The position numbers were made by a program, and so were the translations under genes. Positions 1-53,643 of a stretch of DNA of 53,643 nt are shown here, one piece after another (the stretch's first letter is position 1; each line of letters starts with the position of its first letter). The DNA comes from a virus. The stretch covers positions 1-53,643 of IMG/VR virus record IMGVR_UViG_3300034268_000054. One strand, written 5' to 3'. The notes beneath the pieces are model-generated. The model searched no databases. It was not told where the DNA came from and was given only the letters and a program-made list of their open reading frames with translations.

Positions 1-483
1 TCAAGGCGTGCAGTTTGCCTGCGACTGCGTAAGCAAGTAGTCCAACATCGTCCGGTGCTGCCCGGCTACGACCCTGGGATAGCCCCAAGCCTTGACACAC
101 ATCCCCTTGCCCGAGCTGCAAGCCTCGCTCCGGAAGAGCTTGCAGATGCCCGTCACCGGATCAGGAAAGCAGGTAGAGGTCGCGACCTGGGTAGGGCAGT
201 AGAGGAGCAGCGTCGAGGCGTCGAGACAGAGGTTGCGGAGGGCCTGCGACGGCGAGTCGGTGGGGCAGTCCACGGTAATCGTGTGGTCCTCGCCGCGGTA
301 CCGGACCCGAACGGACACCGTGACCTCCTTGTAAGTCGTGACACCCGTGCGCGTGTTGTACTCAACCACGTTGGACAGGCCGACCACCTTCCCGAGCAGC
401 TCGGTGTAGGAGTAATCCTGAGCGGATGCCGCGCCACAAATGATGAGCGCCAGGAAAGCTGCGAGCTTGAGACTCAACTTCAT
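1..483 (-). CDS. Secreted protein of unknown function (160 aa)
   Basis: A Sec-type signal peptide is plain: a short basic start (MKLSLK), a hydrophobic stretch (LAAFLALIICG) and an AASA-QD cleavage site near residue 21. The mature part is about 139 residues and rich in beta-forming residues. It has about seven cysteines, mostly in its second half, suggesting disulfides outside the cytoplasm. I do not recognise the family. The ATG at 483 follows GGAGG at about 12 nt, and a good promoter (TTGACT, 18 bp, TATAAC) lies 80-110 bp upstream. It ends exactly at the window edge. It could be a phage cargo (moron) gene or a flanking host gene; the sequence does not decide. Confidence 0.7.
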   Translation of the reverse strand: MKLSLKLAAFLALIICGAASAQDYSYTELLGKVVGLSNVVEYNTRTGVTTYKEVTVSVRVRYRGEDHTITVDCPTDSPSQALRNLCLDASTLLLYCPTQVATSTCFPDPVTGICKLFRSEACSSGKGMCVKAWGYPRVVAGQHRTMLDYLLTQSQANCTP

Positions 484-563
484 AGGGTAACTACCTCCAA
501 TCCCCTCAGTGCCGAAGCATGGCGGAATACCAGCGTCGCCGAGGGTTCGGTACGAAGGGGCGG

Positions 564-593
564 GTTATACCGGCGCTGCCCGACTTCAGTCAA
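564..593 (-). promoter_or_regulatory. Sigma70-type promoter for the leftward secreted-protein gene
   Basis: On the minus strand TTGACT (593-588), an 18-bp spacer and TATAAC (569-564) match the -35/-10 consensus well. The start of transcription would fall near 557, giving a leader of about 75 nt for the gene at 1-483. There is no late-activator dyad next to it, so it could be active independently of the phage programme. It overlaps the stop codon of the small gene at 590-796. Confidence 0.55.
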
Positions 594-796
594 GAGCCGA
601 TAACGGTTAGCTCGAAGTCTGTCAGCCTCAGAACTTGAATAGCGTAGTGAAACGCCATATTCGTTGCAGATTGATGATCGAAGGCCATAACCGGCCACTC
701 TTCCGCTGCCCTCTTTCCGTCCTTTTTTACGAAGGAAACGCACGCTCTGTACTGAATTACTCTTCGATGCTTTCGGGCTTGCATAGTGGAATGCAT
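590..796 (-). CDS. Small hypothetical protein (68 aa)
   Basis: This leftward frame reads like a compact folded protein: a basic N-terminus (MHSTMQARKHRR), then alternating hydrophobic strands (YRACVSFVKK) and an ending with VLRLTDFELTVIG. The ATG at 796 has AGGAAAG about 8 nt upstream. A longer in-frame extension to 865 would run over the ribosome-binding site of the rightward HTH gene, so I chose the internal ATG. It stands divergent to that HTH gene with only 60 bp between. No family is recognised. The alternative is that this stretch is non-coding leader; the base composition is less GC-rich than its neighbours. Confidence 0.5.
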   Translation of the reverse strand: MHSTMQARKHRRVIQYRACVSFVKKDGKRAAEEWPVMAFDHQSATNMAFHYAIQVLRLTDFELTVIGS

Positions 797-856
797 TGTG
801 AAACTTTCCTGTTTGTTGTTCGTAGTTTCCGACTCACCCAGAAGGAGGTACCGCAG

Positions 857-1156
857 GTGTCGCACCCCGCAGTTGCCCGACCAGCATTCCCCGACGTTCG
901 CACAGAATTGGAAAGAGCAATCGAGGCCAGGGGGTGGAGCCTGGAGCGGGCCTCACGGAGATTGCGAACCAACAAGCCCAAGCTCTTCCGCGTCATTCGC
1001 GGGCAAGAGCCAGACCTAAGACTAGCAGTAGCGATTGAGGAAACCCTGGGCATAGAGGTTCGCCGCTGGCTTCTGGTGATCCTTACCTACTTAGCTGCCA
1101 CGGGAGGCATCGACATTCCGGAAGGTCTAGACCTCTTTCTCGGCAGTCTCTGCTGA
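857..1156 (+). CDS. HTH regulator, paralogue of the 46.2-kb HTH protein (99 aa)
   Basis: The central 50 residues (about 27-75) form a Cro/CI-like helix-turn-helix: ARGWSLERASRRL followed by a recognition segment TNKPKLFRVIRGQEPDL. They align almost without gaps to the product at 46,243-46,500 (ARGWSLERVARKI / TDKSKLFRVLRKGQEPDL), so the two are paralogues. The GTG at 857 is preceded by GAAGGAGG at a good distance; an open frame reaching back to 635 has no ribosome-binding site. The C-terminal 25 residues are hydrophobic and unlike the paralogue. Its gene ends 12 bp before a late-activator dyad, so it is one of two candidates for the protein that binds that dyad. That role is inference. Confidence 0.75.
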   Translation: MSHPAVARPAFPDVRTELERAIEARGWSLERASRRLRTNKPKLFRVIRGQEPDLRLAVAIEETLGIEVRRWLLVILTYLAATGGIDIPEGLDLFLGSLC

Positions 1157-1168
1157 AGCAAAGGAAGC

Positions 1169-1220
1169 GTGTCAAAAACGAGACAAACGCCTTGCCGGAC
1201 GGGGTTTCCTGCCCTACTCT
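1169..1220 (+). promoter_or_regulatory. Activator dyad plus promoter for the RusA/MazG block
   Basis: The dyad GTGTCAAAAACGAGAC (1169-1184) is followed by AAACGCC, then TTGCCG (1192-1197), a 17-bp spacer and TACTCT (1215-1220). The same order and spacing (dyad, AAAC plus three bases, -35, 17 bp, -10) recur on the minus strand ahead of the capsid and endolysin genes. This is the only copy facing right. It would place the RusA block under the same control as packaging and lysis. Confidence 0.6.
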
Positions 1221-1330
1221 TCACCCACACGAAAAGCGCCGAGGGATGCAGCTCTCGGCGGGAACAGATGGGACCGGCGGGCCATGGTGGTTTGCCGGCA
1301 AAATGAAGAGCAAGGGAGACTATACAGACA

Positions 1331-1714
1331 ATGGAACAGACCGGCAACGTCACGACCGCCGCCCCCGCCCCCGTCACCTTCACTCGCGGCGCCACCCTGG
1401 CCGCTCCCGTCACTAAGACGCGGAGCAGCAAGTATGACGGGCTCCTGGAGGAGATCCTCGTCGTGGCGATGGACTCCCCGTTCGGCGAGTGGAAGTCCTG
1501 GACGCTCCCCAGCCTCAAGGCCGCGGAGCGCGCCGTGATCCCCGTCCGGACCATGGGCAAGGAAGAGGGCGGCGCCGAGTACCATCTCCGCGCGCGGGCT
1601 CAGCAGGACCCCGAGAGCGAGAGCGGCATCCTCTTCGTCCAGAAGATGCCGGGCGCGGCCCCCAAGCGCGCCAAGAAGGCCGACACCGCCGCGGCCGAGC
1701 CCCAGGCCAACTAA
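1331..1714 (+). CDS. Hypothetical protein (127 aa)
   Basis: First gene after the rightward activator-type promoter. The N-terminal 30 residues are Ala/Pro/Thr-rich and probably disordered. The middle (about 35-75) is predicted alpha/beta (KYDGLLEEILVVAMDSPFGEWKSW is split here into helix and loop), with a short basic region AAPKRAKKAD near the end. No catalytic motif is seen and no family is recognised. The start ATG at 1331 has only a weak AGGGAG element about 15 nt upstream. Its place directly before RusA suggests a DNA-related role, but nothing in the sequence proves it. Confidence 0.65.
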   Translation: MEQTGNVTTAAPAPVTFTRGATLAAPVTKTRSSKYDGLLEEILVVAMDSPFGEWKSWTLPSLKAAERAVIPVRTMGKEEGGAEYHLRARAQQDPESESGILFVQKMPGAAPKRAKKADTAAAEPQAN

Positions 1715-1747
1715 GGGCCACCCCACAAGCAAGAGGACGAGAGAGGG

Positions 1748-2266
1748 TTGCCGCTCCGCGGGGAGCGGCCCCACTCCAACCCGGTGAATGGACTCAGCGG
1801 AGTCCCTGCGTTAGCCCTGTTCGTCAAAGGCGTACCGGCACCGCAGGGCTCAAAGACAGCGGTAACTATCGGCGGAGCTGCCAGGGTCATCGAAGGCGGC
1901 TCAAGCACGGGACGGAAGAAACACAAGGTGTGGAGGGCGACGGTAACCCAGGCGGCAAAGGAAGCCTGGAATGGCAGAGCTGCGCTCGACTGCCCCGTAG
2001 GTGTCGAGCTGGTGTTCCTGATGCCGCGCCCAACAAGCGCCCCGAAGAAGAGGGTCTGGGCTGACACGAAGCCGGACATCGACAAACTCGAACGATCGAT
2101 TCTCGACAGCCTCAAGGTTGCCGGAGTTCTTATCGAGGATTCGAGAGTCGTCAAGGTCGCGAAGGAGAAAGAGCTGACGACCGGTGATACCGGAGTGCAG
2201 ATCACAATCTTCGACCTGACGAATGTCATGCCCTCCTCTTACAACGACTACGCTGCGCTCTTCTAG
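1748..2266 (+). CDS. rusA: RusA-type Holliday junction resolvase
   Basis: RusA enzymes are small dimeric Mg-dependent endonucleases that cut four-way junctions symmetrically. The core starts about residue 22 (ALALFVKGVPAPQGSK). The diagnostic segment follows near residue 110: KPDIDKLERSILDSLK...LIEDSRVVKVAKEK, which carries the two aspartates, lysine and later Asp of the family active site. At 172 residues it is longer than the usual ~120, because of a poorly conserved N-terminal 20 residues. The start may be TTG 1748 (GAGAGAGGG nearby) or GTG 1784, which lacks a clear ribosome-binding site. In phages RusA resolves junctions before or during packaging. That fits control by the same activator site that precedes capsid and lysis genes. 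Confidence 0.88.
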   Translation: MPLRGERPHSNPVNGLSGVPALALFVKGVPAPQGSKTAVTIGGAARVIEGGSSTGRKKHKVWRATVTQAAKEAWNGRAALDCPVGVELVFLMPRPTSAPKKRVWADTKPDIDKLERSILDSLKVAGVLIEDSRVVKVAKEKELTTGDTGVQITIFDLTNVMPSSYNDYAALF

Positions 2267-2282
2267 GAAAGGAGGCGTTGCT

Positions 2283-2576
2283 GTGACCGGATGCCCGGCA
2301 TGCAATGGAAAGGTCTGCACTTTAACTAGGTCCCTATTTGATGACTCGGAGGTAGTGATCCCTTTTCCGAGCCACGCCGGGGCCCGGTACGCGGACTGGA
2401 CCGAGGTGCATGCCGGGCATTTTGTTTATGCGCTCGATTCAATCTATCGAGTCGTGCATCGGGATGCAGGCGAAGGATACTGCATCGTATCAGTCAACCA
2501 TAACCCGTTAACGGTTTATGACATCTCGGCCCTGAGACCGTGGGCCGGAGACAGGGAGGAAGATGGATCTGTCTGA
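2283..2576 (+). CDS. Small Cys-motif hypothetical protein (97 aa)
   Basis: Starts with GCPACNGKVC, a knuckle of three cysteines that could hold zinc or be redox active. The rest reads as a small beta barrel (ARYADWTEVHAGHFVYALDSIYRVV...GYCIVSVN). GTG 2283 is chosen because AAAGGAGG lies 8 bases upstream, just after the RusA stop; the ATG at 2223 would overlap RusA and has no such site. The 3' end overlaps the MazG-like gene by 14 nt, indicating translational coupling. No family is recognised. Confidence 0.65.
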   Translation: MTGCPACNGKVCTLTRSLFDDSEVVIPFPSHAGARYADWTEVHAGHFVYALDSIYRVVHRDAGEGYCIVSVNHNPLTVYDISALRPWAGDREEDGSV

Positions 2577-2904
2577 ATACCAGAAGCTCGCTCGGCGATT
2601 CGCAAGGTATCCCGGCCTTGGCACCTTGAGCGGGCTCGGCTACTTGATGCTCGGTCTCACTTCCGAAGCTGGCGAGACGGCCGGCGAAGTAAAGAATGCA
2701 ATGCGCGATGACGGGGGCGACATCACTCCGGAGAGGCGATCCAAGATCCTCGAAGAGGCCGGAGACGCCCTCTGGTACCTTGCGATGATCGCGGCCGAGC
2801 TGGGGGCGGATCTCGCAGGCGTAGCGCAATACAACGTCAACAAGCTTGAGATTCGACGCCTCGGCCTGGAGGGCGTTGACCAGAAGAAAGAGGAGGTGAA
2901 CTAG
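2563..2904 (+). CDS. MazG-like nucleoside triphosphate pyrophosphohydrolase (113 aa)
   Basis: The all-alpha NTP-PPase signature is complete. The first helix carries LTSEAGETAGEV (residues about 31-42, the ExxE half of the metal site). The second carries EEAGDALWYLAMIAAELG (about 64-81, the ExxD half). The family hydrolyses (d)NTPs to monophosphates and pyrophosphate, cleaning the nucleotide pool; some phage members also act on ppGpp. Length is normal for a single-domain member. RBS GGGAGGAAG is close to ATG 2563. It overlaps the upstream gene and is followed by the 2905 gene without a gap. A second protein with this helical pattern but without the acidic residues is encoded at 51,751-52,254. 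Confidence 0.82.
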   Translation: MDLSEYQKLARRFARYPGLGTLSGLGYLMLGLTSEAGETAGEVKNAMRDDGGDITPERRSKILEEAGDALWYLAMIAAELGADLAGVAQYNVNKLEIRRLGLEGVDQKKEEVN

Positions 2905-3804
2905 TTGAACGGTGGACTTGAGCTAATTCAACGGCTCGCTCCTCTTGCCGCGGGAGAATTGATCGATCCGCCGGCCGAGCCGAGCCTCCTGCTTGACTGC
3001 AAGGAATTCGGAGGAACATCTACCGTCCCCGTAAGCTTCCGCGCGGCGGCGTGGGCAGCGGAGTACGTGAGATCCCACAGGGGCGGGGCAAGTCCAGCAT
3101 GGCTTCACCTGGGGCATCCCAAGCTCACCGACTGGTCGATGGAAAAGGTGCTCTACTTCTTTCGCGACCAAAAGAAAAACGGCTTCATGTCTCTGGCCGG
3201 AAGGAATGAGCAGTTGTGCCCAGACCCCCATATCAACCTCTGGGTGTCGGCCGTGCTTTCGATCCAAAAGGGAGCTAAGGAATTCGGCCACAAGGAAGTT
3301 TACGACCTCGCCTCCTGGTGGCTGAGAAAGGTCGCGGCGACCTGGAAGGCCGGTATGACGCCCGAGGGGGACGTATTCATGGTGGGGGCCATGTCAGGCA
3401 AGACCCCCCATACGGTTGTCGGCTCGCTAATTCTCCGCGAGCTGCTGGGAATCGAGCAGCCCGTGGGAATCTTGTGGGATGACGTGCGGTACACAGCCGC
3501 GAGGCTGGCCCGAGAGATGATTCAGGCCGGAGACGATCTCGGCGGCGCGGCGCGAGAAATCGATCTCCCCTTCATGCGGGTGCCCGTGGCCGTCTTCCGC
3601 TACGACGGAGGACACCTCGCCCAGGCGGACGACCCTGGGCAAAGGCTCGATCTGCACGAGCAGTGGTGCTCATGGGTACAGGTCGAATATCACCGGCTCC
3701 GGAGACACGACGTGACATTCGAGCGGGCATGGAGGACTGATCCGCCGCTTCCTCCTCCGGCCATCAAAGCCTTCTTTCAGTCACCGCTTTTGCGAGACGT
3801 ATAG
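2905..3804 (+). CDS. Unknown protein, cytoplasmic paralogue of the secreted 6.1-kb protein (299 aa)
   Basis: TTG 2905 follows AGGAGG by 8 nt and directly abuts the MazG stop. The protein is mostly helical and lacks a signal peptide. It shares a chain of motifs, in the same order, with the secreted product of 6080-7093: EYVR-x3-RGG-x2-PAW, then CPDPHINL (CADPHHNF in the other), EFGHKEV (EFKHQDV), GDDLGGAA and LHEQ. The conserved His/Asp/Glu residues could be catalytic, and the repeated helical pairs recall alpha/alpha toroids, but I do not recognise the family and claim no reaction. It is the last gene before a strong terminator. Confidence 0.75.
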   Translation: MNGGLELIQRLAPLAAGELIDPPAEPSLLLDCKEFGGTSTVPVSFRAAAWAAEYVRSHRGGASPAWLHLGHPKLTDWSMEKVLYFFRDQKKNGFMSLAGRNEQLCPDPHINLWVSAVLSIQKGAKEFGHKEVYDLASWWLRKVAATWKAGMTPEGDVFMVGAMSGKTPHTVVGSLILRELLGIEQPVGILWDDVRYTAARLAREMIQAGDDLGGAAREIDLPFMRVPVAVFRYDGGHLAQADDPGQRLDLHEQWCSWVQVEYHRLRRHDVTFERAWRTDPPLPPPAIKAFFQSPLLRDV

Positions 3805-3837
3805 CACATCGAACAAGGGCCTCTCAGGCTCGTACTC

Positions 3838-3892
3838 GGAAAAACCCGGCCACCCTCGCCCGCAGTACGCGGCACAGGGGTCGGGTTTTTCC
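3838..3892. terminator. Rho-independent terminator after the RusA block
   Basis: GGAAAAACCCG (3838-3848) pairs perfectly with CGGGTTTTTCC (3882-3892) across a 33-nt loop that contains further GC pairing. The A- and T-runs lie inside the stem on both arms, so it can work in both directions. It closes the transcript that starts at 1.2 kb. Confidence 0.75.
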
Positions 3893-3980
3893 GTTTCAGT
3901 TCTGAGAAATACCCGAGACGCAGCCAGGGGTGATCCGTAGAATTCAGGGTGTCGAGACCATATAGGAGGGCAAAGACAAA

Positions 3981-4157
3981 ATGCCTGACGGGCTTTACCG
4001 GTTCCCTTCGGGAAGTGAGCGCGAAGCCGCCTTGAAGGTGGCGAGGGAACGGAGAGAAGGAAACCTCTCCTATTTCGAGCGCTACAGAAAGACTATGCCG
4101 GTTGTCGCCGCAATGAAGGGAACCCCGCGGCGACCTCCGTCCGGCGGGGCGGCATGA
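3981..4157 (+). CDS. Small basic hypothetical protein (58 aa)
   Basis: ATG 3981 lies 11 nt after AGGAGGG. The product starts MPDGLYRFPSGSEREAAL, continues with a charged helix (KVARERREGNLSYFERYRK) and ends in a short basic proline-rich tail (GTPRRPPSGG). It follows the terminator at 3.84 kb and leads a group of small genes running to 5.05 kb. The strong ribosome-binding site and amphipathic helix support a real gene. No family is recognised. Confidence 0.6.
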   Translation: MPDGLYRFPSGSEREAALKVARERREGNLSYFERYRKTMPVVAAMKGTPRRPPSGGAA

Positions 4158-4183
4158 ATAACCACTTAACCACAGGAGGGCGT

Positions 4184-4258
4184 TTGGTCAAGAAATGGAT
4201 TGTAAGCGCGATGGAGATGATCGCCGATCATCTCCGCTTTAACCCGGTGCTCGTCTAA
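4184..4258 (+). CDS. Possible 24-aa leader peptide
   Basis: TTG 4184 follows AGGAGG (4174-4179) by 4 nt. The frame reads MVKKWIVSAMEMIADHL and stops in TAATG, overlapping the ATG of the next gene by one base. A perfect 10-bp hairpin lies inside it (4213-4235). Such a short coupled frame with an internal hairpin is the layout of a leader peptide or coupling cistron, but its function is inference and it may not be translated. Confidence 0.4.
   Translation: MVKKWIVSAMEMIADHLRFNPVLV
4213..4235 (+). promoter_or_regulatory. Perfect 10-bp hairpin in the leader of the 4258 gene
   Basis: GGAGATGATC (4213-4222), a GCC loop, then GATCATCTCC (4226-4235): every base pairs. It is followed by GCTTTAA, which is too short a U-tract for a convincing terminator. 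It lies 22 nt before the next start codon, so ribosome movement through the 24-aa frame would open or close it. Confidence 0.55.
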
Positions 4259-4755
4259 TGAGCGAGATCCCGGGCGAGAGGATTCAGGAGGTGGAGTTCT
4301 CGGGGGTGATCTTCGAGCACTTCTTCGCAACGGGGGCGGCTACCAGGGCTCGGATCGTAGAGGCTGGCCTGCCCGAGGGAAGCCGACTGGTCGATGCCAG
4401 CGTCGAGGACTTCGGCCACACGGTGGTGTTCCGCTTCCTCCTGCCGGAAGGCCATGTCGCCGCCAAAGGGCGGATTCCAATCGTCTACACCACCAGAGAG
4501 GCCGAGGTCTACGCCGGCAGAGAGAAGGTCTACAAGATCCAGCGCGCGGACGGTCTCTACTCGCAGGGGGGTTCATACGCCGTGTGCTCCTTCCGCTGGT
4601 CGCGGCTGGGCAAGCTCTGGGCCTCGCTGCGGAACCTCATGGCTCACCTCGCCCTGTTCCGGCCCGAGGAGGTCCCGGAGGACTGGCAGGCCGTGGAATA
4701 CGCCCTGGTCGAAATCAGTCGCAAGCCGGCCATCGACCTGAAGCTGAAACGATAA
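4258..4755 (+). CDS. Hypothetical early-type phage protein (165 aa)
   Basis: Probably an alpha/beta protein. Residues 1-75 alternate strands (EVEFSGVIFEHFF; HTVVFRFLLPEGHVA). Residues about 85-135 carry YTTREAEVYAGREKVYKIQ and a Trp/Leu-rich helix (RLGKLWASLRNLMAHL). The last 25 are charged. It has no signal peptide and no obvious catalytic motif. Translation is coupled to the short frame before it through TAATG. The stop codon is the first part of TAACCGATTA, one of a recurring post-stop motif in this genome. I do not recognise the family. Confidence 0.7.
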   Translation: MSEIPGERIQEVEFSGVIFEHFFATGAATRARIVEAGLPEGSRLVDASVEDFGHTVVFRFLLPEGHVAAKGRIPIVYTTREAEVYAGREKVYKIQRADGLYSQGGSYAVCSFRWSRLGKLWASLRNLMAHLALFRPEEVPEDWQAVEYALVEISRKPAIDLKLKR

Positions 4756-4790
4756 CCGATTAACAAGAGACAAGGAGGTTGAAGACAGCA

Positions 4791-5048
4791 ATGCACGAGT
4801 TTTACTTCGATGACTTCGACAGCGTGACCTGGGATTACGTGGAGGATCTTCTCGACTCCGGCGAGTACGGCGACTTCGAGGATGACGATCCGGAGTCCTA
4901 CCTCGAATTCGACATGACCTACAATCCGTTCGATATAGGCGAGGACGAGCATCACTCCTTCGGTGCCGTCCGCCGCTTCCTTCTGGAGTCGGGCGTCGAT
5001 GAGGATGATGAGGCCGCCAAGATCTTCCTCACCGACCGCGACGACTAA
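4791..5048 (+). CDS. Very acidic small protein, possible DNA mimic (85 aa)
   Basis: About 30 of 85 residues are Asp or Glu against 4 Arg/Lys, spread along the chain (FDDFDSVTWDYVEDLLDSGE; GDFEDDDPESYLEFD; DEDDEAAKIFLTDRDD) with aromatics between. Such charge patterns occur in DNA-mimic proteins (Ocr, ArdA and similar anti-restriction proteins) but also in unrelated small phage proteins, so that role is only a suggestion. ATG 4791 is 12 nt from AAGGAGG; a TTG that touches the Shine-Dalgarno is less likely. It is the last gene before the two-way terminator. Confidence 0.65.
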   Translation: MHEFYFDDFDSVTWDYVEDLLDSGEYGDFEDDDPESYLEFDMTYNPFDIGEDEHHSFGAVRRFLLESGVDEDDEAAKIFLTDRDD

Positions 5049-5068
5049 GCGACAGATCGAGCGATAAC

Positions 5069-5114
5069 AAAAAAGGCCGGTATCCAGGGTAACTCCCGGA
5101 TACCGGCCTTTTTT
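5069..5114. terminator. Strong bidirectional terminator between convergent modules
   Basis: Six A, then GGCCGGTATCC (5075-5085), a 12-nt loop that can pair again (AGGG/CCC), then GGATACCGGCC (5098-5108) and six T. This is textbook and symmetrical. It ends both the rightward small-gene block and the long leftward late transcript. Confidence 0.95.
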
Positions 5115-5122
5115 GCGTTTGC

Positions 5123-5716
5123 CTACGTTGCCGTCACAAGCCAGTCGTCAACAGTGGATGCGATGCCGCCGAATCCGTTCACGATGATGCCGACTTGAGG
5201 GTTCGTCAAGAGAGCGCTGCTTACCTCGGTGTGCTGGTGTCCCAGCGGTCCCGTCGCAGTGATGACGTTGCCCTTTGCTTCGAGCGTCACGGTCCCCGTG
5301 CTGCCGGGAAGCAGAGGTCCCTTGAACGTATCGGGACCGCCGTTTACTAAGGACATTTGCCAGCCGCTGTTCGCGAAGTCGTAAAAGACTTCCCAATAAT
5401 GACTGTTGTCCGACCTGCGGATCAGAAGCCCGATTAGATTCTCGACGTGAGTGACGTTGACGCTCAATTTCACGTCGGCCGAGCCGACATCCATGAAGGC
5501 GTGACGGATCACCGGATCAGTCCGGCTGAGGCTGTAGCTTTGAATCGTAAAACCCGCAGTTCCTCCCGAGCTTTGCGACCACGCCGGCCCCTTATCCGGC
5601 GAGTGACTGAGCAGCGCGGTTCCGTTCGCGCTGGTGAACGTGTCCCGAGACAATATCCGAATGGTTGGGCCGTCGTCAGCCTGACTTGAGATGAAGGGGG
5701 AGAGGCTGAGCCTCAC
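5123..5716 (-). CDS. Concanavalin/LamG-like jelly-roll protein, probable virion surface or adhesion (197 aa)
   Basis: The sequence is almost all beta: DTFTSANGTALLSHSP near residue 25 (the start of a LamG/glucanase-like sandwich), then RHAFMDVGSADVKLSVNVT, GLLIRRSDNSHYWEVFYDF and VTLEAKGNVITATG, ending VDDWLVTAT. These are hallmarks of laminin-G or sugar-binding jelly rolls. There is no signal peptide. It is the promoter-distal gene of the leftward late transcript, overlapping the upstream gene by 4 nt. Likely a receptor- or polysaccharide-binding virion component; that is inference from fold type and position. Confidence 0.65.
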   Translation of the reverse strand: MRLSLSPFISSQADDGPTIRILSRDTFTSANGTALLSHSPDKGPAWSQSSGGTAGFTIQSYSLSRTDPVIRHAFMDVGSADVKLSVNVTHVENLIGLLIRRSDNSHYWEVFYDFANSGWQMSLVNGGPDTFKGPLLPGSTGTVTLEAKGNVITATGPLGHQHTEVSSALLTNPQVGIIVNGFGGIASTVDDWLVTAT

Positions 5717-6057
5717 TCAAACCACTCCGCGACGAGAAGCGTGGAGTCGCCGGTGGCGGAGAGGTCCCGGTCCACGCTGAGGACTCGGGTGGCCCCCTTC
5801 GGCAGGCCGATCTGACCGATCTCCCCGTTGCCGTCCGGCGAGAAGTCCTCCTCGGGAACAGTGGCGGCGCCGACCGAAGCGTTGCGCACCCAGGCGTCGG
5901 CGACCATGGCGGTCAGGATCACGGTCCTGCATCCGTTCGGGCGGACGATGGTGCGAGCTGCCCCCAGGCTGAGGATGTAGTTTTGAACATTGTCCGACAA
6001 GGGAGTGATCGGGACTCCGCCCTTCACTTCCCCGCTAATACCGGCATTCATTCTCAA
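5713..6057 (-). CDS. Hypothetical beta-rich protein, probable virion accessory (114 aa)
   Basis: Beta strands alternate with Gly/Asp turns (RTIVRPNGCRTVILTAMVADAW; IGLPKGATRVLSVDRD; STLLVAEWFE), like small decoration or fibre-associated proteins. TTG 6057 has AAAAGGAG at 9 nt; the ATG two codons later is a poorer fit. The stop overlaps the start of the jelly-roll gene, so the two are translated together and may form one structure. No family is recognised. Confidence 0.6.
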   Translation of the reverse strand: MRMNAGISGEVKGGVPITPLSDNVQNYILSLGAARTIVRPNGCRTVILTAMVADAWVRNASVGAATVPEEDFSPDGNGEIGQIGLPKGATRVLSVDRDLSATGDSTLLVAEWFE

Positions 6058-6079
6058 GACACTCTTCTCCTTTTGCGAT

Positions 6080-7093
6080 TTACTTCGACGTAATGACAGA
6101 CAACGGACGCTCCGGGCCTTCGCCCGGTTCGGGGAACTGGAAGCCGCGAATGAACGTCAGGCCACCCGAGTTGAAGATCCTGCCGACGTTCCACTCAGTG
6201 GTGAACTTGAGACTGGTGTACGTCGCAAACTGTTCATGCAGGTAGAAAGTGAAGGTTTCGGGATTCGCGATGATCTCCGTCTCCACCCGGTCGCTGTATC
6301 GCTTCACTCGAAGGGGGTAGGCGAGCTTCACCTTCGCGAGGTCCGCGGGCTTCATCTTGGCTGCGCCGCCGAGGTCGTCGCCCGCGCGCAAAAGCATCTG
6401 GGCGCCGCGAGCTGCGGCGTAAAAGTTATCCCCCCAGATACCCGGCTTCGCGGCCGGACCTAGCTGCGGCAGCCGCTTCACGAGGCGGTAGACCATCGTC
6501 CCCACCTCCGTGCAGGGAAGCCCCTGTACGCGAGCGCCAGCGCTACAGATCTGTCCGTTCGGCGTTGCGACCGCGGAGTAGACGGCGAACAGGTCGCGGA
6601 AATACTGACTCGTGGCGTCGATCACGTCCTGGTGCTTGAACTCCAATGCTCCAATCCGAATCAGCATCACAGAAGCGAGGTGGAAGTTGTGATGAGGATC
6701 GGCGCAGAGCATTTCGCCCCGCATGATTCCGTTCGTTCTCTCCCACACGAGATAGGAAAGCACCTTGCGCCGCCAGAACATCTGATAGGCATTGCGGCGA
6801 TCCGCGGGAATCCAGGCCGGCAGCGCTCCGCCGCGCCATACGCGGACATATTCGGTGGACCACGCCATGGCCTGATAGTTGGCCGTCCCGGGCTTGTCCC
6901 GCCCGACCAACGGGCCTCCGGGCCAAAGGTAGCTATCCTCGTTCAACATCAAGAGATAGTCGTTATCGAGGACCGGAGTCGTCTCGCCGTCGAGCACTTG
7001 AGTCAACCGCTCGACTAGCGGCTTGTGAGTAGCAGCGGTGACTGGCAGTGAGCAAATCGCGGCCAGGGCGACCGCGAGGTACGTCTTCTTCAT
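6080..7093 (-). CDS. Secreted protein with signal peptide, paralogue of the 2.9-kb protein (337 aa)
   Basis: A clear signal peptide (MKKTYLAVALAAICSLPVTA, cleavage about residue 20) precedes a helical domain. It shares ordered motifs with the product of 2905-3804: EYVRVWRGGALPAW, CADPHHNFHLAS, EFKHQDV, AGDDLGGAA and FYLHEQF. It adds about 40 residues at the N-terminus and a different C-terminus. The conserved His/Asp pairs could form an active site; a polysaccharide- or peptidoglycan-directed activity would fit an exported helical protein in a late operon, but this is not shown. An exported and a cytoplasmic copy of one family in one phage is unusual. Confidence 0.75.
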   Translation of the reverse strand: MKKTYLAVALAAICSLPVTAATHKPLVERLTQVLDGETTPVLDNDYLLMLNEDSYLWPGGPLVGRDKPGTANYQAMAWSTEYVRVWRGGALPAWIPADRRNAYQMFWRRKVLSYLVWERTNGIMRGEMLCADPHHNFHLASVMLIRIGALEFKHQDVIDATSQYFRDLFAVYSAVATPNGQICSAGARVQGLPCTEVGTMVYRLVKRLPQLGPAAKPGIWGDNFYAAARGAQMLLRAGDDLGGAAKMKPADLAKVKLAYPLRVKRYSDRVETEIIANPETFTFYLHEQFATYTSLKFTTEWNVGRIFNSGGLTFIRGFQFPEPGEGPERPLSVITSK

Positions 7094-7189
7094 TGTGACT
7101 TGTGGTCTCCACTTGAGGGGAAATAGAAATGCCGGGGAGGCTCGCGGCCAACCCCGGCATTCCGTGTCTACTGAGAACTGGTTACTGGC

Positions 7190-8020
7190 TTACTGACCGA
7201 CCTTGACGGCCGGCAGGCTGGCGTCGTAGATCCCCGAGCGCAGGATGCCCACGACGTAGCAGGGAATCTCCCGGCAGTCGAGCTGCAACCGGCCGAAGTC
7301 CGCGTTGACGCCGATGGAGGCGTCGAGATCGATCCGGTTCGTCGCCCGCGGTTTGAACTGGCCCACGAGGTTCACCGAGAGCGGGACCGGATTGCCGGCC
7401 TCGCTCCAGGCCAGGATCGGAAGGGGCTTCGTGCCGTTCGCCGAGGGCGCGAAGATCACCAGCTCGGTGCCGTCCACGACCTTGCCCTTGGAGCCGAACC
7501 GCACCTCGAAGAGGCCGGTGGCAGGCTTGACCAGCTCGCCGCCCTGGGCGAATTCGGAGGTCGTGTCCACGAGCAGCCAGTCACCCCAGATGCCCGCGCC
7601 GTCGCGCAGGAGGCCGTCGTAGCCCGTCTCACCGGGAGTGAGGGTGGTGCAACCGGAGACCTCCTCGAAGGCGATGTAGCCCCGGGCCATCCCGTCCTCG
7701 CCCACGAGCCCCTTCAGGTTGGCGACCAGGAAGTGCCCCTTGCAGATCGGCGTCTCGCCGTTGAGCGTGTCCCGCAGGTTGACGGAGACCGTGCCCCGCG
7801 GCGGCAGCTCGACGTTGAAGATCGCGGAGAGCTGGCCGGTCTTGCTGTAGACGTTGGCGCGCACGAGGCGGGCGGTGTCGCTGGCATTCGACAGGCTGAA
7901 GAGGGTGGTTGGCAGACTCGGGTCGCTCGCGGTGACGAAGTTGGGCAGATAGGTCGGCTCGGCGACCGCGGTTGCGGCGAGCCCGAGGAACAGAGCGGCG
8001 GCGAGGAGTAGCTTCTTCAT
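7190..8020 (-). CDS. Secreted beta-rich protein of unknown function (276 aa)
   Basis: Signal peptide MKKLLLAAALFLGLAATAVA, cleaved before EPTYLPNF. The mature part is beta-rich and hydrophilic (SLSNASDTARLVRANVYSKTG; GELVKPATGLFEVRFGSK), resembling extracellular beta-sandwich proteins of host type, with about four cysteines. ATG 8020 is chosen because GGGAGGT lies 11 nt upstream and the signal peptide begins there; the frame is open to 8407 but that part is antisense to the phosphoesterase gene. It sits in the late leftward transcript. It may alter the host surface or be a lysogenic-conversion factor. Confidence 0.72.
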   Translation of the reverse strand: MKKLLLAAALFLGLAATAVAEPTYLPNFVTASDPSLPTTLFSLSNASDTARLVRANVYSKTGQLSAIFNVELPPRGTVSVNLRDTLNGETPICKGHFLVANLKGLVGEDGMARGYIAFEEVSGCTTLTPGETGYDGLLRDGAGIWGDWLLVDTTSEFAQGGELVKPATGLFEVRFGSKGKVVDGTELVIFAPSANGTKPLPILAWSEAGNPVPLSVNLVGQFKPRATNRIDLDASIGVNADFGRLQLDCREIPCYVVGILRSGIYDASLPAVKVGQ

Positions 8021-8049
8021 TCTGATTGTTACCTCCCTTGGTAAACGGT

Positions 8050-9228
8050 TTATAGAACCTTCCCGGCGTGCGAAACTGAGACCGAGATGTGCCCGGCGTA
8101 TCCGGACTTCAACTCCCAGAGGTAGGCTTCGGCCGCACGTACCGTGCTGTTGTAGCCCATCTTTGTGATCCAGGATGACGGAGCAGCGAGCGAAGGAAGC
8201 CAGCGAAGGCGCACCCCTGTTTGTTCCATCATCATCATTCGGTGTTCGTGGCCGAGGTGAATCTCTCGGTGCGTCGTCTTCGGCCAATCCTTCGGATTCT
8301 CGCTGGCGATCAGCGCCACCAGCTCTTGGGGTTTTTCGTATCGACCATGCGTCCAGCCGATCAGGTTCGTTCCCCACCGCCTGTACTTTCGCATCATCGG
8401 CCCGCAATCCACGGTGACGTTCTCATCTCTCCGGAACCACGCGCCGAGAACCTGCGCGACGTGGAAGGTAAGAGCTTCGTCGTGATTGCCGGGGATGGAA
8501 ATCACCTCGACAGGCGCACGCTCCTTCAACCGGTTAATGGCTTCGATCAGTACGGCCTGCCCTTCGGAGACGATCTCGTAGTAGCTGCTCGCTACATCCT
8601 GCGGCGTGCCGTTAGTCGTCGCCTTCGCGAGCGTGTCAATGTGAAGGAAGTCATTCCCGACGGGGAAGATGATCTTGTCCACCTGATAAACCCGCGCCCT
8701 CTCCAGCAGCTCATCAATCACGTCCAAGAACATGCGGCTCGCCATCTTCAGGTTGTACTTCGCTCCCGTCTCGACCGCACGGGAGTAAAGACCGAGGTGA
8801 AGGTCAGGAACGCCGATCTCCAAGAGGTGTGACCGCTCCGGATAGAGCCTGGAGGACCGATACTCCCTTGCCTTCGCCCGTGGCCCGGACGCCGCGAGCT
8901 TTTCGAGCAGAGATTCCACGATGGCCGGCGATGGATTCGGCCGGAATGTACCCTTTGCCTGATAAGCTACGAAAGGTCCCCTCTTGTCCTGCTGCACCCA
9001 GGCGTTCGGCTTGAATGCCACCGTCTCATAGTCATCGGGAATCTGAGCAGCGTCGCGGAGATCCTGCTCAGTAATGAGCCCGATATGCCGGGTTCCGTTC
9101 TTTACCTCCATGGTCGTCTCGTCAACCGGAACCGACGTTACCTCTGTCGATCCGTCTTCGAGGCGTTTCGTTGAAACCTTGATCTTCTTGCTCGTCCCCT
9201 TCTTAACCTGGGGACCCTTGGATTTCAA
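8050..9228 (-). CDS. Calcineurin-like metallophosphoesterase (392 aa)
   Basis: The two-metal phosphoesterase motifs occur in order: DLHLG (about residue 142), GNDFLH (about 190), GNHDE (about 245) and GHEHRM (about 328). These bind Mn/Fe and hydrolyse phosphoester bonds in nucleic acids, nucleotides or proteins. The N-terminal 100 residues are basic at first (MKSKGPQVKKGTSKKIK) and may contact nucleic acid. TTG 9228 has AAAGGAG at 9 nt and overlaps the previous stop (TTGA). With the two nucleotide enzymes immediately upstream it forms a nucleotide or nucleic-acid metabolism group. Substrate unknown. Confidence 0.85.
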   Translation of the reverse strand: MKSKGPQVKKGTSKKIKVSTKRLEDGSTEVTSVPVDETTMEVKNGTRHIGLITEQDLRDAAQIPDDYETVAFKPNAWVQQDKRGPFVAYQAKGTFRPNPSPAIVESLLEKLAASGPRAKAREYRSSRLYPERSHLLEIGVPDLHLGLYSRAVETGAKYNLKMASRMFLDVIDELLERARVYQVDKIIFPVGNDFLHIDTLAKATTNGTPQDVASSYYEIVSEGQAVLIEAINRLKERAPVEVISIPGNHDEALTFHVAQVLGAWFRRDENVTVDCGPMMRKYRRWGTNLIGWTHGRYEKPQELVALIASENPKDWPKTTHREIHLGHEHRMMMMEQTGVRLRWLPSLAAPSSWITKMGYNSTVRAAEAYLWELKSGYAGHISVSVSHAGKVL

Positions 9229-9692
9229 ACAGGGCTCTCCTTTTTCCTTCGCCGTGCCGAGCGCATCTTCTCGGACTTCCTTCGCTTGATGATCGTGCTC
9301 AGCTCGTCAAGGACTTCGCCGAGAAATCCATCGCCTCCGGGGCGGTCATCGATCAGATTGCCGGTAGCTTCTGCGTCCAGGATGATCGCGCAGCAGGCTA
9401 TGGCGTGCCCAAGGTGATGGACCTCGCTATCCTTCGCCTGTCGCTGGCCCTCGAACCACGAGTCGAGATGCCTTTTTGCCGCGTCGATATAGATGCTCGC
9501 GACTACCGCCTTATCTCTCCAGTTGTACGCTCCGTACTTCTCGGCTCCGTCCATCATCGCGTGCGCCCCGTGGGCAACTGCAACGGCAGGAAGCTTGGAC
9601 AGAGAAACCTTGATGTTGCCATACAGGTCTTTCGGGTTTGGGCCGGGCGCCTTCGACCTCGGCTTTACCGTCGCGCCTTTCCCTTCGGTCAT
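9225..9692 (-). CDS. DUF5664-type dATP/dGTP diphosphohydrolase-like protein (155 aa)
   Basis: The pattern AVAHGAHAMMDGAEKYGAYNWR, then YIDAAKRHLDSWFEGQ and EVHHLGHAIACCAIILDA is characteristic of the phage family described as dATP/dGTP diphosphohydrolase N-terminal (DUF5664), a MazG relative. Its Lys-Tyr-Gly/Asn-Trp-Arg and RHL...HLGHA blocks are intact. Members include MazZ of diaminopurine phages, but no PurZ gene is seen here, so pool cleaning is the likelier job. The C-terminus is very basic (RRKSEKMRSARRRKKE). Start and stop overlap both neighbours by 4 nt. Confidence 0.7.
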   Translation of the reverse strand: MTEGKGATVKPRSKAPGPNPKDLYGNIKVSLSKLPAVAVAHGAHAMMDGAEKYGAYNWRDKAVVASIYIDAAKRHLDSWFEGQRQAKDSEVHHLGHAIACCAIILDAEATGNLIDDRPGGDGFLGEVLDELSTIIKRRKSEKMRSARRRKKESPV

Positions 9693-10285
9693 TCCTTCCG
9701 CTTGCCCTCCTCGACGGCCACCGCGAACTCCTCGAAGGACGCCACCCGGCTTGCGCCATCAACGTCCCGTTCGCGGTTGTAGGGCCGGTCAACGAGATAG
9801 ACCCTGGTGTCCGGAGAATGCCTGACAGCCCACTGACAGTTCTCGGGACGATCGTCAACGAAAAAGTCGAGCTTGAGCGCTCCGCACAGGCTTCCCTTCG
9901 CCTCGGGATTGTCGGCGATCAAGACGGTCGGAAACGGAATCTGGGCTCTCTCCGTGAGCCACGTCTCGCTCTGACGTTTAGCCGTCTTGCCACCACGCGT
10001 CGTGATGAAGTAAAGGTCGTGAACCGAACGACTCAACCGAAACAGTGGCCGCAAGCTGCCAGGAACCGGATGGAGATTCCGCCAAAAATCGCGCGCGGAA
10101 CTCTCGACCTGTTCCCACATGAACGATTCCTCGCTCGGCTTAACATAGGCGCGGAAGTAGTTCCACTCCGCAGGGAAGTTGTCTGACTGGTCGGGGATGC
10201 CATTGTTGAGGTTCTCGCGGATGAAATCGATCAGCGATCGATTGAAGTCACAGAGAACGCCATCCATATCGATTCCGATTCTCAA
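9689..10285 (-). CDS. 5'(3')-deoxyribonucleotidase-like HAD phosphatase (198 aa)
   Basis: The HAD motifs are visible: motif I IGIDMDGVLCDF (nucleophile Asp6, acid Asp8), motif II FITTR near residue 96, a Lys-containing segment, and motif III FVDDRPENC near 145. The length and DMDGVLCDF match phage and bacterial 5'(3')-deoxyribonucleotidases, which dephosphorylate dNMPs. TTG 10285 is taken as start because GGAGG is 10 nt upstream and it begins exactly at the motif I strand; an upstream GTG at 10303 would include the Shine-Dalgarno. It leads the three-gene nucleotide cluster downstream of the lysis genes. Confidence 0.82.
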   Translation of the reverse strand: MRIGIDMDGVLCDFNRSLIDFIRENLNNGIPDQSDNFPAEWNYFRAYVKPSEESFMWEQVESSARDFWRNLHPVPGSLRPLFRLSRSVHDLYFITTRGGKTAKRQSETWLTERAQIPFPTVLIADNPEAKGSLCGALKLDFFVDDRPENCQWAVRHSPDTRVYLVDRPYNRERDVDGASRVASFEEFAVAVEEGKRKE

Positions 10286-10312
10286 GTAGCCTGATCCTCC
10301 CACGGAATGTTT

Positions 10313-10912
10313 TTAGAAACGAATGACGCCGAGAATAGCGCCGCTACCGCTGGCCCTGCCCCCGTAGATATCGAGGTCGGCCTCGATCTTCAGGGTTACT
10401 TTCCAGACGCGCCCCAAGTCCTTGGCGCCGTGAATCCGGGCGCCCTGGCCGAGCGCCGAGTGATAGACGACTCCGAGCCCTACCTCCGTGTCCCCGCCCA
10501 GCTCAGCGAACGGGGCTCGCTTCGGCGCGATCTTGACCTCGGTCACGCCCTTCTCGTTCACGGTCACCAGGGCTGTCCCGCCGTGGGCGAGCTTGCCGGT
10601 ATCGACCTCAGTCAGGATCTCGCGACCGACCTCATCAAGCTTCAAGTCGTACTTCTCTTCGATCGCTTCCTGCTGCTTCGGCGAGGGCTTGTAGACCACC
10701 ACCTCTTTCATGACCACCTGCGGCACCATCTTCGTGATGATCTTGGTTTTCGGCGCCACCCGCGGTAGCGGCCGGTCGTAGCTCTCGGGCGCGGCGATCC
10801 ATCGCAAGTCGGGCCAGTAGTGCTGTCCAACGATTCCGGCGACGAGCAGCAACCCGAGAAGTAGCGCGCCGTACGCCACGGGCCGGCTAAGCCCCGGGAT
10901 TCTCTTTAGCAT
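10313..10912 (-). CDS. Membrane-anchored lysis-cassette protein, possible spanin (199 aa)
   Basis: Residues about 11-33 form one transmembrane helix (VAYGALLLGLLLVAGIVG) after a short basic start. A proline-rich periplasmic stretch follows (PLPRVAPKTKIITK...VYKPSPKQQ), and the last 60 residues are beta-rich (LDIYGGRASGSGAILGVIRF). ATG 10912 has GGGGGTG upstream; it overlaps the holin-like gene. Location next to holin and endolysin genes suggests an envelope-spanning lysis protein, but the coiled coil typical of Rz-type spanins is not obvious. A unimolecular type or another membrane protein remains possible. Confidence 0.55.
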   Translation of the reverse strand: MLKRIPGLSRPVAYGALLLGLLLVAGIVGQHYWPDLRWIAAPESYDRPLPRVAPKTKIITKMVPQVVMKEVVVYKPSPKQQEAIEEKYDLKLDEVGREILTEVDTGKLAHGGTALVTVNEKGVTEVKIAPKRAPFAELGGDTEVGLGVVYHSALGQGARIHGAKDLGRVWKVTLKIEADLDIYGGRASGSGAILGVIRF

Positions 10913-11156
10913 CGACACCCCCTTTCTTCTGCATCGCGTCAGAGACTTTTCCAACGCCCTTGTAGGCCAGCCAGCTCCCGAGCACCAGGGTCACGAAGGT
11001 CGTAGTCGTGCCTGCGTTTCCATTCCACCAGCTCGCGGCCGAGTCCAATCCTCCCGCGCCGAAGAGCCAGATCAGCACGACGGCGTACGTCATGAGGTGC
11101 GCCGGGAGGGCGCTCACTCCAGTGAGCCGCGTCAGGAAGTCGGTTAAGCGATTCAC
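10887..11156 (-). CDS. Putative holin (89 aa)
   Basis: Two hydrophobic segments (HLMTYAVVLIWLFGAG, about 18-33; TTTTFVTLVLGSWLAYKG, about 49-66) separated by a short polar turn, with a charged C-terminal tail (SDAMQKKGGVDAKEN). This is the class II holin layout. GTG 11156 overlaps the endolysin stop as GTGA, so translation is coupled; the frame extends upstream but lies inside endolysin. Holins form the inner-membrane hole that releases or activates endolysin. Called from topology, size and position only. Confidence 0.65.
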   Translation of the reverse strand: MNRLTDFLTRLTGVSALPAHLMTYAVVLIWLFGAGGLDSAASWWNGNAGTTTTFVTLVLGSWLAYKGVGKVSDAMQKKGGVDAKENPGA

Positions 11157-11689
11157 GCCGTCACCTTCGCCGACTCGGCGGGAACCACCGGAATGAAAGC
11201 GGTGTCCGTCAGCCACAGCTTCCGCTCTGCCCACCTACGGCGGGTGAGCCCCGCACTTTCCACCTTGTGACCCTGAATGGTCGTCTTGTTCCAACGGAGC
11301 AACTGCGCCGGAACCGCGTCATAGCTGCCCTGATTCAGCAGGCGAAGCAGCGTGCAGGTGTCTTCGGAGAAGATCTCGCCACCGACGTTGAAGACGAAGC
11401 AGACGAGAGCGCTAAACTGGTTATCGTTAAGCTTCACCTTCACCTTAGCGTTGACCGCCCGCTCCGCCTCTGCTACATCGCCAGCCTGAATCTTGTCCGC
11501 CATCTCTCGCGTGATCGGCTTCCGGAGATGCTTCTCGGAAGGCCGAATCTTGTGACCCCACCCAACCGTCGCGTAGCCTTTCACCTTGCTCCAGTCCGTG
11601 ATGTCCTTGCCGGTTGCATCATCATACGGAACCAAGCGCAGCTTCTCGAAGCCCTTCAGCACGCCGATGCCCTGTTCGTTGATCCTCAA
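11153..11689 (-). CDS. Endolysin, T4-lysozyme type (glycoside hydrolase family 24)
   Basis: The segment GFEKLRLVPYDDATG places the catalytic Glu at about residue 15 and Asp at about 24; ATVGWGH near 41 supplies the Thr of the E-D-T triad. KLNDNQFSALVCFVFNVG is the conserved second-lobe helix of phage lysozymes. It cleaves the MurNAc-GlcNAc bond of peptidoglycan. There is no signal or SAR sequence, so export depends on the holin. TTG 11689 follows AGGAGG by 4 nt. It is the first gene after an activator-type promoter (11732-11783), and its leader carries a long inverted repeat. Confidence 0.92.
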   Translation of the reverse strand: MRINEQGIGVLKGFEKLRLVPYDDATGKDITDWSKVKGYATVGWGHKIRPSEKHLRKPITREMADKIQAGDVAEAERAVNAKVKVKLNDNQFSALVCFVFNVGGEIFSEDTCTLLRLLNQGSYDAVPAQLLRWNKTTIQGHKVESAGLTRRRWAERKLWLTDTAFIPVVPAESAKVTA

Positions 11690-11703
11690 GTTACCTCCTA
11701 ATG

Positions 11704-11762
11704 GCTTGAGGGGGTCACCAGCACGGGATGCAGAATACCCGGTCGGTGATGCCCCCTCAAGC
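11704..11762. promoter_or_regulatory. Long inverted repeat in the endolysin leader
   Basis: GCTTGAGGGGG (11704-11714) plus TCACC is the inverted copy of GGTGA (11745-11749) plus CCCCCTCAAGC (11752-11762), with two unpaired bases. The promoter -35 (TTGAGG) and -10 (TATTCT) lie within it. Only transcripts that read through from upstream contain both arms and can fold the hairpin, which ends four bases from the endolysin Shine-Dalgarno. Confidence 0.65.
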
Positions 11763-11783
11763 GGTTTGTGTCACGAGTGAAAC
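11732..11783 (-). promoter_or_regulatory. Activator dyad plus promoter for the lysis operon
   Basis: Read on the minus strand: dyad GTTTCACTCGTGACAC (11783-11768), AAACCGC, TTGAGG (11760-11755), 17-bp spacer, TATTCT (11737-11732). The run from the dyad to the -35 is nearly identical to that of the capsid promoter at 26.85 kb (TGACACAAACCGCTTGA shared). Transcription would start near 11,725 and serve the genes down to 5.1 kb. Confidence 0.68.
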
Positions 11784-11790
11784 GGAATCT

Positions 11791-12054
11791 CTACGGCGTC
11801 GCGTTGCGCTCGATCTTGTCCAGCAACCTCTCGATCAGGCGCTTCACGTCCTGCATCTCCCGGAGGATGTTCTGGTAGTTTGCCTCGGAAACACTCTGGG
11901 CCGAGGACAGTCTCGCCAGCTCCGAAGTGAAGTGTTCCTGTCTGTTTTCAAGCTTCTCGATTCGATCTGCGTAGGACTTCCAAAAGTAGCGCACGATCGG
12001 AAGAACAACCGTGCTTACCGCGAAGCTTGCGATACTGAATACCAACTCGGTCAC
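11791..12054 (-). CDS. Small membrane protein with coiled coil, possible holin or spanin partner (87 aa)
   Basis: One N-terminal hydrophobic helix (LVFSIASFAVSTVVLPIV, about 4-21) is followed by a long heptad-type helix (DRIEKLENRQEHFTSELARL; REMQDVKRLIERLLDKIE). The single membrane segment plus coiled coil fits small phage lysis-associated or holin-like proteins. GTG 12054 is used; the ribosome-binding site is poor. It lies between the ejection proteins and the lysis promoter, so it is read with the capsid/tail transcript. Confidence 0.6.
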   Translation of the reverse strand: MTELVFSIASFAVSTVVLPIVRYFWKSYADRIEKLENRQEHFTSELARLSSAQSVSEANYQNILREMQDVKRLIERLLDKIERNATP

Positions 12055-12084
12055 GCGTGCCCGCCCCCTAGACAGGCTTACTGG

Positions 12085-15000
12085 TTACTGGTCGTTCTCC
12101 GCCGCCTGGAGGAAGTCGCGAACGGCCAAATTGGTTGTGCCGGCCACCTGAGTAGCCATGGTGTCGATGTCGAGCAGAAGGTGCGCTCGATCCTGGGGGG
12201 TCAACCCTTCGGAAGCCATTATCTGACGCCGCGCGGTTCTCAGCTTGGCGAGCTTCTTCTTCGTCTCCGAAAGGATTGAGCTTGCCACGATACCCGGGTT
12301 CTTCTTCATCACGTCCAGGTAGGCTTCAGCGTTCCCCTTCTTCTTGAGGTCCGACATGGTTGTCTTGGCGATCCCAACCTCTTTCTCAAGCTTGTAGAAC
12401 TCAGCCACCGGCCTAGATCCAAAGCCGATGGGCCTTGCGCTCCGGAACCCGAGAAACGTTGCAACGCCAAGAGGATCGCTCGCGACTTTCTGGTCCTGCC
12501 CCATGGCTTTGTCCGCCAGGGTCATACCCTGCTTTCCCAGGGTGGCGAAGGTTCCCTCGACCATGTGCTTCGCGATGTACGGCGAAGTCCCGGTCATCTT
12601 CCCGAGCGCCAGCGCCGAAGGCCCGAGCGTGTCCTCCCCCTGGTACTCCGGGAGAATGTCCTGCTCGCCCTCGGGAATCACCGGAGCGTCGCGGAAGGTG
12701 TCGTAGTTGAAAGCCGACTCGGCCATCGGCTCGAAGGCGGTCGGGATGAGGTCGATATAGTTCTTCGGATTGAACGGCGTGTAACCATCAACGCCAGCAC
12801 CAGCAAGGTAATGCAAGGGAGTCGCCTCAACAACCTGATTAAGGAACGCCTTGCCGGCCTCCGGGTCCTTGCCGTTGACGTGCTGCAACATCTTCTCCGC
12901 GCCATACCCGAACAGAACGTTCATCAAACCGATCGGCCGCGGAATACGCAGGTAGCTTCCGTCAGAGAACTTGTGGGGGTGATAGAACATCGCCTTGTCC
13001 CACTCCTGAAGCTTCTGGTAGTCCTCGTCATCCTTGTTGATGGCGTAGTTAATCATGGCCGGGAGAGTCACATAAGCGAGCAGCTTCAGTCCGGTTGCGA
13101 CAGGACGCTCCGTCATCCTCTTGCGGAAGATGTCGATATCCTGAAGCTCAGCGTTAGCGAACGCTTCGATCATGTTCCACTTCTGGGCCGAGTTTCCGTA
13201 CCTCCTGAAATCGATCGTGATGTCTCTTGCCTCGACGCCGGCTTCCATCTGCGTCGCCCCGCCCTCGCGGGCTCGGATGTACGATCCAACGCGAGTGCCT
13301 AGCTCAAGCTGCTTCGACAAGATCGAAAGCGGGAACAGCGCACCCTCTCTCCGAATGAAGCCGCGGAAATCCTTGTAGATCTGCCCCGGCCCCTTATCCT
13401 TCGTCAAGTCTTGCAGCTCGTACGCGGCCCCCTTCATGTCCACTGACACCTTGTCGCCCTGCAATGCGCCGACCGAATGCATCTCATCGTAGAAATCCGC
13501 AAGGTGCGGAGCGAGTCGCTTGGCGAAGGGGCTCGCGGCGACCATTCCCTTCACGAGGTCGTAGTAGGGAACGTAACCATACTTCGAGTTGACAGCCGCG
13601 GTCTGCTGGTCGCGAAGGGGGTTGCGGAGAATGAACCCGAGCCCCAGGGTCGCGCCGGCTCGACGCATCGAAGCGAAGAACGACAGGCCCTTCATGATGA
13701 GATCAGCCTGCCCAGGATTCAGAGACTCCAGCGCAGACATGACTTCGTTCGACGCGCGGTATGCGTACCGCTCGCCATTCCGGAACACAGCGAATGTGTC
13801 CTTCTTTTCGAGCACCATCGGGGCGTTTTTGAGAGGCTTGCCGTTCTGCGTCACCTGCTCAACTTCGTTCACGTTTCCGTTGGCATCCGCGAGGTCGGCC
13901 AGATAGTTCCGAATCCTCTGGCGGTCTACCCACTTCTGAATCTGCTGCGCCTTGAGCACCATAGACTCCAGGGGATTGACGATCCCGGCGTCGATGTCGC
14001 TGTGAATCTTTCCAACCGGATTCTTTTTGCCTGTCGTGTTGACCGGCTTCAAGTCCCCGTTCAGCTCCTCCATCAACCGGAAGAATGGCGCGTACTTCTC
14101 GTTCTGATCCAGAATTGCCTGATACTTCTCCTTCGAGAGGAATCCGACCTCGCGAAGGGGATCAAGAACCGCACGCTTCGACCAGTCGCGCACGTCGTCA
14201 GCAAGACCGGTCAACTCGTTAATACGCGTTCCCCACCGGCTCTCGATCATCTGCTTCGTCTCCCTGGCGCGCTGCACTGCGTCAGGATTCACGTCAATCG
14301 CTCCGGCCAAGCTCGGGCGCTTCGGGATAGCGGCCTTCGCGTTCTCATACGCCTGCATCCGAGCGACCCGGGTTGCACGGTCGGGCGACTTGGTTTGCAG
14401 GTCCAGCTTCGCCTGCCTCGCGACATTCAGGGCATTCCGGTAAGCGCCCTTCTCGGCGGCGTACTGCGCCTCCGAAGCCTGACGCCTGTCGTGAAGCTCG
14501 ATCTGCCGCTCCGCCGCCATGTAACGCGAGAGGTCTTTCATCGTTTCGGAATCAACGCCGCCGATGATCTGCTTCAGCCCTCGCCCGGTGTACCGATAGC
14601 CCCCGATATTCGGATCGTAGATCCTGGTACCGCGAGTGATCGGGTATCGAGCGATGTCAGCGACGCCTCTGCTGAGGGAGACCAGCCTGGGAAGCGTCTC
14701 GTCTCCGACCTTCTTCGCCACCCTTACGAGAGGCGCCTCCCGATCAAACCACTGGTCATAGAGATGACGGCCGAAGTTCTGAATTGCTTCCGAGAACGTC
14801 TTGCCGTTATTGACGCTGCTGTAATCCGTGATGTCCTGGTCGTTCGGGTAGACCACTTTGGCAGGTGTCGGATTCTTTTTCCAGTTTGCCGGGTTGAACA
14901 TCGCCGTGTTAATGGCACCGGCCTGTCCGCTCATCTCCGGAGAAGCCCCGGGCGCCTGTACTCGCGGAGCCTGAAGGTTGTTCCTGGCATACGATCCGCC

Positions 15001-17679
15001 AAGAAGGGCTGCAAGCTCGTCATCGATCTCAGGAGCATCGATCGCATGGGTGTCCGGCGTCAGCTCGGCCCGATCTGTCATCGGATGAACCGGAACGTGT
15101 TCGTCCGCGCCCATCGCCATCAAGGCTCTCGTCTGTGTCGCGTTCGGCCTCCCGCCCTCCACTCGTACCCTACCGTCCGCGCCGATCACCGCCTTTACTT
15201 CTCCAGGGTTGACCCTCACGTCAACCGCTGACACATCGTTAATGATCGGAACGATCTGGCCGCCCGGGGTGATGCGCAGGTACTGCTCTTTCTTTGCTAC
15301 CCGGTTAATAGCTTCCGGCGACACGTCCGATCCGCCGTGATCCATGGCGTCGGCAATGGTCGGGTCCTCTTCGCGCGTCACCTGTTCGATCCGCTGGACA
15401 AGCTCCTCAGGCAGCAAACCCATCTCTTCTGGAAGCAGGCCGGCTTTCTGTTCGGCATACGGCCGAGCTTGAGCCGGAACGAAGTCGGCATCGCCCGCGA
15501 CCGGCATCGACCCGTCCGGGCGCCGAAGCTGAGGTCCGAAGTTCACCCAGGAGTTCTGACCGCGCGTCTCCGTCGTTAGCGCTCGACGCGCACCCTCGGA
15601 ATACATCTTGGCGTGCGTCTGATAGGCGTTCTCCTCGCCGCGGGGACCGAACTGATATCCCTCCTTGGCGTGGCCGAAGTAATCATGGACGGCGCGAAAG
15701 ACATCGTTGTAAGTGAGTGGTACTCCGCCAGCTTCCACACCAACCCTCTCGGCCAGTGGATGATCCGCCGGCATATCGCCACCAGTGAAAAAGAACAGGT
15801 GGTTGTTGTCGCGGACATCTGCGATCATCTGATCCGAGCTGCCGTAGGGTTGGCCCTCGTTAACCCACGGCTCAAACTTGACGCCGCGACCGGTCAGGAA
15901 TTGCCACTGGTCAAGAGTTTCGTTCTTGAAGTCCTGGTATGCCCTGGCAACCTCGGGATTGTTAGGATCGTGCCGCAGAGAATCGTAGGCGTCGGCCACC
16001 CTCTTCCCGAGTTCCTGATCCAGTGACGAATACTTGCCCTCGAAGTCCAGCGGAGGAGCGCCATTGCGAGAGACGTATTCTCTCGCGATTTGGCGAACCT
16101 GTTCGTTCGGAGCCGTGGGCGGCTTGCGGGACGGGCCTACGATCTGAGGCGTTGCGGCCTCGGCCGTGGCGTCCGCCATGTCGGCCGGCAAAGTTGCTCC
16201 GGTTTCCCTGGCAATCTTCTCAAACGTCTTGTTCCACTTCGCCTGGACTCGGCGCTGAGCCTCCTGAGTTACGGCCTGCCGAACCTCTTCCAGTCGGCTC
16301 GCCTTTGAATCGAGCCCGTCCGGTAGAAACGCTTCCGAACGCAGGCGCTCGCGAGCCCTGGCATCGGAGATGACCGCCGGCTGCGCCTTGCTCAGCTCGT
16401 CGGGAAGGAATGCATCACCAGCGCTTTGCTGCTCGATCAGCCAGTCCGCATCCTTAATTTGGGAGCCGAGTTTGGACAGCGCCTTTTTCGTCTCAACATC
16501 CAGCTCGACCGAGTACGCGTCCATCGCGGCTCGCCACGTCGAGTCGTAGTCAGCAACCCGGCGCGCTGCTACATCCGCATCGCTCGATACTCCGCTCTCT
16601 CGATTGGAGGCAACTTTCTCCGTGACCTCGGTGCTCGCGTGGAAGCGAGCCGACACACCGTGAAGAGCGCCGCCCGTAAAGCCGCCGACGATGCCGGAAT
16701 TCATCATGCGGTCAGCAAGGTTTCCAGCCTCTCGCCCCTGAAGGCGCTGCCACGCGTATGAGTTGGCTTCCTGAAGACTTTCGGTCAGCCCCTCCTTCAG
16801 GGCAGCATTCCGAATGTCTCTCCACAGCGCGTAGCTGGCTGCGTGAGGGAGCTTCGTTCCGATCACTCCCTCGATGCCGACGCGCTCCAGAATGCCGCCG
16901 ACGACGCCTTGACCGATCGCACCGAGAAGCGCGGTTCTCTTGTCCGTTCCGTCCTCTTTGGCTTGGCTGTACTCAGGAAGGCCGGCGATGGCGCCGCCGA
17001 GCATCACTGCCCCGGTTCCGCCGCCCGTCGCGAGAATGGCAAGGGTTGAGGGAAGGCCGCGAGTAACGGCCTCAGTCACGGCACTTGCCTTGCCGAAGAA
17101 ACCCTTGCGGTTCTTTAGATCATTGATGACGCCCTCGCTCTCGGGAGCGAGTTCGTCGGCGCCCGACTTCATGTCGGCTCGAATGCTCGCGGCGCCGCTT
17201 CCGTAGGCCCTGACGCCCTGGAGGTACTTATCCTTTACACCTTCAAGCGCGTCGATCCCGAGCGTAGGAATATGAGATACGATGCCGGCATTGATGTCGG
17301 CGCCCAGCTCGGCCGCGGCAGGCACGATAGCCGCCAAGTCCACGATTCCCGCGCCGAGCGAACGAGCGTGACGCTTGAAGCCGCCAGACTCGTCCTTTCC
17401 GTACATTTGCTCTTGCTGCGCACGGGGATCAACGTCGATGGTGGGCAAGGCGCCACCGGCTCGCAGCTCTTCGCCGTACCGGGACATTTCGCGGTGCTGA
17501 CGGCCCGGCTTGAATCGCTGAAGTGGGACGGTCTGCTGTCCGCCGGCCGCAGCGATGTCCGCGCCGAGTAGCGAAAGATCACGGCGCGGACGGCTTGGCA
17601 GAAAGCTGTCCCACAGATTTTCAGGCTCTTCGTCGGCAGCTCCGCCATTGGACAGAAAACTGTCCCACAGATTGCTCAT
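12085..17679 (-). CDS. Giant ejection/internal virion protein with LPD38-type region (1864 aa)
   Basis: By far the largest gene. The N-terminus repeats NLWDSFL twice (residues 3 and 22). A Gly/Ala hydrophobic zone (ATGGGTGAVMLGGAIAGLPE, about 215-235) could cross membrane. A conserved block VFRAVHDYFGHAKEG lies near residue 660. The C-terminal third carries MRRAGATLGLGFILRNPLRDQ (about 1340), typical of large polyvalent protein domain LPD38. Podoviruses carry such giant proteins inside the head and eject them with the DNA. No lytic transglycosylase motif is evident. It follows two other ejection-type genes, and the spacing between them is short. Family assignment is from pattern memory; role from size and place. 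Confidence 0.8.
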   Translation of the reverse strand: MSNLWDSFLSNGGAADEEPENLWDSFLPSRPRRDLSLLGADIAAAGGQQTVPLQRFKPGRQHREMSRYGEELRAGGALPTIDVDPRAQQEQMYGKDESGGFKRHARSLGAGIVDLAAIVPAAAELGADINAGIVSHIPTLGIDALEGVKDKYLQGVRAYGSGAASIRADMKSGADELAPESEGVINDLKNRKGFFGKASAVTEAVTRGLPSTLAILATGGGTGAVMLGGAIAGLPEYSQAKEDGTDKRTALLGAIGQGVVGGILERVGIEGVIGTKLPHAASYALWRDIRNAALKEGLTESLQEANSYAWQRLQGREAGNLADRMMNSGIVGGFTGGALHGVSARFHASTEVTEKVASNRESGVSSDADVAARRVADYDSTWRAAMDAYSVELDVETKKALSKLGSQIKDADWLIEQQSAGDAFLPDELSKAQPAVISDARARERLRSEAFLPDGLDSKASRLEEVRQAVTQEAQRRVQAKWNKTFEKIARETGATLPADMADATAEAATPQIVGPSRKPPTAPNEQVRQIAREYVSRNGAPPLDFEGKYSSLDQELGKRVADAYDSLRHDPNNPEVARAYQDFKNETLDQWQFLTGRGVKFEPWVNEGQPYGSSDQMIADVRDNNHLFFFTGGDMPADHPLAERVGVEAGGVPLTYNDVFRAVHDYFGHAKEGYQFGPRGEENAYQTHAKMYSEGARRALTTETRGQNSWVNFGPQLRRPDGSMPVAGDADFVPAQARPYAEQKAGLLPEEMGLLPEELVQRIEQVTREEDPTIADAMDHGGSDVSPEAINRVAKKEQYLRITPGGQIVPIINDVSAVDVRVNPGEVKAVIGADGRVRVEGGRPNATQTRALMAMGADEHVPVHPMTDRAELTPDTHAIDAPEIDDELAALLGGSYARNNLQAPRVQAPGASPEMSGQAGAINTAMFNPANWKKNPTPAKVVYPNDQDITDYSSVNNGKTFSEAIQNFGRHLYDQWFDREAPLVRVAKKVGDETLPRLVSLSRGVADIARYPITRGTRIYDPNIGGYRYTGRGLKQIIGGVDSETMKDLSRYMAAERQIELHDRRQASEAQYAAEKGAYRNALNVARQAKLDLQTKSPDRATRVARMQAYENAKAAIPKRPSLAGAIDVNPDAVQRARETKQMIESRWGTRINELTGLADDVRDWSKRAVLDPLREVGFLSKEKYQAILDQNEKYAPFFRLMEELNGDLKPVNTTGKKNPVGKIHSDIDAGIVNPLESMVLKAQQIQKWVDRQRIRNYLADLADANGNVNEVEQVTQNGKPLKNAPMVLEKKDTFAVFRNGERYAYRASNEVMSALESLNPGQADLIMKGLSFFASMRRAGATLGLGFILRNPLRDQQTAAVNSKYGYVPYYDLVKGMVAASPFAKRLAPHLADFYDEMHSVGALQGDKVSVDMKGAAYELQDLTKDKGPGQIYKDFRGFIRREGALFPLSILSKQLELGTRVGSYIRAREGGATQMEAGVEARDITIDFRRYGNSAQKWNMIEAFANAELQDIDIFRKRMTERPVATGLKLLAYVTLPAMINYAINKDDEDYQKLQEWDKAMFYHPHKFSDGSYLRIPRPIGLMNVLFGYGAEKMLQHVNGKDPEAGKAFLNQVVEATPLHYLAGAGVDGYTPFNPKNYIDLIPTAFEPMAESAFNYDTFRDAPVIPEGEQDILPEYQGEDTLGPSALALGKMTGTSPYIAKHMVEGTFATLGKQGMTLADKAMGQDQKVASDPLGVATFLGFRSARPIGFGSRPVAEFYKLEKEVGIAKTTMSDLKKKGNAEAYLDVMKKNPGIVASSILSETKKKLAKLRTARRQIMASEGLTPQDRAHLLLDIDTMATQVAGTTNLAVRDFLQAAENDQ

Positions 17680-17694
17680 GACCCTCCGATTGAT

Positions 17695-18936
17695 TTATTT
17701 GAAGTGAGTCCGCCGCCTGAGATCCTGCTCGATCCGGTCCCAGGAATACCCCGCGGCGTTAAGACTCATTGCGTGTTCGTAGGCGGGGCCACTTCCGCCA
17801 AGCATCTGCTTCAGTCCGCTCGGCATTGGAGTCGAGCGATTCACGTTGTCTCGCCGCCCGTCGCTCGCATTGTCCTCGGGAGCCTGAATACCGAGCTGCC
17901 GATAAACGTTGCGAGTCGCATCCTCGGCGGCTCGCCGATCTGCATCCGAGTAGTCCGGCTTCGTGAAAGTCGTCTTGCCGTCCTTGTCCTTCGTAATCAG
18001 CTTGAAGGGGTTCTTCTCGTACTCGTCATCGACTTCCTTCCGGTAAAGAGACCGAAGACTCCTTTCCTCGGTTGCGATGTCGTCGCGAACCTTCTCTCGA
18101 TTTCCGAAGGAGTTAAGGTTTCCACCGTTGGCCTTCTCGTTCGCCTGACGCTCCATGATGCCCGTGCGACGCTCCTCGTTCTTGACGCCGCGCTCCTGGA
18201 GCCCGATCCTTCTGTCTTCCTGGTTGGACTGCTTGTTCTGGTCGGGAATCACGCCGGCCTTCATCGCCTCGATCTTCGCCCTCAAGTCCCTCGCCTGCTC
18301 TTCGGGGATATTCGCCCGATCGATAGCCTTGTCGAGCGCCGTCATGGCCTTGTCGTAAGTGCCAGGCGAGACGGCCCAGAGCTTGATGTTGACGAGATCC
18401 TTCTTATCGAGGCCCATTCCTTCGGCCTGCCCTACGATGTCGGAGAGCCCCGCCTTTCTGGCGTTCCACTCTTCGTCTTCGCGATTGTCAGCCTTGTCGC
18501 CTCGCTTGACAGTCGCATCCGAGGCGCGAATCTGAGCGTTAGTCGCATTGATCGACGCCTCAGCCTGACGCTCGGCGAGCTTGTCTTTCGAGCGCTCCCG
18601 TTTCTTTTGATCGAACAGCTCCATCTCGCCGCGGTAGGCTTGCAGAGCTGCCGGCCCGCCCTCGCCGAGCGCGCCCGCAAAATCCCCCTTGCTTGCACCC
18701 TTCAGGAGCGCCGAGCCCAGCATGATCGCCGCGTCCGCCCGAGCCCTCTTTCGAGCCGCGATCTCGTCGGGATCTCCGGCGCCCGGCATCACCGTGGCGT
18801 CCTGAGTTCCCCCGCTACTGAGAAAGTCCAGCAGGCCGCGCTTCTTCTGCGGCTGCTGGACTGGTCCGGCAAAACCGGGGGTCGCGGAAGTGTCACTCCC
18901 GAGGCCCCCGGTCAGAAACATGAACGGATTGAACAC
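17695..18936 (-). CDS. Probable ejection/internal virion protein, helical (413 aa)
   Basis: Starts with a hydrophobic MFNPFMFLTGGLG and then becomes hydrophilic and strongly helical, with Ala/Gln/Glu/Lys runs (RKRARADAAIMLGSALLKG; KLAERQAEASINATNAQIRA; RREEN-type charged repeats about 225-270). No enzymatic motif. GTG 18936 is preceded by GGGAGGT at 10 nt. It lies between a Gly-rich 579-aa protein and the 1,864-aa protein, the arrangement of the three injected proteins of P22 and T7-like phages. That role is inference from context and composition. Confidence 0.68.
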   Translation of the reverse strand: MFNPFMFLTGGLGSDTSATPGFAGPVQQPQKKRGLLDFLSSGGTQDATVMPGAGDPDEIAARKRARADAAIMLGSALLKGASKGDFAGALGEGGPAALQAYRGEMELFDQKKRERSKDKLAERQAEASINATNAQIRASDATVKRGDKADNREDEEWNARKAGLSDIVGQAEGMGLDKKDLVNIKLWAVSPGTYDKAMTALDKAIDRANIPEEQARDLRAKIEAMKAGVIPDQNKQSNQEDRRIGLQERGVKNEERRTGIMERQANEKANGGNLNSFGNREKVRDDIATEERSLRSLYRKEVDDEYEKNPFKLITKDKDGKTTFTKPDYSDADRRAAEDATRNVYRQLGIQAPEDNASDGRRDNVNRSTPMPSGLKQMLGGSGPAYEHAMSLNAAGYSWDRIEQDLRRRTHFK

Positions 18937-18942
18937 CGTCGA

Positions 18943-20682
18943 TTACCTCCCGCTCTGGTAACCGTAAGCCGTCAGCGCGCCGCCAGCTCCGCCCATGAGG
19001 GCTGCCGCGGTAGCATTGACATACGGAACGTTTGCGCCCGGATTGACGCCGGTTTGTGTTCCACCCATGCCGCCGATCAGTCCGATCGTCCGCAGGTAGT
19101 CATTGATCTGCTGCTGCGGCAGGTAGTCCTGGTACTTCTGCTTCTCGAAGTTCAAAGCGTTGTTAGCGATCGACCGCTGCGCATTCGAGCTTGCGAGGCT
19201 GCCCTGAAGGCCGGCCATCGCCGAGCCCGCGTTGCCTGCGATGTTGAGACCGTTAAGGCCGATCCCGCTGATATCGCTCACGGAACCCAGCGCCTTGAAT
19301 TGATCGTCGCTGAGCTGCGAGCCCAGGCTCCCCAGGGTGGAGATCCCGAACTCCTGATGCTTCATTAACGCGTTAATGGCATCCAAGTCCTGCCCTCGCC
19401 GAGCGAGGTCCATCTGAGCCGATAGCCCGGCGGAGCTTGCCGCCGAGGACGCCGCGATCCCCTCGCGCTGCGTCGCGTCGTTCATGGAGGCCATGTCCCG
19501 GTTGTTCACCAGCCCGAGCGCGGCCATGGCGCGGTCCAGGGCGCTCTGCCTCTGGCCGACGTAGACGCTGGCGATCTGGCCCTGCAACCCCTCGTCGTAC
19601 TGCTCGTTCGCCAAAGACCGGGCGTCCGCCCAGGCGCCTCCGCCGAAGCGCCCAGAAGCCTCAGAGCGCGCGTCGAGGTCGGCGACCGACCGCTGATGCC
19701 CCTGAAGCGATTCCCGCTTCAGACTCTCGATCATGGCCTGCACGTTGGGATCATCGGCCGGGTTCTTCTTGGCGTTCTCGAAGACTTGCCGGATCTCGGT
19801 CCCGAAGGTTCCGTACCCGGTCGCGTCCGGAACCGCGGAGCCCGCGGCGCCACCCGCGAAGCCGTAGGCGCTCCCTGCCGGCGAGGAGTAGCCTCCGCCC
19901 CCGCCTCCCGAGTACCCGCCGCCAGAAGACCCGCCGGAGCCCGAGGAGCCCCCGTTCTTTTGCCCCGCGCCTCCGCCGTCGTAGTTGCCGCCGAGGAAGC
20001 CCTTCAAGAGGTCGGTGGGCGAATCGAAGCTTGCATTACCCAGCCGATCGGTGAGATCGGCCAGGATGTCGTTCCGGCCGGTGAAGTTGGTGGAGTTGAG
20101 CGTGTCGCGGGTGAACTTAGTGGCGTCGTCAATCATCGGCGACTTGCCGGCATTCAGGCCCTGCTTCGCGACCTCGCTGAGGATTCCGTTCGCACTATTA
20201 AGATTGGGGGCCGGAGTCGCCGGAGCGCCACCGCCACCAGGGTTGCTTCCGCTGTACTGTCGGTACGCCTGCCTCGCGTTCACGCCGAGCTTCATCACCA
20301 GCGATGGATCTGCGGCGAGCTGGGCCGGCGTGTATCCGCCGAACGTCTTGCCGCCAGGGGCCGGAGCAGGCGTGTTTGCTACGGGTTTCGCCGGAACCGG
20401 AGCGGCAGGCTTCGGCTTCGGCGTCACGTTGTTGTTAGCCATATCTCCACTCGAAGGGGTCGGCGCGGGAGGTGGCGCAGCGTTGTTGAACAGCGCCGCC
20501 TGTCGCGCAAGGATTTCTTGGATCGGCCCCTGTAGGGCGTCATTCATGTACGGCAGGTTCGTTCGCGAGAACTCCTGCGGCTGATTTGCCGCCTTCGCCG
20601 CCTTGTTCGAGGCATCGGCCTGTTTCTTCGCCGAATAAGCCGCGGCAGCCGCCGAGACGACAAGGGCTGTAGTTGCAGCCAC
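18943..20682 (-). CDS. Probable DNA-ejection protein with glycine-rich linker (579 aa)
   Basis: The N-terminus is an Ala-rich amphipathic/hydrophobic helix (MAATTALVVSAAAAAYSAKK). A Pro/Ala linker (80-115) and a Gly/Ser-rich tract (about 240-275) separate helical parts. The C-terminal half contains conserved-looking GRFGGGAWADARSLANEQYD and YLPQQQINDYLRTIGLIGG, sequences typical of podovirus injection proteins. GTG 20682 has GGAGAG upstream. A 69-aa protein at 34.5 kb has the same kind of N-terminus (MAVTAAVISAAASHYAA). Confidence 0.7.
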   Translation of the reverse strand: MAATTALVVSAAAAAYSAKKQADASNKAAKAANQPQEFSRTNLPYMNDALQGPIQEILARQAALFNNAAPPPAPTPSSGDMANNNVTPKPKPAAPVPAKPVANTPAPAPGGKTFGGYTPAQLAADPSLVMKLGVNARQAYRQYSGSNPGGGGAPATPAPNLNSANGILSEVAKQGLNAGKSPMIDDATKFTRDTLNSTNFTGRNDILADLTDRLGNASFDSPTDLLKGFLGGNYDGGGAGQKNGGSSGSGGSSGGGYSGGGGGGYSSPAGSAYGFAGGAAGSAVPDATGYGTFGTEIRQVFENAKKNPADDPNVQAMIESLKRESLQGHQRSVADLDARSEASGRFGGGAWADARSLANEQYDEGLQGQIASVYVGQRQSALDRAMAALGLVNNRDMASMNDATQREGIAASSAASSAGLSAQMDLARRGQDLDAINALMKHQEFGISTLGSLGSQLSDDQFKALGSVSDISGIGLNGLNIAGNAGSAMAGLQGSLASSNAQRSIANNALNFEKQKYQDYLPQQQINDYLRTIGLIGGMGGTQTGVNPGANVPYVNATAAALMGGAGGALTAYGYQSGR

Positions 20683-20685
20683 GTT

Positions 20686-21315
20686 TTAACTCTCCAATTC
20701 TCCCGATGACCTATCCCGGTCGAAGAAGCACACCCAGGTCAGGCGCCCCTCGCTCTTTTCCTTTCCCCAGGTCTCACGAGGAAAGCGGGAGTGAAATAGA
20801 TTGGTCGGGTAAGCAACGAATCTGTTGGACCTCATGGAAACGAAGCCATTCATGAACCACGCGTCTTCGGTTTGTCCGTCAGCGTTCAAGCTGTCGAAAA
20901 ACGCATCGTCGGCCTCGGCGCCGGTCTGACTCTCGATTACGTGACTCGGCGGCAGGCGGTCCCAACCGTACGAGTTGTGCCGCCAGAAAGCCGTTCCGCT
21001 GAAGGCAGTACAATCGGGGGCCGGTAGATAAAGCACTCCGGCCCAGGCGGCGCCGTCAACCGCCGTATCAGCGTGGATGTAGGTGGTCGTGGTGTCGCCC
21101 GCAAGGCCGAGCCTGAAAAAACTAATCGCCGGACGTACCTTGAATCCGACAGCCTTTTCCACAAGGTTCCAGGGCGCGAAGGCATAGTCCGTTGTGATGC
21201 CGTTGTACTCATGCCCCTTGTATCCTCTCGGGGAAAAGTCGCAGGCCAGGGCGCGCCGCCGCACCGCTTCAGGGTTCTTGAGGAAATTGTCAACGACCAG
21301 GAGGCTAGTTTTCAA
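20686..21315 (-). CDS. 2OG-Fe(II) oxygenase-fold protein, DUF6445-like (209 aa)
   Basis: YIHADTA near residue 80 gives the HxD pair, and LFHSRFP near 172 gives the distal His followed by an Arg-containing strand (GRLTWVCFFDRD). Together they are the Fe/2-oxoglutarate facial triad of prolyl-hydroxylase-like enzymes. The double-stranded beta-helix between (GVLYLPAPDCTAFSGTAFWRH) is visible. Substrate unknown. In phages such genes often lie among structural genes, as here. It overlaps the GNAT gene by 11 nt, so the two are co-expressed and could modify a virion or host protein. Family call is moderately sure; activity is not proven. Confidence 0.68.
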   Translation of the reverse strand: MKTSLLVVDNFLKNPEAVRRRALACDFSPRGYKGHEYNGITTDYAFAPWNLVEKAVGFKVRPAISFFRLGLAGDTTTTYIHADTAVDGAAWAGVLYLPAPDCTAFSGTAFWRHNSYGWDRLPPSHVIESQTGAEADDAFFDSLNADGQTEDAWFMNGFVSMRSNRFVAYPTNLFHSRFPRETWGKEKSEGRLTWVCFFDRDRSSGELES

Positions 21316-21763
21316 CGTCGCCTCCTAGATCTTTCCAGTAGTAGGTTTCCAGCGGAACGTATCCCCTCTTCTCGTAGTACCGCTCAAGGCGCTCTGCATT
21401 GATTGACTTGAGATGAACCATGCAAACCCTCTTCGCTCCCGCCGCCGCCGCCCACTCCTCGAATCGACGCAGGAGTCGAAGGTTTTCTATCGAGCGGTCA
21501 GCCGGGTCCGCAAACCAAAACATCTCCATTGCAACCGGGTCCCCTGTGTTGAAGTCGGTGATGCAGACTCCCCCGAAGGCGGCGGTCACGCGATCGTCTT
21601 TGCGAACGATGTGAACTGAGCCTACGCCGGAACCTATCAAGCCATTCCACGCGGCGATGAACGATTGACGATCAAACTTGCCGGGCGCGGAAGCCTCTCG
21701 GAAGAAAGGCTCCCCAAGCTCGGCGACGGCAGGGATATCTGTCAGCGACGCTAACTCGATCAC
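21305..21763 (-). CDS. GNAT-family N-acetyltransferase (152 aa)
   Basis: The chain has the GNAT order: an N-terminal helix pair, a central strand with AAFGGVCITDF and MEMFWFADP, an acetyl-CoA region (about residues 90-105, SIENLRLLRRFEEWAAAAGAKRV), and a C-terminal strand ending YYEKRGYVPLETYYWKDL, a classic GNAT ending. The usual Q/RxxGxG/A loop is weak. It would transfer acetyl from acetyl-CoA to an amine. It has its own good promoter 60-90 bp upstream (21,823-21,851), unlike its neighbours. Confidence 0.75.
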   Translation of the reverse strand: MIELASLTDIPAVAELGEPFFREASAPGKFDRQSFIAAWNGLIGSGVGSVHIVRKDDRVTAAFGGVCITDFNTGDPVAMEMFWFADPADRSIENLRLLRRFEEWAAAAGAKRVCMVHLKSINAERLERYYEKRGYVPLETYYWKDLGGDVEN

Positions 21764-21822
21764 TCAATCCTCCCCTCGAAGCTCGGAAATCTGGGACTTA
21801 CGGTATTGGCCGGAAGGGATCG

Positions 21823-21851
21823 ATTATACCGCTCCGTACCACCGATGTCCT
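21823..21851 (-). promoter_or_regulatory. Internal promoter ahead of the GNAT gene
   Basis: Minus strand: AGGACA (21851-21846), 17-bp spacer, TATAAT (21828-21823). The -10 is perfect and the -35 keeps four of six consensus bases. Transcription would begin about 50 nt before the GNAT start. No activator dyad is present, so the GNAT and oxygenase genes may be expressed outside the late programme. Confidence 0.5.
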
Positions 21852-21882
21852 GAATATCTCTCAGCTTTGAAACGCTTTTTTT

Positions 21883-22449
21883 CTACCACTCCCTGGTAGT
21901 CGGGTTGAATCTCAGAATCACCCGGAGGAGGCGCATGGTCTGCGCGTTCGGATCAGCCAAGCCGTCCCGTCCAAGCCGGAAGCTGAGGTAGAGCGTTTGG
22001 GGACGAACGATCATTCTGGGAACGAAGAAGCCTTGCCTTATGGTGTAGGCCGGACTGCACCCGGGGAAATCCTGAGTCGTCGTGGCCGTTGTATTGGTTG
22101 ACACGGAGTCGCCTGCGAAAGTTTGCAGTGTCAGCCTGATATTCGAGCTATCGCCCGTGGCCTGGGTGTACATCACCCAAGTGGTCACGAGTCCGTCAGT
22201 CCAATGGGCGGGCTTATTGACCGCGAACCTACAACGATTTGTCGTGTTGTCGGTTCCGTTCGGAAAGTCAAGGACGGGGCAGTTAATCGTGCCGTCGTCC
22301 GTCAACACAACGTCGCCCTTCGGGAGGATGCCGGTCGCTTCAACCGGAATAGTGTCTAGGTTGGAATCGATTATGTCCCGGAGAGCCCTGGCATTTTGAG
22401 CGTGATGCCTCTCATCCCAGGGTCCCTCGGTTCGATAGTTTGCAGGCAT
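21883..22449 (-). CDS. Hypothetical tail/virion protein, beta-rich (188 aa)
   Basis: Begins with a helix (DERHHAQNARALRDIIDSNLD), then alternating strands (CRFAVNKPAHW; TWVMYTQATG; NIRLTLQTFAGDS; TLYLSFRLGRDG; LLRVILRFNP), as in baseplate or fibre-adaptor sandwiches. The ATG overlaps the stop of the beta-propeller gene by one base. Between the adaptor/propeller genes and ejection proteins, P22-like phages carry tail-needle or fibre-adaptor genes, which is the best guess here. No family is recognised. Confidence 0.6.
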   Translation of the reverse strand: MPANYRTEGPWDERHHAQNARALRDIIDSNLDTIPVEATGILPKGDVVLTDDGTINCPVLDFPNGTDNTTNRCRFAVNKPAHWTDGLVTTWVMYTQATGDSSNIRLTLQTFAGDSVSTNTTATTTQDFPGCSPAYTIRQGFFVPRMIVRPQTLYLSFRLGRDGLADPNAQTMRLLRVILRFNPTTREW

Positions 22450-24050
22450 TAGTTCAAGCCCTGCTCGGCGTAGTCGATCTCGAAGCCGTCAAGCTCTACA
22501 GCCTCCGAAGGAAGTTGCTTTCCGTCTATGAAGTCGATGCGGAACTGGTGGAAATTGCCAGAGAAGGATTTAGGGAGGTAGATCCATCCCGCGCCATCGG
22601 TTGCGAACGAAGAGTCTGTCAGCGACGCTCCGAACGGCTCGTTCCGAGTATTCACTGTGACCGTGACCTTGATTCCGCTCGTCCCACTGGCCATCGAATA
22701 AATCGGACGAACTCTCACAATCCGACTCGACTTTCCGGCTATCAGCTCGTAGAAGGCCGTTGTGAAGCGCGGCTTACTAGCGCTGCTGAGCGTCAGCTTC
22801 GCAACGTACTCAGAAACTTCGAGGAAGTTATTCTGATTTACTACCACGATCCCGCGGCCGGGCGTCCACTGTGCGCCGGTATCGGGAACCTGGATAAGCA
22901 TGCGAGCGCCTTCAAGAGGACCGGAGCCCGTATCTGTAATGAAGCTGAATCGACCCTCGGCGAAGTTGTAGATGAGAGTCACTCGGCGCCCGGTGTTCTG
23001 CGTTCTGTAGCACCACCACACCAGGGAGTTGGCTACGTCCGCCGCGCCGTACAGCTCCGCTCTTTCAAGGCCGATCTGAATCGAGACATCCGAGAAGCCT
23101 GTTCCGTTGTCGATCAGCGTGCGAACCATTCCGCTCGCCCCCAGCACCAGCGGGGGGCCTTCCCCTCCGCGCAATACAGTGGGACCGGCCTCTCCCCAAT
23201 AGTACGTATCGTCTCCGACCTGCACGATTGAATTGGGATACCGACAACCGGTTCCGCGAACGACAGTCCGAAATGCGAAGGGCGGACCCTCCATCCGGAC
23301 AACCGCGCGCTCCTTGAAAATCACGGCCCAATCTCCGCCAGAGCTGAGGCCCGTTACGTGACCGAAGCCGTCCTCGATTGGCTGGCGATCGGAATTAGTT
23401 AGCCAGGGCGTAGTTCCCGGCGTTCCAAAGAATCTCGGCGTGTCCGTCCCGGACCACCACACTCCGGTGGGCGTCGTGACTCCGCCTACCGAATAATGTC
23501 CAAGGAGAAGATGATTTCTGATGGAGGAGATGTAACGAGCCTTCGGGTCTGCGGCGCTCGGCGCACCAGTACCCGCGCTAACGGGAGGTGTGGTTAGGTT
23601 CGCCTTGCTGAATTTCGCATCGCCCTCCGTAAAGATCTGAATGTCATCCGCGAAGTTAGTCGCGTAGACACTAGTGCCATAGCTAGTGAACTGCCATCCG
23701 CTGATAGAGTCTGACGGAAATAGGTACGGACCTCCGGCTGCGCGCGTCCTATCCGTTTCCGTGAGCGCGTCGAGATCGACTTCGATCAACTGGTGGGGAG
23801 TCGCCCCCGCCCTGGCGAAGTAGAGCTTGTATTTATCGCCCCCAATCGAATGGGCGTGGCGCCCGCTCTGAAGTAGAGCAATCATTCCGCCCACTCCCAG
23901 GCGCGCAGTAGAAGAGGCAGCAGGAGCGGCGATGTAGTGGTTGAAGATCGGAACGACGTTACTGCATTCGATCAAGGCGCCATTGGCATTGTTGTTGAAC
24001 AGCTTTTGGTCCGGACTCAGCTCGCCGAACGGGATGAAAGTAACCGGCAT
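22449..24050 (-). CDS. Tail hub/stabilisation protein, P22 gp10-like beta-propeller (533 aa)
   Basis: Repeated four-strand blades are visible as recurring Gly/Trp/Asp patterns: LYFARAGATPHQLIEVDL; WQFTSYGTSVYATNFADD; SSGGDWAVIFKERAVVRMEG; YYWGEAGPTVLRGG; TLIYNFAEGRFSFITD. The phrase VIFKERAVVRMEGPPFAFR is typical of podovirus head-closure/nozzle proteins of the P22 gp10 or T7 gp12 kind, which extend the tail tube. The gene lies just after the adaptor, as expected. It starts at ATG 24050, one base after the adaptor stop region. Confidence 0.78.
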   Translation of the reverse strand: MPVTFIPFGELSPDQKLFNNNANGALIECSNVVPIFNHYIAAPAASSTARLGVGGMIALLQSGRHAHSIGGDKYKLYFARAGATPHQLIEVDLDALTETDRTRAAGGPYLFPSDSISGWQFTSYGTSVYATNFADDIQIFTEGDAKFSKANLTTPPVSAGTGAPSAADPKARYISSIRNHLLLGHYSVGGVTTPTGVWWSGTDTPRFFGTPGTTPWLTNSDRQPIEDGFGHVTGLSSGGDWAVIFKERAVVRMEGPPFAFRTVVRGTGCRYPNSIVQVGDDTYYWGEAGPTVLRGGEGPPLVLGASGMVRTLIDNGTGFSDVSIQIGLERAELYGAADVANSLVWWCYRTQNTGRRVTLIYNFAEGRFSFITDTGSGPLEGARMLIQVPDTGAQWTPGRGIVVVNQNNFLEVSEYVAKLTLSSASKPRFTTAFYELIAGKSSRIVRVRPIYSMASGTSGIKVTVTVNTRNEPFGASLTDSSFATDGAGWIYLPKSFSGNFHQFRIDFIDGKQLPSEAVELDGFEIDYAEQGLN

Positions 24051-24051
24051 C

Positions 24052-24762
24052 TTACAGGTGGCCTCTCAGTCTCCGAGGCGGTCCCTTCTTCTTCGTAGTC
24101 AGTCTCGTCAGCCGATTCTTTTCCTCAAGCCAGTTCCCGAGGGCGGCCTGCGCGTTGGCGGCTGCCCTATCCTCGCCCTGGTAGACTCGCGTCCAGAGGT
24201 AGTAAAGAGCCCGATGGATCGTTAGATCTTTCCCGTCCGTGAACCATTCGTTCGTGAATGCGTCCGTCATGGCGGTGCCATTGGGTTGCTTGAACGACCA
24301 CGTTGTACTGAATGAACTGATCGGAACGCCGAGATCCTTTACGTACCGGAACTTAATCTTGTCCCCGGTGTTAGTTGGGATTGGGAAGAGAAGCAGCTCG
24401 GAGCGGTAGAGAGAATAGAGTTTCGGTCCCGACCTGTCGCCCGCGCCCTCAACTCCTCCAACCCACGCCTCGATCTCGTCCGTAGAGGAGTAGTCGAGAG
24501 GCTGACCCGGGCCAGTTGCCCCAGCGGGCAAGAAGGACGGCCGGCCGATCAATTCAACGAAGTCGGCTGGCAAGGGATAGTTGTAAATTCCGGAAAGCAG
24601 ACCCACTTCGTTCCGACTTTCGTTGAAATAGAAGTGCGAAGTCGAGTTGAACTTGATCGACTCCACCATCGCTCTCATAGCTCGGTCCAACTCAGCCTGC
24701 ACCGAGTTGGGCTTCCGAACCTCATCGATGATTTGCTCCCGGACGGTGCCCCAATTGCTCAC
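24052..24762 (-). CDS. Head-tail adaptor / tail tubular protein (gp11/gp4-like, 236 aa)
   Basis: The N-terminal helical half (VREQIIDEVRKPNSVQAELDRAM) is followed by YNYPLPADFVELI, a strand-loop seen in podovirus adaptors. Further on come Leu/Phe-rich strands (YSLYRSELLLFPIPTNTGDKI), a helical end (LYYLWTRVYQGEDRAAAN) and a basic tail (TTKKKGPPRRLRGH). The adaptor sits beneath the portal and joins it to the nozzle. Size and place between capsid and propeller genes agree. GTG 24762 has CTGGAGAC upstream. Confidence 0.72.
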   Translation of the reverse strand: MSNWGTVREQIIDEVRKPNSVQAELDRAMRAMVESIKFNSTSHFYFNESRNEVGLLSGIYNYPLPADFVELIGRPSFLPAGATGPGQPLDYSSTDEIEAWVGGVEGAGDRSGPKLYSLYRSELLLFPIPTNTGDKIKFRYVKDLGVPISSFSTTWSFKQPNGTAMTDAFTNEWFTDGKDLTIHRALYYLWTRVYQGEDRAAANAQAALGNWLEEKNRLTRLTTKKKGPPRRLRGHL

Positions 24763-24870
24763 GAAAAAGTCTCCAGATACAAAAACGCGCCACGAGCGCC
24801 AGGGTCCGGGAGGAAAACCGAAGCACTCGCAGCGCGATCTTGTTCGTTCTGCGTTTAACTGGTTTACAGC

Positions 24871-25356
24871 TTACGGCCGACGCTTCAGCTCCCCGGCCTC
24901 GGTGTCGCAGGTGTACTCCAGGAACGCCTGGATGCTGCCGGCGGCGGGGGTGGCCGCGACGGCGTTGACGCGGACTTCGATCACCCAGCCTTCGCCCTTC
25001 AGGGCGCCGACCTTCAGATAGTCGCGCCACCCGGTGGTGTTCGCGATCCAGGCATTCGTCACGCCGCCGGCCCGGCCGATCTGCGTGGCGGTGATGAGCG
25101 TGTACTCGGTGCCGCCGTCGTTCTTGGTCAGAACCACGTCCAGAGTCAGCGTCTTCGATGCGTTGGAGTCGAGACTGTCGGTGATGACACCGACGTTCAG
25201 GACCTTGAAGCCCTTCGCGGGGAGTCGGTGAAACTGCACCTTGTCGCCGGTCAGGGTGAGAGTGAAGGTCTGAGTGCGCGAGATTCGCGAAATTACGCCG
25301 TCATGGTCATGAACCGGAACGTCGGCGTAGCTCTGTGCGGTATACGTCGAAGGCAT
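24871..25356 (-). CDS. Capsid-associated beta-sandwich protein, paralogue of the 33.7-kb protein (161 aa)
   Basis: A small all-beta protein. The central block TDSLDSNASKTLTLDVVL...ATQIGRAGGV matches, in order and spacing, the product of 33,696-34,196 (TALDSNASKTLTVNVNI...ATSQTPRAGGY), so the two arose by duplication. It lies 12 bp after the major capsid gene, the usual position of a decoration or head-fibre protein. No signal peptide. The short intergenic run before the adaptor gene holds nothing else I can see. Confidence 0.7.
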   Translation of the reverse strand: MPSTYTAQSYADVPVHDHDGVISRISRTQTFTLTLTGDKVQFHRLPAKGFKVLNVGVITDSLDSNASKTLTLDVVLTKNDGGTEYTLITATQIGRAGGVTNAWIANTTGWRDYLKVGALKGEGWVIEVRVNAVAATPAAGSIQAFLEYTCDTEAGELKRRP

Positions 25357-25368
25357 GTCGTCGTCTCC

Positions 25369-26535
25369 TTAGATCGTCGCCCCGGCGTCGATCCACGGCG
25401 CATAGGTCTGCTCCGCCGTGATCTGCCCACCGAAGTCAGCGTAGGTCTGAATGGCGACGACACCGTTTTCACGTTCCGTGGGCTCGCCGGGCTTCTTGTA
25501 CCGCGGCCGGGCCATGCCAACGATCGTGGTGGCGGCGATCTGGCCGATCGCGCCGAAGTCCTCGGTCTCCTTGTCCCACCGATAGCGGTTCAAGCCGTAG
25601 CCCTGCGGGGCAGAGCCGCGACCGTACGCCATGAAGAGGGACTGAGCGCCGCCAACCCAGGCGCAGCGAGTGCCGGCCGCGATCTTGCCGTTGTCGGTGC
25701 GGAGGCACGGAGGAATCCAGTCGCTCTCGAAGAACACGAAGTTGGACCACTCACCGAGGGCGTTAGTGAAGAGGGGGTTGTCGTCGATCCGCCCGCCCTT
25801 CAGCGCGTTCTGCATGGTGGTGAACCAGATCGAGTCGCTCTGCCGGAGGCTGTACACCTGCTCCGGGGACAGGAAGACGCAGAACCGATCACCGCGAGGA
25901 GTCTTCACGGGACGGATGCGCGGACGCATCAGCTTCACGAGGCGACTCGCCTGATTGAGGAGATCCACGTCGAAGTCGTCGGCCGCAGTAAGATCCTCGG
26001 CCTTCGTCTTCCTGTTCGGCCGGATGATGTACGCTGGGTTGAGCGCCTGAATGGTGTTGTGGAAATTGAACACCGGATCGTTCACCGCGGTGAAGCCGGT
26101 GGCGTGCGCATGGGCGACGAAGGCGTGCCGGTTGGCGAACCAATCGGCGAGGCCGTCAGCGCCCTCTTGAAGGGAATCCTCGTGAACGTACTGAGCGACC
26201 ATCTGCGAAGAGGTTTCGACCATGTGTCTCACCACATCAATGAAGATGGTGAACGTACTGGTCTTGTATCCCTCGCCATGCCCCTTCAGAGTCTCGTCGC
26301 CTGCACGGCCCTTGCCCTCAAGCTGGTAGCGCATCTTGGTCTGGATGCTGGCGCCGGGTCCCTTCGCCAAGTCATCCTTGATCTGAATCAGGGACGTGTC
26401 TTCCTTCCCGGTCAGACCACAATCTGGATCAAACAGCGGCTCCCGCGCACGAACCTCACGGCCCAGCGTCCGTTCCCAGACGCTAATTACCTGTGGGTCG
26501 TCAAACGGCAGCCAGTTACCGCCACTCGCGGACAT
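25369..26535 (-). CDS. Major capsid protein, N4-gp56 family (DUF4043)
   Basis: Sequence landmarks match the N4-gp56-type HK97-fold capsid proteins: LIQIKDDLAKGPGASIQTKMRYQ is split here as domain start; then LEGKGRAGDETLKGHGEGYK, the family hallmark near residue 75-95, followed by FTIFIDVVRHMVE. Downstream are RFCVFLSPEQVYSLRQS and GGAQSLFMAYGRG. At 388 aa it is of normal size. ATG 26535 is chosen, with AGAGGAAG about 9 nt upstream; the frame extends to 26577 without support. A 300-nt structured leader and an activator-dependent promoter precede it, consistent with very high late expression. Confidence 0.88.
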   Translation of the reverse strand: MSASGGNWLPFDDPQVISVWERTLGREVRAREPLFDPDCGLTGKEDTSLIQIKDDLAKGPGASIQTKMRYQLEGKGRAGDETLKGHGEGYKTSTFTIFIDVVRHMVETSSQMVAQYVHEDSLQEGADGLADWFANRHAFVAHAHATGFTAVNDPVFNFHNTIQALNPAYIIRPNRKTKAEDLTAADDFDVDLLNQASRLVKLMRPRIRPVKTPRGDRFCVFLSPEQVYSLRQSDSIWFTTMQNALKGGRIDDNPLFTNALGEWSNFVFFESDWIPPCLRTDNGKIAAGTRCAWVGGAQSLFMAYGRGSAPQGYGLNRYRWDKETEDFGAIGQIAATTIVGMARPRYKKPGEPTERENGVVAIQTYADFGGQITAEQTYAPWIDAGATI

Positions 26536-26838
26536 TAAGGCTTCCTCTTTGAAATAGGTTGAAACTTCACCGAGCAAATCGCTCGAATTAAACGACTAGT
26601 TGATCGATTCGAGTAATGCCCCAGGACGGGACGAACTTTTGATCGGCACTCGAAGCCGCTCTCTTCGCAATGGAAGAGGTTTGGTTACTTCCGGGAATCT
26701 CTGTTGTCGTACAGGTGAACGGCCGCAGGACGGCGAAGTAAAACGCGATGCGCCCGGCCCCTAGCGGCGTTGCTGCCAGAGGGCCGGGCGCTCTCCCGAT
26801 CTCATCGGGGTGGGGTGTAAGAGCCTTGCTCGATTACA
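26536..26838 (-). promoter_or_regulatory. Structured 5' leader of the capsid mRNA
   Basis: No gene is seen in these 300 bases. On the leftward transcript three hairpins can form: CCCGAT-GAG-ATCGGG near 26,797-26,811; a perfect 11-bp stem GCGCCCGGCCC/GGGCCGGGCGC (26,751-26,761 with 26,782-26,792); and CTCGAAT/ATTCGAG (26,582-26,588 with 26,607-26,613) near the ribosome-binding site. The 11-bp stem could partly terminate read-through from the scaffold gene or protect the capsid messenger. Confidence 0.55.
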
Positions 26839-26844
26839 GGAGTG

Positions 26845-26896
26845 TTTATAACATAATCGGCCGGATCGATCAAGCGGTTTGTGTCAAACGTGATAC
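26845..26896 (-). promoter_or_regulatory. Activator dyad plus promoter for the capsid operon
   Basis: Minus strand: dyad GTATCACGTTTGACAC (26896-26881), AAACCGC, TTGATC (26873-26868), 17-bp spacer, TATAAA (26850-26845). It is the strongest of the activator-type promoters by consensus. It sits in the gap between scaffold and capsid genes and should boost capsid over the terminase and portal genes upstream. Confidence 0.7.
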
Positions 26897-26898
26897 GT

Positions 26899-27834
26899 TT
26901 ACTTCCGCTTGACCCCCGTCATCTTCAGGATGTCCGTCACCTTCATTCCCTTCATCTCCTTCTCCCACTCGTCCTCCGGGAGCTGAAGCAAGCGACGGGG
27001 GTCCTGCCGGGTGGCGCGAGCCGAGGCCCCCGGCACCGCCGCCAACGTCCGACCACGGCGCTGTTGATCCTTGGCGTCGGCGATCTCTTCCCTTGGGTCG
27101 CGACGCTTGCCGCCTCCCTTGCCGGCGCCTTTGCCGCCGCCCTTGGCTGCCGGCTGCTGCACGCCCTGGCCGGTGAAGCCCCGGCGCAGCGCCATCCGCA
27201 TCACCTGCTCACCAGGGTTCAACCCCTGCTGGTGCCACCGGAGAACCCAGGCCGCGGTTTCCTTGGCGACCGCCCTGTGAATCTCCTCCTCGGTCAGGTC
27301 CGGCCGGAAGTCCCGCAGCTCCTCGATCGAAGAAGCCAGGAGGTGATGAGCCGCAGCGTCGTACAGCTCGGGCGCCTGCTCGCGGTAGGAAGCGATGGAG
27401 CCCTGTGCGGCATGAAACTGCTGGACCACAGTCTGATCCCGTTCACGCTGCGCCCGATCCTCCTCCTCCTTCTGAAGCCGCTTTTCGATCGCCGTCATCT
27501 TCCCGACGAGATGCCCGCCGAGATTCTCGTCAGGGTCCGGGATTTCCTCGTCCTCTCCCTCCGGCACATCCTGCGACCTCTGCTGCCGGCTTAGGATCTC
27601 AACAACCTGCCCGAACCGCCTTTCCAGCACGTCGTAGTTGCGCTGAAGGATTCGATGCTGCGCGGCAATCGCGTTCGGGTTGGGAGCATTCTGCCGGCGT
27701 GCCGGCTGCTCCTCGGACTGCTCCTCGAAGCCCTCACCCTCTTCCTCGCCTTCCAGAAGATCGTCATCGAAGTTCTCTTCCGGCTGATCGAAATCCTCTT
27801 CGAGGCCCATCTCTTCGCCGTCAAACTCAGCCAT
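26899..27834 (-). CDS. Capsid scaffolding protein (311 aa)
   Basis: The first 45 residues are extremely acidic (EEDFDQPEENFDDDLLEGEEEG), the middle is helical (HRILQRNYDVLERRFGQVVEIL; MTAIEKRLQKEEEDRAQRERD) and the end is basic (GGGKGAGKGGGKRRD...MKVTDILKMTGVKRK). That acidic-coiled-basic plan is typical of scaffolds, whose C-terminus binds the capsid protein. It lies between portal and capsid genes, exactly as expected. There is no enzyme motif. The start ATG 27834 has AGGATAGG-type ribosome-binding sequence. Confidence 0.78.
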   Translation of the reverse strand: MAEFDGEEMGLEEDFDQPEENFDDDLLEGEEEGEGFEEQSEEQPARRQNAPNPNAIAAQHRILQRNYDVLERRFGQVVEILSRQQRSQDVPEGEDEEIPDPDENLGGHLVGKMTAIEKRLQKEEEDRAQRERDQTVVQQFHAAQGSIASYREQAPELYDAAAHHLLASSIEELRDFRPDLTEEEIHRAVAKETAAWVLRWHQQGLNPGEQVMRMALRRGFTGQGVQQPAAKGGGKGAGKGGGKRRDPREEIADAKDQQRRGRTLAAVPGASARATRQDPRRLLQLPEDEWEKEMKGMKVTDILKMTGVKRK

Positions 27835-27856
27835 GCTTACCTATCCTCCCCTTCGG

Positions 27857-29923
27857 TTATTGTGTCTGCTGAGGCTGTTCGCCGCCGCCTTGCGACTGAT
27901 CGCCGCCCTGCGACTGCTGATATTGGGCCAGTAGCTGCTGCCCCTCCTGAGACTGCTGGAGGAACGACATCAACTGTCCGAACTGTTCCTTCTTCTGCTG
28001 GTACTCTTTGATCTTCATGCGATCAGGCTCCGAGACGTACGGCAGCCAATCGAGCACCATGTCAAACGGAATTCGATCTTGATCGACCCACTTCTCGAGA
28101 GTCCCGGTCCGCGTCAGAAAGTCGAAGAACTCCATCCGCTCTGTCGGCGACGTGGGAGCCTCATCGATCTTGATGTCGAACCGTTCGATCTCCGGCCAGG
28201 ATGCTTTCTCGGGAACGAAGCTCGCTTTCTCTTCGCCCACAATTCGGGCCACCTGCTCGGGGGAGTAGAACTCGTACATGAATCGCATAGTCAAGTGGCC
28301 GTTGCGGCGGCGATACCTGCGTAGCGCATCGAAGAAGAGAGCGAGAATCGTATTCGACGCCTCCCTGACGGACTGCACGACCGTACCCGAGATACGCCTA
28401 AGATCCTGCTGGGCTCCAGTGTCGATGCCGGTAAGACCCGCCTGCTCCCCGACGCCGGCCTCGGCGATGCTCATCAACTCGCGCTCAAAGGGCGGAAACG
28501 ACGGAGGCTGCAATAGCATGTGCTTCTGACCGGCTATGAAGCCGTCCGGTACTACGGCGCCACCTCGCGGGTTTGAAAGCTGATCGAAGAACTCGTCTAC
28601 GTCCTCGACGGCGCTCTCCTCGATAATCATGACCTGCTTCGGGCTCGTCGCCAGCCTAGTAAGCGCCAGGGACATGAACGTGTTTCGCCAATCCTGGGGT
28701 CCCTTGGCGACGTCCACGAAACCAAAGAACGTGGTACCCTCACGCGTCGCTTTCGGAATTCCGGTCATGAACTCGTAGGTAAAGCCCATCGGTCGGTCGC
28801 CATACTCAAGGATGGTTTCCCCGCACATCACAGCGTACTTATGGGCGTACCGCTTGTATTTGGCCCAATCAGTAAAATCATCCCCGGTGATCTCCAGGTA
28901 TGTGTCCTGGAATTCCCGAAGAGACTCCCTGTCCTTGAAGATCTCCATCTTAGTCTCGGCGAGGAGAAGGTCCCTGATTCTCCGCTGACGACTAGGGCTC
29001 ATGCCGGCGTACTGCTCGCCGGTAACGGTGACAACTGGCGGCTCGACTCCAGGAGGCGCCGGTAGCGTCAGTTGAACAGAGGACTCCGCCTCCGAGACAA
29101 GACCCACCAACTCGTTAATACGAACGGGAATCGCAGCCTTGTATTCGAGCGAGACATCCTTCCATTCGACCTCCATCAAGAAAACTTCCTCTTCTGCGAC
29201 GGAGTACCACCGGCCCGTTGCGATTGAAAGCCACGGCCAACGTCCTCCCGCTCGGGACCCTGCCAAGTCGAGGATTGACTCACGTCCGAAGGTGTCGAAC
29301 ATAGAGCGAGCCCGAGGGCTCACATCGCCGTACTCCTCTTCTGCCTCTGCCAGGGCGACAAACTTCCCGCAGATATGCCACCTACGATCCACAAGGTTTT
29401 GCTTTCGAGATCTGGAGTCCCAGAGCATCCACCACACCGGGACCTCTTCATCAAGGATCAGACCGCGACCATCGTCTTCGAGCGGGTCCCAATACTTGTG
29501 AGCACAGGCGTATCCAGAGGAAACGCAGGACCGAAACACCATGCTCTCTTCATGCTCGGTTTCCGACATGTCACGCTGCCACCTCATGAACTCGTCGAAT
29601 ACTCCGGCCCATCCGCCGTCCGTTCGCGACCTTCCGTACGCCTTTGGAACGTACCGCTGCATGATCTCGCGGTTAGCGATGCTATTGAGAGCAGGTAGCA
29701 CCTTGTTCATCGGCATGTGCGGGCGATCCTTCGCCTTCTGTCGCTCGACATCACCTTCTCTCCACTGCGCGTCACCGGCTACGTAGGAATTGTTCTCCTC
29801 GCACCTATCGTGGATCGACACACAGTTGTCTGCGCCCTCCGAAACCCATCGCTGAATCTTCTTCACAAGCGCGGCCTCTTCATCCTCGCTAGGCTCGCGC
29901 TTGAGAGTAGTGAACGTTCTCAT
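27857..29923 (-). CDS. Portal protein, P22-like (688 aa)
   Basis: The portal is a 12-subunit ring at one vertex through which DNA passes. The early part (RWVSEGADNCVSIHDRCEENNSYVAG; KVLPALNSIANREIMQRYVPK) and the middle (GSSGYACAHKYWD-like segment; ADNMR-free) match the P22 portal family layout rather than HK97 SPP1-type portals. The C-terminal tail is Gln-rich (SFLQQSQEGQQLLAQYQQSQ), as in P22-like barrels. ATG 29923 is three bases after the terminase stop; the frame is open back to 30034 inside terminase without reason to use it. Confidence 0.82.
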   Translation of the reverse strand: MRTFTTLKREPSEDEEAALVKKIQRWVSEGADNCVSIHDRCEENNSYVAGDAQWREGDVERQKAKDRPHMPMNKVLPALNSIANREIMQRYVPKAYGRSRTDGGWAGVFDEFMRWQRDMSETEHEESMVFRSCVSSGYACAHKYWDPLEDDGRGLILDEEVPVWWMLWDSRSRKQNLVDRRWHICGKFVALAEAEEEYGDVSPRARSMFDTFGRESILDLAGSRAGGRWPWLSIATGRWYSVAEEEVFLMEVEWKDVSLEYKAAIPVRINELVGLVSEAESSVQLTLPAPPGVEPPVVTVTGEQYAGMSPSRQRRIRDLLLAETKMEIFKDRESLREFQDTYLEITGDDFTDWAKYKRYAHKYAVMCGETILEYGDRPMGFTYEFMTGIPKATREGTTFFGFVDVAKGPQDWRNTFMSLALTRLATSPKQVMIIEESAVEDVDEFFDQLSNPRGGAVVPDGFIAGQKHMLLQPPSFPPFERELMSIAEAGVGEQAGLTGIDTGAQQDLRRISGTVVQSVREASNTILALFFDALRRYRRRNGHLTMRFMYEFYSPEQVARIVGEEKASFVPEKASWPEIERFDIKIDEAPTSPTERMEFFDFLTRTGTLEKWVDQDRIPFDMVLDWLPYVSEPDRMKIKEYQQKKEQFGQLMSFLQQSQEGQQLLAQYQQSQGGDQSQGGGEQPQQTQ

Positions 29924-29925
29924 TC

Positions 29926-31626
29926 TTATCCGGCACTCATGGCGCCGTAGCTCCTTCCGAATCGATTCCTGATCTTCTTCTTCAAGGATAGAGTGGGGTA
30001 GGAAAGAGGCCCGACCTTGGCCTCCGGCTCCCACAGCAGTGACCCGGCGTCAAGCATGTTGTCCGTGAGCGGATGTGGAAACTTACTCCATTCCTCGTCA
30101 ACGAAGTAAGAAACCAGATCGGTCAGCACGCCCTTCTCGTCAGGTCGCACAAGTCCTGGACCGCCATCCTTGACGGACACCGGAATTAGAACGTCCCCGA
30201 TCGCGGCGGGACCAGCCCACCTTTCGAATTCGCGGTCTCGCTTGCCAGAGGTGAACTTACCCGTTCGCATATTGTCCGCGCAGGCCACTACCTTGACGTA
30301 GAAGCCGCTGGCATTGAGCGCCTTTTGGATGTTCACGTCGTACGTTGACTGCCCGAAGTTCTCTACTCTGATTTCTACGACCCTCTTCCCAAGGTTCGTC
30401 CACTTGGCGAGTATCTTGAGAATCTCGTCGCCAAACTCCGGAAGCGCGGGATCGAGACGCTTCATCGAACAATCGACCCAGGAGGCTTTCTTGTCCGCGC
30501 CCAAGGCCCACACCCAAATCACCATAGGGTCTTTAACCCCGCGGCTCGGGTCGATGCAGATGTAGATGTTCTTGTTCTTGCCCCAATCATCCGGTAGACC
30601 TGGATACTTTAGTAGCCAGTCGGGTTTCAGACTTCGATCTTCGCCAGCTCGAAACGAGCAGCAGATTTGGACAGCGTACTCTGACTTGTCCTTGATCTTT
30701 GTATAGAACATGAACAGCCGAGACGGAGTGAACGGGTAAACGGGAGTACCGCCCATCGGACCCTCTCCCGGGGTCTCCAGATCCTCTCCCGGCATAATGC
30801 GGACCCGATCGGGCTCATTCTTGCACCGCTCATATACCCGCTTGGCGAGACCGCTGTCTGAATAGAACGTGTTCGTGAACATCTCCACCGGGGTGGTGAT
30901 GGCTACTGGGGTAAGGAGGACAACGCTCGCATCGTAGGTAGCGTGAAGCACTCGAAGCATGTCCTCGTTCGACACGGACTTCTTGTCTTCGATGTCATCG
31001 AAATCGATCTGGTCGAAGCGGCCTCCCGTAGGAGTGCCGTTGAAGAAGGCGTTGTACTCTAGGCTGTTGTCCTTGCGCTGCTGCGACCGCTTAACCCGTA
31101 GACCATCTTCCAGTGACCAGACTGTTTCGTTGTTTTTGGCGGCCGAGACTGGATCCTCGAAAAGCACGTCGTCACACACCACCTTCAGCAGCGTGTTAGT
31201 CTCCAGCTCCTCCTTGATGCCTCGGAAATGCTTCTTGGCAAACTTTCTCTGGAAGGAAAAGATGCACCCGGTTGAATTCGGGTAGCGAATCATCCTCTGG
31301 ATATTTCCGCACTTCGTTCTTAGGGTACTCTTTCCGGAGCCTCTGGCAGAGCCGTCGAAGCCCCCTCCATTCTCAAGCTGCCATTCAATCTGCCTGCACC
31401 AGTCGATGTAGAACTGATTGAAGTAGAGAGGCGTTCCCGTCTCGGAGTTAATGACTCGGCCGTCCGAAACAACGTCATTGATGAGGAAGAAGATATCGTT
31501 CTCGATGTACCATCTGACAGCCGTCGCCCACTCGGAGATCCTGTTGGCTTGCTTAAGACCATTCAACCAACGGCGAAGCTCTGTATAGCCCTTGATGTCA
31601 GACGGCTTCAGCAGAGCGCTCATCAT
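29926..31626 (-). CDS. terL: Terminase large subunit
   Basis: The DNA-packaging motor ATPase and headful/cos nuclease. Walker A GSARGSGKST is at about residues 92-101, Walker B FDQIDFDDIED near 205-214, and the RNase H-like nuclease domain opens with IYICIDPSRG near 352-361, followed by VVEIRVENFGQS. The length of 566 is normal. It overlaps the small subunit gene by 29 nt, so ATG 31626 is supported by coupling. It belongs with the P22-like portal downstream. Confidence 0.93.
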   Translation of the reverse strand: MMSALLKPSDIKGYTELRRWLNGLKQANRISEWATAVRWYIENDIFFLINDVVSDGRVINSETGTPLYFNQFYIDWCRQIEWQLENGGGFDGSARGSGKSTLRTKCGNIQRMIRYPNSTGCIFSFQRKFAKKHFRGIKEELETNTLLKVVCDDVLFEDPVSAAKNNETVWSLEDGLRVKRSQQRKDNSLEYNAFFNGTPTGGRFDQIDFDDIEDKKSVSNEDMLRVLHATYDASVVLLTPVAITTPVEMFTNTFYSDSGLAKRVYERCKNEPDRVRIMPGEDLETPGEGPMGGTPVYPFTPSRLFMFYTKIKDKSEYAVQICCSFRAGEDRSLKPDWLLKYPGLPDDWGKNKNIYICIDPSRGVKDPMVIWVWALGADKKASWVDCSMKRLDPALPEFGDEILKILAKWTNLGKRVVEIRVENFGQSTYDVNIQKALNASGFYVKVVACADNMRTGKFTSGKRDREFERWAGPAAIGDVLIPVSVKDGGPGLVRPDEKGVLTDLVSYFVDEEWSKFPHPLTDNMLDAGSLLWEPEAKVGPLSYPTLSLKKKIRNRFGRSYGAMSAG

Positions 31627-32416
31627 CCTCCTCTACGTACTCGGCGTCGATTACTTCAGGGTCGGCTCTACTCGAACCAAGATCAAGAACCCGACTCTCA
31701 TCAACGCCCGGCGGAAGCGCACGTTGCTCGACTCCTCCGAAGAAGGTCTGCTGCTCTTGCATTAGAAGCGCTAGGCGCTCCTCTCTCGGAAGCAGCTTGT
31801 GAGTGTGCTCGTGCTCGACTTTTCCGCTGTGTGTGATTTCCACCTGCTTTCCCCACCTGCGCGGATCACGCTTTGTCAACCACCTGTCCGCGATCCATGC
31901 TTTTTTGGCGGGGTCGGTACACTGTCGAAATGCCCAGACGAAACCTCCCTCCATCTCCGCGGCGATTTGCATCTCCACCATGTGGACCATTTCCGCGAAG
32001 TCCTTATCGAAGAAGGGGTAACCTTCCGTGAGCATCTGGTAAATGTGAGTGTACGAGTAAGGAGACTTGTTCGCTGCGTCGAGCCTGCTTCCTGATTCGG
32101 CAAGGTCGGTGCAGAACTTAAGTCTCCAGTCCGCGAAAGCCTCGGGGTCTTGATCTTCCTTCGAGGGTCCGCCGTTGTTTACTGTACCGGGGGACCTCAA
32201 ACTAAGAAGGGCGTCGTATCTGGCCCGAAAGTCAGCATCCGACGCCCTCCATCTTTCGACTTCTACTAGAAGTGACTTAGGCTTCGTCTCTCCGGCCGCA
32301 AACTTCCGGCACAACTCAGAAACGCTTACCTCCTCATCTGCTTCGAGTTCTTCCAGTAGCTTCTCTTTAGACCACCCCTCGGCCCTGGCGCCTCTCGGTC
32401 GTCCAGTTCCGGCCAT
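31598..32416 (-). CDS. terS: Terminase small subunit (272 aa)
   Basis: The N-terminal half is helical with an HTH-like start (WSKEKLLEELEADEEVSVSELCRKFA). The middle contains RWLTKRDPRRWGKQVEITHSGKVEHEH, a phrase characteristic of small terminase C-terminal regions, and the tail is acidic (VIDAEYVEEDDERS). It recognises the packaging site and feeds DNA to the large subunit. It overlaps terL directly. Longer than many small subunits (100-200 aa) because of the charged tail. Confidence 0.82.
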   Translation of the reverse strand: MAGTGRPRGARAEGWSKEKLLEELEADEEVSVSELCRKFAAGETKPKSLLVEVERWRASDADFRARYDALLSLRSPGTVNNGGPSKEDQDPEAFADWRLKFCTDLAESGSRLDAANKSPYSYTHIYQMLTEGYPFFDKDFAEMVHMVEMQIAAEMEGGFVWAFRQCTDPAKKAWIADRWLTKRDPRRWGKQVEITHSGKVEHEHTHKLLPREERLALLMQEQQTFFGGVEQRALPPGVDESRVLDLGSSRADPEVIDAEYVEEDDERSAEAV

Positions 32417-32431
32417 GTTGTGGTCCCCTAC

Positions 32432-32635
32432 TTAGCCGTAGGTGGTGCCGTCCTTCAGCTTGGGGGCCTTGCCCACCTCCTGGCGCCCGGTGCTGTCCGG
32501 GTAGCCACCCTTGAGCGGGCTGCCGCCCTTGGTCTTGGCGCCGCCTGTGCCCTCGCCGCTGTTCGACCGCTGGCCGGTGTTGGGGCGCGTCTTCTCGTCG
32601 GATGCGGGGATTCCCTCGTAACCCATTCCGTTCAT
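32432..32635 (-). CDS. Small Gly/Lys-rich hypothetical protein (67 aa)
   Basis: Low-complexity, probably disordered: MNGMGYEGIPASDEKTRPN followed by Gly/Ser/Thr/Lys repeats and KAPKLKDGTTYG. GGGAGG lies 11 nt before ATG 32635. It sits just upstream of the small terminase gene. Such short disordered proteins are common among head genes, but no function can be given. Confidence 0.55.
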   Translation of the reverse strand: MNGMGYEGIPASDEKTRPNTGQRSNSGEGTGGAKTKGGSPLKGGYPDSTGRQEVGKAPKLKDGTTYG

Positions 32636-32678
32636 GCTTCCTCGACCTCCCTGAAATCTTGCGTTAATCGGTTAGCAG

Positions 32679-33692
32679 CTAGTACCGCTCGGGGCCGCGC
32701 TGCATCGCTAGGGCCATCTTCTGAAGGATTGGCGACTGATTGATGATGTCGGGCGTCTGCGCGACGCCTCCGGTTGCCTGCGATCCCGGCTTCAGCTTCT
32801 TGGCGAGCTTGGCGGCGATCTCGGGCTTCACCTGCTCGGGCTGGCGAGCGATCGGCTGCGTCGGCTGCTTGAGCGGTTTGACTTGCATGCCGCCGCCCGC
32901 GGCCGGCATCGGCAGCGGCTTCACCAGCGGCTTGGCCTGCATGCCGCCCCCGTCGTCCTTCTGCCCTGGAACCGAATAGCTGTCGATCGCCATCGGCGGG
33001 TTGCCCATGCGCAGCGGCTTCTCCGCCATGATCGGCGGGCTCCCCGGGGCTGTGGGGTGGTAGACGTTCGGCGCCGGGGCCTCGGGGTGGAAGACGTTCG
33101 GCGCGAAGCTGTGGATCGTGTCGGTCGGCGAGCCCGCGGGCGAAGCACCGCCACCAGCTCCAATCGAAGAGAGAAGAGCGGAAGAGATCGGGCTCTGCGC
33201 AATGCTGATCGGCATGGAGGTCATCGGCATTCTTAGCGACTGCACCCCGCCGCCGCCGGCATTGCCGCCGGACGCCGCGCCGGGGTCAGCGCCACCGGCC
33301 TGCCCAGGCGAGGCCCCGCTGACCGCCGGGGAAACCTGCCGGCCGACTGCCGGGGGAACCTGCCGCCCAATCGCGGGCTTTGCCTGGAATGGCTGTCCGC
33401 CGGCATTTCCACCGGACTGGAGACCTCCGCCGTCGATGTTCTGCACGCCGCCACCGCCCTGAAGCCCGCCGCCGTCGAGGTGCTGCATTCCGCCGCCGTC
33501 GAGCTGCTGCTGAAGCTCGGGCGGGAACTTCCGAATCTGCGGCTTCGCGAAGCCCTGCGCGCCGAGAGTGCGATAGATGTTCATCAAGTCCGGGCTCATC
33601 CCGCCGCCGCCGCCCAGGCCGAGCCCGCCGCCGCCGAAGCCCATTCCCCCGCCGCCGCCGCCGTAGGGGAGCTGAAGAGTGTTGAAGTCCAC
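32679..33692 (-). CDS. Glycine-rich repeat protein, probable head-associated (337 aa)
   Basis: The N-terminal 30 residues are nearly all Gly (YGGGGGGMGFGGGGLGLGG). Then a heptad-like DGGG(L/M)Q repeat occurs three times at about 65-92 and GGGMQ(A/V)KPL twice near 250-270, with Pro/Gln linkers. Only short helical islands (GFAKPQIRKFPPELQQQ; EIAAKLAKKLKPG) look folded. GTG 33692 is the start. The stop is followed by CTAACCGATTAA, the recurring post-stop motif. No family recognised; position among packaging genes suggests a virion or assembly role. Confidence 0.6.
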   Translation of the reverse strand: MDFNTLQLPYGGGGGGMGFGGGGLGLGGGGGMSPDLMNIYRTLGAQGFAKPQIRKFPPELQQQLDGGGMQHLDGGGLQGGGGVQNIDGGGLQSGGNAGGQPFQAKPAIGRQVPPAVGRQVSPAVSGASPGQAGGADPGAASGGNAGGGGVQSLRMPMTSMPISIAQSPISSALLSSIGAGGGASPAGSPTDTIHSFAPNVFHPEAPAPNVYHPTAPGSPPIMAEKPLRMGNPPMAIDSYSVPGQKDDGGGMQAKPLVKPLPMPAAGGGMQVKPLKQPTQPIARQPEQVKPEIAAKLAKKLKPGSQATGGVAQTPDIINQSPILQKMALAMQRGPERY

Positions 33693-33695
33693 TGA

Positions 33696-34196
33696 TTACC
33701 ACTCCGTGACGGTATCGAGAGAGACCAGGAGGAAGACGGTCACCGTGCCGGCGGCGGCGGTGGCTGCCGCGGTGCCCACCTTCGTGGTGAGCGTCTTGCC
33801 GCCCACGTCGTAGCCCAGCACCTCGGCCGTGGTGTCTGCCTCCACGTACCCGCCGGCCCGCGGAGTCTGGCTCGTCGCGAGAATCGTCTTCTCGACCGCG
33901 CCGGCCGGAGTGTTGATGTTGACGTTCACGGTCAGAGTCTTAGACGCGTTGGAATCGAGAGCGGTGAACTTGAACGCGGCCCGTACGAGAAAGACGCCAT
34001 CGGGAAAGACAAGGAGATCCAGCTCGTCATTCGCGGTATCCACGTCGGCGGCGGAGATGTTGATGGTTCTGCGGATCAGGTAGAGCCCGCCGTTCGCGGC
34101 GTACTCGGAACTGCGACGACGGCGAGCCTTCTTGTTGATCGCATTGGCGAGCGCATCCTTGTTGGCGCTAACCGCGATGTTGTGAGTCAACGGCAT
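33696..34196 (-). CDS. Beta-sandwich virion protein, paralogue of the 24.9-kb protein (166 aa)
   Basis: After a basic helical N-terminus (KDALANAINKKARRRRSSEY) it becomes all-beta. The stretch FKFTALDSNASKTLTVNVNI...ILATSQTPRAGGY parallels VITDSLDSNASKTLTLDVVL...ITATQIGRAGGV of the 24,871-25,356 protein. It ends TVTVFLLVSLDTVTEW. Probably a decoration or head-surface protein, inferred from the paralogue next to the capsid gene. ATG 34196 has AGGAGC about 12 nt upstream. Confidence 0.65.
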   Translation of the reverse strand: MPLTHNIAVSANKDALANAINKKARRRRSSEYAANGGLYLIRRTINISAADVDTANDELDLLVFPDGVFLVRAAFKFTALDSNASKTLTVNVNINTPAGAVEKTILATSQTPRAGGYVEADTTAEVLGYDVGGKTLTTKVGTAAATAAAGTVTVFLLVSLDTVTEW

Positions 34197-34526
34197 TCTT
34201 TTCTGTTGCTCCTGGGGCTTGGCGCCACTCCCGACGCCGGGTGATTAGTTAACTGCATCAAGAGGGGTGCTCAGAACGAACATGAAATAAAAGCACACAG
34301 CGAACCCCGCGAGTGACCCTCGCTTTCCGCGCCAGCGGCGTAACGATTTGTCCTACCGCCGTCAGGCGCCGGCAAGGCTTTGTCGTTACCTATATGGGGC
34401 TCAACTGTGTGCTTCGAGGGGGGAGACTGCAAGATGTGCCCGGGGTCGCCAGTCTCACACCTCTCCGCCGACATGAGGAACTGCTATCGGCAAGTTTGTC
34501 TTTATACCACGAATGACCGGTGTCGG
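34197..34526. other. 330-bp stretch without a confident gene
   Basis: I see no convincing leftward gene or terminator. On the plus strand a 60-codon frame (34,380-34,562) is cysteine-rich (CFEGGDCKMCPG...NCYRQVC), which could be a tiny zinc protein, but it lacks a ribosome-binding site and runs against all neighbours. The stretch ends near ACCGGTGTCGGTCAAGG, a weak relative of the phage operators. Its role is unresolved. Confidence 0.3.
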
Positions 34527-34736
34527 TCAAGGCATGGGAAGGGTTTTCTGTTTCACTTCTGATCCAGCCCTAGCCCTGGCGACAGCGCGAGCAAGGCTTG
34601 CGGCCGAGGAGGCATTTACCGACCTCGCGTCGGCCGGAATAGGTGGCGGCTCTGGCGCGCGCGAGAAACCATTTCCCTGTTGAGTCGCTGCGTAGTGTGA
34701 CGCCGCTGCCGAGATAACAGCCGCAGTAACCGCCAT
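34527..34736 (-). CDS. Small Ala-rich protein, ejection-protein-like N-terminus (69 aa)
   Basis: MAVTAAVISAAASHYAATQQ is a short amphipathic, Ala-rich helix like the first 20 residues of the ejection protein at 18.9 kb (MAATTALVVSAAAAAYSAKK). The rest is Pro/Ala-rich and basic, ending VKQKTLPMP. It could be a small injected or head protein, or a fragment left from a duplicated ejection gene. ATG 34736 is preceded by a weak GGGGCCGAG. Confidence 0.5.
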   Translation of the reverse strand: MAVTAAVISAAASHYAATQQGNGFSRAPEPPPIPADARSVNASSAASLARAVARARAGSEVKQKTLPMP

Positions 34737-34752
34737 TTACTCGGCCCCTGCG

Positions 34753-35103
34753 CTAGACGCGCTCGCCATTCGGTCCGACAAGAGGCCCGGGGACAACGAT
34801 CAGGCTGGGGTTCGCCCAGGCGTCGGCCACGTCGCGAGGCACCCGCACCAGGAGATACACGTCCTGAAGGTTGGGCTTGCCGTTGATGTTCTTGACGACC
34901 GAGTCGGGTACCGCGATCTCTAGCTTGGCCGGGCGCTTGTCATTCTTACGGGCGCTGCCCATAAGAACGCTTTGGAGGTGGAGAGCGTTCACCGTGTTGG
35001 GGTGATTCTCTACCGCATGAAAGAGGAGGTTGGCGATTGCTCCGATTGTAGTGAGCTGAGAGTGAGGGACGACCTTACCCCCGGTGGCATCATCCGTAGT
35101 CAT
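34753..35103 (-). CDS. Hypothetical protein coupled to the repressor gene (116 aa)
   Basis: The sequence is balanced alpha/beta: GKVVPHSQLTTIGAIANLLFHAVENH, a basic middle (ARKNDKRPAKLEIAVPD) and LQDVYLLVRVPRDVADAW. ATG 35103 overlaps the end of the repressor frame by 14 nt, so it is probably translated by ribosomes leaving the repressor gene and shares its promoter. That raises the chance of a regulatory or lysogeny-related role, but no motif is recognised. Confidence 0.6.
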   Translation of the reverse strand: MTTDDATGGKVVPHSQLTTIGAIANLLFHAVENHPNTVNALHLQSVLMGSARKNDKRPAKLEIAVPDSVVKNINGKPNLQDVYLLVRVPRDVADAWANPSLIVVPGPLVGPNGERV

Positions 35104-35422
35104 ATAGTTCTCTTGCAATCTCCTTTCCGAGCTTGAGGATTAGATCGTCGGGCAGTCCCTCGAAGGTGACCGCCAAGCGATAGCAGACTTCAAACAGGAT
35201 CAGTTTCGACGTTTGCTTCTTGCCAGCCCTGTTGAGTCGAGTCAAAAGGAACTTCTCGGCCTGCCTAGTCCTGGTAATGTCCAGCGGCGGCTTAGTCCCC
35301 AGCTCTATCTGACTCAAGTAAGACATGGTGACAGGCGGATGGACGGCGGCGCCCACTTCTTTGAGAAGGACGCCAGCCTCGTCCCTCATGCGCCGTAGTT
35401 CTTTTCCGTATTCAAATCTCAT
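35090..35422 (-). CDS. XRE-family phage repressor (110 aa)
   Basis: Residues 5-50 are a textbook XRE helix-turn-helix: YGKELRRMRDEAGVLLKEVG, then VTMSYLSQIELGTKPPLD, where SYLSQIE is the recognition helix. The remaining 60 residues are helical and probably dimerise. Length suits a small CI-like repressor without a self-cleavage domain. ATG 35422 lies only 8 bases after the -10 box, so the message should be leaderless, like lambda cI from PRM. The promoter contains an 18-bp palindrome between -35 and -10, so it should repress itself. Longer upstream frames run antisense-like into neighbours and lack support. Confidence 0.85.
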   Translation of the reverse strand: MRFEYGKELRRMRDEAGVLLKEVGAAVHPPVTMSYLSQIELGTKPPLDITRTRQAEKFLLTRLNRAGKKQTSKLILFEVCYRLAVTFEGLPDDLILKLGKEIARELYDYG

Positions 35423-35430
35423 AACCGCCG

Positions 35431-35460
35431 AGTGTACCGACTCGGCCGAATCGGTGTCAA
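35431..35460 (-). promoter_or_regulatory. Repressor promoter with internal palindromic operator
   Basis: Minus strand: TTGACA (35460-35455, perfect -35), an 18-bp spacer that is exactly the palindrome CCGATTCGGCCGAGTCGG (35454-35437), and TACACT (35436-35431). Eight bases later comes ATG. A protein on the palindrome would block RNA polymerase directly. The same palindrome recurs at 37.84-37.88 kb and 46.20 kb. Confidence 0.82.
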
Positions 35461-35477
35461 GCCCTGCCCGTAACCGG

Positions 35478-35774
35478 TTAATCCTCGGCTGGGACCAGGA
35501 AGCTGGCCCTCCAATTCTCCCTCGGCGAGCCGTTGAAGCCCCGCCGGAACTCCGCCCTGCCCAGGAGGAAGCCCCGCTTCGTCGCCAGCTCGGCCTCGGC
35601 GTGGTCCCTGGTGAACCCCACCGGGTTCCGCGGGAATGCCCTGCGGTAGACGACTTTCCACCCGAAGTGCTTGCCCACGTCCACAAGGTGGGCCGGGCGA
35701 TACCTCTGGACCAGGAGGAGCAGGAGCTTCTGCACCCAACGGCGCAGGCTAAGCCGCTCGCCCTTCGGATTCAC
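35478..35774 (-). CDS. Hypothetical basic protein (98 aa)
   Basis: Starts at GTG 35774 just after GGGAGG, overlapping the preceding gene by 26 nt. It opens with a basic Leu-rich helix (LRRWVQKLLLLLVQRYRPAHL) and continues with VYRRAFPRNPVGFTRDHAEAE and a Phe/Arg-rich end. The stop codon is the right half of a perfect TAACCGGTTA. It lies immediately upstream of the repressor promoter. Family unknown; a membrane-peripheral or nucleic-acid role would suit the composition but is speculative. Confidence 0.6.
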   Translation of the reverse strand: MNPKGERLSLRRWVQKLLLLLVQRYRPAHLVDVGKHFGWKVVYRRAFPRNPVGFTRDHAEAELATKRGFLLGRAEFRRGFNGSPRENWRASFLVPAED

Positions 35775-36126
35775 CGGCCTCCCAGGGATCTCCGGACAGG
35801 CGCCGAGCTTTCCGGATGGCACCTGCAAGCCGGGAACCGACAACGAACGCCGCCGCGTTCCTATCGCTGAAGCTGTTCTCTCTGTCAAGTCTCCACTCCC
35901 ACTTGAAGTAAGTGATATCTCCGTTCGGCTTCATGTCAGCCCTATGAGAGAAGATCTCATCCCCGTCTTCCCAGATCGACTCCATCCGGCGGTAGATCAG
36001 GAAGTCTGACCCCGAGTGGTCGTGGTACACGTCAGTGCCAGGCCCTCGCGGACACCCGAACACTGGACACGGTAGATCCCCTCTGTACTGGTGAAGTCCG
36101 CAGAACGCCTTCCTCGCCTGTCTCAC
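35749..36126 (-). CDS. Hypothetical protein with Cys/His N-terminus (125 aa)
   Basis: The first 25 residues hold FCGLHQYRGDLPCPVFGCP, a His/Cys set that could bind zinc. A beta-rich middle (NGDITYFKWEWRLDREN) follows, and the end is Ala/Arg-rich (GSRLAGAIRKARRLSGD). GTG 36126 overlaps the previous stop as TAGTG. It is the second gene of the small leftward cluster next to the repressor. No family is recognised. Confidence 0.62.
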   Translation of the reverse strand: MRQARKAFCGLHQYRGDLPCPVFGCPRGPGTDVYHDHSGSDFLIYRRMESIWEDGDEIFSHRADMKPNGDITYFKWEWRLDRENSFSDRNAAAFVVGSRLAGAIRKARRLSGDPWEAGESEGRAA

Positions 36127-36314
36127 TAGAACTCCGGATTAGTCAGGTACTCTTCTCCGACAGTCTCGCTATCCTCCGGAATCTCCGTGAAGTGGCACGA
36201 GCATGCGCCCTGGCACATACAGAAGTCCGGAATGTGCGAGTCGCAGGGATGAACCCAACCCTCTCGCTCTCTGTCTCGCTTGCGCAGCCAAGCTTCCTCA
36301 CTAATCTGCAACAT
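36126..36314 (-). CDS. Small Cys-rich protein, first gene of the leftward module (62 aa)
   Basis: A charged helix (EEAWLRKRDREREG) is followed by HPCDSHIPDFCMCQGACSCHF, five cysteines and three histidines within 22 residues, a likely zinc-binding knot. GAGAGGAG precedes ATG 36314 at a good distance. It is the most upstream leftward gene and lies about 110 bp downstream of an activator-type dyad at 36.44 kb. Regulatory function is possible but not shown. Confidence 0.65.
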   Translation of the reverse strand: MLQISEEAWLRKRDREREGWVHPCDSHIPDFCMCQGACSCHFTEIPEDSETVGEEYLTNPEF

Positions 36315-36427
36315 GATCTCCTCTCAACTCAGATCTTGATATGGATGGTGTACAACATACCTGCCCTGTTTCCCAGGTCGGGATACTGTCTATTGCGGGT
36401 TGAAGTGTGCCATAGGGGGCATACCTA

Positions 36428-36456
36428 CGTCTCGCGTTTGTGTCACGTATGACACA
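36428..36456 (-). promoter_or_regulatory. Perfect activator dyad at the head of the leftward module
   Basis: GTGTCATACGTGACAC (36456-36441 on the minus strand) is a perfect 6+6 dyad, followed by AAACGCG as in the other three copies. A weak AGACGT occupies the -35 position; no clear -10 is seen at 17-18 bp. So it is either a promoter wholly dependent on the activator or a binding site without a promoter. Confidence 0.55.
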
Positions 36457-36903
36457 GAAGGCCGGCCGGCCTATTAGAAAAAATGCTTGTCAGGTCTACG
36501 GTGGTTAAGCGGGGACCGGGGCGATGGCGGATGGGCTCACCCCCCCCTGTGGAAAAGCTGCGGATATCCCGCACCAAACTACCGCGGCAGTGGGACGGCG
36601 CCGATGTATCTACTACCTCAGTCGTTGTGCGGGTGGCGGTGTGACGTGGCGTGTGCCATTCGTCCAGGCTAGCAGTCTAAGCCATTGCATTGCCTCCACT
36701 TACGTGCGCGCCGCAGTAGATAGGGAATCTGCTGGCGAAGGGGCTGGGGGGATCTTGCTCATTTCGGGGGATACCTTGCTTCCCCGCTACTCCTATCCCC
36801 TAAGCTGGGCGCCTTCCCTCTTTACCTTCCTTTGTGGAAGTACACTCACGCTAGGCGAAGAAGACACGCGGACCGAGCTTAGCTCCCCTCTCCCCTGGGA
36901 TGA

Positions 36904-36960
36904 CGGGGGATCGCTTGGGATGTCCGGTATCGCGTGGCACGGCGGGGGATCGCTTGGGAT
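36904..36960. repeat. 18-bp direct repeat, 39-bp period
   Basis: CGGGGGATCGCTTGGGAT is found at 36,904-36,921 and again, identical, at 36,943-36,960. The spacer contains GGTATCG, one of the iteron-like words. Part of the candidate origin. Confidence 0.8.
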
Positions 36961-37250
36961 TCCAGCTTGCCCTATCGTCTGGTATCCCTCCTATTCCCTC
37001 CATGCTCTTCTCTTGGGTCCTGGTATAACCGGAATACCTGGGATAACTGGTATCTCCCTCTATTCTCTCTATGTTTCTCTATGTCTCTCTATCCTCTCTT
37101 ATCTCCCCTTATAGCTGGTAACACTTCACCCACTAATCAGGGTATCGCCTTGTTTCCCCTTATTCACAGGTAATACCCTAAGCCCCTTTATTCTAATAGG
37201 TTAAGTAGGGTATCTCCAGGTATACCCCTATATAGTCCTTATATAGGCAT

Positions 37251-37272
37251 CCCCCGGCCCTGAAGCCGAGGG
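37251..37272. repeat. GC-rich hairpin resembling an IS200/IS605-type end
   Basis: CCCCCGGC (37,251-37,258), loop CCTGAA, GCCGAGGG (37,265-37,272). On the minus strand it reads CCCTCGGCTTCAGGGCCGGG, similar to the subterminal hairpins of IS200/IS605 or TnpB elements. No TnpA or TnpB gene is near, so at most it is a relic; it may simply be a structured element or weak terminator. Confidence 0.3.
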
Positions 37273-37309
37273 ATTAGGCGCCTTGCTTAGGTGGGGAGGC
37301 TAGGGGAAA

Positions 37310-37657
37310 TCAGTATTCGACTACGGCGGCGGAACAGAAACGGCACTTCCCTTGCGGGGGATAGTCGTTGCCTTGCCAGTGTAGTCTAGGACACTGGTAG
37401 CGCTTGGGACGTTCGATAGCTATCACGCTTCCCCCGAATATCTCCAGAACTTGCTCGACAACCCCAGGAGGAGCGAACGGCGGCGCGGCTCCTGGTAGCG
37501 GCGGCGCGGGCGGCGCCACTCTCGCGAGTAGGTTACCCGCCTGCCGCGCTCCTGGCGCCGTGGGCGCGAGATCGAGCGGGAGGACGGGCGTTCCCTCCGG
37601 CCGTGGCGAGATCGAGCCCTGGCGGGGCTGTGGCGCCTGCTTTGTTTCTTCAGTCAA
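37310..37657 (-). CDS. Pro-rich hypothetical protein with C-terminal Cys motif (115 aa)
   Basis: Residues 1-65 are Pro/Ala-rich and disordered (APPAPPLPGAAPPFAPPG). Residues 70-115 look folded: EQVLEIFGGSVIAIERPKRYQ, then CPRLHWQGND...GKCRFC, a short zinc-ribbon-like set. TTG 37657 has GGAGGG at 8 nt. Upstream, TACACT (as in the repressor promoter) lies 26 bases before the Shine-Dalgarno. It is the only leftward gene between the candidate origin and the operators at 37.84 kb. Family unknown. Confidence 0.6.
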   Translation of the reverse strand: MTEETKQAPQPRQGSISPRPEGTPVLPLDLAPTAPGARQAGNLLARVAPPAPPLPGAAPPFAPPGVVEQVLEIFGGSVIAIERPKRYQCPRLHWQGNDYPPQGKCRFCSAAVVEY

Positions 37658-37821
37658 TCCGGGTTCCCTCCTTTCGCTGGCGAGTGTACCACGAGACCCG
37701 CGTCCTGGTGCCGACTACCTGGGGCGTTGAAGGCCCGAATCCCCCGAGTCAACCCCCGAAACGAAGATTCTCACCACGTCGCAAACCCTTACGGGGCTTG
37801 CGTTCTGCACGCCACTGCCAA

Positions 37822-37881
37822 CTTACTGCGCACCTTCGGCCTACTCGGCCTATTGCGCCGACTCGGCCGATTTGGTTTACT
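37822..37881 (+). promoter_or_regulatory. Tandem operators and early rightward promoter
   Basis: Two abutting 18-bp sites, CCTACTCGGCCTATTGCG (37,840-37,857) and CCGACTCGGCCGATTTGG (37,858-37,875), match the palindrome in the repressor promoter. A weaker third (11 of 18) fills 37,822-37,839. A promoter TTGCGC (37,853-37,858), 17 bp, TTTACT (37,876-37,881) runs through them to the right, so bound repressor should shut off the early operon, like lambda OR1-3 and PR. Confidence 0.68.
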
Positions 37882-38120
37882 CTGCACCGTCAGCGGGGCG
37901 GCGAGGGAAAGCGAGCTGACAAAGCAAGCAAGCGGTTCTTTGAAATCCAGCGCTCGGTCCCCAGGTTGGGGGAGTCAGTAAGCCTTGCACCTGCTGCCGC
38001 AACGTCGAGAGACGGTTAACCGGTTAGCAGGAGGAAGCCGCAAACGGAAGACAAGGAATCGTGACCTAAACAAAAGCCCCCCGTAAAAAACCCCTGTTCT
38101 ACAGAGCGCGAGTGATCTTG

Positions 38121-38306
38121 ACTTAGCAGTGAGATCACTTAAGGGGAGAGCATAAGGAGACTACTACCTTATGACCTACTCTAGCGCGGCGGCTCTGATC
38201 CTGAAGTCCCTCGCCTCAATTCCTCGCGAAGCAGCACCACCCGTGAAAGCAAGCAAGTAAGGACAAACGGCTAACGCTCTCCCCTTAAGCGGTTTCACTG
38301 CACTTA
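38121..38306. mobile_element. MITE-like inverted-repeat element with 5-bp flanking repeats
   Basis: A 26-bp terminal inverted repeat (38,126-38,151 and 38,276-38,301) matches at 23 of 26 positions, including a perfect inner 14 bp (CTTAAGGGGAGAGC). Outside each end stands the identical pentamer ACTTA (38,121-38,125; 38,302-38,306), like a target-site duplication. The 176-bp body has no transposase. As RNA, the arms form a 26-bp stem with one mismatch. It could instead be a folded leader of the early operon; both readings fit. Confidence 0.55.
38171..38260 (+). CDS. Possible 29-aa peptide inside the inverted-repeat element
   Basis: ATG 38171 is 11 nt after AAGGAG. The frame starts MTYSSAAALILKSLAS and ends with TAA before the right arm of the inverted repeat. 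It could be the first translated frame of the early transcript or a chance frame. No similarity is recognised. Confidence 0.35.
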   Translation: MTYSSAAALILKSLASIPREAAPPVKASK

Positions 38307-38320
38307 ACAAGGAGAGGCAA

Positions 38321-38749
38321 ATGATCCACCTTTCAGATGACGGAACGCTGGACACTGTTTTCCGCTGCGATCAATGCGGAGAAGAGATCCGCTACACGTT
38401 CGACGGTGAAGGATCTTACGACGACTTTGTAGCCTGGGCAATTCAGGACGCGGAGGAGGAGCACGCTTGTGAAGGCGAGGAGGACTCTAGCGTACCGAAT
38501 CTCGACGGGATGAGTCCCGATGAGTTAGGGAAGTTTTGGGCTCGCCATCAAAGGGGATGGAAGCGGAAAGAGTTATTTCCCGAGGGCGGGAGGGGTACCT
38601 CGAAAGCAACGGCGGCACTAGCAAACTACGCAATCAACAAAACGACCGCCATGTCCTGCCGCGCTCGGGGCGATATTCAAGCTGCCGAGATTTACGAAAA
38701 GGTTTGCGAGAACATCTACTCCGCTCTTCCCGAGTGGGCACGGTGGTAA
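38321..38749 (+). CDS. Hypothetical early protein with Cys motif (142 aa)
   Basis: TVFRCDQCGEEIRYTFDGEG (residues about 12-31) is a beta-knuckle with CxxC, and EEEHACEGE adds His and Cys near 48, so a zinc ribbon is likely. The second half is helical (SKATAALANYAINKTTAMSC; AAEIYEKVCENIYSALPEW). AAGGAG is well placed before ATG 38321. It is the first clear gene of the early rightward operon. A hammerhead ribozyme begins two bases after its stop. Function unknown. Confidence 0.7.
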   Translation: MIHLSDDGTLDTVFRCDQCGEEIRYTFDGEGSYDDFVAWAIQDAEEEHACEGEEDSSVPNLDGMSPDELGKFWARHQRGWKRKELFPEGGRGTSKATAALANYAINKTTAMSCRARGDIQAAEIYEKVCENIYSALPEWARW

Positions 38750-38750
38750 C

Positions 38751-38814
38751 GGCGAAACGGGGAGCGATCCCCGTCCGTTGCGGGTGACTCCCGCGACGCT
38801 GACGAGCCAAGTCA
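38751..38814 (+). ncRNA. Type II hammerhead ribozyme 1
   Basis: All core parts are present in order. Half of stem II GGC (38,751-38,753); GAA plus the A-U pair opening stem III (ACGGGG/CCCCGU around loop AGCGAU); cleavage base C38775 in a GUC triplet. Then stem I CGUUGCGGG (38,776-38,784) with CCCGCGACG (38,790-38,798) around loop UGACU; CUGACGA (38,799-38,805); and the other half of stem II GCC. The tail AGUCA (38,810-38,814) is complementary to loop UGACU and predicts a pseudoknot. Cutting after C38775 separates the flanking genes. Confidence 0.92.
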
Positions 38815-38843
38815 ATCAATCCAAAAACACAGCGGGAGGAAGT

Positions 38844-39233
38844 ATGCGGCGATTCCTGGCGAAGCGGGATGACTGGTGCATGATCTCGGGCGAGCTGTCC
38901 GGAATGACTCAAGATGAAAGAGAGACGGCCACGGCGAAGCTCCTCGCGGAGATCCTAGACGGTGGTTTCGCTCCCCTCGAATGCGAGGGAGTCTACAAGG
39001 GGGAGAGCGAGCGATCCTTCCTTGTGATCGGAATCTCTCGGGATGAGGCGCTTCGCCTCGGCCGGATGTTTCACCAGGAGTCGATCATGCTCCCCGCCGG
39101 TCTCACCTACTGCGATGACGGCCGAACGGTGCCGATTCAAAGCATCGAAGATGGGGCTTCAGGCGATTCCTACTCACGGGTGAACGTGGCCGGGCGGCGA
39201 CAGGATCTTACGATCACGCTGGCGGCGGCGTAG
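38844..39233 (+). CDS. DUF3293-like protein (129 aa)
   Basis: The pattern CMISGELSGMTQDERETATAKL, then GFAPLECEGVYKGESERSFLVIG and RLGRMFHQESIMLPAGLTYCDDG matches small phage/bacterial proteins of the DUF3293 kind (E-SFLV...F-QES). Biochemical role unknown. ATG 38844 is used because GGGAGG stands 5-6 nt before it; the frame runs back into ribozyme 1, which is not coding. It is bracketed by ribozymes 1 and 2, so its message should be freed as a single cistron. Confidence 0.72.
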   Translation: MRRFLAKRDDWCMISGELSGMTQDERETATAKLLAEILDGGFAPLECEGVYKGESERSFLVIGISRDEALRLGRMFHQESIMLPAGLTYCDDGRTVPIQSIEDGASGDSYSRVNVAGRRQDLTITLAAA

Positions 39234-39236
39234 GGC

Positions 39237-39300
39237 GGCGAAACGGGGAGTGATCCCCGTCCGTTGCGGGTGACTCCCGCGACGCTGACGAGCCAAGTCA
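39237..39300 (+). ncRNA. Type II hammerhead ribozyme 2
   Basis: Same layout as copy 1 with one base change (the stem III loop is AGUGAU). Stem II GGC 39,237-39,239 with GCC 39,292-39,294; cleavage after C39261; stem I CGUUGCGGG/CCCGCGACG; CUGACGA 39,285-39,291; pseudoknot tail AGUCA 39,296-39,300. It starts three bases after the stop of the DUF3293-like gene. Confidence 0.92.
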
Positions 39301-39327
39301 AAAACGCGTATAACCGGAGACAAGTCA

Positions 39328-39936
39328 ATGGACAAGCTAACGCCCGAGATGGTGCATGAGATCGCTTCCGCTTTCAGCAAGGTAACCGGCCAAAAGTGGA
39401 ACGCTAAGCCTCGGTCAGAGGATGAGCGGTTCGACAAGCGGGCGAGGATTGTCCGCGCCGATGGGGCATACATCATGCTCTGGACTGTCTGGAATGACGC
39501 GGGGAAGTTGTCGATCACGGGCGGACTTGAGGCGCCGATTCCCGAGGGTTACTCACCGCTGCATCGTAGTCAACCGCAGTCGATCGGCGTCTCTCTGGCG
39601 AAAGGATCGGAGAAGGTCGCCCGAGACATCTCCCGGAGGCTCCTTCCGGAAATCGAGTCGTACATCGTGGAGGAGCGCGAGCGCCGAGAGGATCACACGG
39701 CGAAGAGGGATCGGATGTTTTCGGTCGCGATTGCGGTCGCACGCGCCTTGAAAGACAAACGCCCGAGCGAACAGGGTAAGGATGTTTATTACCTCTCGGG
39801 ACGCGGAGAGGACGACTCCAGGATCGATGCAAAGGTGCATTACGGGGGGCGCGTCACTTTCGATTTCAGCGTAGAGGGGGAGAGCGCGCCGAAGGTGGCG
39901 GAGGCGATCCTGGCCGCGATTCACGGGAAGGGGTGA
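39328..39936 (+). CDS. Hypothetical early protein (202 aa)
   Basis: Alpha/beta chain: KLTPEMVHEIASAFSKVTGQ, WNAKPRSEDERFDKRARIVR, a strand pair (YIMLWTVWND; LSITGGLE), a charged helix (ISRRLLPEIESYIVEERERR) and a C-terminal beta-alpha unit (KVHYGGRVTFDFSVEG; KVAEAILAAIHG). No catalytic motif is evident. CCGGAGAC precedes ATG 39328. It follows ribozyme 2, so its processed message should begin at 39,262 with a 66-nt leader. Family unknown. Confidence 0.68.
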   Translation: MDKLTPEMVHEIASAFSKVTGQKWNAKPRSEDERFDKRARIVRADGAYIMLWTVWNDAGKLSITGGLEAPIPEGYSPLHRSQPQSIGVSLAKGSEKVARDISRRLLPEIESYIVEERERREDHTAKRDRMFSVAIAVARALKDKRPSEQGKDVYYLSGRGEDDSRIDAKVHYGGRVTFDFSVEGESAPKVAEAILAAIHGKG

Positions 39937-39939
39937 CGC

Positions 39940-40155
39940 GTGAGCATTAAGCGAACGCCTCTTACGGGGGCTCCGCTTGAGCTTCCCGATCCGCCGGTCC
40001 CTCGGCGATTTGCGCTCTGCGATCGGGACCAGCCTTGCACCCATGAGCACACGCCATTCCGGGGTCCGATGCCTTGCACCGGCCCGCTTGTGTGCTCCGC
40101 CTGCGGATCGCTTTGGGATGCCGACTCGGGAAAGCTTCTCAAGAGAGGCGAATGA
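39940..40155 (+). CDS. Small Cys/His-rich protein (71 aa)
   Basis: Contains CDRDQPCTHEHTPF and MPCTGPLVCSACGSLWD: five cysteines and two histidines in 32 residues, a probable double zinc knuckle. GTG 39940 is three bases after the previous stop, so translation is likely coupled. It precedes ribozyme 3, which starts one base after its TGA. Function unknown. Confidence 0.62.
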   Translation: MSIKRTPLTGAPLELPDPPVPRRFALCDRDQPCTHEHTPFRGPMPCTGPLVCSACGSLWDADSGKLLKRGE

Positions 40156-40156
40156 C

Positions 40157-40220
40157 GGCGAAACGGGGAGCGATCCCCGTCCGGTACGGGTGACGCCCGT
40201 GCCGCTGACGAGCCAAGTCA
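40157..40220 (+). ncRNA. Type II hammerhead ribozyme 3
   Basis: Core as in copies 1-2, but stem I has changed with pairing kept: CGGUACGGG (40,182-40,190) with CCCGUGCCG (40,196-40,204). Cleavage follows C40181; CUGACGA 40,205-40,211; stem II GGC 40,157-40,159 with GCC 40,212-40,214. The loop is UGACG, so four bases pair with the GUCA of the tail (40,217-40,220). Confidence 0.92.
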
Positions 40221-40239
40221 ATAAAGAAAGGAAGGAGCT

Positions 40240-40785
40240 ATGGCACCCGTCTTTGACTCTGCGGAATTGGAAGATGGCCTAGTTTGCGTCCGATATCTGA
40301 CGCCGGGCGGTAGGGGGCGATTCAAGGTATCACCTGAAGTCTTTAGGTTGAAGGAAACAAAGAGAGGTTTTGACCTTGAAGTGATGGAGATGGAGTGGAA
40401 CCGGCGAAAGCAGGCGCATCTCCCCACGAAGGTGCGAACGGTTCTCCTGAAAATGGAGCGAACGGATGCCGAAGCGCTCGCGAGCCTCGGGGTGTCGATT
40501 GAACGTAAACGCGAGAAACCCGCGCCGAGCGGCTGGAAAAAGGGAATTGTCAGAATCATAGATCCCGAGGATCGGCGGCGGCGGCATGACGTTCTGGCGG
40601 AGATCTTTCAGGATTACGCGGTTGCTCGTGACGACTTCAGCGTAGTTCGCGTCTACCACATCCCCAACGGCGAGGGCGTTGCCGCGAAGAATCCGAACGG
40701 CGATCCCCGGCCCTGGTACAGCATCTCTGAGGCGAAGCGCGCAATTCAGGCTCATTACGAACACGACCACGCCCAGGCGGCGTAA
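40240..40785 (+). CDS. Hypothetical early protein (181 aa)
   Basis: Beta-rich first half (GLVCVRYLTPGGRGRFKVSP; KRGFDLEVMEMEWN; KVRTVLLKMERTD), then a linker with KREKPAPSGWKK and an alpha/beta second half (VLAEIFQDYAVARDDFSVVR; WYSISEAKRAIQAHYEHDH). A strong AAGGAAGGAG is next to ATG 40240. It follows ribozyme 3. No known domain is recognised. Confidence 0.68.
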   Translation: MAPVFDSAELEDGLVCVRYLTPGGRGRFKVSPEVFRLKETKRGFDLEVMEMEWNRRKQAHLPTKVRTVLLKMERTDAEALASLGVSIERKREKPAPSGWKKGIVRIIDPEDRRRRHDVLAEIFQDYAVARDDFSVVRVYHIPNGEGVAAKNPNGDPRPWYSISEAKRAIQAHYEHDHAQAA

Positions 40786-40797
40786 GGAGATAAGGCA

Positions 40798-40998
40798 ATG
40801 GCACGGACAGAGACGGCCGGAGTTGAGGAGCGGACCGAGCGGCGACACGAGCGGACGGCGATCTGCGGGAACTGCGGGGGAACGTTCAAGCCCTCGGCGA
40901 AGGGGCAGCGATTCTGCGATGATGATTGCGAAAGGGGCTCGGCGCTCCACATTCCAACGCGGCCGGGCGTTCCTCTCGGCTCGGCGGCGTTGGGATGA
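40798..40998 (+). CDS. Small zinc-finger protein (66 aa)
   Basis: After a charged N-terminus (VEERTERRHERTA) comes ICGNCGGTFKPSAKGQRFCD and DDC: a CxxC-x15-CxxxC set, as in short treble-clef or FCS-type fingers that bind nucleic acid or proteins. AAGGAGAT lies before ATG 40798. Its TGA overlaps the ATG of the next gene (ATGA), so the two are coupled. Confidence 0.65.
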   Translation: MARTETAGVEERTERRHERTAICGNCGGTFKPSAKGQRFCDDDCERGSALHIPTRPGVPLGSAALG

Positions 40999-41165
40999 TG
41001 ATGCAAAGGTTTTGGGAAAAGTCGGTCGTTGCAGCGCTCAAGGCCGGCATGACGGCTCACTGCGCCATCGCGTTCGCCGATGCCGCGGTCTTGGCCCTCG
41101 CCGAGCGAGCCGGAGGCGTCGGAAACGAAGACTCGCAATTCATCGCGTCAATTAGGGCGCTCTAG
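40995..41165 (+). CDS. Small helical protein (56 aa)
   Basis: MMMQRFWEKSVVAALKAGMT then AHCAIAFADAAVLALAERAG: two amphipathic Ala-rich helices. ATG 40995 overlaps the zinc-finger stop; longer frames upstream overlap that gene for 70 bases. It is followed by a 33-nt gap with its own AGGAGG and then ribozyme 4. Function unknown. Confidence 0.55.
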   Translation: MMMQRFWEKSVVAALKAGMTAHCAIAFADAAVLALAERAGGVGNEDSQFIASIRAL

Positions 41166-41198
41166 GAGCGCAATCCTCTTCAACAGGAGGTGATGCAA

Positions 41199-41261
41199 GG
41201 CGAAACGGGGCTCTGCCCCGTCTGGCGCGGGTGACTCCTGCGCCACTGACGAGCCAAGTCA
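41199..41261 (+). ncRNA. Type II hammerhead ribozyme 4
   Basis: The most diverged copy, with pairing kept throughout. Stem III is GGGGC/GCCCC with loop UCU. Cleavage follows C41222. Stem I is UGGCGCGGG (41,223-41,231) with CCUGCGCCA (41,237-41,245), now ending in a U-A pair. CUGACGA 41,246-41,252; stem II GGC 41,199-41,201 with GCC 41,253-41,255; pseudoknot tail AGUCA 41,257-41,261 against loop UGACU. Confidence 0.92.
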
Positions 41262-41295
41262 AAAACACTTACCAACGCAAAGGGAGGACGAAGGA

Positions 41296-41556
41296 ATGCC
41301 GCACTACAAGGTGGTGGGAAAGATCGAGGCACGCGTGACGAAGTACGTCGAGGCGGCGGACCCGGAAGCCGCGTTCGCTGCCGCGTGCGACGCCTGGGAA
41401 TTCGATGATCTCGACGCTTCCGAGGGATCGGTGATTTACGATCCGTCGATCACTGAGGTCCCCGAAACTACGAGCGAGACGCACTACGGCCCCACGGCTC
41501 CGGCCGCGTGGTTTGCTCCGGGAGGCGACGACCCTGCCGCTCCTCTCGCAAGCTGA
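41296..41556 (+). CDS. Hypothetical protein (86 aa)
   Basis: A compact ferredoxin-like pattern: HYKVVGKIEARVTKYVEAAD, a helix PEAAFAAACDAWEFDDL, a strand SVIYDPSITEV, then a disordered Pro/Ala tail. GGGAGG is 11 nt before ATG 41296. It is the last gene freed by the ribozymes; a terminator-like hairpin follows 15 bases after its stop. Family unknown. Confidence 0.62.
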   Translation: MPHYKVVGKIEARVTKYVEAADPEAAFAAACDAWEFDDLDASEGSVIYDPSITEVPETTSETHYGPTAPAAWFAPGGDDPAAPLAS

Positions 41557-41570
41557 TCGAAACGACTTGA

Positions 41571-41607
41571 GGGGCGTGCCGCCTGGGGTGGCATGCCTCC
41601 TTCTTTT
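41571..41607 (+). terminator. Probable terminator after the ribozyme-punctuated gene block
   Basis: GGGGCGTGCC (41,571-41,580) pairs with GGCATGCCTC (41,590-41,599) with G-U wobbles, followed by CTTCTTTTCT. The U-rich tail makes a partial Rho-independent terminator likely, lowering expression of the downstream early genes. Confidence 0.5.
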
Positions 41608-41660
41608 CTGGGTGTTCCTCGCGTTGACTTTCACAACCTGTGACACGAAGGAGAAACAGA

Positions 41661-41999
41661 ATGCTGACCTCGCTGGCGCACGAAGTGCCGACGCCTTTGT
41701 CCCTCCTCCTCAACCCTGGAGTAAGTGATCTCTTCCGCCCTATCGGCGCTCCCGATCCTGGCGCGCTGCTTCAGGCGCAAGTCGAAATCCTCGGCGCTCG
41801 TATCTTGATCTACCTGATCGAAGTGGACTCCACGGGCGCGGGATGGCAGACGTTCAACCCGGCGAGCACGTTCGATGACGAGGAGTATTCACACCTTCTC
41901 GAATTGCTCGGCGACGACGAAGACTTCGAGACGATCAATTTCAACGGACGCAACTACATCCTCCTGGCGGTTCCCGCGCAGGGTCAGGAAAGGAGCTAA
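41661..41999 (+). CDS. Hypothetical early protein (112 aa)
   Basis: Ordered alpha/beta chain: LLNPGVSDLFRPIGAPDPG, LLQAQVEILGARILIYLIEV, WQTFNPASTFDDEEYSHLLE and a strand ending NYILLAVPAQG. GAAGGAGAA stands before ATG 41661; an in-frame GTG at 41640 lacks a site. It overlaps nothing and is followed by the 42,005 gene after 5 bases. No family recognised. Confidence 0.62.
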   Translation: MLTSLAHEVPTPLSLLLNPGVSDLFRPIGAPDPGALLQAQVEILGARILIYLIEVDSTGAGWQTFNPASTFDDEEYSHLLELLGDDEDFETINFNGRNYILLAVPAQGQERS

Positions 42000-42004
42000 G
42001 CACC

Positions 42005-42289
42005 ATGGCAAAGCTGATCCCAAAAGTGTTCGGATTCACAGTCGAGGGAACGCCGTACGTTGTTGAGCCCTACCCGCACCTGCTGGTGATCGAAGGATGC
42101 CTCGCGATCGATCGCCTCGAATGGATCGCCTACGACCCGGAGCGCAACCCCCGGCACCGCTCTTCGATCCGATTCGACAGCCTGAGAGAGGCGGTCGAGT
42201 TTTGGGATAACTACCAGACTCCGGCCGAGCGCCAGCGGCGCGAGTCTTTGGCGCTCCCGAGTCTGGCGAAGCAGTTGAGAGCAGCCTAA
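42005..42289 (+). CDS. Hypothetical protein (94 aa)
   Basis: Beta strands first (KVFGFTVEGTPYVVEPYPHL), then RLEWIAYDPERNPRH and a C-terminal helix (REAVEFWDNYQTPAERQRRE). AGGAAAGGAGC precedes ATG 42005. The stop is the left half of a perfect TAACCGGTTA. Function unknown. Confidence 0.62.
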   Translation: MAKLIPKVFGFTVEGTPYVVEPYPHLLVIEGCLAIDRLEWIAYDPERNPRHRSSIRFDSLREAVEFWDNYQTPAERQRRESLALPSLAKQLRAA

Positions 42290-42315
42290 CCGGTTACCAG
42301 GAGAAAGGGGAAGAC

Positions 42316-43344
42316 GTGAAGCCTTCAGATATTCGAAAACTACTCTCCGCCCTGGTGCCTCGGCGCCTGCCGGTTCTGATCCAAGGCCCCCCGGGTGTCG
42401 GGAAAACCATGCTGGTAGAGGGTCTCTCCAGTGAGATCGGCTACCGTCTGGTCGTTTCGCATCCGGTCATTTCGGAATCGATCGACTACAAGGGGATGCC
42501 GTCGATTTCCCGAGAGAACGGAGTCTCGCTGGCCGAGTGGATTCCCTACGGGGATATTCGGACTCTGATCGAAACGAAAGAGCCCACGATATGGCTCATC
42601 GATGACCTCGGTCAGGCTCCCTTGAGTGTGCAGGCGGCGCTCATGCAGTGGATTCACAAGGGGAGCCGAACGCTCAACGGTCAAAAGCTTTCCGATACCG
42701 TCAGCATCGTGGCCTGCACGAACCGGCGGCAAGACCGGGCCGGCGTCTCGGGATTCTTGGAGCCCGTGAAATCTCGATTCGTCACCATCGTGGAGCTTGA
42801 CGTGGACCATGATGAATGGGCGGAGTGGGCGATGGCAAGGGGGATCACTCAAACCCTTATCGCCTTCCTCCTCTACCGCCCCGAGCTGCTGTCAAAGCCC
42901 GATCCTAACCCCGATCTCCGGCAGAGCCCTTCCCCTCGCGGATGGGAGAGCGTGGCGGAGCTGCAAGCCGCTCTCGAAGACTTGCCGCGCCACATCCTTC
43001 TCGAAGCCATGACCGGCGCGGTAGGCGAGGGACCGGCGGCGGAGTATGACGGATTCCTGCGGGTGTTTCACAACCTGCCGGACTTCGATGAAATCCTTCG
43101 CAACCCGAAGCGCGCTCGCGTTCCGGAGGAGGCTCAAACGCTTTACGCCCTGTGCGGCATGCTCGCGATGGACGTACGCATCGACACCATGGACAAGGTT
43201 GTGACCTACGCGGAGCGGCTGGCCGTTGAGTTTCAGGTCGTGCTGGCAAAGTTCATGGAACGGCTCAACCCGGACGTGATCGAAACCCGAGCGTACGTGC
43301 GCTGGGCCACGTCGGACCTGGGCCTGCGGAGAGCCGCCGCGTGA
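42316..43344 (+). CDS. MoxR-type AAA+ ATPase (342 aa)
   Basis: Walker A GPPGVGKT at residues 24-31, Walker B TIWLIDDLGQA near 92-102, a sensor-type VSIVACTNRR near 135, and an arginine-finger region KSRFVTIVELDV. MoxR-family AAA+ proteins remodel partner proteins, usually together with a VWA-domain protein encoded next door; here that is the 44,397 gene. GTG 42316 has AGGAGAAAGGGG upstream. The C-terminal lid is helical. The target in the infected cell is unknown. Confidence 0.82.
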   Translation: MKPSDIRKLLSALVPRRLPVLIQGPPGVGKTMLVEGLSSEIGYRLVVSHPVISESIDYKGMPSISRENGVSLAEWIPYGDIRTLIETKEPTIWLIDDLGQAPLSVQAALMQWIHKGSRTLNGQKLSDTVSIVACTNRRQDRAGVSGFLEPVKSRFVTIVELDVDHDEWAEWAMARGITQTLIAFLLYRPELLSKPDPNPDLRQSPSPRGWESVAELQAALEDLPRHILLEAMTGAVGEGPAAEYDGFLRVFHNLPDFDEILRNPKRARVPEEAQTLYALCGMLAMDVRIDTMDKVVTYAERLAVEFQVVLAKFMERLNPDVIETRAYVRWATSDLGLRRAAA

Positions 43345-43511
43345 AGGCGTTAGACAGAAGCGATCCGCGCTACCTGCGGATGTGCATTGACGTGGCCGCG
43401 AGGCTGGTAAAGCTCCACCTCGCGGCCGGTAGTTTCGAGGATGCCGCCTTTCATGCACGCTCGGTGGCGAGTCACGCTCAGCAACTAATCGACAAGGAAG
43501 AAAGGGTATAA
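43341..43511 (+). CDS. Small helical protein between MoxR and its partners (56 aa)
   Basis: GTG 43341 overlaps the MoxR stop (GTGA). The product is one long helical hairpin: LRMCIDVAARLVKLHLAAG and FEDAAFHARSVASHAQQLI. The tight coupling in the AAA cassette suggests a subunit or adaptor. No family is recognised. Confidence 0.55.
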   Translation: MKALDRSDPRYLRMCIDVAARLVKLHLAAGSFEDAAFHARSVASHAQQLIDKEERV

Positions 43512-43515
43512 AACC

Positions 43516-44400
43516 ATGGCATCGCAGTCGCATCCATTAGCAGAGCGCGCCATGCTGGCGCGGTTGACTATCAAGAAGTGGAGCCCCGTCAAGGTTGATC
43601 GGGGTGTTACGGAAGAGATCGCTCTGAGAAAGGGTGCCGACCGCACCGCCGCGGGTGTGTACCAGAAGTGCTTGATCGCTCGCTCCGCTTTGAAGGAACT
43701 AACGAAGGTGGGGGGCGAGGCCCGGACGTATCACTATGAGCACACGCTTCCATGGCTCGACAACGGCCAGAGAATCTTGACAGCAAAGGCGCACCTCAAG
43801 TATGTCGCCGAGATGGACAAGTTTCGCACCGAGTTTCTGCGCCTCGCCGCTGATCTGTCTCGCAACTTTGACGGCTATGTTTCGCAGGCGAGAGTGACTC
43901 TCGGGACAATGTTCGATGCAAGCGAGTACCCATCGAAGGAGGACATTCTCGCGAAACATTCCTTTGACTACGGTATCGATCCGATTCCGGACGCTCCCGA
44001 TTTCAGGGTAAAGCTTCCGGAGGCAGAGCTTGCCCGGCTCCGCGAGGACATTCACCGCCGAGCGCAGGAGGCCATGGTCGAAGCCAACGTGGAGATGTGG
44101 CGACGCGTTCACGAAACGGTCGCTCACATGGCGAAGACGCTGGCAAACCCGGAGGGCAAGTTCAAGAACACGCTGGTGAGCAACGTCGCCGACCTCGCCG
44201 ACATCATGGACGAGATGAACGTGGCGGAGGACGGCGAGCTGTCTACTCTCGCGGAGGAGCTGAAGCGAAGCATCGCGGGGCTCGATCCCGAGACGCTGCG
44301 CAACGATGAAGGAGAGCGGAAGGCGGCGGCGACCGCGGCGCAGGATGTAGCTGCGCGGGCCTTGAAAAAGATGAGCGGCTACGGGAGGAGGCAACCTTGA
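43516..44400 (+). CDS. Helical MoxR-cassette protein, DUF3150-like (294 aa)
   Basis: Long, charged, mostly helical: GADRTAAGVYQKCLIARSAL, LKYVAEMDKFRTEFLRLAAD, LARLREDIHRRAQEAMVEAN and a C-terminal KKMSGYGRRQP. Proteins of this type sit between a MoxR ATPase and a VWA metallopeptidase in several phages (DUF3150 is my best memory, not certain). ATG 43516 follows GGAAGAAAGGG. It overlaps the next gene by 4 nt. A substrate-binding or scaffold role in the cassette is inference. Confidence 0.6.
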   Translation: MASQSHPLAERAMLARLTIKKWSPVKVDRGVTEEIALRKGADRTAAGVYQKCLIARSALKELTKVGGEARTYHYEHTLPWLDNGQRILTAKAHLKYVAEMDKFRTEFLRLAADLSRNFDGYVSQARVTLGTMFDASEYPSKEDILAKHSFDYGIDPIPDAPDFRVKLPEAELARLREDIHRRAQEAMVEANVEMWRRVHETVAHMAKTLANPEGKFKNTLVSNVADLADIMDEMNVAEDGELSTLAEELKRSIAGLDPETLRNDEGERKAAATAAQDVAARALKKMSGYGRRQP

Positions 44401-45563
44401 GCAACCAGACTGCGGAGGACCGACTGCGGAAGGCCCGCACCTTCCTTGTGATGCATAAGCCGTTCTTTGCGACGCTCGCTCTCGGCTTGCGCTATGTCGA
44501 AGCCGAGAGTCTTCAATATGTCGCCGCGGTAGACGGCAAGAACATGTTCTACCAGCCTGACAAGTTTGCCGGGCTCCGCCAGGACGAAGCCAACGCCGTC
44601 CTCGCCCACGAGGTTCTTCACGTCGCGCTCGCCCACCACTTGCGCCGGGGGGAGCGCCACGGGCTTGCCTGGAACATCGCTTGCGACTATGTCATTAACC
44701 TGATGCTCAAGCGGGAGGGCTTCGCGCTTCCCGATGGGTGCCTGCTCGACAAGTCTTACGAGGGGATGTCCTCCGAGCAGGTTTACGAAAGGCTCATGAA
44801 GAGCGCCGTGCGGACGGCCGGCGGCGGGATCACGGGGCTCCCGAAGGAAGACCCGCTCGGCGCCGTGCTGGACGCCACAGACGAGGACGGAATGCCCCTT
44901 TCTGAGGCCGATCTCCGGGAGGCCGAGGCCGACCTACGGGTTCGCGTCCAGCAGGCCAAGGCGGTGGAGGACGCCAACGGCGCGGGCGAAGGGAGCGCGA
45001 CCGCCGATCGGGTTGTCGAGGCCCTGAAGCGTCAACGGGAGTGGCATCGCGAGCTGGCGGACCTCCTGGTTTCGAGCGCCCTGAAGACGGACCAGACTTG
45101 GCTCCGGCCGAGCCGCCGATTTCTTCCGGCCTTCTACCTGCCAACGATGCACGGTCAAAGCCTGGGGGACATTGGCGTAGGGTTCGACACCTCCGGATCA
45201 GTGACCAAAAAGACCTTGCAGGAATTCGCGGGAGTTTGCGAGGAGATCCTGGAGGCTTTCCCGGAGACCGTCATGCACGTCTTCTACTGCGACGCCGAGG
45301 TGAAATCCACCGAGGAGCTGACGGCGCACGACGTTCCCATCGTTCTAGGCCACGCCAAGGGAGGGGGCGGGACGCTCTTCTTTCCGGTGTTCAACTCTAT
45401 TGAGAAGCTAGGGCTCAACCCTACCGCCGTCATCTATCTCACCGATCTGTGGGGAGCGCCTGACGCCTTCCCCGAGCAGCCGGAGTATCCCGTCGTCTGG
45501 ATTACAAACGACAAAACGAGAACCGCACCCTTCGGTCGCGTCATTCGGGCGCTGGTCGATTAA
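44397..45563 (+). CDS. DUF2201-type metallopeptidase with VWA-like domain (388 aa)
   Basis: The zincin motif VLAHEVLHVALAHH lies at about residues 67-80, matching the putative metallopeptidase domain DUF2201. The C-terminal third is VWA-like with a MIDAS-type DTSGS near 263 and GGGGTLF near 322. In this family the VWA part is thought to dock on the MoxR ATPase. TTG 44397 overlaps the previous stop and follows GGAGGAGG. Together with the 42,316 gene it forms a phage-borne ATPase/peptidase pair, whose target in the host is unknown. Confidence 0.8.
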   Translation: MSNQTAEDRLRKARTFLVMHKPFFATLALGLRYVEAESLQYVAAVDGKNMFYQPDKFAGLRQDEANAVLAHEVLHVALAHHLRRGERHGLAWNIACDYVINLMLKREGFALPDGCLLDKSYEGMSSEQVYERLMKSAVRTAGGGITGLPKEDPLGAVLDATDEDGMPLSEADLREAEADLRVRVQQAKAVEDANGAGEGSATADRVVEALKRQREWHRELADLLVSSALKTDQTWLRPSRRFLPAFYLPTMHGQSLGDIGVGFDTSGSVTKKTLQEFAGVCEEILEAFPETVMHVFYCDAEVKSTEELTAHDVPIVLGHAKGGGGTLFFPVFNSIEKLGLNPTAVIYLTDLWGAPDAFPEQPEYPVVWITNDKTRTAPFGRVIRALVD

Positions 45564-45581
45564 CAAAAGGAGATCCCGATA

Positions 45582-45959
45582 TTGAGAAAGACGCTTAGCA
45601 CCCTCGCCCTCGCCGCCCTTCTGATTCTCTCCGCCGCGCCGTCGCTCGCCTCCGGCTATTACCCCGGGGCGTGGGGATACGAGCCCGGCGGAAGGCAGGT
45701 GTTCTACGCCTACGCCTACGAGCTTCCGCAGGCGCTCACGAAGCTGGAGAGCCGCTTCCTGGTGGAGCACGTCATCCCCGCGGTTGCGAAGACGGACCGC
45801 ATCTTCCCGAACCTGGGCTGCTTCCCTTCGCCCGGCGGGCCGGTCATCTGCCAGGACGACTTCTCCTTCGAGATGACCTACTCAACCGACATCGTGATGA
45901 TCGTCGTCAAGGAACGGCCGGCACCGCTGCCTGTGTGCCAGCCCCGCGGCGCCGAGTAG
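45582..45959 (+). CDS. Secreted early protein of unknown function (125 aa)
   Basis: TTG 45582 has AAAGGAG upstream. Residues 1-23 are a signal peptide (MRKTLSTLALAALLILSAAPSLA, cut before SGYY). The mature part starts Gly/Tyr-rich (YYPGAWGYEPGGRQVFYAYA), then has a helix and strands with about three cysteines (NLGCFPSPGGPVICQD; PVCQP). An exported protein made early is unusual: superinfection exclusion or envelope preparation are possible roles. Last gene before a terminator. Confidence 0.7.
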   Translation: MRKTLSTLALAALLILSAAPSLASGYYPGAWGYEPGGRQVFYAYAYELPQALTKLESRFLVEHVIPAVAKTDRIFPNLGCFPSPGGPVICQDDFSFEMTYSTDIVMIVVKERPAPLPVCQPRGAE

Positions 45960-45974
45960 CTTCGTTAACTGGTT

Positions 45975-45996
45975 AAGGGGAGGAGCTCCTCCCCTT
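45975..45996. terminator. Palindromic terminator hairpin
   Basis: AAGGGGAGGAG (45,975-45,985) is followed at once by its exact complement CTCCTCCCCTT (45,986-45,996), then GCCTTGTCTTT. A very stable stem with a moderately T-rich tail. It isolates the MoxR block from the replication block that begins with its own regulated promoter. Confidence 0.72.
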
Positions 45997-46193
45997 GCCT
46001 TGTCTTTCCCCGCAGTCAAACCCGCTAATAAACCCGCCTTGAAGCTCCTCGTCTCGCAATCCCGTCACGGCAAAATCATCTCCTCCCGGCTACAAATTAT
46101 CCATCCCGCAGACCGCCCAAAAACCGTTTCATTTCTGACCCATTCCCGTTGACCATGCTCCGCCTCCCGGGCACAATACGCCCATCGAACAAC

Positions 46194-46234
46194 TTGTTCG
46201 GCCGACTCGGCGGATTCGGTGTAGTCACTATAGA
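46194..46234 (+). promoter_or_regulatory. Repressor operator and promoter of the 46.2-kb HTH gene
   Basis: CCGACTCGGCGGATTCGG (46,202-46,219) is a copy of the repressor palindrome with one half-site change. TTGTTC (46,194-46,199) could be a -35, and TATAGA (46,229-46,234) a -10 placed 8 bases before ATG, the same -10-to-ATG distance as in the repressor gene. Between them TCACTATAGACACCAACC resembles the late-activator site, hinting at a second regulator here. Confidence 0.58.
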
Positions 46235-46242
46235 CACCAACC

Positions 46243-46500
46243 ATGGAGGAATGGTTAGCCTATATGAATGAAGTTGCCGTAGGAAGCATGGGGCCGCGGG
46301 AGCAAGTCGAGTATTGGATGGAGGCGCGCGGATGGAGCCTGGAGAGAGTTGCCCGGAAGATCAAAACAGACAAAAGCAAGTTGTTCCGGGTGTTGCGGAA
46401 GGGACAGGAGCCGGACCTTCCCATGGCCGTTGGTCTAGAGGATGCTTTCGGTGTGCCGATTAGATCATGGCTCGCCGAGCCCATGAAGGCGGCGGCCTAG
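46243..46500 (+). CDS. HTH regulator, candidate late activator (85 aa)
   Basis: Residues 28-75 form the same helix-turn-helix as the 857 gene product: ARGWSLERVARKIKTDKSKL, then FRVLRKGQEPDLPMAVGLED and FGVPIRSWL. ATG 46243 lies 8 bases past a TATAGA box, so a leaderless start is likely; an in-frame ATG at 46264 has GGAGGA but at 13 nt. A repressor operator stands directly upstream. By circuit logic (repressed in lysogeny, made early) this is the best candidate for the protein that binds the GTGTCA-N4-TGACAC dyads; a Cro-like role is the alternative. Confidence 0.75.
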   Translation: MEEWLAYMNEVAVGSMGPREQVEYWMEARGWSLERVARKIKTDKSKLFRVLRKGQEPDLPMAVGLEDAFGVPIRSWLAEPMKAAA

Positions 46501-47534
46501 TGGCAACCCTTACCAACAAATACGGGATGCCTGGGCCGGTGGTGCAGGCTGTGGAGCGCGATCCGTACACACACGGGAAGGCGGACATCTCCACTACCAC
46601 GCTGATCGCTCCTCCCCGAATCCGTCAGCTTCGGAGGCGGTATGACGAGTTCATTACGGAAGACGTGACCGATCGCATCTGGTCGCTTGTGGGGCAAGTA
46701 GGACACGCCATTCTTGAGAGAGCGGCCGGCAAGCGCCACGCGGGCGAGGTGATCGAAAGAATAGCCGCCGTTCTGGGATCGAGCGAGGGCGGCCCGCGGA
46801 CGAAGCTGGCACAAATCGAGGGAGCCGTGAAGCGCTTTCTCGCGCCAGAGGACGGACTGATTATCGAGCGGCGCTTCTACATGGAGCGGCAAGGCTGGGT
46901 GATCTCGGGCCAGATGGACCTCCTGCGATCCGACGCGAGCGAGCGGTGGGGAATCAACGACTACAAATTCACCTCCGTTTGGTCTGTCATCCGCGGCGGC
47001 AAGGAGGAGTGGGCAAGCCAGTTGAACGTCTACGCACACCTCGCTCGGGAGAACGGGATCGACCCTCGGGATCTCACGATCATTCCGATCTTCCGAGATT
47101 GGAAGAAGGGCGACATGCGGAAGGCCCGACTCACTGGCGACAACTATCCGGACAAGCAGATCATCCGCTTTCCGATTGAGATGTGGAGCCCCGAGCGGAC
47201 GGAGGAATACATCCTCGAAAGACTCCAAATGCACCAGGATGCGGAGCGCCAGAGGACGGGAAGCCTTCCGTTCTGCACGGACAAGGATCGCTGGCTTTAC
47301 GGCACGACCTGGGCCATCAAGAAGAAGGGAGGCAAGCGCGCTCTGTCGGGGAGCGTGAGCGACACTTTCGAGGCGGCGAAGGAATTCCTCGAATCACTTG
47401 GCGACGAAAAGAAAGGAGACCATTACATCGAAAAGCGGGAGGGGACTCCCATTAGATGCATCGACTACTGCAATGCAGCGCCTTTCTGCACTCAGCACCA
47501 GGAGTGGGAAGCCGCAAATACCAGCAACAATTAA
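46500..47534 (+). CDS. PD-(D/E)XK nuclease, Cas4/RecB-like (344 aa)
   Basis: The nuclease core is visible: VGQVGHAILERAAG (helix with His), ISGQMDLLRSD (motif Asp) and GINDYKFTS (DxK-type DYK), as in RecB-family exonucleases. The C-terminus has RCIDYCNAAPFC, cysteines recalling the Fe-S clamp of Cas4-like enzymes but incomplete at the N-terminal side. GTG 46500 overlaps the HTH stop (TAGTG). Downstream lie SSB and primase, so it probably processes DNA ends in phage recombination or degrades host DNA. Confidence 0.75.
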   Translation: MATLTNKYGMPGPVVQAVERDPYTHGKADISTTTLIAPPRIRQLRRRYDEFITEDVTDRIWSLVGQVGHAILERAAGKRHAGEVIERIAAVLGSSEGGPRTKLAQIEGAVKRFLAPEDGLIIERRFYMERQGWVISGQMDLLRSDASERWGINDYKFTSVWSVIRGGKEEWASQLNVYAHLARENGIDPRDLTIIPIFRDWKKGDMRKARLTGDNYPDKQIIRFPIEMWSPERTEEYILERLQMHQDAERQRTGSLPFCTDKDRWLYGTTWAIKKKGGKRALSGSVSDTFEAAKEFLESLGDEKKGDHYIEKREGTPIRCIDYCNAAPFCTQHQEWEAANTSNN

Positions 47535-47565
47535 CGCGATAAACCGCAAGGAGAGATCCTAGAGC

Positions 47566-48162
47566 ATGTACGAAGAGTTCGATGACGTTCCCTCAATGTC
47601 CGAATCCACTGGTGGCTACGAGCTGCCGAGCATCGATGTCCATGACGCCGTGATCGCCGAGCTGAAGTACGACGGCGAGAAGCCGAACATCTATAAGCCC
47701 GGCAAGATGCGTCGTCAGGGAATCCTGGTCTTCCAGTTGGACGAGCGGAACGAGGAGGAGGGTCAGTACAAGGGCAAGCGCAAAGAGATCCGGCTGTACT
47801 TCACCTGGGCGTGGGGCTCGAAGGAGAAGCCCTCGAAGATCCGCGAGCTGCTCGAAGCGTGGCGGGGCAAGCCCTTCACCGAGGACGAGCTGGCGAAGTA
47901 CGGCGCGCCGAAGGAGCTGGCGGCTCTCTTGGCCGGCAAGTCATGCCGCGTGAACGTGATCCACAAGAAGGGGCAGGACAACAACATGCGGGCGCGGGTG
48001 GCCGGCATCATCAAGGCCAAGAATCCGATGCAGCCCGAGGACTACGTTCCGATCGCCCAGCGCAAGAAGAAGGACGACCAGGGTACCGCGGCGACTCCCT
48101 CGGCGGCTCCGTCCGGCGGCGGCTTCGACCCGTTGCCCGACGATGACGACATTCCGTTCTAA
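47566..48162 (+). CDS. Single-stranded DNA-binding protein-like (198 aa)
   Basis: Beta-rich OB-like body (GILVFQLDERNEEEGQYKGK; KEIRLYFTWAWGS; KSCRVNVIHKKGQDNNMRAR) followed by a disordered Pro/Ser/Gly linker and the acidic tip DDDDIPF. That tip is the hallmark of bacterial and phage SSBs, where it recruits partner enzymes. The core is not the standard Ssb sequence. AAGGAGAG precedes ATG 47566. Placed between nuclease and primase-helicase. Confidence 0.78.
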   Translation: MYEEFDDVPSMSESTGGYELPSIDVHDAVIAELKYDGEKPNIYKPGKMRRQGILVFQLDERNEEEGQYKGKRKEIRLYFTWAWGSKEKPSKIRELLEAWRGKPFTEDELAKYGAPKELAALLAGKSCRVNVIHKKGQDNNMRARVAGIIKAKNPMQPEDYVPIAQRKKKDDQGTAATPSAAPSGGGFDPLPDDDDIPF

Positions 48163-48198
48163 GAATCAGCCCGGCTTCAGGAAAGGAGAGTGCAGGGA

Positions 48199-48330
48199 AT
48201 GAGAGTGAAGACAACGAAGTCGGGAGAGGTGGTCATCACGTTTCGCTACCGGCAGGGGCTCGGGTTTCGAGTCTTCGCTGATCGCCAGGAGTATCGCGCC
48301 TGGACGCGGCGCCGGAAGGTGAGCCGGTAG
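48199..48330 (+). CDS. Tiny basic protein (43 aa)
   Basis: ATG 48199 follows GAAAGGAG. MRVKTTKSGEVVITFRYRQG, then LGFRVFADRQEYRAWTRRRK: strongly basic and beta-rich with an Arg-rich end, as expected for a small nucleic-acid-binding protein. It lies one base before the next start. No family is recognised. Confidence 0.55.
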   Translation: MRVKTTKSGEVVITFRYRQGLGFRVFADRQEYRAWTRRRKVSR

Positions 48331-48331
48331 A

Positions 48332-48862
48332 ATGAGTCAAGGTCTCTTCGACAGCATTGCGCTCCCGTCAAGCGAGAGCGGAGAACAAAAGATTCAGCCC
48401 GAGAGGCTGCTTCTTGCTGCGGCAGCAATGTCCGCCGGTCACCGAGGGCGCGATGCTGTCGTTGAGGCCGACCTTGTTCTTTCCATTCTTCGCGGCAAGC
48501 CCGAGAAGAGGAGGTCGGCTCAACAAGAAGCCGTGAGAACAATCGAGCTGATCTTTGCCGACTACCAGCAAGCCCCGCCTAAGCCCCAGGTGATTGCGCG
48601 CTGGATTAAAACGATGGGTGATTGCGATCGACTCGCAGTCTTGATTCGATCGCTCGGGGACTCGGGACATCTCGACAAGGGGCACGCCTATGTATTCGCC
48701 GCCGTCTCCCGCCAGGGTGGGGAGTCATCGAATGCGCCGAGGCCGCAGGCTTCGGCCGCGGGGCTCGCGCACGGGACCGAGCTACCAACGGGAATGATCT
48801 GGTCGGCTACCGCTGGGCGCGCCATGACCAGACAAGAATTCGAGTCGGAGGTAGCGGTTTGA
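48332..48862 (+). CDS. Hypothetical replication-region protein (176 aa)
   Basis: Mainly helical in the first 120 residues (PERLLLAAAAMSAGHRGRDA; AQQEAVRTIELIFADYQQ; PPKPQVIARWIKTMGDCDRL), then a disordered Ser/Ala/Pro part and a short helix (MTRQEFESEVAV). It overlaps the primase-helicase start by 4 nt (TTGA). A loader or regulator of the helicase is possible given the coupling, but no motif proves it. Confidence 0.6.
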   Translation: MSQGLFDSIALPSSESGEQKIQPERLLLAAAAMSAGHRGRDAVVEADLVLSILRGKPEKRRSAQQEAVRTIELIFADYQQAPPKPQVIARWIKTMGDCDRLAVLIRSLGDSGHLDKGHAYVFAAVSRQGGESSNAPRPQASAAGLAHGTELPTGMIWSATAGRAMTRQEFESEVAV

Positions 48863-50511
48863 GTGAGGCGTTGCGATACGCGTTGTCCTATGCAACAAAG
48901 CTAGGCTGGCCCATCTTTCCGCTGGTGCCGCGGACTAAGCGCCCGCTGACGCACAACGGATTCAAGAGCGCGACCACTGACGAAGACAGGATTCGCCACT
49001 GGTGGACGCAAACTCCGGACGCCGGGATCGGCTGTCCGATTCCTCCGGGATATCTCGTTCTTGATCTCGACACCGAGGATGCTCTTCATCGCTTGCGGGC
49101 AATGGACTTCGACGTTCCCGCTACTGCGCACGCCCTGACGGCGAGAGGTCACCACTTCTGGTTTACTAATCCAGACGGAGACTTCTTCGGTGCGCAACGC
49201 CGGGTCTTTGAGGTCGGCGACGTTAAGGGCAAGAATGGTTATGTTGTTCTGCCGCCCTCAGTTCACCCCACCGGGGTGATTTACGAATGGGACACGCCGC
49301 CGCGAGACAAGGCGACGCAGAACCTCAACATTTGTGAGGCGCCGGAATGGTTACTCGCCGAGCTGCATCGCCAAGTAGAGGCCGGAGTCAGCGCTGAGGC
49401 GCCGAATCTCGCAGGCTCCGGCAACGCATCAAGCATCTTCGTCACGGGAGTGCAGGAGGGGGCGCGCAACCGGGAGGTCTTCCGGTATGCGAGCCGCCTT
49501 AGAGGAGTCGGCCTCAATTTCGAGGAGGCCAGGTCGCTGGTGCTGGACTTGGCGGCTAGATGCACTCCGCCGCTCGACAAGGGCGAGGCGATTGTCTGCC
49601 TCCAGTCAGCCTGGAGAAGGTACGACCCTAACCCGGAGAAGTCAGACGAGCAAGCGGCGGAGGTGGAGACCGAGATCGGCGGAATGATTTCCGACGAAGA
49701 CTTCGGAATCACGGATGTCTCCACGATCTTGGACGCAAACTATCCGGCCATTAACTGGTTAGTACCAGGATTGATCGCTGAAGGGCTTACGGTTTTGTAC
49801 TCCTCGCCGAAGATTGGAAAGAGCTGGGCATCATTCAATCTGTCGGCGGCAGTCGCTTGCGGAGGATCGGTGCTGGGGAAGTTTCGAGCGAGTCAGGCCG
49901 AGGTTCTTTACCTTGACCTGGAGCAGCCCGACAGAAAGACGCAATCGCGACTCAAGGCAATTCCGGGGATGCCGCGCCACGGTATTAAGTTTGCGCACGA
50001 GTGGGAGCGTCACGACAAGGGAGGCTTCGACAAGCTTGATCGCCTTCTCAAGTTGCGCCCAGCTATCAAGCTGGTAGTGATCGACGTTCTCAACAAGGTG
50101 ATCGGCAAGAAGCCGCAAGGCGGAAACGCCTATGAGGTGGAGTACGAGATCTATTCGTGGCTTCAGCAGATCTTCAGTGTCAACGGAGTTGCCGGTGTGG
50201 CGCTTCACCACGACAACAAAAGCCTGTCGAGTGATCCGTTCGACAAGATGTCGGGGAGTCGAGCGCTCTTCGGAGTTGCTGACACGGTGCTGCATCTCTC
50301 GCGCAAGCGGGGAACGCAAGACGGAGAGTTGAGCGCCACGGGCAGAGAGATCGAAGACCGCGTGATGAAGGTGCGGTTCGATCCTGTCGTTCGGTCTTGG
50401 GTTGTTATTGATGACCCTGCGGACGCTGCGCCGCACATGAGCGGCGGTTACGTGAGGACGCCGTACGCTGACGGACCAGACGATGATGACGAAGAAGAGG
50501 TCCCGGTTTAA
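48859..50511 (+). CDS. Prim-Pol primase / RepA-type helicase (550 aa)
   Basis: The N-terminal 180 residues are a primase-polymerase domain: ALSYATKLGWPIFPLVPRTK, DRIRHWWTQTPDAGIGCPI, YLVLDLDTEDA (catalytic Asp pair) and TARGHHFWF. The C-terminal 300 are a RecA-fold hexameric helicase: Walker A SSPKIGKSWASFN near 315 (the first Gly of GxxxxGKS is replaced by Ser), Walker B VLYLDLEQPDRKTQ, and VVIDVLNKVIGKKP. TTG 48859 has GGAGG at 8 nt. This is the replication initiator/helicase of the phage and fits an origin at 36.5-37.3 kb. Confidence 0.85.
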   Translation: MSEALRYALSYATKLGWPIFPLVPRTKRPLTHNGFKSATTDEDRIRHWWTQTPDAGIGCPIPPGYLVLDLDTEDALHRLRAMDFDVPATAHALTARGHHFWFTNPDGDFFGAQRRVFEVGDVKGKNGYVVLPPSVHPTGVIYEWDTPPRDKATQNLNICEAPEWLLAELHRQVEAGVSAEAPNLAGSGNASSIFVTGVQEGARNREVFRYASRLRGVGLNFEEARSLVLDLAARCTPPLDKGEAIVCLQSAWRRYDPNPEKSDEQAAEVETEIGGMISDEDFGITDVSTILDANYPAINWLVPGLIAEGLTVLYSSPKIGKSWASFNLSAAVACGGSVLGKFRASQAEVLYLDLEQPDRKTQSRLKAIPGMPRHGIKFAHEWERHDKGGFDKLDRLLKLRPAIKLVVIDVLNKVIGKKPQGGNAYEVEYEIYSWLQQIFSVNGVAGVALHHDNKSLSSDPFDKMSGSRALFGVADTVLHLSRKRGTQDGELSATGREIEDRVMKVRFDPVVRSWVVIDDPADAAPHMSGGYVRTPYADGPDDDDEEEVPV

Positions 50512-51078
50512 GTGGAACACAAGCTGGCGAAGTGCGACCCTGAGTGCCTGGGGTGCGCGGCGTGTATCAACGGCGTCGAATTCTGCGAGACGTGCGGATC
50601 TCTCAGTAACGCGTTAGCGGCAGAGTGTCCGGGCGAGAGGCTCGACGGCGACCAGCTCGACGCCTTGTACTACGGGCTCGCGCAATACGTGAGCGGCCGA
50701 TGGCTGGTGAAGATCGACCTGACGTGCCCGGCGCGCTACACGAAGGACGAGCTGCAATCGGAGTGGCGCTCCTGGGATAAGGATGAACGAGCCTATTACA
50801 AGGAGTGGCTAGAGTTCGCCCGCTATTCAGAGAAGGAAGAGCTTGAGGCGGCGAGCTACGCGGCGCATATGGTCAGAGTCAAGAGAAGAAATTCAGCTTG
50901 GTTGCCGGACGTCACTGTGCCGTGCAAGGAACATAAACCTAGCATCGTCTACTGCGGACGGTGCGGATTCTTAAGGGAGGAGGCGGAGAATGAGGGGAAC
51001 CAGTCTCAGCGCGCGGCGGTCGATCTCGGCAGGGACCCTTCGGGACCGGGTGATGGAAACGATCACCCTCTTCCCTGA
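50512..51078 (+). CDS. Cys-rich protein with two zinc-ribbon-like ends (188 aa)
   Basis: N-terminus CDPECLGCAACINGVEFCETC: seven cysteines in 25 residues. A second set VPCKEHKP...YCGRCGFL stands near 140-155. Between them is a helical part (KDERAYYKEWLEFARYSEKE). Such clusters bind zinc, possibly for nucleic-acid contact. GTG 50512 starts in the primase stop region (TTTAAGTGG). The last 30 codons overlap the next gene. Function unknown. Confidence 0.65.
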   Translation: MEHKLAKCDPECLGCAACINGVEFCETCGSLSNALAAECPGERLDGDQLDALYYGLAQYVSGRWLVKIDLTCPARYTKDELQSEWRSWDKDERAYYKEWLEFARYSEKEELEAASYAAHMVRVKRRNSAWLPDVTVPCKEHKPSIVYCGRCGFLREEAENEGNQSQRAAVDLGRDPSGPGDGNDHPLP

Positions 51079-51262
51079 AGGTCTTACGTGCGATGAAGTC
51101 GAGGACTTGATGGGCGGTCGGCACCAGACCATCTCTCCTCGTATTAACGAGTTGTGGTCGGATGGGAAACTGGACGACTCTGGACATCGACGCCTTACCC
51201 GAAGTGGGCGGCAGGCGATCGTCTGGGTGGTCGCGAAGAAGGAGGAAGAGAAGGCGGCATGA
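50990..51262 (+). CDS. Winged-helix DNA-binding protein (90 aa)
   Basis: LRDRVMETITLFPEGLTCDE, then VEDLMGGRHQTISPRINELW and DSGHRRLTRSGRQAIVWVV: helix, HTH (QTISPRINEL is the recognition helix) and beta wing. Similar small winged-helix proteins occur in the replication regions of many phages and are thought to regulate or to join initiation complexes. GGGAGGAGGCGGAG precedes ATG 50990. It is coupled to the next gene by ATGA. Confidence 0.75.
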   Translation: MRGTSLSARRSISAGTLRDRVMETITLFPEGLTCDEVEDLMGGRHQTISPRINELWSDGKLDDSGHRRLTRSGRQAIVWVVAKKEEEKAA

Positions 51263-51501
51263 GAGAGACAGTGATTCATTCATGGGGAGATCGAACGCTG
51301 GTCGATCTCGGCGGCGGGAGAGGCGAGTATCGATCCGGCGAAAAGACGCAGCAGTTTGACCTCAGAGGGAAGTCGATCTTCGCCGAGCTTTGCCGCGCCG
51401 CCGAGTCCCTTTCAATCCTCCGCCAGGAGATGGGAAATCTTCGCGCGGTCTATCACGATGAGGGACTGGACATTGAGCCGGGATTCCTCGACGACCTCTG
51501 A
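51259..51501 (+). CDS. Hypothetical protein (80 aa)
   Basis: Short beta start (TVIHSWGDRTLVDLGGGRG; EKTQQFDLRGKS) and a helix (FAELCRAAESLSILRQEMGN). ATG 51259 overlaps the winged-helix stop (ATGA); the longer frame back to 51154 lies inside that gene. No family recognised. Confidence 0.6.
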   Translation: MRETVIHSWGDRTLVDLGGGRGEYRSGEKTQQFDLRGKSIFAELCRAAESLSILRQEMGNLRAVYHDEGLDIEPGFLDDL

Positions 51502-51514
51502 GCAGGAAACGATC

Positions 51515-51745
51515 ATGCTGACGGTTGACACCGTTAGCCAGCTTCACCCTGGCATCAAGCCAAAGACGCTCAGGAAGTGGATCTTCAACGCCAAGGACCG
51601 GAAGGCTTCGGTTCAAGGCAAGCTGGTCGTAGTCAAAGGAAACGGATTCGATACCGCAATCGTCCGCGTTGGGCGCAAGGTATTCATTGACAACGCTCGA
51701 CTCATTGCATGGATGAGAGAGCAAAACAAGAATCGGGAGGACTAG
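51515..51745 (+). CDS. Excisionase/MerR-like HTH protein (76 aa)
   Basis: TVSQLHPGIKPKTLRKWIFN is an HTH of the helix-turn-helix/excisionase kind, followed by a beta hairpin (KLVVVKGNGFDTAIVRVGRK) and VFIDNARLIAWMREQ. Proteins of this build act as recombination directionality factors or small regulators. No integrase is found in the window, so regulation is as likely as excision. ATG 51515 has a modest AGGAAACG site. Confidence 0.68.
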   Translation: MLTVDTVSQLHPGIKPKTLRKWIFNAKDRKASVQGKLVVVKGNGFDTAIVRVGRKVFIDNARLIAWMREQNKNRED

Positions 51746-51750
51746 AACCT

Positions 51751-52254
51751 ATGTCGAGCTTCGCCATCGTCAGCACCGACCTCAAAGCCAATCGCAACTA
51801 CCTGGGCCACCTCACCTCGGTCGAGACCGCGGACGGCGCCAGCCTCGCCAGCGTCAACCTCGGCGCCGGGCGCCTGGGCGATGCGATCCTTACCGCCGCG
51901 ATCGACCGCTGGAACGGACAGCACGGCGAGCACATGACGCTGAAGGACTTCGAGGCCGCCATCGCGCACTACTCGGGCACGGATAGCGTCCTTGACCACG
52001 AGCCATCCCTCGGCTCGCTCGCCATCGCGCTCGTCGCGGGCGCCGGGAAGGCCGCCGGGACCTTGGCCGACGCCGCGAGTCAGGATCGGCCGCTCGGGAC
52101 CTTCGAGCGCCACCTGCTGGCCCAGGGGCTCGGCGACGTGCTGGTGACCCTGGCGCACCTCGCCGAAGCGCTGGAGGTTCCCATGCCGGCCATCGCCTGC
52201 GGCGCCCTGGTGGCGCGGTCGCCTATGGTCAACAACGCGGCGTTGCACCGCTAA
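51751..52254 (+). CDS. MazG-fold protein lacking catalytic acids (167 aa)
   Basis: Helical pattern of the MazG superfamily: LAIALVAGAGKAAGTLADAA corresponds to LMLGLTSEAGETAGEVKNAM of the 2.56-kb enzyme. LLAQGLGDVLVTLAHLAEAL corresponds to ILEEAGDALWYLAMIAAEL. The glutamates of both metal-binding halves are replaced by Ala, Gly or Lys, leaving one Asp. So it is probably inactive as a hydrolase and may bind nucleotides or another protein. ATG 51751 follows GGGAGGA. Last gene of the early operon. Confidence 0.62.
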   Translation: MSSFAIVSTDLKANRNYLGHLTSVETADGASLASVNLGAGRLGDAILTAAIDRWNGQHGEHMTLKDFEAAIAHYSGTDSVLDHEPSLGSLAIALVAGAGKAAGTLADAASQDRPLGTFERHLLAQGLGDVLVTLAHLAEALEVPMPAIACGALVARSPMVNNAALHR

Positions 52255-52271
52255 AGAGCGGAGGGAGATAG

Positions 52272-52316
52272 CTCAGACAGCGGACTCTTTGGTCGCAAGA
52301 GGGTCCGCTGCCTGAG
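52272..52316. terminator. Large hairpin at the convergent gene ends
   Basis: CTCAG-A-CAGCGGA-CTCTT, a 7-nt loop, then AAGAG-GG-TCCGCTG-C-CTGAG: 17 base pairs with two small interruptions. It covers the stop codon of the leftward 456-aa gene. There is no T-tract, so termination may need Rho, or the hairpin may protect 3' ends. Confidence 0.5.
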
Positions 52317-53643
52317 TCCGCCACTGGTTGCGAATAAAGCGCCGAGACCGGATAAGAAGCGCCTCGCCTACAACTTGCTCTCCTGCGCGACTTCTCAACC
52401 CCGTCCACAATTCACGCATTTGTCGCTCGGAAGAATCGTCCAGCTCCAGGTATTCAAGCTGAGACAAGGCTTCATCGCAAATTTGACACGCGCTGGCAAA
52501 GTCACCTCTACGAATGTATGAACCGAACACATATATCAGGTCGAGATAGAGAGCCTTGGCAGATCGCTGCTCCAAATCTACAGCAATCACCTCTCTGAAT
52601 ACCGCGTCCGCCTCCTCCAGCCGACCCTCGCCCTCCAGTAGTCGCCCCGCCATGAACCGCCGCCTCAACTGGAAGAATGGGTCTGAGAATTGATCCCAAA
52701 TCTCGCTCAACTCCATGTACAGACGCAGTGCTTCCGCAACCTGCCCAAGCGTAATAAGGCAATCTATTCTCGTGCTTCCGGCCAGTATTTGAAGCCGCTT
52801 CTCGTCTGGACCGATTAGGGGTTCGACGGCTCGAATGTAGGAAAGGCTCTTGCTTGGATCGGCATCCATCCAAATATAGCCGAGCTGAATCAGTGTCCGC
52901 GTTAAGAGGTACCGTTCGTCGGCTGCCTCGAAACAGGCTCTCGCCGATTGAAGCTTCTCGTCAGCTACCGCTAAATTCCCCAGGTCATCCTCAATCGCCC
53001 CTTCTACTGCCAGGAACATACCCTCGACCGCAGGAGAACCCGATCCGCTCGCCGCGAATCTCCTTCCCTCTGCTATCGCCTGCCCCGCCGCCTTCCATCT
53101 CGCCGACCTCCTCCTGGCGCTGGCGAGTTCAACGCAGCACTCCCCTTTCGCGTCAGCGCGGACCGTCTCGGCGTACTCATTGGGGCCGAGCTGCTCGGCG
53201 ACCAAAAGCGCAAGGCTGGACCACTCCTCAGCCTCAAGGGGGAGTGATCGACGTGCTTCAGCAAGAAGCTCGTCCACCAAGGCTCGCGTCTTTTCAACCC
53301 GTTGGCGGGAAAGAGCTTCTCTCCTAGCTTTTTGCTTGAGCGGCTTGATGTTGCCCAGCACCGCCTGCGCAACCAGGCGCTCCACAAGCGCCTTCCTTTC
53401 AATCCGAAAACGGGCTACAAGCGCCGACAACGATGGATCGCGCTCCACCTGTGCCGCCAGCGACCGATCCTCGAATCCGCGCGAGCACGCCCTCTCTAGG
53501 AGGAGGAGGGTTTGGGTGGCTTTGTTCCAGCAGCTTGGACATCCAAAGAGGTGTTCGGCCAAGCGCCTCGTCTCTGCTGAGGTCGCAGAGGGAGATGCGA
53601 GAGCCTCAAGCTCGCCCACGGAAGGGTGGCGAGACGTGTTCAT
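52273..53643 (-). CDS. Zinc-finger (zf-HC2-like) and TPR-type helical protein (456 aa)
   Basis: LAEHLFGCPSCWNKA near residue 30 is an HxxxCxxC finger like that of anti-sigma factors. From about 150 onward the chain is paired helices of TPR type (EDDLGNLAVADEKLQSARACF; LTRTLIQLGYIWMD; TLGQVAEALRLYMELSEIW; GRLEEADAVFREVIAVDL). This finger-plus-TPR build is common in host genomes with many ECF sigma factors. It faces against the phage early operon and touches the window edge, so it may be a flanking host gene or a phage cargo gene. Role probably regulatory, unproven. Confidence 0.7.
   Translation of the reverse strand: MNTSRHPSVGELEALASPSATSAETRRLAEHLFGCPSCWNKATQTLLLLERACSRGFEDRSLAAQVERDPSLSALVARFRIERKALVERLVAQAVLGNIKPLKQKARREALSRQRVEKTRALVDELLAEARRSLPLEAEEWSSLALLVAEQLGPNEYAETVRADAKGECCVELASARRRSARWKAAGQAIAEGRRFAASGSGSPAVEGMFLAVEGAIEDDLGNLAVADEKLQSARACFEAADERYLLTRTLIQLGYIWMDADPSKSLSYIRAVEPLIGPDEKRLQILAGSTRIDCLITLGQVAEALRLYMELSEIWDQFSDPFFQLRRRFMAGRLLEGEGRLEEADAVFREVIAVDLEQRSAKALYLDLIYVFGSYIRRGDFASACQICDEALSQLEYLELDDSSERQMRELWTGLRSRAGEQVVGEALLIRSRRFIRNQWRTQAADPLATKESAV

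Follow-up and report, generated by a model that had tools for sequence, protein, structure and literature searches.

Four type II hammerhead ribozymes between genes of a tailed phage, a further example of arrays at phage gene junctions

An array of four type II hammerhead ribozymes lies between genes on one strand of a 53,643-base record from an unclassified tailed phage (the window, meaning the whole stretch analysed). The array is real and was correctly identified, and it is a good further example of an arrangement known since 2011. Very probably the four copies are active, pseudoknot-assisted ribozymes that cut an early polycistronic transcript between genes, likely uncoupling the stability and expression of neighbouring genes. 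In this processing model, sequence, fold, position and conservation in relatives come from the present analysis, and that similar arrays cleave has been published; we infer that the four window copies cleave too, and that the phage benefits.

Four hammerheads in a same-strand gene block

The - strand of the window carries structural genes (portal, terminase) and the + strand replication genes (ATPase, HNH endonuclease, exonuclease, primase/helicase-like), the latter block being probably early as judged from its gene content. The ribozyme array stands at the beginning of this + strand block (38.3-41.6 kb), with each copy intergenic and about 65 nt long:

38321..38749, + strand: ORF that opens the rightward, probably early block and precedes copy 1; no match to any family
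38751..38815, + strand: hammerhead II copy 1; predicted cut after C38775; begins 1 nt past the upstream ORF stop TAA; RF02276 match at 38,750, 33.5 bits; pseudoknot tail 38810-38814
38844..39233, + strand: DUF3293 / S-AdoMet lyase-like ORF between copies 1 and 2; PF11697 E 1.8e-7, PF23780 E 1.5e-5
39237..39301, + strand: hammerhead II copy 2; predicted cut after C39261; begins 3 nt past stop TAG; RF02276 match at 39,236, 35.7 bits
39328..39936, + strand: ORF 3' of copy 2, 202 aa; no family match
39940..40155, + strand: small ORF ahead of copy 3, 71 aa; no family match
40157..40221, + strand: hammerhead II copy 3; predicted cut after C40181; begins 1 nt past stop TGA; RF02276 match at 40,156, 29.8 bits
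40240..40785, + strand: ORF 3' of copy 3, 181 aa; no family match
40798..40998, + strand: small ORF, 66 aa; weak zinc-finger/HNH-like matches, phrog_1333 E 7.7e-5
40995..41165, + strand: small ORF ahead of copy 4, 56 aa; no significant match
41199..41262, + strand: hammerhead II copy 4; predicted cut after C41222; begins 33 nt past stop TAG; RF02276 match at 41,198, 40.9 bits, above cut-off
41296..41556, + strand: ORF 3' of copy 4, 86 aa; no family match

The conserved core GAA-A ... U-H ... CUGANGA is present in all four copies, at the positions where an earlier note on this DNA had placed it, and recomputation gave the same cleavage sites. That note had proposed an Rfam scan, and the Hammerhead_II model (RF02276, cmscan/cmsearch) indeed matched every copy; the curated cut-off of 37 bits is passed by copy 4 only, with copies 2, 1 and 3 scoring lower yet far above chance in a 53,643-base window. 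The pattern GGCGAAAC-N10-30-GTC-N15-45-CTGANGAGCC likewise occurs four times in the window vs. not once in 100 dinucleotide shuffles. A further RF02276 match at 23,449 (9.8 bits) is attributable to chance, a near match at 35,229 is no more than chance would produce, and the Rfam scan of the window matched no other ribozyme family.

The layout is that of the phage clusters described by Perreault et al. 2011: single genes or short blocks are flanked by several copies, all on a single strand. Some junctions (39,936/39,940 and around 40,785-40,998) carry no ribozyme. Each copy is followed by a Shine-Dalgarno sequence and an ATG, with predicted post-cleavage leaders of 68, 66, 58 and 73 nt for copies 1 to 4. 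The copies are not intrinsic terminators because a T-run is missing after stem III (sequence and terminator scan), and scanning resolved no promoter or terminator around the block.

Other repeats and hairpins were observed elsewhere in the window. A short tandem-like repeat with 39-nt spacing, containing GGGGGATCGCTTGGGAT, lies between the leftward and rightward gene blocks (36884-36968), and a 43-nt repeat (38004-38046 and 42274-42316, 74% identical) with a TTAACCGGTTA / CTAACCGGTTA palindrome stands upstream of genes and is possibly a regulator site. A strong symmetrical hairpin at 5046-5144, flanked on each side by A- and T-runs (AAAAAAGGCCGGTATCC...) and with weak Thr_leader matches on both strands, looks like a bidirectional terminator.

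Fold, stem I variation and a predicted pseudoknot

Unconstrained minimum-energy folding returned the exact type II hammerhead for all four copies (z = -3.4 to -4.4), with loop-closed stems I (9-10 bp) and III (6-7 bp, first pair A-U), an open stem II of 3 bp, and 98.9% of cells paired across the copies. Within stem I, both partners differ in three pairs and a single partner in two more, and no pair is broken; slid controls gave no such changes. The earlier note had seen in this variation a strong argument for selected RNA structure: the variation with pairing kept is there, in three distinct stems as quoted, and selected structure is supported, but four paralogous sequences by themselves make modest evidence. 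Stem I is identical in copies 1 and 2, and since these copies are almost identical, the internal covariation rests on three stems.

A further element, absent from that note, is a predicted pseudoknot between loop I and the 3' tail. The tail AAGUCAA is kept 3' of stem II in all copies, and its AGUCA would be able to pair with UGACU of loop I, forming 5 bp in three copies and 4 bp in copy 3. A pseudoknot of the same kind proved necessary for one type II hammerhead to cleave fast (Perreault et al. 2011, PMC3088659). It is a common, not universal, trait of RF02276: a tail/loop I run of at least four pairs was found in 42% of the 207 copies listed in our survey (window included), vs. 21% with shuffled tails.

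Predicted processing of the early transcript

Under the processing model, cutting between genes while the early transcript is being made would yield gene-length mRNAs. The upstream product would end shortly past the stop codon, with the stem III hairpin plus one nucleotide and a 2',3'-cyclic phosphate, and the downstream product would bear a 5'-hydroxyl and begin flush with the 9-bp stem I hairpin, 58-73 nt ahead of the start codon. The likely benefit would be that the stability and expression of adjacent early genes are uncoupled, because both new ends would be hairpin-capped and 5'-monophosphate-dependent decay acts poorly on RNA with a 5'-hydroxyl.

Hairpins as strong as these might also act as stable intergenic structures (nuclease-blocking ends or translational insulators) whose cleavage is slow or regulated. 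Some orthologues do carry core changes (CCGANGA; an inserted base beside stem II), and regulation is possible at copy 1, where the start region is predicted to be more open after cleavage (0.62 vs. 0.32). This opening is small or absent in folds of copies 2-4, however, and the catalytic core letters, which plain hairpins do not need, are intact in all four copies, so that we regard such a role without prompt cleavage as very improbable. It is also possible in principle, with flanking ribozymes on one transcript, that ribozyme pairs release gene-length RNAs which are then ligated to circles or rejoined. Perreault et al. raised this possibility, sought such products and found none (PMC3088659), and the ribosome-binding site and start codon after every copy suit linear mRNAs, which makes circles or rejoined products extremely unlikely here.

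Relation to published hammerhead arrays

The earlier note held that phages were known to carry single hammerheads and knew of no intergenic series like this one. Its reading of a type II hammerhead in a phage operon with selected structure is supported by scores, folds, pair changes and orthologues, but the claim of novelty gives way: clustered prophage hammerheads flanking single genes, with a loop I/3' tail pseudoknot, were published in 2011 (Perreault et al., PMC3088659), and cultured phages carry up to nine copies. Self-cleavage has been shown in vitro for three of the published prophage arrays and in E. coli for one. In HF1/HF2, the 5' end of an early mRNA lies at most 3 nt from a hammerhead cleavage site (PMC3088659). 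A 2017 review left the role of prokaryotic hammerheads open while noting the phage link (PMC6155905), and the literature surveyed shows a benefit of hammerhead cleavage for no phage.

The window array shares with the clusters of Perreault et al. (RF02276) the type II architecture, the loop I/3' tail pseudoknot, and the placement of several copies around single genes in phage DNA with anti-restriction-type neighbours, although the neighbour is SAM-lyase-like here and ardA there. It differs also in that its four copies arose by within-genome spread, and in that the window phage is unclassified, with no close relatives in the collections searched: protein searches with the ATPase and with the ORFs at 39,328 and 38,844 found no relatives in viral_contigs, and neither terminase DNA nor array DNA had relatives in the phage collection. 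The hammerhead of the haloarchaeal phages HF1/HF2 is similarly located in an early operon with a start codon close downstream, but is described as one copy and has an in vivo 5' end at its cleavage site, whereas the window array is known from sequence.

Arrays across viral records

Hammerhead arrays at phage gene junctions are a common arrangement. A core-pattern scan of viral contigs gave at least 120 stretches, and a structural scanner requiring the core plus three stems identified at least 241 hammerhead copies in at least 113 viral records, window included, with no copy in reversed or complemented control sequences among the matches listed. A structural hammerhead is present in 112 of the 120 viral loci listed and, in a weak scan of genome_contigs, in 18 of the first 120 listed. 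All 44 multi-copy records listed in the first pass keep to one strand.

Position is similarly constrained among the 207 copies listed, which come from loci picked by a GGC/GCC stem II pattern with related contigs partly thinned: 53% start flush with the upstream stop codon (vs. 4% of random places), 52% have the next start codon 15-40 nt away (vs. 8%), and 25% combine the two (vs. 0.8%), the typical spacing ahead of the next start being about 25 nt.

Where orthologous copies occupy matching junctions, 94-100% of their stem pairs are kept, compared with 69-86% in shuffles that ignore kinship, and 5-11 of 14 pairs are changed on both sides. As judged from these alignments, this pairing is much stronger evidence of selection than the four copies of the window. 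Apparent losses of orthologous copies were not deletions in the ten pairs aligned; most reflected an extra base beside stem II, and one was a CUGA to CCGA core change overlooked by the strict scanner. At a few junctions where the consensus is retained in relatives, including one near 3.9 kb on the + strand of locus L097, the copy has a variant core (CCGACGA or CCGATGA) or a single additional base separating CUGANGA from stem II.

Orthologue comparison also bears on a reading of the array as recombination linkers or dispersing cassettes, i.e., short near-identical intergenic units for gene-cassette swaps in which cleavage is incidental. Every window copy finds its best match in another window copy (copies 1 and 2 share 98%), and the unit has therefore spread within the window genome; identity ends at the ribozyme edges, and the flanked genes vary widely among phages, all of which would fit such linkers. 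Linkers require sequence identity, however, while orthologous copies change their sequence with pairing and core kept, and the best match lies in the same record for only 27 of 142 copies of the multi-copy records listed. We thus consider linkers very improbable and retain the processing model.

Neighbouring genes and a possible link with counter-defence

The ORF at 38844-39233, between copies 1 and 2, is by its family matches a possible anti-restriction gene: DUF3293 (PF11697) scores above its cut-off, and the S-AdoMet lyase family (PF23780) reaches 25.4 bits, just below its cut-off of 28. For its protein, no match came up among solved structures, and phage matches were limited to a single weak one; the single-sequence AlphaFold model was too poor (pLDDT 46) for searching. 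The phage T3 enzyme, the first SAM-degrading one, is described in PMC7877911 as a counter-defence against restriction-modification.

Among 126 thinned-out genes directly 3' of hammerheads, Pfam recognises ArdA, ArdC and the SAM-lyase-like gene, and PHROGs gives two anti-restriction families, perhaps covering these ArdA/ArdC-type proteins, perhaps different ones. The 25 families listed for 83 control genes include no anti-restriction family, but these controls are unmatched for early genes, which makes the observation that hammerhead-flanked genes often look anti-restriction a lead and not a result. In Agrobacterium and Legionella, ardA adjoins hammerheads (Perreault et al. 2011, PMC3088659). 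It is conceivable, though rather doubtful, that the arrays represent widespread early-operon processing directed specifically at counter-defence genes in many phage lineages, in which hairpin ends with 5'-OH and cyclic phosphate would protect these messages from host RNA decay soon after infection.

Streptomyces phages R4 and Hank144

One surveyed clade matches cultured Streptomyces phages. R4 has nine copies above the Rfam cut-off, and Hank144 has seven above it plus two recognised by structure, with 8 of these 9 in annotated gaps and seven of those 15-26 nt ahead of the next start. As in the window, these arrays occupy junctions inside one same-strand gene block, and a Hank144 copy precedes an OCR-like antirestriction gene by 22 nt (locus L246:4669-5136). 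They differ in holding nine copies rather than four, and in that the orthologous copies are conserved across a phage clade, compared with near-identical paralogues in the window. No papers linking R4 or Streptomyces phages with hammerheads were found among the open-licence papers searched.

With the arrangement found by our survey to be frequent, tightly set between stop codon and leader, and nine-fold in R4, the remaining interest lies in the function of phage hammerheads, for which R4, a phage that grows on the laboratory strain Streptomyces coelicolor A3(2), is a tractable system that makes function directly testable. Current R4 annotation (JX182370.1; locus L247) overlaps its hammerheads in several places: the small genes gp75.1, gp67.1 and gp60.1 (3898-3999, 6855-6947 and 9227-9310) overlie hammerheads and are probably not real genes, and the annotated starts of gp72, gp76, gp77 and gp79 extend into hammerheads and are probably too early.
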